Origin: a virus
IMG/VR virus record: IMGVR_UViG_3300013119_000118
Location: 1-31,884 of that record
DNA length: 31,884 nt
Strand: one strand, 5' to 3'
Below, in pieces: positions 1-31,884 of the stretch. A model generated the notes under the pieces. That model saw only the letters and a program-made list of their open reading frames with translations, ran no database searches and was not told the DNA's origin. Each line of letters opens with the position of its first letter. Position 1 is the first letter of the stretch. A program made the position numbers and the translations under genes.

Positions 1-929
1 TTGATGGCGTGACTGCAACTGCCGCAGAACTTAATATTCTTGATGGCGACACGGCAGCAACAGCAACCACAGTTGCGGATGCAGATCGAGTAGTCCTTAA
101 TGACGCTGGTACAATGAAACAAGTTGCTATGACAGATCTTAACACTTACTTTGAAAGTGAAATAGATGCTCTGTCAAATCTAGCAACCGTTGGCACAATC
201 ACCTCTGGTGTTTGGCAAGGTACAGCTATCGCAGACGCTTACATCAGTTCTGCTGTTACTTGGTCGGCAAAGCAAGGTCAAGCAGATGTGTTGGATGATC
301 TAGCTACATTAGGAGCAAATGCCGCCGATAGTGAGTTTCTAGTTGGGACTGCTGCTGGTGCTCTTGCTTGGGAATCAGGCGCAACAGTACGTACAAGTCT
401 TAATGTAGATGTAGCTGGCACAGATAATTCAACTGATGTTACCATCGCCGCCGGCCTCGATTATATCACCATGGTTGGCCAAGAAATAACCCTCGACACC
501 ATTGACATTGGCGACGACACGAATCTTGCTGCTGGCACAGGATTAACATTAACAGGCGACACGCTAAGTGTAGATGCCGCCCAAACTCAAATAACGTCAG
601 TTGGGACACTCACAGGACTCACAGTAAACGGAGCACTTACGGGCACCCCAGAGACAATAACAGGCGCAGGTGGAGAAAATGCTTTATCGACCTCTACTTT
701 GGTTTCTATTTTAGACACATCATCTGGCCAGACGATTCTTTCGCTTGCTGCTGGAATTGCCGGACAAATTAAGATTATCACTATGTCTGCCCATGGCAAT
801 AACGCTACTATTGATGATGCAAACGTCAGTAATCAGATCTTGTGGGACTCTGCTGGCGAATCTGTGACACTATGCTACGACGGCTCTAAATGGAATATTG
901 TCGGACATTACGGGGTTACAATAAGTTAA
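1..929 (+). CDS. Fibre-like repeat virion protein, C-terminal part (5' truncated by window edge)
   Basis: The reading frame is open from the left edge: the codons before the first GTG at position 9 read Asp-Gly with no stop, so the true start lies outside the window. The visible part is rich in Ala, Thr, Gly and Asp and carries the element TAAELNILDG, which is common in phage fibre and structural proteins. The last 85 or so residues form a beta-rich domain ending in 'SVTLCYDGSKWNIVGHYG'. It resembles the C-terminal ends of the four virion proteins encoded at 11311-15349. The gene ends 11 bp before the terminase start. I infer a virion-surface protein such as a fibre or decoration protein. The exact location on the particle cannot be told from sequence. 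Confidence 0.6.
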   Translation, partial: DGVTATAAELNILDGDTAATATTVADADRVVLNDAGTMKQVAMTDLNTYFESEIDALSNLATVGTITSGVWQGTAIADAYISSAVTWSAKQGQADVLDDLATLGANAADSEFLVGTAAGALAWESGATVRTSLNVDVAGTDNSTDVTIAAGLDYITMVGQEITLDTIDIGDDTNLAAGTGLTLTGDTLSVDAAQTQITSVGTLTGLTVNGALTGTPETITGAGGENALSTSTLVSILDTSSGQTILSLAAGIAGQIKIITMSAHGNNATIDDANVSNQILWDSAGESVTLCYDGSKWNIVGHYGVTIS

Positions 930-940
930 CAAGAGAATGA

Positions 941-3900
941 ATGAGCTTCCAATTATCAAAACAACAGAGAGTAAAAGAAATATTAAAGTGTGGTAAAGAT
1001 CCGTCATACTTTCTTAAAACATACGCACGTATCTCGCATCCCCTTCATGGGTTGATACTATTCGATACTTACGACTTCCAAGATGAATTACTTAAAGACT
1101 TTAATGATTACCGATTTAATGTAATCTTAAAAGCCCGACAGTTAGGTATCTCAACCATTTCGGCTGGATACATTGTCTGGCTTATGTTATTCCACAGAGA
1201 TAAAGCAGTTCTTGTAATGGCAACAAAGTTTGCCACAGCCGGAAACCTTGTTAAAAAAGTCAAGAACATAATGAGAAATGTCCCTGACTGGATGAAGATC
1301 GCTTCTATTGAAGTAGACAATAGAAATTCATTTGAACTATCTAACGGTTCTTCTATTAAGGCGACATCTACATCTGGAGATGCTGGTCGTTCTGAGGCAT
1401 TGTCGCTTTTGGTTTTAGATGAGGCTGCCCATATTGAAAACCTTGAGGAGCTTTGGACAGGTCTTTATCCGACACTATCTTGTATTACTGGGGATACGCT
1501 TGTTTTAACTTCCAATGGGCCACGACGAATTGAAGATTTTCACATCGACAAACAGATTGGTGATTATTTTGAGATTAACAATTTGGAAGTCTGGGGCAAG
1601 AAAGGAGTCGAAAAGGTATCTCACGGCTACGTCTCTCCAGAAAGTGACACCCTAAAAATCACAACCGCTCATGGGCTTCAATTGGAAGTAACCTACAAGC
1701 ACCCTCTTTACAAACTCGCTTGCTCTGGCGGTGAGATGACACAAGCACATGATCTTAAGATAGATGATGCTCTGAGAGTTGATGTCGGGATGGACGTTTT
1801 TGGCACACAGCAAAATGTTGGCCAATATCCGATCACTAAGGATTTTGCCTATATGCTCGGCGGCTTTATTGCCGAGGGCTGGATAACTGGCACCAACGCA
1901 AGAGGCAATGGCAATACAATTTGGATTTCCAACACAGACGATGAGTTCAGGAGCGTATTTCTACAAAACAATACAGTAAAGCCCTTCATTCCAGATTTAT
2001 CTGCCCCACATAAGATACGCTGTTCGTCTGTTGAGCTGGCTGACTTAATGGCTGAGGCTGGAGTGGACAAGAAGTGGAAGTGTGACACAAAGCAGACGCC
2101 AGCGGCAATATTTGTGCTCCCCAAAGAAGAGCAGATGAGTTACCTATCTGGGCTATTTGACGGCGATGGATCTGTGACAACACGAGGAATAGTGTTAAGT
2201 TCAACAAGCCACAAGCTTCTTAGAGAGACTCAGCAACTTCTGTTGAATATGGGAATTGTTTCGAACATCACCAAGATTAATCGAGAGAAGGTTTTAGAGC
2301 GAGAGAGAAAAAGCGGAAGACTATTACCACAGGGTAAAAGGCTTCAATCATTAAGGGAGGCTTGGACATTAACTGTCCCTCGTTCATATTTTGGCAAATT
2401 TGCTGATGAAATAGGGTTTAGAATTGGAAGAAAACAGAAAAGGCTTGTAGAAATGTCCGAGCTTTATAAACAAGGCGAGGGTAAGTGTGAGACGGTACCG
2501 GTTAAGGAAATTAAAACTACAATAGAAAAACTCATCAGCACTAGCGGCAAGAGTAAGAGGTGGTTCCGAGAACAAGGAATTAGACTTGACAAGTGTTTGG
2601 ATAAAAACTGGAAAAAGAGGAGCGTTAATTACGAGTGGCTTTTCAGATTGAAAACTGTTTTCGATACGAACGATTTATCCCTTTCAAAAGAACATAGACA
2701 TTTCTTTTCAGAGATGCTTGATGTAAGGTGCTTTTGGGATGAAATAGTATCAATCGAAAAGTCAACCAATAAGACATATGATTTTACGGTACCAAGTACA
2801 CACTCCTTTTTGCAAAATGGCATCTTGGGGAGTAATACTGGTGGACGCTGTATTGCTCTCTCTTGTGTGACAAAAGATACCTTTATTTTTACTGACAAAG
2901 GCATTAAAGAGGTTTCTGATTTTATCGACGAGAAACAAAGTGGTGGATACGAAATTGAAGAGTATTCTATTCTTGGCAGAAACACTTCGCGCCAAGGCGT
3001 CTTGTTTCACAATAATGGCAAAGTAAAGACAAGAAGAATAAAAACTTGCAACACCTATCTTGAAGGCTCAATGAATCACAAGTTATGGGCATACTCAGAA
3101 AAGAAAGGATACGACTGGCATCGACTGGATGAGATGTCAGAGGGTGACTATATTTCTGTTCAATATGGAATGGATTTGTGGGGCAACAACGACAACGTGT
3201 CAGATTTTGCACCACTAGTCACAAAATCACACAAGAATATCTTCACAACAAAGACAATAACTCCCGACATTGCTTATGTCTTGGGAGTATATCTTGCAGA
3301 AGGTTCAGTCTATAAAAATAAAAATAAGAACGGGGATTGCGTTGGCGGTATGACGACATTCACTTGCGGAGATGATCTGACAGATAACTTGGAATCCATA
3401 GGTCTAATCGTTTCTAAAACAGATAAGTTTCATCACTGTTGTTCCTCAAAGACATTTGTTGAATTTTTAGAACACCTCGGATTTGATATATCTCGACATG
3501 CTCCTCAAAAGATTATCCCATCGCGATTGCTGGAAATGAGCCGAGAAAACATTATTGCGCTCCTACAAGGTATATTTGATGGCGATGGATATTCTCGCTC
3601 CGATAGGGGAGAGGTGGGCATAGGCTTATCGTCTTTGAGAATGATCGAACAAATACGAATTATCCTCAACAACCTAGGCATACTCACAGAGTATAAAAAA
3701 TACGAAACTCCACCAACGAAGTTAGTAAATGTGCCTTCAACACAGCATCGCTTATCATTAAACAAAGAGGAATCTTTAAAATTTTATGATACTGTTGGAT
3801 TTAGATTCAACAGAAAACAAGAGAATAAAAAGGTTTTATTGGAGAGCAATTTGTGCCGCTCAAATCCAAAGGACATAATTCCAAATTCAGTAGATGTAAT

Positions 3901-5245
3901 GAAGGAGATGTTCAAAATTTACCCAAAAGGAACTTGGAGTTTGTCGAAGTATCATGATCTTAACATAAGTGGTATCGTGAACAATAAAACAAAATATAAG
4001 ACAAATAATGTTTCTCGCTCGAATGTCATTAAAATGCTAAACATCGTGAGAGATGAACTTCCTGCTGAAACGAGAGAAACACTTGAGCGCAACATATCCC
4101 CAAACCTAAAATGGTGCGAGATAAAAGAAATAAAAGAATCGGAAGCAGAAACGTATGACTTTTCTTTACCAGACAATGGAGAGTTTTGGGATCATTCGGT
4201 GATCTATAATGGCATTTTGGGCCACCAGACCCCAAATGGTGTCGGTAACTGGTTCCATAAGACTTGCACTGATTCAGAAGCCGGAGTGAACAACTTTCAT
4301 TTAACAAACTTGCCATGGGACGTTCATCCTGATCGAGATGAAGGATGGTTTGACAAAGAAACAAAAAACATGTCTAAGAGACAAATTGCACAAGAGCTTG
4401 AGTGCAGCTTCAATACGTCTGGCGAGACTGTTATAGAGCCAGAAGATTTAGAGTGGATGTTGTCTAACGTGAAGGAACCAAAGTATCGTACTGGGTTCGA
4501 CCGAAACTTTTGGATCTGGGAAGACTATGATCCAACTTGTAATTATTTAATGTCAGCAGATGTCTCTAGGGGCGATGGCGCTGATTTCTCTACTTTCCAC
4601 ATTATTAAACTTGAAACATTAGAAGTTGTTGGAGAGTATCAAGGTAAGCCTACAATAGATATGTACGCCAATATGCTCAATCAGATTGGCCGAGAGTTCG
4701 GCAATGCAATGTTGGTAGTAGAGAATAATAATATTGGCTTTTCTGTTCTAGATAAGCTAGTTGAACTTGATTACCCTAACGTTTATTTTTCTGTAAAATC
4801 AACACACCAATATGTTGAACAATATCAGGCAGAAAATATGAACTCAGCGGTACCAGGATTTACTACTTCGATGAAGACTCGTCCTCTTATAATTGCCAAG
4901 TTTGAAGAGTTTATCAGAAATAAACTAATTAAGATATATTCTTCTCGGGTGATAAACGAGATGAAAACCTTTATTTGGAGAAATGGTAAGCCACAGGCCA
5001 TGAAAGGCTATAATGATGATTTAATAATGGCATTAGCTATAGGGTGCTGGGTAAGAGATACTGCTCTACAAGCAAGCGCCAGAGACTTAAATTATCAAAA
5101 AGCCTTTGCAGATGCCATAATAACGTCAAACACAACCGTGAATACAAGAATAAGTGGCCAATTGGGCTACAAAAAAGATAACATATTTGATAAAATGTCA
5201 GAAGCACAGAAGATGTACGAACAATACAAATGGATTATAAAGTGA
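941..5245 (+). CDS. terL: Terminase large subunit (gp17-like), interrupted by two inteins
   Basis: This is the ATP-driven DNA packaging motor and headful nuclease. The 1434-residue precursor contains two inteins (residues 181-632 and 642-1096); removing them leaves 527 residues, close to T4-type terminases (T4 gp17 is 610). The ATPase half has a deviant Walker A, 'LKARQLGIST', with the lysine shifted to the front, and a Walker B, 'LLVLDEAAHI' (Asp160, Glu161). The rejoined host sequence reads 'YPTLS-TGGRCIALS-TPNG', matching the ATPase coupling motif of gp17. The RNase H-fold nuclease half follows, with likely metal ligands Asp1207 (SADVSRGDG), Glu1261 (VVENNNIG) and Asp1359/1360 (YNDDLIMAL). 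Start ATG 941 has a weak AAGAG site upstream. No small terminase gene is visible in the window. Confidence 0.97.
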   Translation: MSFQLSKQQRVKEILKCGKDPSYFLKTYARISHPLHGLILFDTYDFQDELLKDFNDYRFNVILKARQLGISTISAGYIVWLMLFHRDKAVLVMATKFATAGNLVKKVKNIMRNVPDWMKIASIEVDNRNSFELSNGSSIKATSTSGDAGRSEALSLLVLDEAAHIENLEELWTGLYPTLSCITGDTLVLTSNGPRRIEDFHIDKQIGDYFEINNLEVWGKKGVEKVSHGYVSPESDTLKITTAHGLQLEVTYKHPLYKLACSGGEMTQAHDLKIDDALRVDVGMDVFGTQQNVGQYPITKDFAYMLGGFIAEGWITGTNARGNGNTIWISNTDDEFRSVFLQNNTVKPFIPDLSAPHKIRCSSVELADLMAEAGVDKKWKCDTKQTPAAIFVLPKEEQMSYLSGLFDGDGSVTTRGIVLSSTSHKLLRETQQLLLNMGIVSNITKINREKVLERERKSGRLLPQGKRLQSLREAWTLTVPRSYFGKFADEIGFRIGRKQKRLVEMSELYKQGEGKCETVPVKEIKTTIEKLISTSGKSKRWFREQGIRLDKCLDKNWKKRSVNYEWLFRLKTVFDTNDLSLSKEHRHFFSEMLDVRCFWDEIVSIEKSTNKTYDFTVPSTHSFLQNGILGSNTGGRCIALSCVTKDTFIFTDKGIKEVSDFIDEKQSGGYEIEEYSILGRNTSRQGVLFHNNGKVKTRRIKTCNTYLEGSMNHKLWAYSEKKGYDWHRLDEMSEGDYISVQYGMDLWGNNDNVSDFAPLVTKSHKNIFTTKTITPDIAYVLGVYLAEGSVYKNKNKNGDCVGGMTTFTCGDDLTDNLESIGLIVSKTDKFHHCCSSKTFVEFLEHLGFDISRHAPQKIIPSRLLEMSRENIIALLQGIFDGDGYSRSDRGEVGIGLSSLRMIEQIRIILNNLGILTEYKKYETPPTKLVNVPSTQHRLSLNKEESLKFYDTVGFRFNRKQENKKVLLESNLCRSNPKDIIPNSVDVMKEMFKIYPKGTWSLSKYHDLNISGIVNNKTKYKTNNVSRSNVIKMLNIVRDELPAETRETLERNISPNLKWCEIKEIKESEAETYDFSLPDNGEFWDHSVIYNGILGHQTPNGVGNWFHKTCTDSEAGVNNFHLTNLPWDVHPDRDEGWFDKETKNMSKRQIAQELECSFNTSGETVIEPEDLEWMLSNVKEPKYRTGFDRNFWIWEDYDPTCNYLMSADVSRGDGADFSTFHIIKLETLEVVGEYQGKPTIDMYANMLNQIGREFGNAMLVVENNNIGFSVLDKLVELDYPNVYFSVKSTHQYVEQYQAENMNSAVPGFTTSMKTRPLIIAKFEEFIRNKLIKIYSSRVINEMKTFIWRNGKPQAMKGYNDDLIMALAIGCWVRDTALQASARDLNYQKAFADAIITSNTTVNTRISGQLGYKKDNIFDKMSEAQKMYEQYKWIIK
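1481..2836 (+). mobile_element. Intein 1 of terminase, with LAGLIDADG homing endonuclease
   Basis: This is a 452-residue in-frame intein between host residues Ser180 and Thr633. The N-terminal splicing block starts CITGDTLVLTSNG. The block B TxxH motif is TYKH (intein His74). The C-terminal block is 'YDFTVPSTHSFLQNGILGSN' followed by Thr as the +1 nucleophile. Two LAGLIDADG motifs are present: LGGFIAEG (Glu132) and LSGLFDGDG (Asp229), so both endonuclease acids are kept. A basic helical region lies between the second motif and the C-terminal splicing block and could add DNA contacts. The penultimate residue is Ser rather than the usual His. The insertion lies just after the Walker B segment of the ATPase. 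Confidence 0.95.
2864..4228 (+). mobile_element. Intein 2 of terminase, with LAGLIDADG homing endonuclease
   Basis: This 455-residue intein begins at precursor Cys642 (CVTKDTFIFTDKG) and ends 'VIYNGILGHQ' before Thr1097. Block B is the less usual SMNH (intein His72). The LAGLIDADG motifs are LGVYLAEG (Glu146) and LQGIFDGDG (Asp241), so the endonuclease looks intact. The final residue is Gln instead of Asn, a known variant that still allows C-terminal cyclisation. It sits immediately before the STPNG coupling motif and only nine host codons (2837-2863) after intein 1. The segment GFRFNRKQ resembles GFRIGRKQ in intein 1, which suggests related endonuclease domains, but overall similarity between the two is low by eye. 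Confidence 0.95.
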
Positions 5246-5254
5246 GATTTTTAA

Positions 5255-7243
5255 ATGCCCCCATATAGAAAACAAGGAAAGAACCCAGCCAACAGTCAGT
5301 CAGAACTCTTTAAAGCTCTGACCAAGCTTTTTTCAGGCCCATTGGTGAGCTATCGCTCTCAGTCTGGCCGCCGACTCCGAAGACAACATTTAGATAAATT
5401 TTCTTCAAGATTTAAATCTGCCTCTGGGCAGCAGTTTAAGAAGTCTATTCATAGCCCTTTGAATAATCTTGCTACTGAGGCCATAGCCAACCAGAGGCGC
5501 ACAGAGCGTTACGTTGACTTTGATCAGATGGAGTATGAGCCTATCATTGCATCTGCTATAGACATCTATGCAGATGAGATGACCACCCATTCAGATTTGC
5601 GCTCAATGCTAAACATCAAGTGCCCCAATGAAGAAATAAAAGCTGTATTGACTGTGTTATATGAGCAAGTTTTGAATGTACAATACAATTTATTTGGCTG
5701 GTCGAGGACGATGTGTAAGTATGGAGACTTCTTCTTATATCTTGACATTGATGACAAGTATGGAATCAAGTCGGTTATTGCTCTCCCTCCCGTAGAAATT
5801 GAGAGACTTGAGGGCAAAGACACTACCAACCCCAACTATGTGCAATATCAATGGAACACAGCGGGAATGACATTTGAGAACTGGCAAGTGTGTCACTTTA
5901 GGGTTTTAGGAAATGATAAATATTCCCCCTACGGTACATCAGTACTAGAGCCAGCACGTCGCATCTGGAGACAACTAACGCTCATGGAAGATGCTATGAT
6001 GGCGTATCGTATTGTTCGTTCATCTGAGCGGAGAGTGTTTAAGATAGACGTTGGAGCTATTCCGCCACAAGACGTAGAACAATACATGCACAAAATAACA
6101 TCCCAATTGAAAAGGCATACGGTTGTTGACCCATCGAATGGTCGCGTAGATCTTAGATATAACCCTATGTCTATTGAAGAAGATTATTTCATTCCAGTCA
6201 GGCAAGGTTCAGCCACTGATATCCAAAATTTGGCCGGTGGTCAAAACACTACACAAATAGATGATATTAAATACTTACGTGATAAATTGTTTGCGGCAAT
6301 AAAAGTCCCACAATCATATCTTGTGATGGGAGAAGATGCTGCTGAAGACAAGGCGACACTTGCCCAAAAAGATATCAGATTTGCTAGGACTATCCAGAGA
6401 CTACAAAGAGTTATTATTTCAGAATTGACTAAGATAGGAATCATTCATCTTTATACGCTTGGCTTTAGAGGTGAGGATCTGTTGGCATTCTCATTACACT
6501 TAAATAATCCCTCCAAGATAGCCGAACTACAAGAAATAGAGCACTGGAAGGCAAAGTTTGACATTGCTGCATCTGCAACAGAAGGCTTTTTCTCTAGGCG
6601 ATGGGTCTCGGAACACATTTTTGGAATGTCACATGATGAGTTTACCAGAAACCAAAGAGAGATATATTTTGATCGCAAGCAGGACAGCACACTACAGGCT
6701 GTTGCCGAAGCATCTGCTGTGGCTGGTTCCGGTGGTCTCGGTGGAGAAGATTTTGCTGACGACGGGTTTGGCAACGCCGAAGCCCCTTTCGGCCCAGAAG
6801 AGTTTGGCCCAGAAGAGATGCCAGCCGGTGAAGCAGATATCTCTACGCCGCCAGAGGAGCCCGAAAGCTCATTACTGGCAATACCACCTGGCTCTAGACC
6901 GACCTCTCGAATAGCGCCAGAAAATAAAGAAGGCCACCTTACACCAGGAGCTAAAGGAAAGCGATATTCTTTTAAAAAGACAGACAGGAAGAAATCTGGT
7001 GCTCGTAGTAGGTCTCTGTCTAGACAGGCTGGCAAAATGTTACCCTCGGACATCCTACCAGGCGCAAAAGAACTATCTACTATAGGTTCTGGCATTTTCA
7101 ACGAACAACAATCTAGTTATAACTCAAGGGAACAAGTAGAAGAAGATAGACTATTTGAGGTCAATAACTCTATACGAGAACTGATAAATGATCTAAGAGA
7201 CAACGACAATAAGTTAAAGGAAACAGAAATTAATGAGAATTAA
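5255..7243 (+). CDS. 20: Portal vertex protein (gp20-like)
   Basis: The portal forms the dodecameric ring at the unique head vertex through which the terminase pumps DNA and to which the neck attaches. The 662-residue protein has a basic N-terminus, then the portal core: 'TERYVDFDQMEYEPIIASA' near residue 85, the DIYADEMT helix, 'FGWSRTMCKYGDFFLYLDID', a PPVEIERLEG segment, and the 'KVPQSYLVMGED' crown/clip region near residue 360. The C-terminal 170 or so residues are low-complexity, Gly/Pro/Glu-rich and then basic, making the protein longer than T4 gp20 (524). The gene starts 9 bp after the terminase stop with a poor ribosome site, so translational coupling to terL is likely. It overlaps the next gene by 11 bp. 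Confidence 0.93.
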   Translation: MPPYRKQGKNPANSQSELFKALTKLFSGPLVSYRSQSGRRLRRQHLDKFSSRFKSASGQQFKKSIHSPLNNLATEAIANQRRTERYVDFDQMEYEPIIASAIDIYADEMTTHSDLRSMLNIKCPNEEIKAVLTVLYEQVLNVQYNLFGWSRTMCKYGDFFLYLDIDDKYGIKSVIALPPVEIERLEGKDTTNPNYVQYQWNTAGMTFENWQVCHFRVLGNDKYSPYGTSVLEPARRIWRQLTLMEDAMMAYRIVRSSERRVFKIDVGAIPPQDVEQYMHKITSQLKRHTVVDPSNGRVDLRYNPMSIEEDYFIPVRQGSATDIQNLAGGQNTTQIDDIKYLRDKLFAAIKVPQSYLVMGEDAAEDKATLAQKDIRFARTIQRLQRVIISELTKIGIIHLYTLGFRGEDLLAFSLHLNNPSKIAELQEIEHWKAKFDIAASATEGFFSRRWVSEHIFGMSHDEFTRNQREIYFDRKQDSTLQAVAEASAVAGSGGLGGEDFADDGFGNAEAPFGPEEFGPEEMPAGEADISTPPEEPESSLLAIPPGSRPTSRIAPENKEGHLTPGAKGKRYSFKKTDRKKSGARSRSLSRQAGKMLPSDILPGAKELSTIGSGIFNEQQSSYNSREQVEEDRLFEVNNSIRELINDLRDNDNKLKETEINEN

Positions 7244-8063
7244 ACACAACAAAAAAAGAAACACTGCTTTCGTCTTTGAAGCGTTGGTGCGAGAAATAAC
7301 ATTGTCGGTCTTAAAGAAGGATACCGAAAGAAGAGAAAAGGTTACTGAGATAATCAGAAAATACTTCAAAAATGGGACTACTCTCAATACTGATCTTAAA
7401 TGTTATCAAGCGTTAGTTGAATGCCAAAGTCTTGATCGACAAACATCTGAAAAGATATTGCTTGAGGCTAAAAGGCAGAAGACAAACATATCACAAGATA
7501 AATTGTTTCTAGAGCAATCTGAATTAATACGTGTTATCAATCGAAGTATTTCTCCTGATTTGTTTAACAATTTTGTTCCAAATTATAAATCACTAGCCAC
7601 CATAGATCAAATATTTTCTGAAAAGATTTCCCCAAAAGATAGAGTGATATTAGAACACCATATTGTAGATAGCATGACGGACAAAGTTGATGAAGCAGCA
7701 TCTGAGAATGGAATTGATACGTTGACTTTGAACACTTTCATTAATAAATTTAATGACTCATATGCAACAAAACTACTTGATGAACAAAAAGAGATACTGA
7801 CGTTGTACATAACATCATTCTCTGATAATTCGTTGGGCTTGAAACACAAACTAAACGAAGAAATCCGAATTATCAGAACATCTTTGAAAGAAAAGGAAGA
7901 AATATCTATGTTTCTGGAGGACAGCGAGATGCTAAGAAAACTCAAGAGACTACAAGAAAAATTAGAATCATTTGCCACAAGACATATTGATGAGGAAGTA
8001 CTATTAACAATCCTACATTCACAGAGTCTAATTAAGGAACTTAAAGATGCCAATAACGATTAA
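7233..8063 (+). CDS. Conserved helical protein of unknown function between portal and protease
   Basis: The product is 276 residues, strongly charged and mostly predicted alpha-helical. It opens with a basic stretch (MRIKHNKKRNTAFVFEALVREI) and has a likely coiled-coil region near residues 205-245 (repeated Glu/Lys/Leu). There are no membrane segments or enzyme motifs. The start ATG overlaps the portal stop, with AAAGG about 12 bp upstream. The position between gp20 and gp21 is that of the prohead core genes 67 and 68 in T4, so a head-assembly role is plausible. I see no sequence match to those short proteins and do not assign a function. Confidence 0.75.
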   Translation: MRIKHNKKRNTAFVFEALVREITLSVLKKDTERREKVTEIIRKYFKNGTTLNTDLKCYQALVECQSLDRQTSEKILLEAKRQKTNISQDKLFLEQSELIRVINRSISPDLFNNFVPNYKSLATIDQIFSEKISPKDRVILEHHIVDSMTDKVDEAASENGIDTLTLNTFINKFNDSYATKLLDEQKEILTLYITSFSDNSLGLKHKLNEEIRIIRTSLKEKEEISMFLEDSEMLRKLKRLQEKLESFATRHIDEEVLLTILHSQSLIKELKDANND

Positions 8064-8586
8064 ACTAGGAGATGCTGCAGACAAGACAGTTACTCTAGAG
8101 ATGGATGTCAGAAAGGGACTGAACGGCGACTTGATGATTTTCGACCATAGTGATATCGATATTGTAATCTCCTCGGCTCAGAATAAAATAGTGGCATTCC
8201 CAAAAGAAACTATGTCGGATTATGTATATGGTGCTCAAAATAGATTGTTTGCTTTTCTTAGGAAGAGAGGAATAGTGATACCTGAATCTATACAAGGTGG
8301 CTCTTTTTGTGGGGCATTGGAGGCCGACTTACTAACTCCAATTAATGTAGAACAAGACGCCGGCAAGGTTGCCTTGGTTAATATCTCGCTTTTCATTGAA
8401 GACGAGAGGCCATATTTTGAATCTACTGAGGCTATAACCGCCATGGCCAACGACGATAAAATAGATCCAGAAAGAGAGACTTCCACCGAACTAGGTGAAG
8501 TTCCACACTCAACGAGACAAGGCTCTATACGCAGAAAGACTGGCAGAGCCTCGTATTCGCCTCTCGGCAACATACACACATTATAG
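8047..8586 (+). CDS. Hypothetical protein in the head cluster
   Basis: The product is 179 residues. It has a beta-rich N-terminal half ('GDLMIFDHSDIDIVISSAQN', then KIVAFPK), a central helix (YVYGAQNRLFAFLRKRGI), and a polar, basic tail (RRKTGRASYSP). It overlaps the preceding gene by 17 bp, a tight coupling. The TAG stop is followed 8 bp later by the start of the small membrane protein. I do not recognise the family. Context between portal and protease suggests a minor head or prohead component, which is inference only. Confidence 0.7.
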   Translation: MPITIKLGDAADKTVTLEMDVRKGLNGDLMIFDHSDIDIVISSAQNKIVAFPKETMSDYVYGAQNRLFAFLRKRGIVIPESIQGGSFCGALEADLLTPINVEQDAGKVALVNISLFIEDERPYFESTEAITAMANDDKIDPERETSTELGEVPHSTRQGSIRRKTGRASYSPLGNIHTL

Positions 8587-8594
8587 GAGATAGT

Positions 8595-8906
8595 TTGGAT
8601 TTAATTTATTTTATTTTAGTTGCCTATGGTTTAACTCAGATTTTAGTATACGGTAAAATATTCGACAGCCTCAGACCCACAACTGGCAAAATAGCAGAAG
8701 CACTAGGTTGCCCCATGTGCATGGGCTTTCACGTTGGCTGGATTTTATTGCTGCTTTCTCCATTTACAGAACTATTTAGTTTTGATATTACTATAACCAA
8801 TTTCTTTATCTTAGGTTGGCTTTCCTCTGGGACGTCTTATATGATGAATATGATAATTGGCGATGAAGGGATACAGATTTTTACAGGAGACGAGAAAGAT
8901 GAATAA
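8595..8906 (+). CDS. Small membrane protein with CPMC motif (DUF1360-like)
   Basis: The product is 103 residues with an N-terminal hydrophobic helix (IYFILVAYGLTQILVYG), the motif GCPMCMGFHVGWILLLL, and a third hydrophobic segment (NFFILGWLSSG). The Cys-Pro-x-Cys followed by Gly-Phe-x-x-Gly matches the pattern of small DUF1360-type membrane proteins found in phages and bacteria; their function is not known. The start is a TTG at 8595 with AGGAGA four bases upstream, and no in-frame ATG lies further upstream. Being a likely inner-membrane protein inside the head operon, it could link prohead assembly to the membrane, but that is speculation. Confidence 0.72.
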   Translation: MDLIYFILVAYGLTQILVYGKIFDSLRPTTGKIAEALGCPMCMGFHVGWILLLLSPFTELFSFDITITNFFILGWLSSGTSYMMNMIIGDEGIQIFTGDEKDE

Positions 8907-8964
8907 TTTTTGGACAGACAAATGGACGCTTCAGCCAGTACGCAGATGTTGTAAAGGAAGTTGA
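8899..8964 (+). CDS. Possible 21-codon micro-ORF upstream of the protease
   Basis: An ATG at 8899 with AGGAGA at 8885-8890 opens a 21-codon frame (MNNFWTDKWTLQPVRRCCKG plus one Ser) that ends at TGA 8962-8964, two bases before the likely GTG start of the protease. It overlaps the end of the membrane protein gene by 8 bp. The good ribosome site and the stop next to the protease start suggest either a real small peptide with two adjacent cysteines or a leader that couples translation of gene 21. Length alone gives no support, so confidence is low. Confidence 0.35.
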   Translation: MNNFWTDKWTLQPVRRCCKGS

Positions 8965-8966
8965 CT

Positions 8967-10610
8967 GTGAGTAAAGTTTTATTAAGAGAGTACTATTCGC
9001 TATGCGAAGGTGGAATATGCAAAGACTTGTTGACCGAAGAAGAAAAAAGATATGTTGCCGAAGGCGGCATGATCCTATCAGGCATTATGCAAAAAGCAGA
9101 CACACAAAACGGTAATGGTCGAGTCTATCCCTACAAGACACTGCTCCGAGAGGTAGAGAATTATAAGAAGCTAGTTAAAGAAAACAGAGCGTTAGGAGAG
9201 TGTGTGGACTCAGAGACGCAAATAATGACAGAAGACGGCTGGAAATATATCCCAGACATCTCAGACAACGAAAAGATATTCACTCTTAATTCTGCCACAA
9301 ACGAAATGGAATTACAAGAGATTACTCGAAAAGTAGTTTTGCCATTTGATGGTGAGATGCTTCACTTTACCAACGATAGGAGCATCGATATGATGCTGAC
9401 TCCCACTCATAATGTTTTATATTATACTCGCAATGGAAGTCCTGTCAAGATCCTTGCAGACGCTGTAGCGACAATGCTTGAGAACAATAGTGGCGATATA
9501 TCTCACTCTTCCCTTAAAAGAGGGAAAGCAAATTGGGTGGGAAACAGTATCTCCACTTATCGACTTGGGCAGAAAGAAATAAACGCAGAGGACTTTATGG
9601 CCTTTATGGGCATCTATCTGTCAGAGGGCTGTGTTTCATCAAGTGTAAACAAAGTGCAAATAACTCAAAAGAAAAAAGAAGAGACAGCCGAGATTGAAGA
9701 ACTGTGTAATCGACTGCCTTTTAAATTTAACAAGACTGTTCGCAGTAACGGCACAACTGATTTCGTCACTAGTGATAATGAACTTGTTTCATTTTTACGA
9801 CCACTTGGAAAGAGTCACGAGAAATATGTTCCAAAAGAAATCAAGAATCTGAGCCCCAACTTGCTAACCATTTTGCTTGATTGGATGCTCAAGGGTGATG
9901 GTCGCAATCGTAAGAACAGAAAGGGCGAAGTCATGAGAGAACTTTATACTACATCGAAACAGATGGCAGATGACTTCTCAGAGATATTTTACAAACTAGG
10001 GGCTGCCGCCACAATCAACGAACGGGAACAAAAAGATAGAGTTATCGAGGGTAGAACCGTACTAGCTAAAAACTCAAGACTATTATATATCGTCAGTGAG
10101 AGCACTGCTAGAGATGCTTATTTGTCATCTCGCTTTGTCAAAGTGGAAAGAGTGAAACATACAGGCGAAGTCTATTGTGTCTCTGTGCCCAACAAAACTT
10201 GGATGATGAAACGAAATGGTAGTGTGTGTTGGACTTCTAACTGTGACCACCCAGAAGACTCCGTGATTAACCTCAAGAATGCATCTCACCTTGTAACTGA
10301 TATTTGGATGGAAGGCAAAGATGTAATGGGCAAGATGAAAATACTTGATACACCATCTGGCAAAATACTCCAAGAGCTAGTGCGTGGCGGCGTTCAGTTG
10401 GGCATCTCATCACGAGGAATGGGCTCAGTTAGTGAATCACAAGGCCAAACGATGGTTGAAGAAGACTTTCAACTGATTTGTTTCGATATGGTCAGCGAAC
10501 CATCAACTCCAGGTGCATTTATGATGCGAGAGGCAAAAGAATTTAAAAATGAAGTATTTACTAGCGCCGACAGGATAAATAGATTATTGAATGAGGTATT
10601 AGATGAATAA
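8967..10610 (+). CDS. 21: Prohead core protease (gp21-like), interrupted by an intein
   Basis: This is the serine protease that matures the prohead by cutting scaffold and capsid proteins. The rejoined host protein is about 200 residues, like T4 gp21 (212). It contains the conserved 'GE-CDHPEDS' with the catalytic His, 'LVRGGVQLGISSRGMGSV' with the catalytic Ser region, and a C-terminal 'MVSEPSTPGAFM'. A 347-residue intein lies between Glu and Cys of the GE-CDHP motif. I place the start at GTG 8967 because GGAAG ends six bases before it. The in-frame TTG at 8961 abuts that site and is less likely. The stop overlaps the start of the next gene by 8 bp. Confidence 0.93.
   Translation: MSKVLLREYYSLCEGGICKDLLTEEEKRYVAEGGMILSGIMQKADTQNGNGRVYPYKTLLREVENYKKLVKENRALGECVDSETQIMTEDGWKYIPDISDNEKIFTLNSATNEMELQEITRKVVLPFDGEMLHFTNDRSIDMMLTPTHNVLYYTRNGSPVKILADAVATMLENNSGDISHSSLKRGKANWVGNSISTYRLGQKEINAEDFMAFMGIYLSEGCVSSSVNKVQITQKKKEETAEIEELCNRLPFKFNKTVRSNGTTDFVTSDNELVSFLRPLGKSHEKYVPKEIKNLSPNLLTILLDWMLKGDGRNRKNRKGEVMRELYTTSKQMADDFSEIFYKLGAAATINEREQKDRVIEGRTVLAKNSRLLYIVSESTARDAYLSSRFVKVERVKHTGEVYCVSVPNKTWMMKRNGSVCWTSNCDHPEDSVINLKNASHLVTDIWMEGKDVMGKMKILDTPSGKILQELVRGGVQLGISSRGMGSVSESQGQTMVEEDFQLICFDMVSEPSTPGAFMMREAKEFKNEVFTSADRINRLLNEVLDE
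9201..10241 (+). mobile_element. Intein 3, in the prohead protease, with LAGLIDADG homing endonuclease
   Basis: The intein has 347 residues. The N-terminal block is CVDSETQIMTEDG, block B is TPTH (intein His70), and the C-terminal block is 'GEVYCVSVPNKTWMMKRNGS' followed by VCWTSN, with Cys as +1 nucleophile. The endonuclease motifs are MGIYLSEG (Glu142) and DWMLKGDG (Asp233), so both catalytic acids remain. It is about 100 residues shorter than the terminase inteins, mainly lacking the basic region after the second motif. The penultimate residue is Ser, as in intein 1. The insertion is two residues ahead of the protease's catalytic His, so unspliced protein should be inactive. Confidence 0.94.
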
Positions 10611-11031
10611 ACAACAGTTAAAACTTTTGATCAAACCATTGGTCAAAGAGTGTATTACAGAAGTGCTAATCGAAGATGGCCACTTGTCATCAATTGTGTC
10701 TGAAGTGGCTAGTGGGCTAGTTGGCCAGCCGCTACTGGAATCACAGAAACACAAACTGCCCCCAGCAACAGTCACAGATGAAAAGATGATGAGAGAACAG
10801 GCATCAAAGTCAAGAGAGAAGTTGGGCGAACATAGACGAAAACTTTTAGATTCCATCGGGAACGAAGCATTTAATGGAGTTGATTTGTTCGAAGGCACCC
10901 AGCCACTAACCAACCGAGAGGCTGCCACGCCGTCCAATGGAGCAATTGATTTAGGCGATTCAAATGACGCTGGAGTCAACATTGACTCATTAATCGGCGG
11001 AGCTACTGCCATTTGGAAAGGAATGAAATGA
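10603..11031 (+). CDS. Hypothetical protein downstream of protease
   Basis: The product is 142 residues. An amphipathic helical N-terminus (KQQLKLLIKPLVKECITEVL) is followed by a Glu/Lys/Arg-rich middle and an acidic, Asn/Asp-rich C-terminus. There are no membrane segments. It overlaps the end of gene 21 by 8 bp and its own TGA overlaps the ATG of the bS21-like gene (ATGA), so the three are probably translated as a coupled unit. I do not recognise the family. A prohead core or minor capsid role fits the place but not any visible motif. Confidence 0.7.
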   Translation: MNKQQLKLLIKPLVKECITEVLIEDGHLSSIVSEVASGLVGQPLLESQKHKLPPATVTDEKMMREQASKSREKLGEHRRKLLDSIGNEAFNGVDLFEGTQPLTNREAATPSNGAIDLGDSNDAGVNIDSLIGGATAIWKGMK

Positions 11032-11270
11032 ACAACAAGTATAATATTATAGTGACATCTAGAGAATGCAGAGGCAATGTTGATAAAATGATCAAGAAGT
11101 TCTCTAAAAAGATGAAGAAGTCTGGAATCATCGAAGAGGTGAGAAAAAATAAACATCACACTAAGGCATCTGTAGCTAAGAGAGAAAAGAGAGAACGTGC
11201 AGAACGCCAGCGTATAAGAGACGAGAGAAAGCAGAAGAAAGCTAGAGAGAGGCGTAATAGAAATAATTAG
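11028..11270 (+). CDS. rpsU-like: Ribosomal protein bS21-like protein
   Basis: The product is 80 residues and very basic. Its pattern follows bacterial bS21: a short beta start, 'NVDKMIKKFSKKMKKSGIIE', EVRKNKHHTKASVAKREK, then a long Arg/Lys helix. In E. coli bS21 the matching parts are 'FDVALRRFKRSCEKAGVL', [20 protein letters not shown] and a basic tail. bS21 binds the 30S platform near the anti-Shine-Dalgarno and helps initiation. Homologues are known in several aquatic phages. I chose ATG 11028 because AAGGA lies five bases upstream and it overlaps the preceding stop; the TTG at 11013 has no site. It could instead be an unrelated basic coiled-coil protein, but the ordered motif match argues against that. 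Confidence 0.72.
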   Translation: MNNKYNIIVTSRECRGNVDKMIKKFSKKMKKSGIIEEVRKNKHHTKASVAKREKRERAERQRIRDERKQKKARERRNRNN

Positions 11271-11272
11271 TG

Positions 11273-11280
11273 ACTATTTA
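11273..11280 (+). promoter_or_regulatory. Putative late promoter motif ACTATTTA (copy 1)
   Basis: ACTATTTA followed by CTGTGA, 30 bp before the ATG of the virion protein at 11311. It is one of seven intergenic copies in this window. It is read as a late-promoter core because of its repeated place ahead of structural genes. Confidence 0.45.
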
Positions 11281-11310
11281 CTGTGACTAATATAAATAGG
11301 GAGTATTTTG

Positions 11311-11967
11311 ATGGCTAATTTCGGCTGGGCTTATGTAGACTGTACAGACTCTGGTGGCGGCTCTGCAGCAGGCGGCCCCACTGGCTCAATACAATTTCAT
11401 GCTGCAACTGGTTCACAGACCGGTTCTTCTGATCTAATGTTCTATTCTGGCAGCAATTTGTTAGAGCTGACTGGCACTATGAGAATCGATGGCGATCTAT
11501 ATGCCACAAGTTACACTATCACCAATGTGTCCCAAATAGACTCGGCTGGTTCAACTACATTCGGTAATTCGGATGATGACACGCACATACACACCGGTAG
11601 TCTGTTCGTAGGGAACAGCAGTAACACAGTATTGCAAGCTGACTTGACCAATGAGCAAGTTGTAGTTGAAGGATTCCGTGGACAATATGCCAACGTAAAT
11701 ACTGCCACCTACACAGCGTCTAATCAATATTATGTCTATGGCGTCTCTCAGACAGGCCAAGTAGATATGAGACTACACAGTGCTAACACAGCAGCGCCTG
11801 GAGCTATCTTGGTGATTAAAGATGAGGTCGCTGCTCGTGGTGGGGATTCAATCATGCTGAATGCAGCAGGTTCAGAAACAATTGACGGCGCAGCAACTTA
11901 TGAAATCACTGGTACAATGCCAGCGATCTCGTTATATTCAAACGGCTCCAATTGGTTCGTATTTTAA
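11311..11967 (+). CDS. Fibre/decoration-like virion protein
   Basis: The product is 218 residues. A Gly/Ser-rich N-terminus (GGGSAAGGPTGSIQFHAATG) leads into short beta repeats (SDLMFYSGSNLLELTGTMRI), the kind of sequence seen in trimeric phage fibres. The C-terminal 85 residues form the shared domain: a YYVYGVS strand, 'GAILVIKDE', 'SETIDG' and the terminal 'AISLYSNGSNWFVF'. That ending is also found, in diverged form, in the next three genes. ATG 11311 is preferred over the in-frame TTG 11308 because TAGGGAG lies about seven bases ahead of it. I infer a virion surface protein; the receptor or capsid site is unknown. Confidence 0.65.
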   Translation: MANFGWAYVDCTDSGGGSAAGGPTGSIQFHAATGSQTGSSDLMFYSGSNLLELTGTMRIDGDLYATSYTITNVSQIDSAGSTTFGNSDDDTHIHTGSLFVGNSSNTVLQADLTNEQVVVEGFRGQYANVNTATYTASNQYYVYGVSQTGQVDMRLHSANTAAPGAILVIKDEVAARGGDSIMLNAAGSETIDGAATYEITGTMPAISLYSNGSNWFVF

Positions 11968-11979
11968 GGGAGACTCTGT

Positions 11980-12708
11980 ATGGCTTATAATGCAATAACA
12001 GGATCCCTGATAGCAGCACAGAACTATATTCCAGGCGATCTGATCGTTGGAAACATTGTGTCTGGATCGTTGCGGGGCGATGGCTCACAAATAGAATATG
12101 TCCCACGTGTGTCCAATGCTACCGACAATTCTTTATTAACTAATGTCTCTGGCGATGCAAACACTTTAACCTGCGAGAGTAATTTAACTTTTAATGGAAC
12201 AACAAACAATCTGTATTGTAATGGAACACTCACAGCGAGCATGGGACTGTCGGCCTCAATTATCTATGGCGATGGAAGCGGCTTAACAAACGTTTCTTCT
12301 TTAATTGCAGCAGGGCCAACATACTCCCTCCAAGTCCACGATGTCGCCAACGACCTCACTGGCTCATCAACGCTTACATTTCAAGACGATGTTTTAACAA
12401 TAGGTGGTGGCCTAACGCTCAAGCGCAGATCCATTACCTCAACCATTACAGCATCTGCTACAGATTACTATCTTGGTGTAGATAGCACAGGCGGGGCAAT
12501 AGAGATTAGGATGCCTCCTGCTGCTACTTTAGACAATGGTCAAACCTTTGTTGTGAAAGATGAAGGTGGCGCAGCTGAAACCAACAATATCACCATTTTA
12601 GCCAGCGGATCTCAAACAATCGACGGCTCAAATCAGGTAGTTTTGTTATCGCCTCATGCGGCAGTATCGCTTTATTGTAACGGGAACGATAAATACTACC
12701 TGTATTGA
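11980..12708 (+). CDS. Fibre/decoration-like virion protein
   Basis: The product is 242 residues and starts 12 bp after the previous gene with AAGGGAG ahead of the ATG. The N-terminal half has Gly/Asn/Ser/Thr-rich beta repeats (LTFNGTTNNLYCNGTLTA, IYGDGSGLTNVSS). The C-terminal domain contains YYLGVDSTGGAIEIRMPPA, GQTFVVKDEGG, 'GSQTIDG' and the terminal 'AAVSLYCNGNDKYYLY'. These elements line up with the same order in the neighbouring paralogues. The repeat GDGSGLTNV is typical of phage tail fibre and structural proteins. The function on the particle is inferred, not shown. Confidence 0.65.
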   Translation: MAYNAITGSLIAAQNYIPGDLIVGNIVSGSLRGDGSQIEYVPRVSNATDNSLLTNVSGDANTLTCESNLTFNGTTNNLYCNGTLTASMGLSASIIYGDGSGLTNVSSLIAAGPTYSLQVHDVANDLTGSSTLTFQDDVLTIGGGLTLKRRSITSTITASATDYYLGVDSTGGAIEIRMPPAATLDNGQTFVVKDEGGAAETNNITILASGSQTIDGSNQVVLLSPHAAVSLYCNGNDKYYLY

Positions 12709-12728
12709 TTTTTTTAAGCGTTCTCGGC

Positions 12729-12736
12729 ACTATTTA
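12729..12736 (+). promoter_or_regulatory. Putative late promoter motif ACTATTTA (copy 2)
   Basis: ACTATTTA followed by TAAAC, 104 bp before the ATG at 12841. This is the longest leader among the seven copies, and it contains two hairpins. Confidence 0.4.
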
Positions 12737-12742
12737 TAAACG

Positions 12743-12803
12743 AGCGGGATATTTTATTCCGCTATCGTTGGGGCATTCGGTAGTTTCTATTGGTTGCCCC
12801 AAC
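12743..12803 (+). promoter_or_regulatory. Two-hairpin 5' leader of the 341-residue virion protein gene
   Basis: The first inverted repeat is AGCGGGA (12743-12749) and TTCCGCT (12757-12763) around a TATTTTA loop. The second is GTTGGGGCA (12767-12775) and TGCCCCAAC (12795-12803), nine perfect pairs around a 19-base loop. No U-run follows directly; the later A-run and GGAGGG precede the ATG. The pair could stabilise the 5' end of an abundant late mRNA or control its translation. Confidence 0.45.
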
Positions 12804-12840
12804 TGCTATAAAAAAAACTATAATATGGAGGGTTTTATAA

Positions 12841-13866
12841 ATGGCTTATAAATTTCAATTAGGGAGTGCTGAATTAAATGGTACTCTCGTTCGTGACGGT
12901 GATCTTACCGTCAAAGATGGTACAAATGACTTCGACATTGCATCACATGATGGCACAAACGGACTTAAACTTGGTGGTATTCTTGTAACTTCAACTGCTG
13001 CAGAGCTTAACTATGTTGATGTCACCACCGCTGGTACTGCTCAGGCTTCTAAAGCTGTTGTGTTGGACGCTAGCAGTAACATTGCTTCATTAGGAACAGT
13101 TGGCTGTGGTGCAATCACATCTACTGGCAACATCTCTGGCTCTGGAGATATTTCTTTTGGTGGCGATTCCTCACTTAAAGTGGGCCCTTATGCGCTTAGC
13201 CAAGCTGATATTGGCTTTTTAGACGGTATCACCGCTGGTACTGCTGCAGCTTCTAAAGCTGTTGTGTTGGACGCTAGCAGCGACGTCACCGGCCTGAGAT
13301 CTGTCACTGGTTCTGGAAATGCAAAGTTTGATAATTTCCAAGCCCTTTCAGCAGTGTTGACACCAAGTCTTGTTCTTGGCGGAACTGCTGTAACTTCAAC
13401 TGCTGCAGAGCTTAACTACCTTGGTGGTTTTACTGAAGCCGTTATCGACAAGGGCAGCGACTCTTTGGCTTTCTGGGACTCTAATGTGGGGGCAATACGT
13501 CGTGAAAGTGTCTCTGATTTCCTTACAGCTGTCGCAGGTGCTGGTATTTCTGTTTCAGGCGACCAGCTTGTGGCTGACGGCGGAGGCGCTCCAGCCGCAG
13601 TAGTCCATGGCGACACCCTTACTGAAGGTTTCAACTACTTAACTGGCGCTCTTGCTGGTAATGCAGAAGTTACACTTCCTGCATCTCCAGCTGCTGGCGA
13701 TAAAGTACACTTTAAAGCCGCTGGTGGTCTTAGTGATTCAGTTTATGTAGATGTTATGACTTCTGGTTCACACACAATCGATGGCCAAGATTCCGTTCGA
13801 CTTGAATCACCTCATGGTGCTATTTCGTTCTTCTATGCTGAAACCAACCTTTGGAAGATCTGGTAA
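12841..13866 (+). CDS. Abundant fibre/decoration-like virion protein with internal repeats
   Basis: The product is 341 residues, built from repeats: STAAELNYVD/STAAELNYLG twice and 'AGTAxASKAVVLDASS' twice. The C-terminal shared domain includes EVTLPASPAAGDKVHFKA, 'GSHTIDG' and 'GAISFFYAETNLWKIW'. It has its own putative promoter, a structured leader, a strong GGAGGG ribosome site and its own terminator. Codon choice leans to GCT, GGT and CTT, like the major capsid gene and unlike the terminase or portal genes. Together these suggest a protein made in high copy, for example a capsid decoration protein or major fibre. The repeat type STAAELN also appears in the truncated gene at the left edge. 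Confidence 0.65.
   Translation: MAYKFQLGSAELNGTLVRDGDLTVKDGTNDFDIASHDGTNGLKLGGILVTSTAAELNYVDVTTAGTAQASKAVVLDASSNIASLGTVGCGAITSTGNISGSGDISFGGDSSLKVGPYALSQADIGFLDGITAGTAAASKAVVLDASSDVTGLRSVTGSGNAKFDNFQALSAVLTPSLVLGGTAVTSTAAELNYLGGFTEAVIDKGSDSLAFWDSNVGAIRRESVSDFLTAVAGAGISVSGDQLVADGGGAPAAVVHGDTLTEGFNYLTGALAGNAEVTLPASPAAGDKVHFKAAGGLSDSVYVDVMTSGSHTIDGQDSVRLESPHGAISFFYAETNLWKIW
12985..13418 (+). repeat. Internal DNA repeats within the 341-residue virion protein gene
   Basis: A 29-base stretch encoding VTSTAAELN is identical at 12985-13013 and 13390-13418. A 50-base stretch at 13027-13076 recurs at 13231-13280 with a few mismatches and encodes AGTA(Q/A)ASKAVVLDASS. The near identity at DNA level points to recent internal duplication or recombination between copies. 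Confidence 0.8.
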
Positions 13867-13908
13867 TCCAGATTTTATCTTGATTGGCTTGATTGCTTAA
13901 ACTTTAGG

Positions 13909-13938
13909 TGTCCCCTCCTTGTGAGGGGGCATCTTTTT
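13909..13938 (+). terminator. Rho-independent terminator after the 341-residue virion protein
   Basis: Left arm TGTCCCCTC (13909-13917), loop CTTGT, right arm GAGGGGGCA (13923-13931), nine pairs with one G-U, followed by TCTTTTTCTTT. It lies 43 bp after the stop codon and ends the preceding transcription block. Confidence 0.85.
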
Positions 13939-13987
13939 CTTTGCGCCAACGAAACCAACAATCTTCGCAGACAAAACAAAATAATAA

Positions 13988-13995
13988 TCTATTTA
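13988..13995 (+). promoter_or_regulatory. Putative late promoter motif, variant TCTATTTA (copy 3)
   Basis: TCTATTTA followed by TAGAG, 19 bp before the ATG at 14015. It differs from the consensus at the first base. It lies after a terminator, so a fresh start of transcription is expected here. Confidence 0.4.
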
Positions 13996-14014
13996 TAGAG
14001 AAGAGGTAATAATA

Positions 14015-15349
14015 ATGGCTTATAATGTTCTTAAAGGAAATATACAATTCTCTGGCGACGACAACGGCACACTAGAGTGCATGGTCGATAATCACTCCAC
14101 GCAAGTGATAAACGGACACAAAGAGTTCTCTAATGCAGTATCAGCCAGCGTATTCTGGGATACAACAAATAATAAACAAGTAGCCCCACCAGCAATCACA
14201 TCTATCACGAGTGACGGCAACAATAGAGTATTGACATCGGACGGCGATGGGACTGCAACTGCTGAATCTTCAATGACTTACGATGGCACAACTCTGACTG
14301 CAACAAATGTAAGCGTATCATACCTTACGGGAGCAGCAGGAGGATTGACCAATATACCAGTTGACCAGTTTGTGTCAACTATTCCAGCATCGTCTATCGA
14401 ATACGACCTCGGACTAACATTATCAGGTAATGCTCTAGTTGTTGAGGTGGATAACGGAATTTCAGTTGGCGAAGACGGCTTGACAATCAACTTGGCATCA
14501 AACGAAGGCTTGACACTTTCGGGAAGTTATTTAACACTAGACCCAACAAACATCACTGATGTAACAAGTGGCGGACAAAACCTTGCTGACAGTGATGTGT
14601 TAATCGTAGAGGATGTATCTCATGGCCTAAGAAAGACAACACTCACGAACTTTTATTCGAACTACATCTCATCTAAGATTTCCAGCCCAGCTATTACGAC
14701 ATATACCAACTCCACCAACAATAGGCTATTAACTTCTGTAGATGGAACCAGCGTAAATGGTGAAGCCAATCTTACATTTGACGGTGCACTGCTGACTGTC
14801 ACAGGAGAGACAGCGACCACAGTTTTGACAGCAACAAGTTTAATATCAGGCTCAGCTGCAGTTTCTGGATCTTCGTTGTGGGCAGATGGACTGCCCGTCG
14901 GCCCAGCAGTAGGACTAACGGGAGAAATTCAACTTAAAGGTAGCAATGGTCTGTTGTGGGCAGAAGGTGACTTTAGTTATGATATCGGCACTTCCATTTT
15001 ATCTGTACCAACCATCAAGACCACCACTTCTCTCAATATGTCAGGTTCAGTTGTAAACAGAATTCGAACAGTTACTTCAAATCATACAGTTGCTGACACA
15101 GATTATACCATACTTGCAGATACTAATTCTGGCAATGTAACTATTTCACTCCCGCCTGCGATTGGGATTCATCTTGGTCGGACAATACAGATAAAGAAAA
15201 TACACTCCAACAATACGCTGTATATAGCCCCATCTGGTTTAGATAATTTAGATGGCGTAAACGTGACAGAAAGCATTAGTAATGACAATGCCCTACGAGC
15301 TATCCAATCCGATGGCATCAACTGGTGGTACACAGCTAGATACAATTAA
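14015..15349 (+). CDS. Fibre-like virion protein
   Basis: The product is 444 residues. It begins MAYNVLKGNIQFSGDDNG, matching the MAYNAITG start of the gene at 11980 and MAYKFQLG at 12841. The middle has beta-rich repeats such as STNNRLLTSVDGTSVNGEAN and SDGNNRVLTSDGDGTATAES. The C-terminal shared domain has DTDYTILADTNSGNVTISLP, 'GRTIQIKKI', 'LDNLDGVN' and the ending 'IQSDGINWWYTARYN'. AGAAGAGG precedes the ATG. The shared start and end with variable middle parts suggest one family of particle proteins that bind by a common end and expose different repeats. Confidence 0.65.
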   Translation: MAYNVLKGNIQFSGDDNGTLECMVDNHSTQVINGHKEFSNAVSASVFWDTTNNKQVAPPAITSITSDGNNRVLTSDGDGTATAESSMTYDGTTLTATNVSVSYLTGAAGGLTNIPVDQFVSTIPASSIEYDLGLTLSGNALVVEVDNGISVGEDGLTINLASNEGLTLSGSYLTLDPTNITDVTSGGQNLADSDVLIVEDVSHGLRKTTLTNFYSNYISSKISSPAITTYTNSTNNRLLTSVDGTSVNGEANLTFDGALLTVTGETATTVLTATSLISGSAAVSGSSLWADGLPVGPAVGLTGEIQLKGSNGLLWAEGDFSYDIGTSILSVPTIKTTTSLNMSGSVVNRIRTVTSNHTVADTDYTILADTNSGNVTISLPPAIGIHLGRTIQIKKIHSNNTLYIAPSGLDNLDGVNVTESISNDNALRAIQSDGINWWYTARYN

Positions 15350-15377
15350 CAATAATAGTCGTTTTGTAAGCAAACAC

Positions 15378-15385
15378 ACTATTTA
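15378..15385 (+). promoter_or_regulatory. Putative late promoter motif ACTATTTA (copy 4)
   Basis: ACTATTTA followed by TCTGTGA, 33 bp before the scaffold ATG. A near copy, ACTATTTT, follows at 15397, just ahead of AGGAG. Confidence 0.45.
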
Positions 15386-15418
15386 TCTGTGAAATACTAT
15401 TTTTAGGAGTTACCTTAG

Positions 15419-16462
15419 ATGTCCAAATTATTAAAAGAGGCTATCGTAGATGCCGAAGCTTTAAGAGAGGCAGCCTTGATGCATGCAGAAAGAGAAGTCG
15501 TTAACAAATATTCGAACGAAGTCCGTGAATCTCTAGAAACAATGTTGGAACAAGATGATATGTCTCTGCCATTGGATGACATCACCGATTTGTCTGAAGA
15601 GACCATTGATGAAGAAGTGGCAGAAATACCACTGGCAGCAACAGACAATTTCTCAGAAATGGATGGCCAAAACTTGTCTAACTTTCCATCTGACGGCGAC
15701 ACGACCGAAATTACGCTTGATCTTGGCTCTCTTAGAGAATCAGTTGAAGCCCTAACTTCAGAGATGGCAGAAGTTGCGGAAGAAATAGAGATCTCTGAAG
15801 ATGACATAGTAGAAGCAATGTCAACAGAAGAAGAGTTAGAAGAAAATGAAGAAACAAATGAATCAATTGACGAAACTATTGAGATCGAAGAAGATGTCAA
15901 TGAAGAACTTGTTGATTCTATCGCCGAAAGGCTTTCTGTGGAAATGGGTGCAGACTTAAGTGGCTGGGTTGGACGCAGAGAAGAAGAAATTCGCTACGAA
16001 ATGGAGAAAGAGATGGCTCACCGCCGAGACTCCGAAGTAGAAAAAGAAATGAAAGACTTGAAGAAGGCACAAGAAGAGTTAGTTTTCGAAAATAAACAAC
16101 TCAATGACGCCAATCAAAAGTACAAGACGGCACTTTCAGAAGCGCAAGAAACTTTACAAACAGTAAATATTTCAAACGCCCGCCTATTGTACACCAACCG
16201 TATTTTGAGAAATTCCTCCTTAAATGAGCGACAAAAAAATAGAATTGTCGAAACAATTTCAAAAGCGGACTCAGTGGCAGAAGCCAAAACGATCTATGAA
16301 ACACTTAAAAACGCAGTGCCGGATACACAAATACGTAAACCGAAATCACTGAGTGAAGCAATCAGTCGTCCAACTTCAGTCATTCGTGCTACTCGTCATG
16401 AGTCAGCACGACCAACAGATACATTCTCTGATAGAATGCGTATGTTGGCCGGCATAAAATAG
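15419..16462 (+). CDS. 22: Prohead scaffold (core) protein, gp22-like
   Basis: This is the internal scaffold on which the capsid shell assembles, later cut up by the gp21 protease. The product is 347 residues (T4 gp22 is 269), highly acidic in residues 40-180 and helical throughout, with a coiled coil near 190-245 (EKEMKDLKKAQEELVFENKQ). The start SKLLKEAIVDAEALREAALM and the end 'DRMRMLAGIK' follow the pattern of gp22 proteins of distant T4-like phages. Several Leu/Ile-x-Glu sequences could serve as protease cut sites. The gene lies directly before gene 23, as in T4, with AGGAG 10 bp ahead of the ATG. Confidence 0.88.
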   Translation: MSKLLKEAIVDAEALREAALMHAEREVVNKYSNEVRESLETMLEQDDMSLPLDDITDLSEETIDEEVAEIPLAATDNFSEMDGQNLSNFPSDGDTTEITLDLGSLRESVEALTSEMAEVAEEIEISEDDIVEAMSTEEELEENEETNESIDETIEIEEDVNEELVDSIAERLSVEMGADLSGWVGRREEEIRYEMEKEMAHRRDSEVEKEMKDLKKAQEELVFENKQLNDANQKYKTALSEAQETLQTVNISNARLLYTNRILRNSSLNERQKNRIVETISKADSVAEAKTIYETLKNAVPDTQIRKPKSLSEAISRPTSVIRATRHESARPTDTFSDRMRMLAGIK

Positions 16463-16487
16463 AAATTAACAATAAAGGAGTATTAAA

Positions 16488-18272
16488 ATGTCAGGAATAA
16501 TTGAAAGGTTGACCGAAGGTATGGTCAACAGAGATATGCGTGTCGAAGGTCACGCTTTATTAAACAAATGGGAAAAAACAGGTCTATTAGAGGGCATTAC
16601 GAGTGATCGTAAACGTCAATCTATGGCTCGTCTCCTAGAAAACCAAGCTAAAGAGCTTCTCCGTGAGAGTTCCTCAATGGCTGGTGGTGATGTAGAAGGC
16701 TTTGCTGCCGTCGCATTCCCAATCGTTCGTCGTGTATTCGCCGGACTTATCGCTAATGATCTTGTTAGTGTTCAACCAATGAGTCTACCAAGTGGACTTA
16801 TCTTCTTCCTCGACTTCACAGTTAGTCAAGAAGCAGGTGGTTATACGAGCGCTGAGAGTCGTTTAGGCTATCAACAAACAAGCTCAATCTATGGTGGTGA
16901 TAAAGTAGGTTCTGGTATGGTGAGTGGAATTGATCTTTCAAGGAACGTAGGTACCCAGAACGGTGGCCCATATTACTTGAACAATGGTTATACTTCAGCA
17001 ACTGGTTCTTCTACTGCTGACGGTATCACATTGACGCCATTGGTGATCAACTATGGTACTTTTGGCGATGATGCTGGCATAACCGCTGAAGTGCGCTTTG
17101 ACGCAGACATGGTTAGCGGTTCTACTGAGGTTGCTCGTGTATCTGTATTAGTATCAGGCTTGGATCAAGTTGATACAAATGGTCCACAATCTTTTAGTGT
17201 CTCTAGTTCTAGCGGACTTGGAGTAGTAGAAAAAAGCGATGGTACTGTTGCTGCTCGTCTAGTTCGCCGCCAAACTCGTTATAGTGGCTCTGCTACTACT
17301 CGTCTTGAGACTGTTTGGATTGGAACTGGTGTCGATGGTGCATACTCAGGTACTGCTGAAGCTATGAGCATCCAAATCGCCGCTGCTCTTACTTCATCAG
17401 CAAACACAGTGTCTTGGGCTCAAACAGATGATTTAACTGCTGCAAGTGCTGTAGGTGCAATCGTAGGTCAGGCTGAATGGGGACTTGAAGGCGAAGCCAA
17501 CATCCCAGAGATCGACATCAAGGTTGACTCAATCGCTATCACAGCGAAGACCAAGAAGTTGAAAGCGAAATGGACACCGGAACTCGGTCAAGACCTCAAT
17601 GCTTACCACAACTTGGACGCAGAGGTTGAACTTACTTCAATCCTTTCAGAGCAGATTGCTCTTGAGATTGACCGTGAGATTCTAGCTGACCTTGTGAACG
17701 GTGCAACTGCAGGCACTTACTATTGGGCACGTAGTCCTGGTCTCTTTGTGAACCGTACTACAGGTGCAGAAGTAGGCGCTTCTACAAAAGCTCCAGACTT
17801 CACAGGTACTGTATCTGAATGGTATGAGACTCTAGTCGAAACCATCAATGATGTATCTGCACAAATCCATCGCAAGACTCTCCGAGGCGGAGCTAACTTC
17901 ATCGTGGTATCACCTGAAGTGGCAAATATCCTTGAGTTTACTGCTGGATTCCGTGGTTCAGTCACACATGATGACGAGAAGGGCTCAGTAGGAGCAGTCA
18001 AAGTTGGAAGCATTTCTAAGAAGTTCGACGTTATCGTTGATCCTTACTTCTTACGCAATGTTGTTCTGATTGGTCGCAGAGGTTCTAGTTTCCTAGAATC
18101 AGGATATGTATACTCACCATACGTACCTCTCCAGACAACACCGACAATCTTCGGACCAGAGGATTTCGTACCTCGTAAGGGCGTCATGACAAGATATGCC
18201 AAGAAAATGGTACGTCCAGATATGTATGGCCTAGTTGTTATTCGAGGAATGATGGGCGAAAGCGGCTCCTAA
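16488..18272 (+). CDS. 23: Major capsid protein (gp23-like)
   Basis: This is the HK97-fold shell protein of the head. The product is 594 residues (T4 gp23 is 521). The N-terminal propeptide region contains GHALLNKWEKTGLLEGI and LENQAKELLRE. Cutting after Glu60 (LLRE before SSSMAGGD) would fit the gp21 rule of Leu/Ile-x-Glu. The core follows: 'FPIVRRVFAGLIANDLVSVQ' and PMSLPSG, as in T4 'MVRRAIPNLIAFDICGVQPM'. A Ser/Thr/Gly-rich stretch near 150-320 is probably an extra surface domain. The C-terminus has GANFIVVSPEVANILE and ends MYGLVVIRGMMG. AAGGAG precedes the ATG, Arg codons are mostly CGT unlike the AGA-rich neighbours, and a strong terminator follows, all signs of high expression. Confidence 0.96.
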   Translation: MSGIIERLTEGMVNRDMRVEGHALLNKWEKTGLLEGITSDRKRQSMARLLENQAKELLRESSSMAGGDVEGFAAVAFPIVRRVFAGLIANDLVSVQPMSLPSGLIFFLDFTVSQEAGGYTSAESRLGYQQTSSIYGGDKVGSGMVSGIDLSRNVGTQNGGPYYLNNGYTSATGSSTADGITLTPLVINYGTFGDDAGITAEVRFDADMVSGSTEVARVSVLVSGLDQVDTNGPQSFSVSSSSGLGVVEKSDGTVAARLVRRQTRYSGSATTRLETVWIGTGVDGAYSGTAEAMSIQIAAALTSSANTVSWAQTDDLTAASAVGAIVGQAEWGLEGEANIPEIDIKVDSIAITAKTKKLKAKWTPELGQDLNAYHNLDAEVELTSILSEQIALEIDREILADLVNGATAGTYYWARSPGLFVNRTTGAEVGASTKAPDFTGTVSEWYETLVETINDVSAQIHRKTLRGGANFIVVSPEVANILEFTAGFRGSVTHDDEKGSVGAVKVGSISKKFDVIVDPYFLRNVVLIGRRGSSFLESGYVYSPYVPLQTTPTIFGPEDFVPRKGVMTRYAKKMVRPDMYGLVVIRGMMGESGS

Positions 18273-18298
18273 TACCATTTAGAGAGCATTTAAAGAGT

Positions 18299-18328
18299 CC
18301 CACTTTCTTCGGAAGGTGGGGCTTTTTT
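18299..18328 (+). terminator. Strong rho-independent terminator after the capsid gene
   Basis: CCCACTTTC (18299-18307), loop TTCG, GAAGGTGGG (18312-18320), nine pairs with one G-U and a stable UUCG tetraloop, then GC and six T residues. It lies 27 bp after the gene 23 stop and separates the capsid transcript from the homing endonuclease gene. Confidence 0.9.
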
Positions 18329-18409
18329 ATTTGGCCTAGTAGTCGAACAACACAGCGAGACCCCCAAAATTATCACACAAGCGAAAGTGTTATTACACCC
18401 TTTATTCAC

Positions 18410-18438
18410 TTTACAAACTACTTATTGTGTGTTATAAT
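18410..18438 (+). promoter_or_regulatory. Sigma70-type promoter of the homing endonuclease gene
   Basis: A -35 box TTTACA at 18410-18415, a 17-base spacer and a perfect -10 box TATAAT at 18433-18438, with an extended TGT before it. It lies about 75 bp ahead of the endonuclease GTG. No ACTATTTA motif is found in this gap, so the gene should be read by host polymerase independently of late transcription. Confidence 0.75.
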
Positions 18439-18513
18439 AGGTTTATGATGAAAAGACAATTTATTCAAAGGCTCTTTTCACGAAGGCTGCCACCACCACT
18501 ATAAGGAGAACAA

Positions 18514-19944
18514 GTGACAACTATCTGCGCTATTTGTAATGAAACGCTCAAATCTACACGAGCACTTGCGACACACCTCCAACACCGTCACAAAATAAAA
18601 TCAAAAGACTACACCATTAAATACATCCATAACAGCACACAGCCAATGTGTGTAGAGTGCGGTAGCGAAACCAGATACGTGTCGTTCATGTTCAAGAAGT
18701 ACTGTAAGTCACATGCGAATCTGGCAGCAGCAGAAGCTGGCAGAATAGGTGGAAAGATTAAAACAACTTGGAACAAAGGTCACACAAAGGAGACACTAAC
18801 AAAACTTAGAGAGTGTTCAAGGAAATATACTGGTACCGGAAATCCGTTCCACGGCAAAACACACACCTCCACAGCAATAGACAAAATGACAGCAAACAGT
18901 CGCATCGATAAAGAGACTTTATTGACGAGACTCAAAGAAAGAGAGAATGATTGGCACTTTGATTATACCAACATCGACTACGAATCACGACAAAAGCAAT
19001 ATATCTCTTGTAAATGCCGCAAGTGCAACTCCATTTGTGAGAGAACCCTTCAAACTTTAGAGCGAGGCAGCCTCTGTCACGAATGTTATCCGATCAATAA
19101 ATACTCAAAACCAGAACGAGATTTAAGAAAGATCATCGCTGAAACAGGAATTGAAAACTTTCAGTCCAACACTCGCTCCATCATCACTCCACAAGAGCTC
19201 GACATACATTTACCAGAACACAAATTCGCTATTGAGTACAACGGCTTATATTGGCACTCAGAAGAACGTAAAGGCAAGACATATCATTTTGATAAAACAA
19301 ACAGCTGCAGAGAACAAGACATTCAACTCTTTCACATCTTCTCAGACGAGTGGCGAGAAAAGCAAGAGATAATAGAGTCGATGATTCGCCAGCGAATAGG
19401 TAAGTCAAATGAGAGAATCTTTGCCCGCAAATGTGTTGCAAGAATCGTGCCAAGAACAGACTCAAAAACCTTCTTCAACAAAACTCACATATCGGGCAAC
19501 ACACCCAGCAAGATCACATTTGGCCTATATCACCATGACACTCTCGTGATGGCACTCTCTCTGCGAACATCTTTCCATCGCAAATACCGAGAAGCAAAGA
19601 TGATTGAAATTGCTCGCCTTTCATCGGAACTCGACACAATTGTCGTCGGCGGACTTTCAAAACTTCTAAAGCAAGCCAAAAAGTGGGCGAGACAAGAAAA
19701 ATACAATGGCATTCTAACCTATGCCGACAGAAGATTCGGCGAGGGTAAAGGATATTTAAAAACAGGCTTCACTCTTATAGGCGAAACCAAAGCAGACTAT
19801 TGGTATACAGACGGCAGAACTAGATTCAACAGATTTACATATCGTGCTCAACCAAACAAGCCAGAGAAAGAAGTAGCAAAGGAAGCAGGGGTGTTTAAGA
19901 TATACGGTTGCGGTTCTAACATTTATGAGATGCTTTTGTCATAG
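18514..19944 (+). CDS. Free-standing EDxHD (Vsr-like) homing endonuclease
   Basis: The 476-residue product has an N-terminal C2H2-type zinc finger (CAIC...HLQHRH, residues 5-26), a second Cys pair (CVEC, 46-49), and a NUMOD3-like helix element (NPFHGKTHT, near 110). A four-Cys element follows (CKCRKC and CHEC, 166-191). The nuclease core is 'ITPQELDIHLPEHKFAIEYN' then GLYWHSE (224-250), with HFDK near 259 and HIFSDEW near 275; this matches the EDxHD homing endonucleases related to Vsr (the I-Bth0305I type). The C-terminal half has 'VVGGLSKLL' and 'TYADRRFGEGKGYLKTGF', also usual in that family. The GTG start has AAGGAG six bases ahead. It cuts an intron-less or allelic target to spread itself; the target is probably the capsid/neck junction where it sits. 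Confidence 0.85.
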   Translation: MTTICAICNETLKSTRALATHLQHRHKIKSKDYTIKYIHNSTQPMCVECGSETRYVSFMFKKYCKSHANLAAAEAGRIGGKIKTTWNKGHTKETLTKLRECSRKYTGTGNPFHGKTHTSTAIDKMTANSRIDKETLLTRLKERENDWHFDYTNIDYESRQKQYISCKCRKCNSICERTLQTLERGSLCHECYPINKYSKPERDLRKIIAETGIENFQSNTRSIITPQELDIHLPEHKFAIEYNGLYWHSEERKGKTYHFDKTNSCREQDIQLFHIFSDEWREKQEIIESMIRQRIGKSNERIFARKCVARIVPRTDSKTFFNKTHISGNTPSKITFGLYHHDTLVMALSLRTSFHRKYREAKMIEIARLSSELDTIVVGGLSKLLKQAKKWARQEKYNGILTYADRRFGEGKGYLKTGFTLIGETKADYWYTDGRTRFNRFTYRAQPNKPEKEVAKEAGVFKIYGCGSNIYEMLLS

Positions 19945-19949
19945 ACAAA

Positions 19950-19957
19950 ACTATTTA
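19950..19957 (+). promoter_or_regulatory. Putative late promoter motif ACTATTTA (copy 5)
   Basis: ACTATTTA followed by ATGTGA, 30 bp before the ATG at 19988. It lies just after the endonuclease stop and would restart late transcription of the neck genes past the mobile gene. Confidence 0.45.
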
Positions 19958-19987
19958 ATGTGAAAGAGAGCATAAGGAACCATCATA

Positions 19988-21274
19988 ATGCCAACAAGCT
20001 TGTCCCCATCATCAACTACAAACTCAATAATATTACCAGCTACAGGAACCGTAGGAGATGTTGCAGCCGCTGTTCCATTTGGGATCTATTCAGGCTCTCA
20101 AGACTTTCTAAATGGCGCTGCCCTTCAAGTAGATTATGTTTACAAAAAACTTGGCGGCGACGTTGTAGACATAGAGATGACTCCATCTAATGTCTATGCT
20201 GCATACGAAGAGGCAGTATTAGAATATTCTTATATAATCAATTTACACCAAAGCAAGAATATGCTGGGCAGCACCCTTGGCAATGCGACTGGAACGTTTG
20301 ATCACCTTGGAAACTTTTCTGATGGTGACAGCTTAAGTGGCTCAAATGTAAATTTAAAGTACCCTAGATTTAATTACGCACAGGCTCGGAAGGTCGGTGA
20401 TGGACTGGCCACCATTGGCGGCTACGGTGGCACAGAAAGAATATATTCTGCCTCCTTTGGAGTGGTTGTAAATCAACAAGATTATGACCTACAGAGTATT
20501 ATCATTAGTGCATCAGATTCTGGTGTTGATGTCAAGGGTAATGCCGTCCCGTTCTCCGGTGCTGTTGGAAATAAACGTGTAGTAGTCACTAAGGTTCATT
20601 ACAAATCTCCTCGTGCTATGTGGCGATTCTACGGCTACTATGGTGGTGTTGGCGTGGTAGGCAACATGGGAACATATGGCCAATTTGCCGACGACTCTAC
20701 TTTTGAGGTTGTTCCGACATGGCAAAATAAATTACAAGCTGTCATGTACGAAGATTCCATATACACGAGAACATCACATTATGCCTACGAGATTAAAGAT
20801 AATTTTTTAAGACTATATCCCAATCCTAGCTTTTGGGGCTTCACCGAACAAGATCGTATGTGGGTAGAATTCTATATTGACGGAGCAAATGCTTGGGACT
20901 CCAATGATAGATACGAGGATGGCGTCAATGGAGTGAACAATCTAAACACTATTCCGTTTGATAATATTCCGTTTGGAAATATTAACGCTATTGGTAAACA
21001 ATGGATTAGAAAGTACGCCCTAGCCTTGTGCAAAGAGATGCTGGGTCAGATTCGCGGCAAGTTTACGACAATACCTATTCCTGGCGAAAGCGTAACACTA
21101 AATCACTCAGAGCTTTTGTTACAAGCAAAAGAAGAGCAACAACAACTGCGAGACAAGTTGATGGAAATATTAGATTCTGTCACATATAAAGAATTGGCAA
21201 AAACAGACTCAGAGATCGCCGAAACGGCAGCAGATCTATTCAAGCACTCCCCTTTGCCAATCTTTGTAGGATAA
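19988..21274 (+). CDS. Putative neck / head-to-tail connector protein (gp13 position)
   Basis: The product is 428 residues. A helical segment near 50-90 (VDYVYKKLGGDVVDIEMTPS, VYAAYEEAVLEYSYIIN) is followed by a beta-rich middle. A helical C-terminus contains WIRKYALALCKEMLGQIRGK, PGESVTLNHSELLLQAKEEQ and ends PLPIFVG. The pattern of a helix bundle with 'IPIPGESVTLN' before an acidic helix is typical of head-tail adaptor proteins. It is followed at once by gp14- and gp15-like genes, so it occupies the place of T4 gene 13 (309 residues). I see no clear sequence match to T4 gp13, so the name rests on context and fold-like features. Confidence 0.6.
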   Translation: MPTSLSPSSTTNSIILPATGTVGDVAAAVPFGIYSGSQDFLNGAALQVDYVYKKLGGDVVDIEMTPSNVYAAYEEAVLEYSYIINLHQSKNMLGSTLGNATGTFDHLGNFSDGDSLSGSNVNLKYPRFNYAQARKVGDGLATIGGYGGTERIYSASFGVVVNQQDYDLQSIIISASDSGVDVKGNAVPFSGAVGNKRVVVTKVHYKSPRAMWRFYGYYGGVGVVGNMGTYGQFADDSTFEVVPTWQNKLQAVMYEDSIYTRTSHYAYEIKDNFLRLYPNPSFWGFTEQDRMWVEFYIDGANAWDSNDRYEDGVNGVNNLNTIPFDNIPFGNINAIGKQWIRKYALALCKEMLGQIRGKFTTIPIPGESVTLNHSELLLQAKEEQQQLRDKLMEILDSVTYKELAKTDSEIAETAADLFKHSPLPIFVG

Positions 21275-21278
21275 GAAG

Positions 21279-21770
21279 ATGTCTGATAACGAATGGAAAA
21301 GACCAACTGCAGCTCCCCCTCCTTTATTCCTAGGCAAGAAGGAGCGAGACCTTGTAAAACAAGTTAACGACGAGTTAATTGAAAAGGTCATAGGCCAACA
21401 GATATTGTATTACTCTATTGATATTGAGACAACAAAGTTTCATGATCTATATGGTGAAGCAATAGAGAAAACATTCTTGTCACCTGTCAGAGTTTTTGCC
21501 TTGGTAGAGTTTACTGGTCACACTACTAATTATTTAGAGGGCGCCGGATTAGACAAAGAAACAGAAATAAATGTTCACTTTCATAAGCGAAGACTTGAGG
21601 ATGATCAAAACTTATTTGTAAGAGAAGGCGACTTTGTATTATACGGGGATTATTTTTACGAGATTGTAAAACTAGCTGAACAGAAGAAATTGTTTGGTCA
21701 AGTGGAGCACGGTTTTGAAATATCTGCCCGCTGCCGTAAAGCCAGAAAGGGATTGTTTGATGCTACCTGA
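21279..21770 (+). CDS. 14: Neck protein, gp14-like
   Basis: The product is 163 residues, shorter than T4 gp14 (256). It has a helical start 'KKERDLVKQVNDELIEKVIG', then 'QQILYYSIDIETT...DLYGEA' and a C-terminal part 'EGDFVLYGDYFYEIVKLAEQ' followed by KKLFGQVEHGFEISARCRKAR. These parallel the T4 gp14 stretches '[20 protein letters not shown]' and '[20 protein letters not shown]'. gp14 sits in the neck, closing the packaged head for tail attachment. It begins 4 bp after the previous gene and overlaps the next by 11 bp. Confidence 0.65.
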   Translation: MSDNEWKRPTAAPPPLFLGKKERDLVKQVNDELIEKVIGQQILYYSIDIETTKFHDLYGEAIEKTFLSPVRVFALVEFTGHTTNYLEGAGLDKETEINVHFHKRRLEDDQNLFVREGDFVLYGDYFYEIVKLAEQKKLFGQVEHGFEISARCRKARKGLFDAT

Positions 21771-22638
21771 TAATTTTGATTTTGCCATGTTGCCAGCCGG
21801 AATTGATCTGAGGCTTTCTGAGATAGGTATGTTAGCCTCCGATATAGAGAATATTGATAGAGCTATACAGAAGTGGTTAAGTGAAGACCTAGACTTAAGT
21901 ACGGTATCAAATGATGGCTTCAAAAAAGTCCCTGTTATTTGGCAAGCTCCAGAGAGAGCATTTCAAATTAAACACAATAAAGATTTGCGTGATGATGCTG
22001 GTAATTTAAAGCTGCCACTGGTCAGCATCGAGAGAACAGGAATAACAAAAGATCCTGCAAGAAAAGGCGGGTTCCAAGCCCAAACGTTTTCTGCCAAAAA
22101 GAACGGACGAACCGGTCGTATGGTCATAGCTCGCAAAATAGTCGACGACAAGACTCGAAATTTCGCTACCGTAGCCGGACCACGCACAAGCATATCAGGA
22201 TCGATTCAGCGGTGGTCACCACGTGTCAATCGAAAGGTTGTCATCAAAACATTGTCTATTCCTATACCGATATACATCAATGTAGAATATAAGATATCAA
22301 TCAAATCAGACTATCAACAGCAAATGAATGATCTTATAGCTCCTTTCCTCGGCAGGACTGGTCAAATTAATGGATTTGTTATGCGTCAAAGCGGCCATCT
22401 ATATGAAGGCTTCATAGAACAGGGAATCTCTCACAATAACAACTCAGCCAATCTTGGAGAAGACGCCAGAGAATTCACATCAGAAGTTAAAATTAGAGTT
22501 TTAGGATACTTGGTAGGCGAGGGTTTGAATGATGATCGCCCTATAGTCAAAGTTGAGGAGAATATAGTGGAAATCTCATATCCACAAGAGGGAATAATAC
22601 TGCCAGACTCCGATGGCTTTTACAACTTCACATCCTGA
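21760..22638 (+). CDS. 15: Tail terminator / sheath stabiliser, gp15-like
   Basis: The product is 292 residues (T4 gp15 is 272). The central segment 'SIPIPIYINVEYKISIKSDY' followed by QQQMNDLIAPFLGRTGQ matches the gp15/gp3 pattern in which a beta strand leads to an 'xQQMNxL' helix. The C-terminal 'EVKIRVLGYLVGEGLNDDRP' is also typical. gp15 caps the top of the tail tube and sheath and connects it to the neck. I choose ATG 21760, with AAAGGG about eight bases upstream, over the frame's earlier start at 21694, which lies deep inside the gp14-like gene. An unusually basic stretch (ARKGGFQAQTFSAKKNGRTG) lies near residue 100. Confidence 0.68.
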   Translation: MLPDNFDFAMLPAGIDLRLSEIGMLASDIENIDRAIQKWLSEDLDLSTVSNDGFKKVPVIWQAPERAFQIKHNKDLRDDAGNLKLPLVSIERTGITKDPARKGGFQAQTFSAKKNGRTGRMVIARKIVDDKTRNFATVAGPRTSISGSIQRWSPRVNRKVVIKTLSIPIPIYINVEYKISIKSDYQQQMNDLIAPFLGRTGQINGFVMRQSGHLYEGFIEQGISHNNNSANLGEDAREFTSEVKIRVLGYLVGEGLNDDRPIVKVEENIVEISYPQEGIILPDSDGFYNFTS

Positions 22639-22689
22639 ACTCACAACTATACTTTCTTTCAAGCTTCAAAGCCGTTTGAAAATGAAAAT

Positions 22690-22697
22690 ACTATTTA
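22690..22697 (+). promoter_or_regulatory. Putative late promoter motif ACTATTTA (copy 6)
   Basis: ACTATTTA followed by AGGTATGA, 50 bp before the tail sheath ATG. A short inverted repeat TTCAAA-GCCG-TTTGAA lies at 22665-22680 just upstream, without a U-run. Confidence 0.45.
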
Positions 22698-22747
22698 AGG
22701 TATGATTGTAAGCACAACTCAACTTATTTTGAAAAGAGGAACATAAT

Positions 22748-25696
22748 ATGGCTATAAAGAATTTTAAATTCGTATCTCCTGGAGTATTCATTAATGAAAT
22801 TGATAACTCAAGGATACCAAAGACTCCGACCGCGATTGGTCCAGTAATTGTAGGACGCTCACGTAAAGGTTTAGCTATGCAACCAGCAGTAGTCAGTTCA
22901 TATGATGAATATACTCAACTGTTTGGCGAAACTGTGCCTGGTAGTGGTGGCGGTGATATTTATCGCGATGGTAACTACCAATCTCCCATGTATGGTACGT
23001 ATGCAGCGAAGGCATTCTTAAGCACCGCACCAGCACCAGTGACTTTTATTCGGCTATTGGGCCAAGAAACAACAGCAGGAGCAACCGCAGGAGGAGATGC
23101 CGCCGCAGGTTGGTCAACTACTAACCTTAATGGTGCCCTAGCAGTAGATGATATCTCAGTAGGTGGCGCCTATGGGCTATGGATCTTCCCTTCAGGAAGT
23201 GGAACTAGTATGGACGAATCACCAGCACAAGCGTTCCCAGGCAGAGATTTAAACTCAGAGGCTAGTCCATCAGCTGGAGTTTTGGCAGCAGTGTGGTATA
23301 TGGACTCTGGCTCAATCGAGCTATCTGGATTCAAACGCGGCACTTATGCTGCAGCACATTCCGCCAGTCGTGGAACTTGTGTGTGTATCGGTTCAGATAC
23401 CAGTGGAGTATTCACAACTATCCATACGGACTCAGATGGTGTAGAGCATACTGTCAAATTTAGTCTTGATGATGACTCTGACACTTTTATCCGTAATCGT
23501 TTCAACACTAATCCCCAGTTACTAAATGCTTCAGGAACATTTTATCCAAATTCGAAGCCTATTTGGCTTGGAGAGACTTTCGAAGAGAACGTTCGTAACT
23601 ATCTTGATAGTTCTGGAGCGTCTCTTGTTGGGCAAGAAATACAAGGTGCCATCTTTGGTATCCAATTGAGTGGCTCAACAACATCGCCAGCATCTGTAAA
23701 GCAAGCTTCTCGTGAAGCAGTTGCAGGTTGGTTTATTGGTCAAGATTTGTCTGGCAACGAAGCAACATACGTGCCACAGAAGATGCCAAAACTATTCCGA
23801 TTGAAAGGTCGAGGACATGGTGAGTGGTTGCACAAGAACGTCAAAGTTTCTATCGAGAGAATTAAAATTTCTTCATCTCGTTCAAACCCATACGGCACGT
23901 TCTCTGTTGTGTTGCGACAGTTAGGTGACAATGATAGAAAGACTATTGTCTTGGAGCGATTTGACCAATGTACTTTAGACCCATCATCTCCGAATTACAT
24001 TGCAAGAGTAATCGGCGACACTTATCTTAAGTGGAACTCAACACAGCGAAGACTGGAAGAGTTCGGCACATACAATAATGAATCAAATTATATCTATGTT
24101 GAGATGAACTCAGACGTGGACGCAGGAGCCTCCGATGCACTGTTATTGCCATTTGGATATTTTGGCCCACCAGTGCAGTCATCGATAACAGCCGACGATA
24201 ACACCGACACAGATATAAACAGCAAATTCGTATCTACTTCGGACAGAATGCCAGCAGGACAAGTTGCAGGTCGCGACGGAGCATTCTTACTGGGTGCCGG
24301 CGGTGCAAAACTGTCAGCCACTTTGCATTGGCCAGTAGACAGATTGCGCCTATCAGCCTCAGACGGCGGCGGCTCAGATCCAACAGATGCTTACTTTGGT
24401 TTGCAGGTTGGGAGAACATCCACTTCAGTGGTTGCTGGGAAGAGCGTTTCAGATTGGCACAGGTTGCAATATTCAAGTTTCCCCGATGATCCAACATCTA
24501 CTGGTGAATTAAACCCTTCAGCCATTAGTGGCTTTGACGCTTGGTCGTATGTATTTTCTTTAGATGACATAGTGACAGACGCTTCAAGCAATTACTTTTA
24601 TCAATCAGGATCTCGCGCTGGCACAGACTATACAGCTTACAGCTATGAGACTCTATTATCAGCCGGATATGACAGATTTACTGCACCCTTCTGGGGCGGA
24701 TTCGATGGTTTCAATATCAAAAACCCAGATCCTCTCTACAACAAGGCAATGTCGTCCACCTCCACAGAAGACAATAGTTCCGTGTATCACACATACCATA
24801 GAGCAATTGACACTGTAGCAGACCCAGAGAGTTTAAATATGAACTTGTTGGCTGTTCCAGGTTTAACGAACAACGCCCTAACAGAGCACATGATCTCAAC
24901 GTGCGAAAGTCGTGGAGATGCGCTGGCAGTGGTAGACCTCCCAGACGTCTATATTCCTTCACACGAGTCTTACTATAACAGCTTAGACCAGAGAGTGGGC
25001 ACATCGCCATCAGCAGCCGCCACGGCGCTGAGAAATAGAAGATTGGACTCTAGCTATGGCTGTACTTTTTACCCTTGGGTACAGACGCAGGACGCCTCCA
25101 CAGGAGCATCTTTGTGGATACCCCCATCGGTAGCAATGATGGGAGTAATGGCGAGTACTGAATCTTCAAATGAAGTTTGGTTTGCACCAGCAGGTTTCAA
25201 TCGCGGTGGTCTCTCAGACGGGGCAGCAGGAATACCTGTCACAAATGTATCCGAAAGGCTGACATCTGACAACCGTGATACCCTATATGAAGCTAGAATT
25301 AACCCTATTGCTTCCTTCCCTTCAACGGGACTAGTGGTATTTGGACAGAAGACACTCCAAGAGCGTCAATCAGCACTAGATAGAATTAACGTGCGCAGGA
25401 TGGTAATCTTCCTCAAGAAGCAGATTTCAATCTTGTCAAATCAAGTCCTGTTCGAACAAAATACTCAAGCCACTTGGAACAGCTTTAAAGCGCTCATCGA
25501 GCCACTTTTATCAAACACCTTGACTGGCTACGGAATCACCGATTATAAACTAATCTTGGACGAAACAACAACAACGCCAGATTTGATTGATCAGAATATC
25601 TTGTATGCTAAGATTATGGTCAAACCGGCAAGAGCAATTGAGTTTATTGCGATTGACTTCTCAATAACCTCAACAGGGGCGTCTTTTGACGACTAA
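22748..25696 (+). CDS. 18: Tail sheath protein (gp18-like)
   Basis: This is the contractile sheath subunit. The product is 982 residues, much longer than T4 gp18 (659), with the extra length in the middle as likely surface domains. The N-terminus has the classic 'VSPGVFINEIDNSRIP' and 'GPVIVGRSRKG', followed by a YDEYTQLFGE segment. The C-terminal conserved core runs through 'YEARINPIASFPSTGLVVFG', 'QKTLQERQSALDRINVRRMV', 'ISILSNQVLFEQNTQATWNS' and ends 'YAKIMVKPARAIEFIAIDFS'. These segments form the sheath-tube contact and the extended arms in known sheaths. AAAGAGG precedes the ATG, and the tail tube gene follows. Confidence 0.96.
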   Translation: MAIKNFKFVSPGVFINEIDNSRIPKTPTAIGPVIVGRSRKGLAMQPAVVSSYDEYTQLFGETVPGSGGGDIYRDGNYQSPMYGTYAAKAFLSTAPAPVTFIRLLGQETTAGATAGGDAAAGWSTTNLNGALAVDDISVGGAYGLWIFPSGSGTSMDESPAQAFPGRDLNSEASPSAGVLAAVWYMDSGSIELSGFKRGTYAAAHSASRGTCVCIGSDTSGVFTTIHTDSDGVEHTVKFSLDDDSDTFIRNRFNTNPQLLNASGTFYPNSKPIWLGETFEENVRNYLDSSGASLVGQEIQGAIFGIQLSGSTTSPASVKQASREAVAGWFIGQDLSGNEATYVPQKMPKLFRLKGRGHGEWLHKNVKVSIERIKISSSRSNPYGTFSVVLRQLGDNDRKTIVLERFDQCTLDPSSPNYIARVIGDTYLKWNSTQRRLEEFGTYNNESNYIYVEMNSDVDAGASDALLLPFGYFGPPVQSSITADDNTDTDINSKFVSTSDRMPAGQVAGRDGAFLLGAGGAKLSATLHWPVDRLRLSASDGGGSDPTDAYFGLQVGRTSTSVVAGKSVSDWHRLQYSSFPDDPTSTGELNPSAISGFDAWSYVFSLDDIVTDASSNYFYQSGSRAGTDYTAYSYETLLSAGYDRFTAPFWGGFDGFNIKNPDPLYNKAMSSTSTEDNSSVYHTYHRAIDTVADPESLNMNLLAVPGLTNNALTEHMISTCESRGDALAVVDLPDVYIPSHESYYNSLDQRVGTSPSAAATALRNRRLDSSYGCTFYPWVQTQDASTGASLWIPPSVAMMGVMASTESSNEVWFAPAGFNRGGLSDGAAGIPVTNVSERLTSDNRDTLYEARINPIASFPSTGLVVFGQKTLQERQSALDRINVRRMVIFLKKQISILSNQVLFEQNTQATWNSFKALIEPLLSNTLTGYGITDYKLILDETTTTPDLIDQNILYAKIMVKPARAIEFIAIDFSITSTGASFDD

Positions 25697-25702
25697 AACC
25701 AC

Positions 25703-25721
25703 TGAGGTGTTTTTTACCTCA
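25703..25721 (+). other. Hairpin between sheath and tube genes
   Basis: TGAGGT (25703-25708), loop GTTTTTT, ACCTCA (25716-25721): six pairs with the U-run in the loop rather than after the stem. It is not a standard terminator, but could be an mRNA processing or attenuation site that adjusts sheath and tube levels. Confidence 0.4.
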
Positions 25722-25758
25722 TTACTACTTAATATTAGAATAAAGGAAACTTACAACA

Positions 25759-26364
25759 ATGGCTGATTTTTGGAGCAGTGATCACATCACGGGTAACATC
25801 AAAGACCCTAAAAGAAAATTTAGATTTGCAATTTACATGACAGGCTTAGGAGCAACCGGCGCAGCTGATACAACTCAAGTTTGGTTTGCTAAGACTGCTA
25901 CGAAACCTTCGTTTCAAGTAAACGCAGCAGAGCACAAATATTTGAATCATACATTCTATTACCCTGGTGCTATCACTTGGCAAGATGTATCAATAACTTT
26001 GGTAGATCCACAATCTCCAGATGTAGCGGGAGCAATGGGCGAACTGATGAAAAACACCAAATATGCAGTACCTGCATCAGCGGCAGACTTATCTACGATG
26101 ACAAAATCATCTGCGTCTAGAGCACTAGGTATGATCACCATTGAACAACTAGATGGCGACGGTAAGCCAGTAGAACAATGGACTCTCAACAACGCATTTA
26201 TCACAGAGATGAAATTTGGTGACTTGGCATACGGAGATGACGAATTGACAGAATTGTCCCTAACTCTCAAGTATGATTGGGCAACTTTAGAAGACGCCAG
26301 CAGTGCAAAATGGTTTGAGAAGACCACGAGTAAGAAAAAAGAAACTAAAGCCGGATCAGCTTAA
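25759..26364 (+). CDS. 19: Tail tube protein (gp19-like)
   Basis: This is the inner tube subunit through which DNA is ejected. The product is 201 residues (T4 gp19 is 163). The start 'DPKRKFRFAIYMTGLG' and the middle 'FAKTATKPSFQVNAAEHKYL' then NHTFYYPGAITWQDVSITLVDP match tube proteins. 'AFITEMKFGDLAYGDDELTE' then LSLTLKYDWA is the closing strand. The C-terminus is a Lys-rich tail. It follows the sheath gene by 62 bp, as in T4, with AAAGGA upstream of the ATG. Confidence 0.94.
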   Translation: MADFWSSDHITGNIKDPKRKFRFAIYMTGLGATGAADTTQVWFAKTATKPSFQVNAAEHKYLNHTFYYPGAITWQDVSITLVDPQSPDVAGAMGELMKNTKYAVPASAADLSTMTKSSASRALGMITIEQLDGDGKPVEQWTLNNAFITEMKFGDLAYGDDELTELSLTLKYDWATLEDASSAKWFEKTTSKKKETKAGSA

Positions 26365-26391
26365 AATATTTAAACAACAACGAGGTGTAAA

Positions 26392-27246
26392 TTGAATAGA
26401 AATAATGATCGACTGGGGACACAAAACCCAGCATCCGATACTCCCCCCCAACAAGCAGCTGGAGGTTCAGGAGGATTTTCTTTCGTAGTACCCACAGAAT
26501 TCGTAGACTTGCCTTCAAATGGTAATCATTACCCAGAAGGTCATGCTCTATATGGACAGGGCACTATTGAGATTAAACAAATGACGGCAAAAGAAGAAGA
26601 CATTTTAACTTCTCGCTCTTTGCTGCGAAAAGGGGTAGCACTTGATAGAGTTATTCAAAGTATTATTGTAAATAAGACAATAGATGCCTCTACTTTACTG
26701 ATCGGCGACAGAAATGCGATTGTCATTGCTGCTAGAATCTCAGGTTATGGCCAAGATTATAGCACGACAGTTAATTGTCCATCTTGTGGAGAATCACAGT
26801 CGCACACTTTTGATTTAAGTGAGATTGAGCCATATCAAGGATCAGAGGAAATAGACAAACTGGGTGCGACCGACAACAACAACGGCACGTTTGACGTCGT
26901 TCTACCTAAGACAGAATTAAATATTACACTGCGACTCCTAACTGGCAAAGATGAGAACGCTTTAGCGGCAGCCTTTCGAGGGAACAAAAAGAAGAAAGAC
27001 ATAGAACATAATGTGACGACTCAGTTGTCAAACATTATAGTGGCCGTAAACGGAGATAGTTCGAAAGAGGCTCTAAAATATGTATCTGAAAATCTGCCTT
27101 CTTTGGACTCTCGATATTTGCGCATGGCTTATCGAGTGTTGGCCCCGAACGTAGATCTATCTTGTGACTTTGAGTGCGCCTCTTGCGATTATGAGCAAGG
27201 AATGGAGGTGCCGCTTAATGCAGACTTTTTTTGGCCTGAGCAATAA
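26392..27246 (+). CDS. 26: Baseplate hub assembly protein, gp26-like, with zinc ribbon
   Basis: The product is 284 residues. After a flexible N-terminus, 'FVDLPSNGNHYPEGHALYGQ' and 'KQMTAKEEDILTSRSLLRKG' follow the gp26 pattern of distant T4-like phages, then GDRNAIVIAARISGYG and a zinc-binding pair CPSC. A second Cys cluster, CDFECASC, is near the C-terminus and completes a likely zinc ribbon. In T4, gp26 is needed for assembly of the central baseplate hub. The start is TTG 26392 with GAGGTG five bases ahead; the next in-frame Met lies past the conserved YPEGH region. The end overlaps the next gene by 29 bp across a run of seven T residues. Confidence 0.65.
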   Translation: MNRNNDRLGTQNPASDTPPQQAAGGSGGFSFVVPTEFVDLPSNGNHYPEGHALYGQGTIEIKQMTAKEEDILTSRSLLRKGVALDRVIQSIIVNKTIDASTLLIGDRNAIVIAARISGYGQDYSTTVNCPSCGESQSHTFDLSEIEPYQGSEEIDKLGATDNNNGTFDVVLPKTELNITLRLLTGKDENALAAAFRGNKKKKDIEHNVTTQLSNIIVAVNGDSSKEALKYVSENLPSLDSRYLRMAYRVLAPNVDLSCDFECASCDYEQGMEVPLNADFFWPEQ

Positions 27247-27472
27247 ATATATGGAAGAAATCTATGAACAGTTTTTCTTCCTAAAATATTCGGGAGGCTG
27301 GAGTTTCTCAGAGGCATATAACCTCCCTGTAGGGCTCAGAACATGGTTTGTTAAGCGACTTGTGAAGCAACTTAATGATGAAGCAGAAGCAACAAAGCAG
27401 GCTTACTCTGGAAACAATAGGGGCTCACAAACCCTAACGAAGCAAAATCAACCTTCTCGGCCTAGCGATTAG
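27218..27472 (+). CDS. Small protein overlapping gp26-like gene; possible tail assembly chaperone partner
   Basis: The product is 84 residues: 'IYEQFFFLKYSGGWSFSEAY', then NLPVGLRTWFVKRLVKQL and a polar Gln/Ser/Pro-rich tail. The ATG at 27218 is chosen because GGAGGTG lies seven to eight bases upstream, inside the gp26-like gene; upstream residues in this frame are a shadow of that gene. The pattern 'SFxEAYxLPVxxRxWF' recurs in small proteins next to gp26 and the tape measure in T4-like phages. The place before a tape-measure gene is that of tail assembly chaperones, which are often joined to the upstream product by frameshifting. A terminator follows the stop. Confidence 0.6.
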   Translation: MQTFFGLSNKYMEEIYEQFFFLKYSGGWSFSEAYNLPVGLRTWFVKRLVKQLNDEAEATKQAYSGNNRGSQTLTKQNQPSRPSD

Positions 27473-27492
27473 GGCCAAGAACTTTTAAGAAG

Positions 27493-27517
27493 AGCAAAGC
27501 GTTATGCTTTGCTTTTT
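27493..27517 (+). terminator. Rho-independent terminator before the tape-measure gene
   Basis: AGCAAAGC (27493-27500), loop GTTAT, GCTTTGCT (27506-27513), eight perfect pairs, with TTTTT running out of the right arm. It lies 20 bp after the preceding stop and 11 bp before the next ACTATTTA motif, so it separates two late transcripts. Confidence 0.85.
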
Positions 27518-27527
27518 CGTTTGTAAA

Positions 27528-27535
27528 ACTATTTA
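27528..27535 (+). promoter_or_regulatory. Putative late promoter motif ACTATTTA (copy 7)
   Basis: ACTATTTA followed by TTTTTGA, directly after the terminator and 27 bp before the GTG at 27563. Confidence 0.45.
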
Positions 27536-27562
27536 TTTTTGAACTACGGGGAAAGTAAATAC

Positions 27563-29950
27563 GTGCCACCAGAAGATAACAACGAAAACGATAACTTGGA
27601 AGTCTTGAAGAAAATATTAAAAGCAAAAGAATCTATTAACGAGCTGTCTGAAAAGACTGCACAACAGTTTGCCAATATGACTAAAAGCTTCTCAACGTTA
27701 ATGAGCTATCAAGAGAAGATGGAGAAGATAAAAGAACAAGAACTTCTTACTCAAAGGAAGCTTCTTGATGGCCATGTACTCCAGCTATCAGAAATGAAAG
27801 CGCAGGGCTCTATGGACGAAGCCGCCCTACAAGCTTTAGAGGACCAGATCAAGAAACAAGAAGAGTCGATTGCCCTAGAAGAACACAAAGTGCGTGTTAT
27901 GAGAGAGTCTGCTGCTGCCGGAAAAGAACTGGGGACAGCGATGACTAGTGCACTACAATCACAGTATAAAACAGGTTCAACTGTTATCCCTCTTGTGAAG
28001 AAAATAGTACTGGGCTTTCGCGACTGGAAATCTTTGGTAACAAGCCTCGCCATGTCTGCTCCTACCATGATGGCAAATTTGGTAACAGGAATGGTTGGAT
28101 TTGCGACTGCTTTGGTTGATGCTGAAGCTGCTTTTCGTCGCACCACTGGAGCCTCAAACGCATTTGCCTCTAGTATAAGAGATTCCGCCGCTGAGATGCT
28201 GAAATACACTGTATCGCTAGAGGATGTTTCGAAATCTATGACCTCACTACACTCAGGGTTCACAGATTTTACTATGCTGGCAAAAGAACAGCGTGATTCC
28301 CTTGTGATACTGGGATCCACTTTGGAAAAACTTGGAGTTTCTAACGAAGATTTCACTAAAGGTATTCAACTGTCAAATAAGGCACTTGGGCAAACGACAA
28401 AACAGGCCAGAACAACTCAGAGAGAAATGGTCACTTTCGCGAAAGCGTTGGGAGTAGCCCCCAAGAAAATGGCAGGCGATTTTGCAAAATCAGGCGATAT
28501 GTTGGCTAAAATGGGCTCACGTGGAGTCAAATCGTTTAAAGATTTGGCGCATGCGGCCAAGATAACTGGTTTTGAGATAGATAAAATTACTCAAATGACA
28601 AACAAATTTGATACATTTGAAGGTGCTGCTACCCAAGCAGGAAAATTAAATGCTGCCCTTGGCGGAAACTTCGTCAATGCAATGGATCTGATGATGTCCA
28701 CTGATCCAGCAGAAAGATTCGGAATGATACGAGATTCGATACTGGACGCTGGGCTAAGTTTTGATGACATGAGCTATTATCAAAAGAATTATTATAAAGA
28801 GGCTCTTGGGCTTTCAGATGTTGGCGAGCTTGCGATGATGTTATCGGGTGATATGGATTCTCTTAGTGGTGCAACCAACCAAACCGCAGAAGAATTGATA
28901 GCTCTGCAAAAAGAAGCAGAAAAGAATGCCAGCATCTCTGAACGCTGGAATGCAGTTGTCAATAGGGCTATCGTTTTTGGCTTAAAATTTGTGCCAATCG
29001 TAGAAATGATAGCAGACAACCTTAAGTTGTTGGCGATTGGTATGGCTGTCGCCGCCACCGCCACCACTGTATTGGGCGTCAAGATCTGGTTTGCTACCAA
29101 GGCAAAGCGAGAATACATAAAAGAAACCATAAAATCAGCTGCCGCTATTATTCAGCGCACATCAGCACAGGCAGCTGACACAGCAACCACTGGTATATCC
29201 ACAGCAGCAACAAGAACATCCACTGCCAGAACCAAAGCAAACACAGGGGCAATAAGAACATCCACTGCAGCGAAACAAAAAGCAACAAAGGTTTCTAAAG
29301 GCTGGAACCTTTCGTTACTGTCCACGGCACTTGCGGCTGTCGCCATAGGTGGAGCCATATATTTCGCAGCAACAGGTGTAGGTAACCTCGTCTCGGCATT
29401 TAGTGGACTAGGTGAAGCAGCTTGGCCAGCAGTGGCCGGAATTGTAGCCTTTTCGGTTAGTGTTGGGGCTTTGTTCGGACTATTGATGATGGCCGGCGCT
29501 GGTCCTCAAGCTATCGTAATAGGTCTTGCAGTTGGTTTACTGTTGGGAGTTGGTGCTGCGGCCTGGATGATGGGAGAAGGCGTAGAATCGGCAACAATAG
29601 GTCTTGCTGCGATGTTTGACTCGCTAAGTACACTAGGAGGCTTTTCCAAATTAGGTAAAGTAGCAGCAGAAATAGGAAAGATAGCCGCCGCCGTAAACTC
29701 GATAGAGACCAACAAAGCAATCAGCATATCAACTGTTATGAAGACCACAGCTGCTATTGGCAATGCCAAGCAGGCGGGCTCATCGAATTCTTCCATAAGT
29801 GCTTCGCCCAAGCAGGCGGGCTCATCGAATTCTTCCATAAGTGCTTCGCCCAAGTGGAATGTCAGATTAGTATTAGACGCAACCCAGACAAAACAACTAA
29901 TTAAAGACGGCGCGACTCAAGTTATGGCAGAGGCCATAGGAGCACAATAA
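27563..29950 (+). CDS. Tail tape-measure-like protein (gp29 position)
   Basis: The product is 795 residues. Residues 10-130 are a long coiled coil ('LEVLKKILKAKESINELSEK' and QEKMEKIKEQELLTQRK). A helical middle follows, then strongly hydrophobic segments near 485-510 (LLAIGMAVAATATTVLGVKI), 590-615 and 625-675 (ending VIGLAVGLLLGVGAAAWMMG). A coiled coil plus membrane-active helices is the signature of tape-measure proteins, which set tail length and help DNA cross the membrane. An Ala/Thr/Ser-rich linker with TAATRTSTARTKA lies between hydrophobic parts. A perfect 14-residue duplication is near the C-terminus. GTG 27563 is preferred because GGGGAAAG lies seven bases ahead; TTG 27539 lacks a site. 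Confidence 0.78.
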   Translation: MPPEDNNENDNLEVLKKILKAKESINELSEKTAQQFANMTKSFSTLMSYQEKMEKIKEQELLTQRKLLDGHVLQLSEMKAQGSMDEAALQALEDQIKKQEESIALEEHKVRVMRESAAAGKELGTAMTSALQSQYKTGSTVIPLVKKIVLGFRDWKSLVTSLAMSAPTMMANLVTGMVGFATALVDAEAAFRRTTGASNAFASSIRDSAAEMLKYTVSLEDVSKSMTSLHSGFTDFTMLAKEQRDSLVILGSTLEKLGVSNEDFTKGIQLSNKALGQTTKQARTTQREMVTFAKALGVAPKKMAGDFAKSGDMLAKMGSRGVKSFKDLAHAAKITGFEIDKITQMTNKFDTFEGAATQAGKLNAALGGNFVNAMDLMMSTDPAERFGMIRDSILDAGLSFDDMSYYQKNYYKEALGLSDVGELAMMLSGDMDSLSGATNQTAEELIALQKEAEKNASISERWNAVVNRAIVFGLKFVPIVEMIADNLKLLAIGMAVAATATTVLGVKIWFATKAKREYIKETIKSAAAIIQRTSAQAADTATTGISTAATRTSTARTKANTGAIRTSTAAKQKATKVSKGWNLSLLSTALAAVAIGGAIYFAATGVGNLVSAFSGLGEAAWPAVAGIVAFSVSVGALFGLLMMAGAGPQAIVIGLAVGLLLGVGAAAWMMGEGVESATIGLAAMFDSLSTLGGFSKLGKVAAEIGKIAAAVNSIETNKAISISTVMKTTAAIGNAKQAGSSNSSISASPKQAGSSNSSISASPKWNVRLVLDATQTKQLIKDGATQVMAEAIGAQ
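29768..29851 (+). repeat. Perfect 42-bp tandem duplication in the tape-measure-like gene
   Basis: Two identical in-frame 42-bp units, 29768-29809 and 29810-29851, each encode KQAGSSNSSISASP. Zero mismatches point to a recent duplication by slippage or unequal recombination. Copy number could vary among related phages. Confidence 0.92.
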
Positions 29951-29952
29951 TA

Positions 29953-31011
29953 ATGGCAGATTTTTACAATGTTTTTAACTCACAGAGGTTTTCAGAAGAA
30001 GACGGACCACTTAGTGTATCTGGTGAAGACAACTTGGCTAATGCTGGCCTTGTCATCTCTTTCGAACATGTCCCGACTGGTAAAAAAGTCTTTTTCAAGG
30101 CTTTTATAGTCGCCTATACTGATACTTTCGCTTCTAATTGGAACAGCGAGGTCGTATATGGTCGAGCAGATCCTATACAGATGTTCAAGAACACTGCCCG
30201 CTCGATCACGTTGGCCTTTAAGGCTCCTGCCACAACACAAAGTGAAGCATACGAGAACCTCGGCAAAACCCAGCTTTTAACACAGTTCTTGTATCCCACT
30301 TATAAGAACACTGGCCTATCTCAAACAATAACACAATCCCCATTAGTGAGGATCAAGGTTATGAATCTTTTGAGCGATACTTCTGGGATGTCACCCGCAA
30401 CTGCAGCAAGCATAAAACAATACTTTAAAGACTATAATCATGGCTCCAGCGGAAGAGGTCTCTTGGGAGCAATACAGAACCTTACAGTAAACCATAATAT
30501 TGATAATGATTCGGGAGTGATAGAGAAGAAAAAGAAAAAGAAGAATAAAGATGGAGCCTTTGAGGCATTGTTGCCTAAATTAATTGAAGTTAATCTCACT
30601 TTTACTCCAATCCATGAACATCCTCTTGGTTGGAGCCAGGAAGGTCGTTTTGGACAAAGCGGCCAAGCAAACTCATCAGGAGAATTGTTTCCATATGGTG
30701 TCCAAATGGAACACCAAGCATCCACCCACCAAGTATTTCCGCCGCCAGCAAATAATGCGCCATCACTAGAGGATGATGGTGCCAAGTCACAGGCAATTCC
30801 CGATGCTGAACAGACCCCAGACCAAGCTAATGCACAAGGATCTGAGGCCACCACGACCGGTAGCCCCTTATTGGACGCCTATTTAAGCAGTCTTCCTGAT
30901 ACCAACGGCGACGGCATAGTGGATGAACCTGCCAACAGGCTACTTGATTTCGACGCTGATCCGTGGATTGGCATGGATTGGGATGAGATTGGAGGACTTC
31001 CAGATGAGTAG
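29953..31011 (+). CDS. Putative baseplate / tail-tube-end structural protein
   Basis: The product is 352 residues. The N-terminal domain has 'FKAFIVAYTDTFASNWNSEV' followed by VYGRADPIQMFKNTARSITLAF and a later 'LLTQFLYPTYK'. This 'YGRxDPI...T.R' pattern is common in tail-end or baseplate structural proteins of marine myoviruses and may correspond to the tube-cap role of T4 gp48/gp54. A KKKKKKNKDG linker follows near residue 195, then 'LPKLIEVNLTFTPIHEHPLG'. The C-terminal third is acidic and low-complexity, with DTNGDGIVDE resembling an EF-hand/dockerin calcium loop. It starts 2 bp after the tape-measure stop and overlaps the next gene by 8 bp. Confidence 0.6.
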   Translation: MADFYNVFNSQRFSEEDGPLSVSGEDNLANAGLVISFEHVPTGKKVFFKAFIVAYTDTFASNWNSEVVYGRADPIQMFKNTARSITLAFKAPATTQSEAYENLGKTQLLTQFLYPTYKNTGLSQTITQSPLVRIKVMNLLSDTSGMSPATAASIKQYFKDYNHGSSGRGLLGAIQNLTVNHNIDNDSGVIEKKKKKKNKDGAFEALLPKLIEVNLTFTPIHEHPLGWSQEGRFGQSGQANSSGELFPYGVQMEHQASTHQVFPPPANNAPSLEDDGAKSQAIPDAEQTPDQANAQGSEATTTGSPLLDAYLSSLPDTNGDGIVDEPANRLLDFDADPWIGMDWDEIGGLPDE

Positions 31012-31339
31012 GAATGATAATCGAAAGATCATAACTAGTGATAGTGACGTCCGTCGCCCAAATAGAAGAGAACGAGATTTAAAAAAAATACACCACTATG
31101 AATCGCCAGTGATGAGAAACCCAACCTCAAGGCAGCGTTCAAGAATAATGTCTACAAAGCATATTTGGAAATACGGAGATAGATTGTACAACTTGGCGCA
31201 TCAATATTACGGCGACGCCCGTTTCTGGTGGGTCATAGCTTGGTGGAATGGATATGGAGTAGAAGCGGCTATCAAAACCGGTGCCTCTCTTGTGATACCT
31301 CTCGATGTTTCAGAAGCATTAAAAGTATTGGAGGGATAG
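31004..31339 (+). CDS. 53: LysM-domain baseplate protein, gp53-like
   Basis: The product is 111 residues. A basic N-terminal stretch of about 45 residues leads into a LysM-like domain: 'WKYGDRLYNLAHQYYGDARF' then WWVIAWWNGYGVEAAIKTG and SLVIPLD. LysM folds are found at the C-terminus of T4 gp53 (196 residues), a baseplate wedge protein. This version is shorter but has the same order. The start is ATG 31004 with GGAGGA seven bases upstream, just before the stop of the preceding gene. The frame's earlier open part is a shadow of that gene. Other LysM tail proteins that bind peptidoglycan are the main alternative. Confidence 0.7.
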   Translation: MSRNDNRKIITSDSDVRRPNRRERDLKKIHHYESPVMRNPTSRQRSRIMSTKHIWKYGDRLYNLAHQYYGDARFWWVIAWWNGYGVEAAIKTGASLVIPLDVSEALKVLEG

Positions 31340-31342
31340 GTT

Positions 31343-31884
31343 ATGGCTTTCTACGACGACGAAGAAGGAATGGGAGATCCATCTAGTGCAATAGACTCTG
31401 AGGCAGAAGCTGAGAAAAAGCGAAAGGAATCAGCGCGAACTTCAGCACTACTTCAAGAACTACAAACCAATTTACAGAAAGTTCCTGAATTATCGAGTAG
31501 CCAGTGGTGGGATGTAGGTAATCCTGATTATGATAGTCTGAAAACAGTTCATGAAATTCGTCAAGTCATCAAAGTCACTAAAAGTGCTGTTCCAATAGAT
31601 GATGAAAAGCTGAAGATTCTGCGTGCAGCTCAGTCTCAGTCTCGTGAAATTAACATTCTTGCGAAGAAGTTACACCAAGACGCTACTGATGCGGCGAAAT
31701 CAGCAGAGGCCAAAGCAAAAAGCACTTCCCGCCGTCAAAATCTTAATTTTATGCCTTGGAACTGGGACGTAACAGAGGACGATGTGGAATCTGCAAGAAG
31801 AGCCGCCGACATCGCCGTTGAAAGGGCGAACGCTACATCAGGAGAGGCTTTATCTGAGTTTATTGCCGGCACTTTCCCCCCATT
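31343..31884 (+). CDS. Unidentified protein, 3' truncated by window edge (180 codons visible)
   Basis: The ATG at 31343 is preceded by GGAGGG about eight bases upstream and follows the LysM gene by 3 bp; the frame stays open to the right edge. The visible part starts MAFYDDEEGMGDPSSAIDSE and is rich in Ala, Lys, Glu and Gln, with helical or coiled-coil stretches (AEAEKKRKESARTSALLQEL, SREINILAKKLHQDATDAA). There is a Trp-rich segment FMPWNWDVTEDD. The place after a gp53-like gene suggests a baseplate or tail component. I do not recognise the family from this part. Confidence 0.65.
   Translation, partial: MAFYDDEEGMGDPSSAIDSEAEAEKKRKESARTSALLQELQTNLQKVPELSSSQWWDVGNPDYDSLKTVHEIRQVIKVTKSAVPIDDEKLKILRAAQSQSREINILAKKLHQDATDAAKSAEAKAKSTSRRQNLNFMPWNWDVTEDDVESARRAADIAVERANATSGEALSEFIAGTFPP

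Follow-up and report, generated by a model that had tools for sequence, protein, structure and literature searches.

A T4-type phage terminase gene with two inteins nine codons apart, and recurrence of the pair in other phages

Inteins in terminase large subunits (TerL) are already known, as are TerL proteins with two inteins (in Microcystis phage Mic1 and a crAss-like phage), inteins at one of the two positions described below, and neighbouring inteins elsewhere. In the accessible part of the study by Kelley et al. 2016 (PMC5050341), the mycobacteriophage TerL inteins include ones at the C-motif (TerL6-f) and at the P-loop (TerL1-a and -b); five representatives splice, and two LAGLIDADG-bearing ones cut empty alleles. 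The TerL1-a and -b sites are only one residue apart, but they belong to a different phage group, and that part of the study reports no joint filling of the two in one protein. Outside phages, the haloarchaeal MCM-a and MCM-d inteins are two LAGLIDADG elements at neighbouring sites of an essential DNA-motor gene, with singles and doubles coexisting. That work (PMC10643990), the one experimental study on neighbouring inteins that our search turned up, reports very inefficient co-homing in Haloferax with two active neighbouring nucleases; when both are active they get in each other's way, and doubles are expected to form via single alleles.

The window analysed here (the whole stretch of 31,884 nucleotides, from IMG/VR record IMGVR_UViG_3300013119_000118) contains one uninterrupted frame of 1434 codons (941–5245, plus strand) for a T4-type terminase large subunit (gp17), with inteins at two points that we call site a (intein 1, or intein a) and site b (intein 2, or intein b), as listed in Table 1. 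A previous sequence-only reading had proposed two full inteins of 452 and 455 residues, each with both LAGLIDADG acids, nine host codons apart and together making up 907 of the 1434 precursor residues. The exact coordinates and splice residues bear this out: all four acids are present, cutting the frame at the splice points gives the same 907 residues and leaves an extein of 527 aa, and the junctions on either side of the nine-codon spacer are matched by 79 of 79 informative near relatives.

Table 1. Features of the interrupted terminase gene (window coordinates)
Feature	Coordinates	Strand	Description
N-extein	941..1480	+	180 aa, gp17-type TerL; Walker A-type region; Walker B LVLDEAA; ends ...YPTLS
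Intein a	1481..2836	+	452 aa, residues 181-632; C1...GSN / +1 Thr; HINT + two-motif LAGLIDADG
First LAGLIDADG acid, intein a	1874..1876	+	E132 in MLGGFIAEG
Second LAGLIDADG acid, intein a	2165..2167	+	D229 in YLSGLFDGDG
Middle extein TGGRCIALS	2837..2863	+	nine codons (27 bp) separating the two insertion points
Intein b	2864..4228	+	455 aa, residues 642-1096; C1...GHQ / +1 Thr of TPNG; HINT + two-motif LAGLIDADG
First LAGLIDADG acid, intein b	3299..3301	+	E146 in VLGVYLAEG
Second LAGLIDADG acid, intein b	3584..3586	+	D241 in LLQGIFDGDG
C-extein	4229..5245	+	338 aa + stop; coupling motif TPNG; nuclease domain (SADVSRGDG)

Both sites adjoin the ATPase coupling motif. Site b is, by description, the same kind of position, in the coupling motif, as that of mycobacteriophage TerL6-f (PMC5050341). 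Mic1 (PMC7156551; L103) also has two inteins in one TerL, the ATPase-domain one being at site b (TG/CVAPNT...SHN/TPKG); its second intein, however, is far off in the nuclease domain, whereas the two in the window are nine codons apart, and its b intein falls outside the b clade of the window and ends in HN instead of HQ. The crAss-like delta-group TerL (PMC7886860) likewise has two inteins, but they are described as Hint-Hop inteins, and the gene that holds them has TAG codons in frame. The atypical split inteins AceL-TerL and Cat-TerL (PMC11766414) differ from the two described here in both site and element. The haloarchaeal MCM-a/d system is an archaeal helicase for which nuclease activity and poor co-homing were observed experimentally (PMC10643990), whereas the present system belongs to phages and is known from sequence.

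Alignment of the extein-only sequence with gp17 homologues, suggested in the sequence-only reading as a check on the junctions, restored conserved terminase sequence at both. The match to T4 gp17 (PDB 3ezk) crossed the two junctions (E 1.5e-42, residues 9–465), and the Pfam Terminase_6N match (2.1e-9) covered residues 62–262 of the extein-only protein as against 62–173 of the interrupted one. The ATPase and nuclease domains are homologous to those of gp17 and continuous once the inteins are removed.

Searches of Pfam/NCBIfam found LAGLIDADG_3 in intein a (1.5e-18) and intein b (2.6e-12), together with a Pfam Intein_splicing match in each that was below the gathering cut-off. C1 and the +1 Thr of class 1 inteins are present in both, and block B (T/S-x-x-H) reads TYKH (71–74) in intein a and SMNH (69–72) in intein b. 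Intein a ends in Ser-Asn, with Ser where a penultimate His is usual, and intein b in His-Gln; Gln-terminated and non-His C-termini are known variants, and the GHQ ending occurs in all ten inteins of the b clade. The AlphaFold models had pLDDT values of 73.5 (intein a) and 91.1 (intein b). The models matched solved HINT+LAGLIDADG inteins such as TliVMA, PI-PfuI and PI-SceI, which are complete with HINT and endonuclease domains. By these features both elements look like ordinary class 1 inteins of the LAGLIDADG kind; they are only 32.6% identical to each other.

Relatives of the window gene were retrieved with the N-extein only, a query that ends upstream of site a and hence does not select for site status. 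Eighty were returned (89–94% identical), and both sites were empty in 79 of the 79 that reach them, the joints reading TGGRC[IV]A[LI]S and then TP, exactly as predicted; no single-intein allele was found among these 79. Because they are uninterrupted at exactly both points, a chance explanation of the inteins is excluded. Nucleotide conservation at the insertion sites in these relatives is not unusual (percentiles 0.45 and 0.50).

The window being a metagenomic contig, one might suspect an assembly artefact, or a dead terminase gene that is not spliced. We give this next to no credence. The frame of 1434 codons is unbroken and has all splice residues in place; over 5,908 bases there is no difference from a second contig, IMGVR_UViG_3300007510_000389 (L084), which reaches 44 bases further upstream. 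This contig may share the source population and is therefore not fully independent, but the same arrangement also occurs in unrelated contigs and in near-identical contig pairs, which together with L084 makes an artefact very unlikely.

The two inteins also recur. Whereas the sequence-only reading implied a singular case, a search for both insertion sites filled together, which it had proposed, found the pair in at least five other phage sequences. With a pattern for the start of the site-a intein we found G002, a 69-kb contig whose terminase has inteins at the same two points as the window, with the same C-terminal Ser-Asn and His-Gln (identity to the window: N-extein 49.7%, C-extein 40.9%, intein a 51.0%, intein b 51.5%). 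A second pattern, independent of intein family, asked for a terminal Asn followed by TGG, the remainder of the middle segment and a Cys; it selects doubles and returned four further ones: G013 (an identical stretch is in G007), G009 (also in G008), G011 and G010 (also in G006, a contig cut off within intein b). The spacing between the inteins is exactly nine residues in every double. Including the window, six distinct double sequences are spread over five separate positions in the gp17 tree, requiring five separate changes in the extein tree.

Some pattern matches were rejected: L087, as well as L113 and L114 (genome_contigs), were chance matches, and L111 matched the double pattern solely because its extein reads N-TGG. 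Single-sequence searches with intein 1 or intein 2 gave the identical contig as the only match. The terminase as an intein target is already known; what is new is the pair of co-occupied TerL sites nine codons apart and its recurrence, neither of which was reported in the papers found by our open-access literature search.

Alleles with site b filled and site a empty were found by an alignment search with intein 2 (L095, L097, L098/L099, L100/L101 and L102), and L111 is a further one, as is isolate Mic1. No a-only allele was found in a search that was biased, as it required a YPTxSC-like context, while the broad pattern picked out doubles. When four a-type inteins served as queries, no site-a intein from a cultured phage was among the matches listed; these were inteins of helicases, polymerases and RecA, together with those of Mic1 (at site b) and Perkons (at Walker A).

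Apart from that of Mic1, the site-b inteins form one clade (support 100/99) with the same insertion point, S/TP[NR]G. Within it, the b inteins of doubles do not group as a single clade (AU p 1.4e-126), implying more than one gain or loss of the double state. Intein b of G013 groups with those of the b-only L097, L100 and L102, and the exteins group likewise; in this well-supported group the extein relatives share b without a, so that entry into or exit from the double state was stepwise in this case. The site-a inteins comprise the window/G002 type and a second type, inserted at the same point in six sequences; a single clade of site-a inteins was neither supported nor rejected (AU p 0.41). 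The a inteins of the window and G002 are sisters (100/100), while the grouping of their b inteins is weak (83/81 and 53/66). Over five doubles, the correlation between a and b identities was not significant (r 0.47, p 0.17). One catalytic nuclease acid each has been lost from both inteins of G009 and from intein a of G010, so full mobility has probably been lost in some doubles.

Several of the terminases examined carry further insertions. In L095, the TerL frame has intein b at 5001–6362, and its Walker A-type motif is interrupted by another intein (SRQ/CLPEDT...THN/TGLS). At L102:3173–6559, the terminase has at least three insertions, namely a Walker B mini-intein, intein b and, within the nuclease domain, the start of another (YIV/CLPSGES) that is cut by the contig end. 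In L108 (TerL on the minus strand, inteins 4657–7152), the nuclease domain holds a third intein (HDD/CLKKGT...VHN/CIMAMG) besides a and b. Each of the latter has a substitution at one LAGLIDADG acid (AGG in a, GNG in b), and the two nucleases may therefore be inactive. At L115:1588–7728, DNA that is also within the 368-kb contig L106, two genes encode the terminase. A short intein fragment at Walker B (LDEC/CEKSTVV) terminates the N part, and the second gene starts with an intein C part (...SSN/CAFIEK) and also carries inteins a and b; between them lies a 482-aa ORF (DUF7487, weakly TnsA-like nuclease). This split intein matches the engineered CatC (4.6e-12), with a similar short-N split (PMC11766414).

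The window phage has a third intein, of 347 aa (9201–10241, in ORF 8961–10610), in its gp21-type prohead protease (LGE/CVDSET...TSN/CDHPEDS). Across this point gp21 is uninterrupted in 24 loci, most of which are closely related to the window; L116 has a related intein in gp21, inserted some five residues later (DHPE/CKRVGT...TGN/SSVVNL). Immediately following the gene for the gp23 capsid protein, a 476-aa ORF (18514–19944) with an N-terminal zinc-finger-like stretch has, by eye, the look of a Vsr-like free-standing homing endonuclease in the segment LDIHLPEHKFAIEYNGLYWHSE...FHIFSDEW; Pfam gave only a weak ROS_MUCR match, and no match was present in the fetched loci.

In established intein chemistry, C1, the block B T/S-x-x-H, a terminal Asn or Gln and a +1 Thr predict independent excision at each junction. 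We consider it very probable that the gene carries two separate class 1 inteins, with intact-looking LAGLIDADG nucleases, at neighbouring homing sites 27 bp apart, and that the precursor is spliced twice to a 527-aa terminase. The Ser before the terminal Asn of intein a and the terminal Gln of intein b speak against this reading, although G002 has both. Each HINT domain would probably act at its own junction; if both inteins splice, YPTLS-TGGRCIALS-TPNG would be restored, and the predicted ligated junction of the mature terminase is YPTLSTGGRCIALSTPNG. The low identity of the inteins makes mis-pairing of their halves less likely. Both nucleases would be expected to cut empty alleles. For enzymes of this class, two footprints of about 24 bp would just fit into this spacing without overlap, and longer ones would share bases. 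The double state would arise stepwise via single-intein alleles, the single state seen being b. With both inteins present, one break at either site could copy the two together, since 27 bp presumably lies well inside the repair tract.

Ordered or conditional splicing might instead serve to time the packaging motor. The location of both sites beside the coupling motif, and the regulatory roles proposed for TerL inteins (PMC7156551; PMC5050341), are in keeping with such a gate, which we nevertheless find very improbable given the sporadic distribution of the inteins, the 79 near relatives that lack them and the decay of nuclease acids in two other double phages.

In the gp17 tree the window double is nested among 71 empty alleles (supporting forks with SH-aLRT of about 81–94, several of them modest), so the pair was probably gained in the clade of the window, a gain being simpler than repeated precise double loss. 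Such losses are what would be needed, many times over, had the pair been ancestral to these terminases. Intein pairings do partly track the extein tree (G009 with G011, and G013_b with inteins from those contigs to which its extein is related), and G002 possibly stands beside the window clade (64/91); on the other hand, intein a of the window is 51% identical to that of G002 and 33% to those of G010 or G013, even though the N-exteins are about equally distant. Ancestry with loss is, in our judgement, quite improbable.

As compared by sequence, intein a of the window is clearly G002-like and intein b weakly so. Joint transfer from a G002-like donor is possible. That both inteins were received together in this way, as a composite that either endonuclease mobilises, is conceivable if somewhat unlikely. 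Their near-equal divergence from the G002 inteins, the sister relationship described above, the lack of single-intein alleles among the 79 near relatives and of a-only alleles in the biased search would all fit, and, in phages, nucleases of introns reportedly mobilise neighbours that are inactive (PMC10643990). Yet b-only alleles are common, the b inteins of doubles are scattered, L095_b, which has no a intein beside it, is equally close to that of the window (51.3%), and co-homing of the Haloferax double inteins was very poor (PMC10643990). Nor was donor flank detected beside the inserts: codon-window identity between the window and its 71 empty relatives showed no dip or peak at the sites, in a test of low power because synonymous sites are near saturation. 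A more general proposal, that the two sites are coupled into one mobile unit in which one break at either copies both, so that they spread jointly, either nuclease is free to decay and short spacing is selected, seems to us unlikely; the acids lost in G009 and G010 fit it and are no proof of it.

The arrangement is a natural test of two selfish elements sharing one vital gene, that of the DNA-packaging motor. Inteins crowd into the ATPase domain of the T4-type terminase, with Walker A, Walker B, a and b all used as insertion sites, which makes it a dense hotspot. A single phage gene with empty, b-only and a+b alleles, its sites separated by 27 bp and its recombination different in style from the archaeal one, would permit a direct test of co-homing versus mutual interference. 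It would equally allow one to ask whether a pair of HINT domains separated by nine residues can fold and splice independently of each other.
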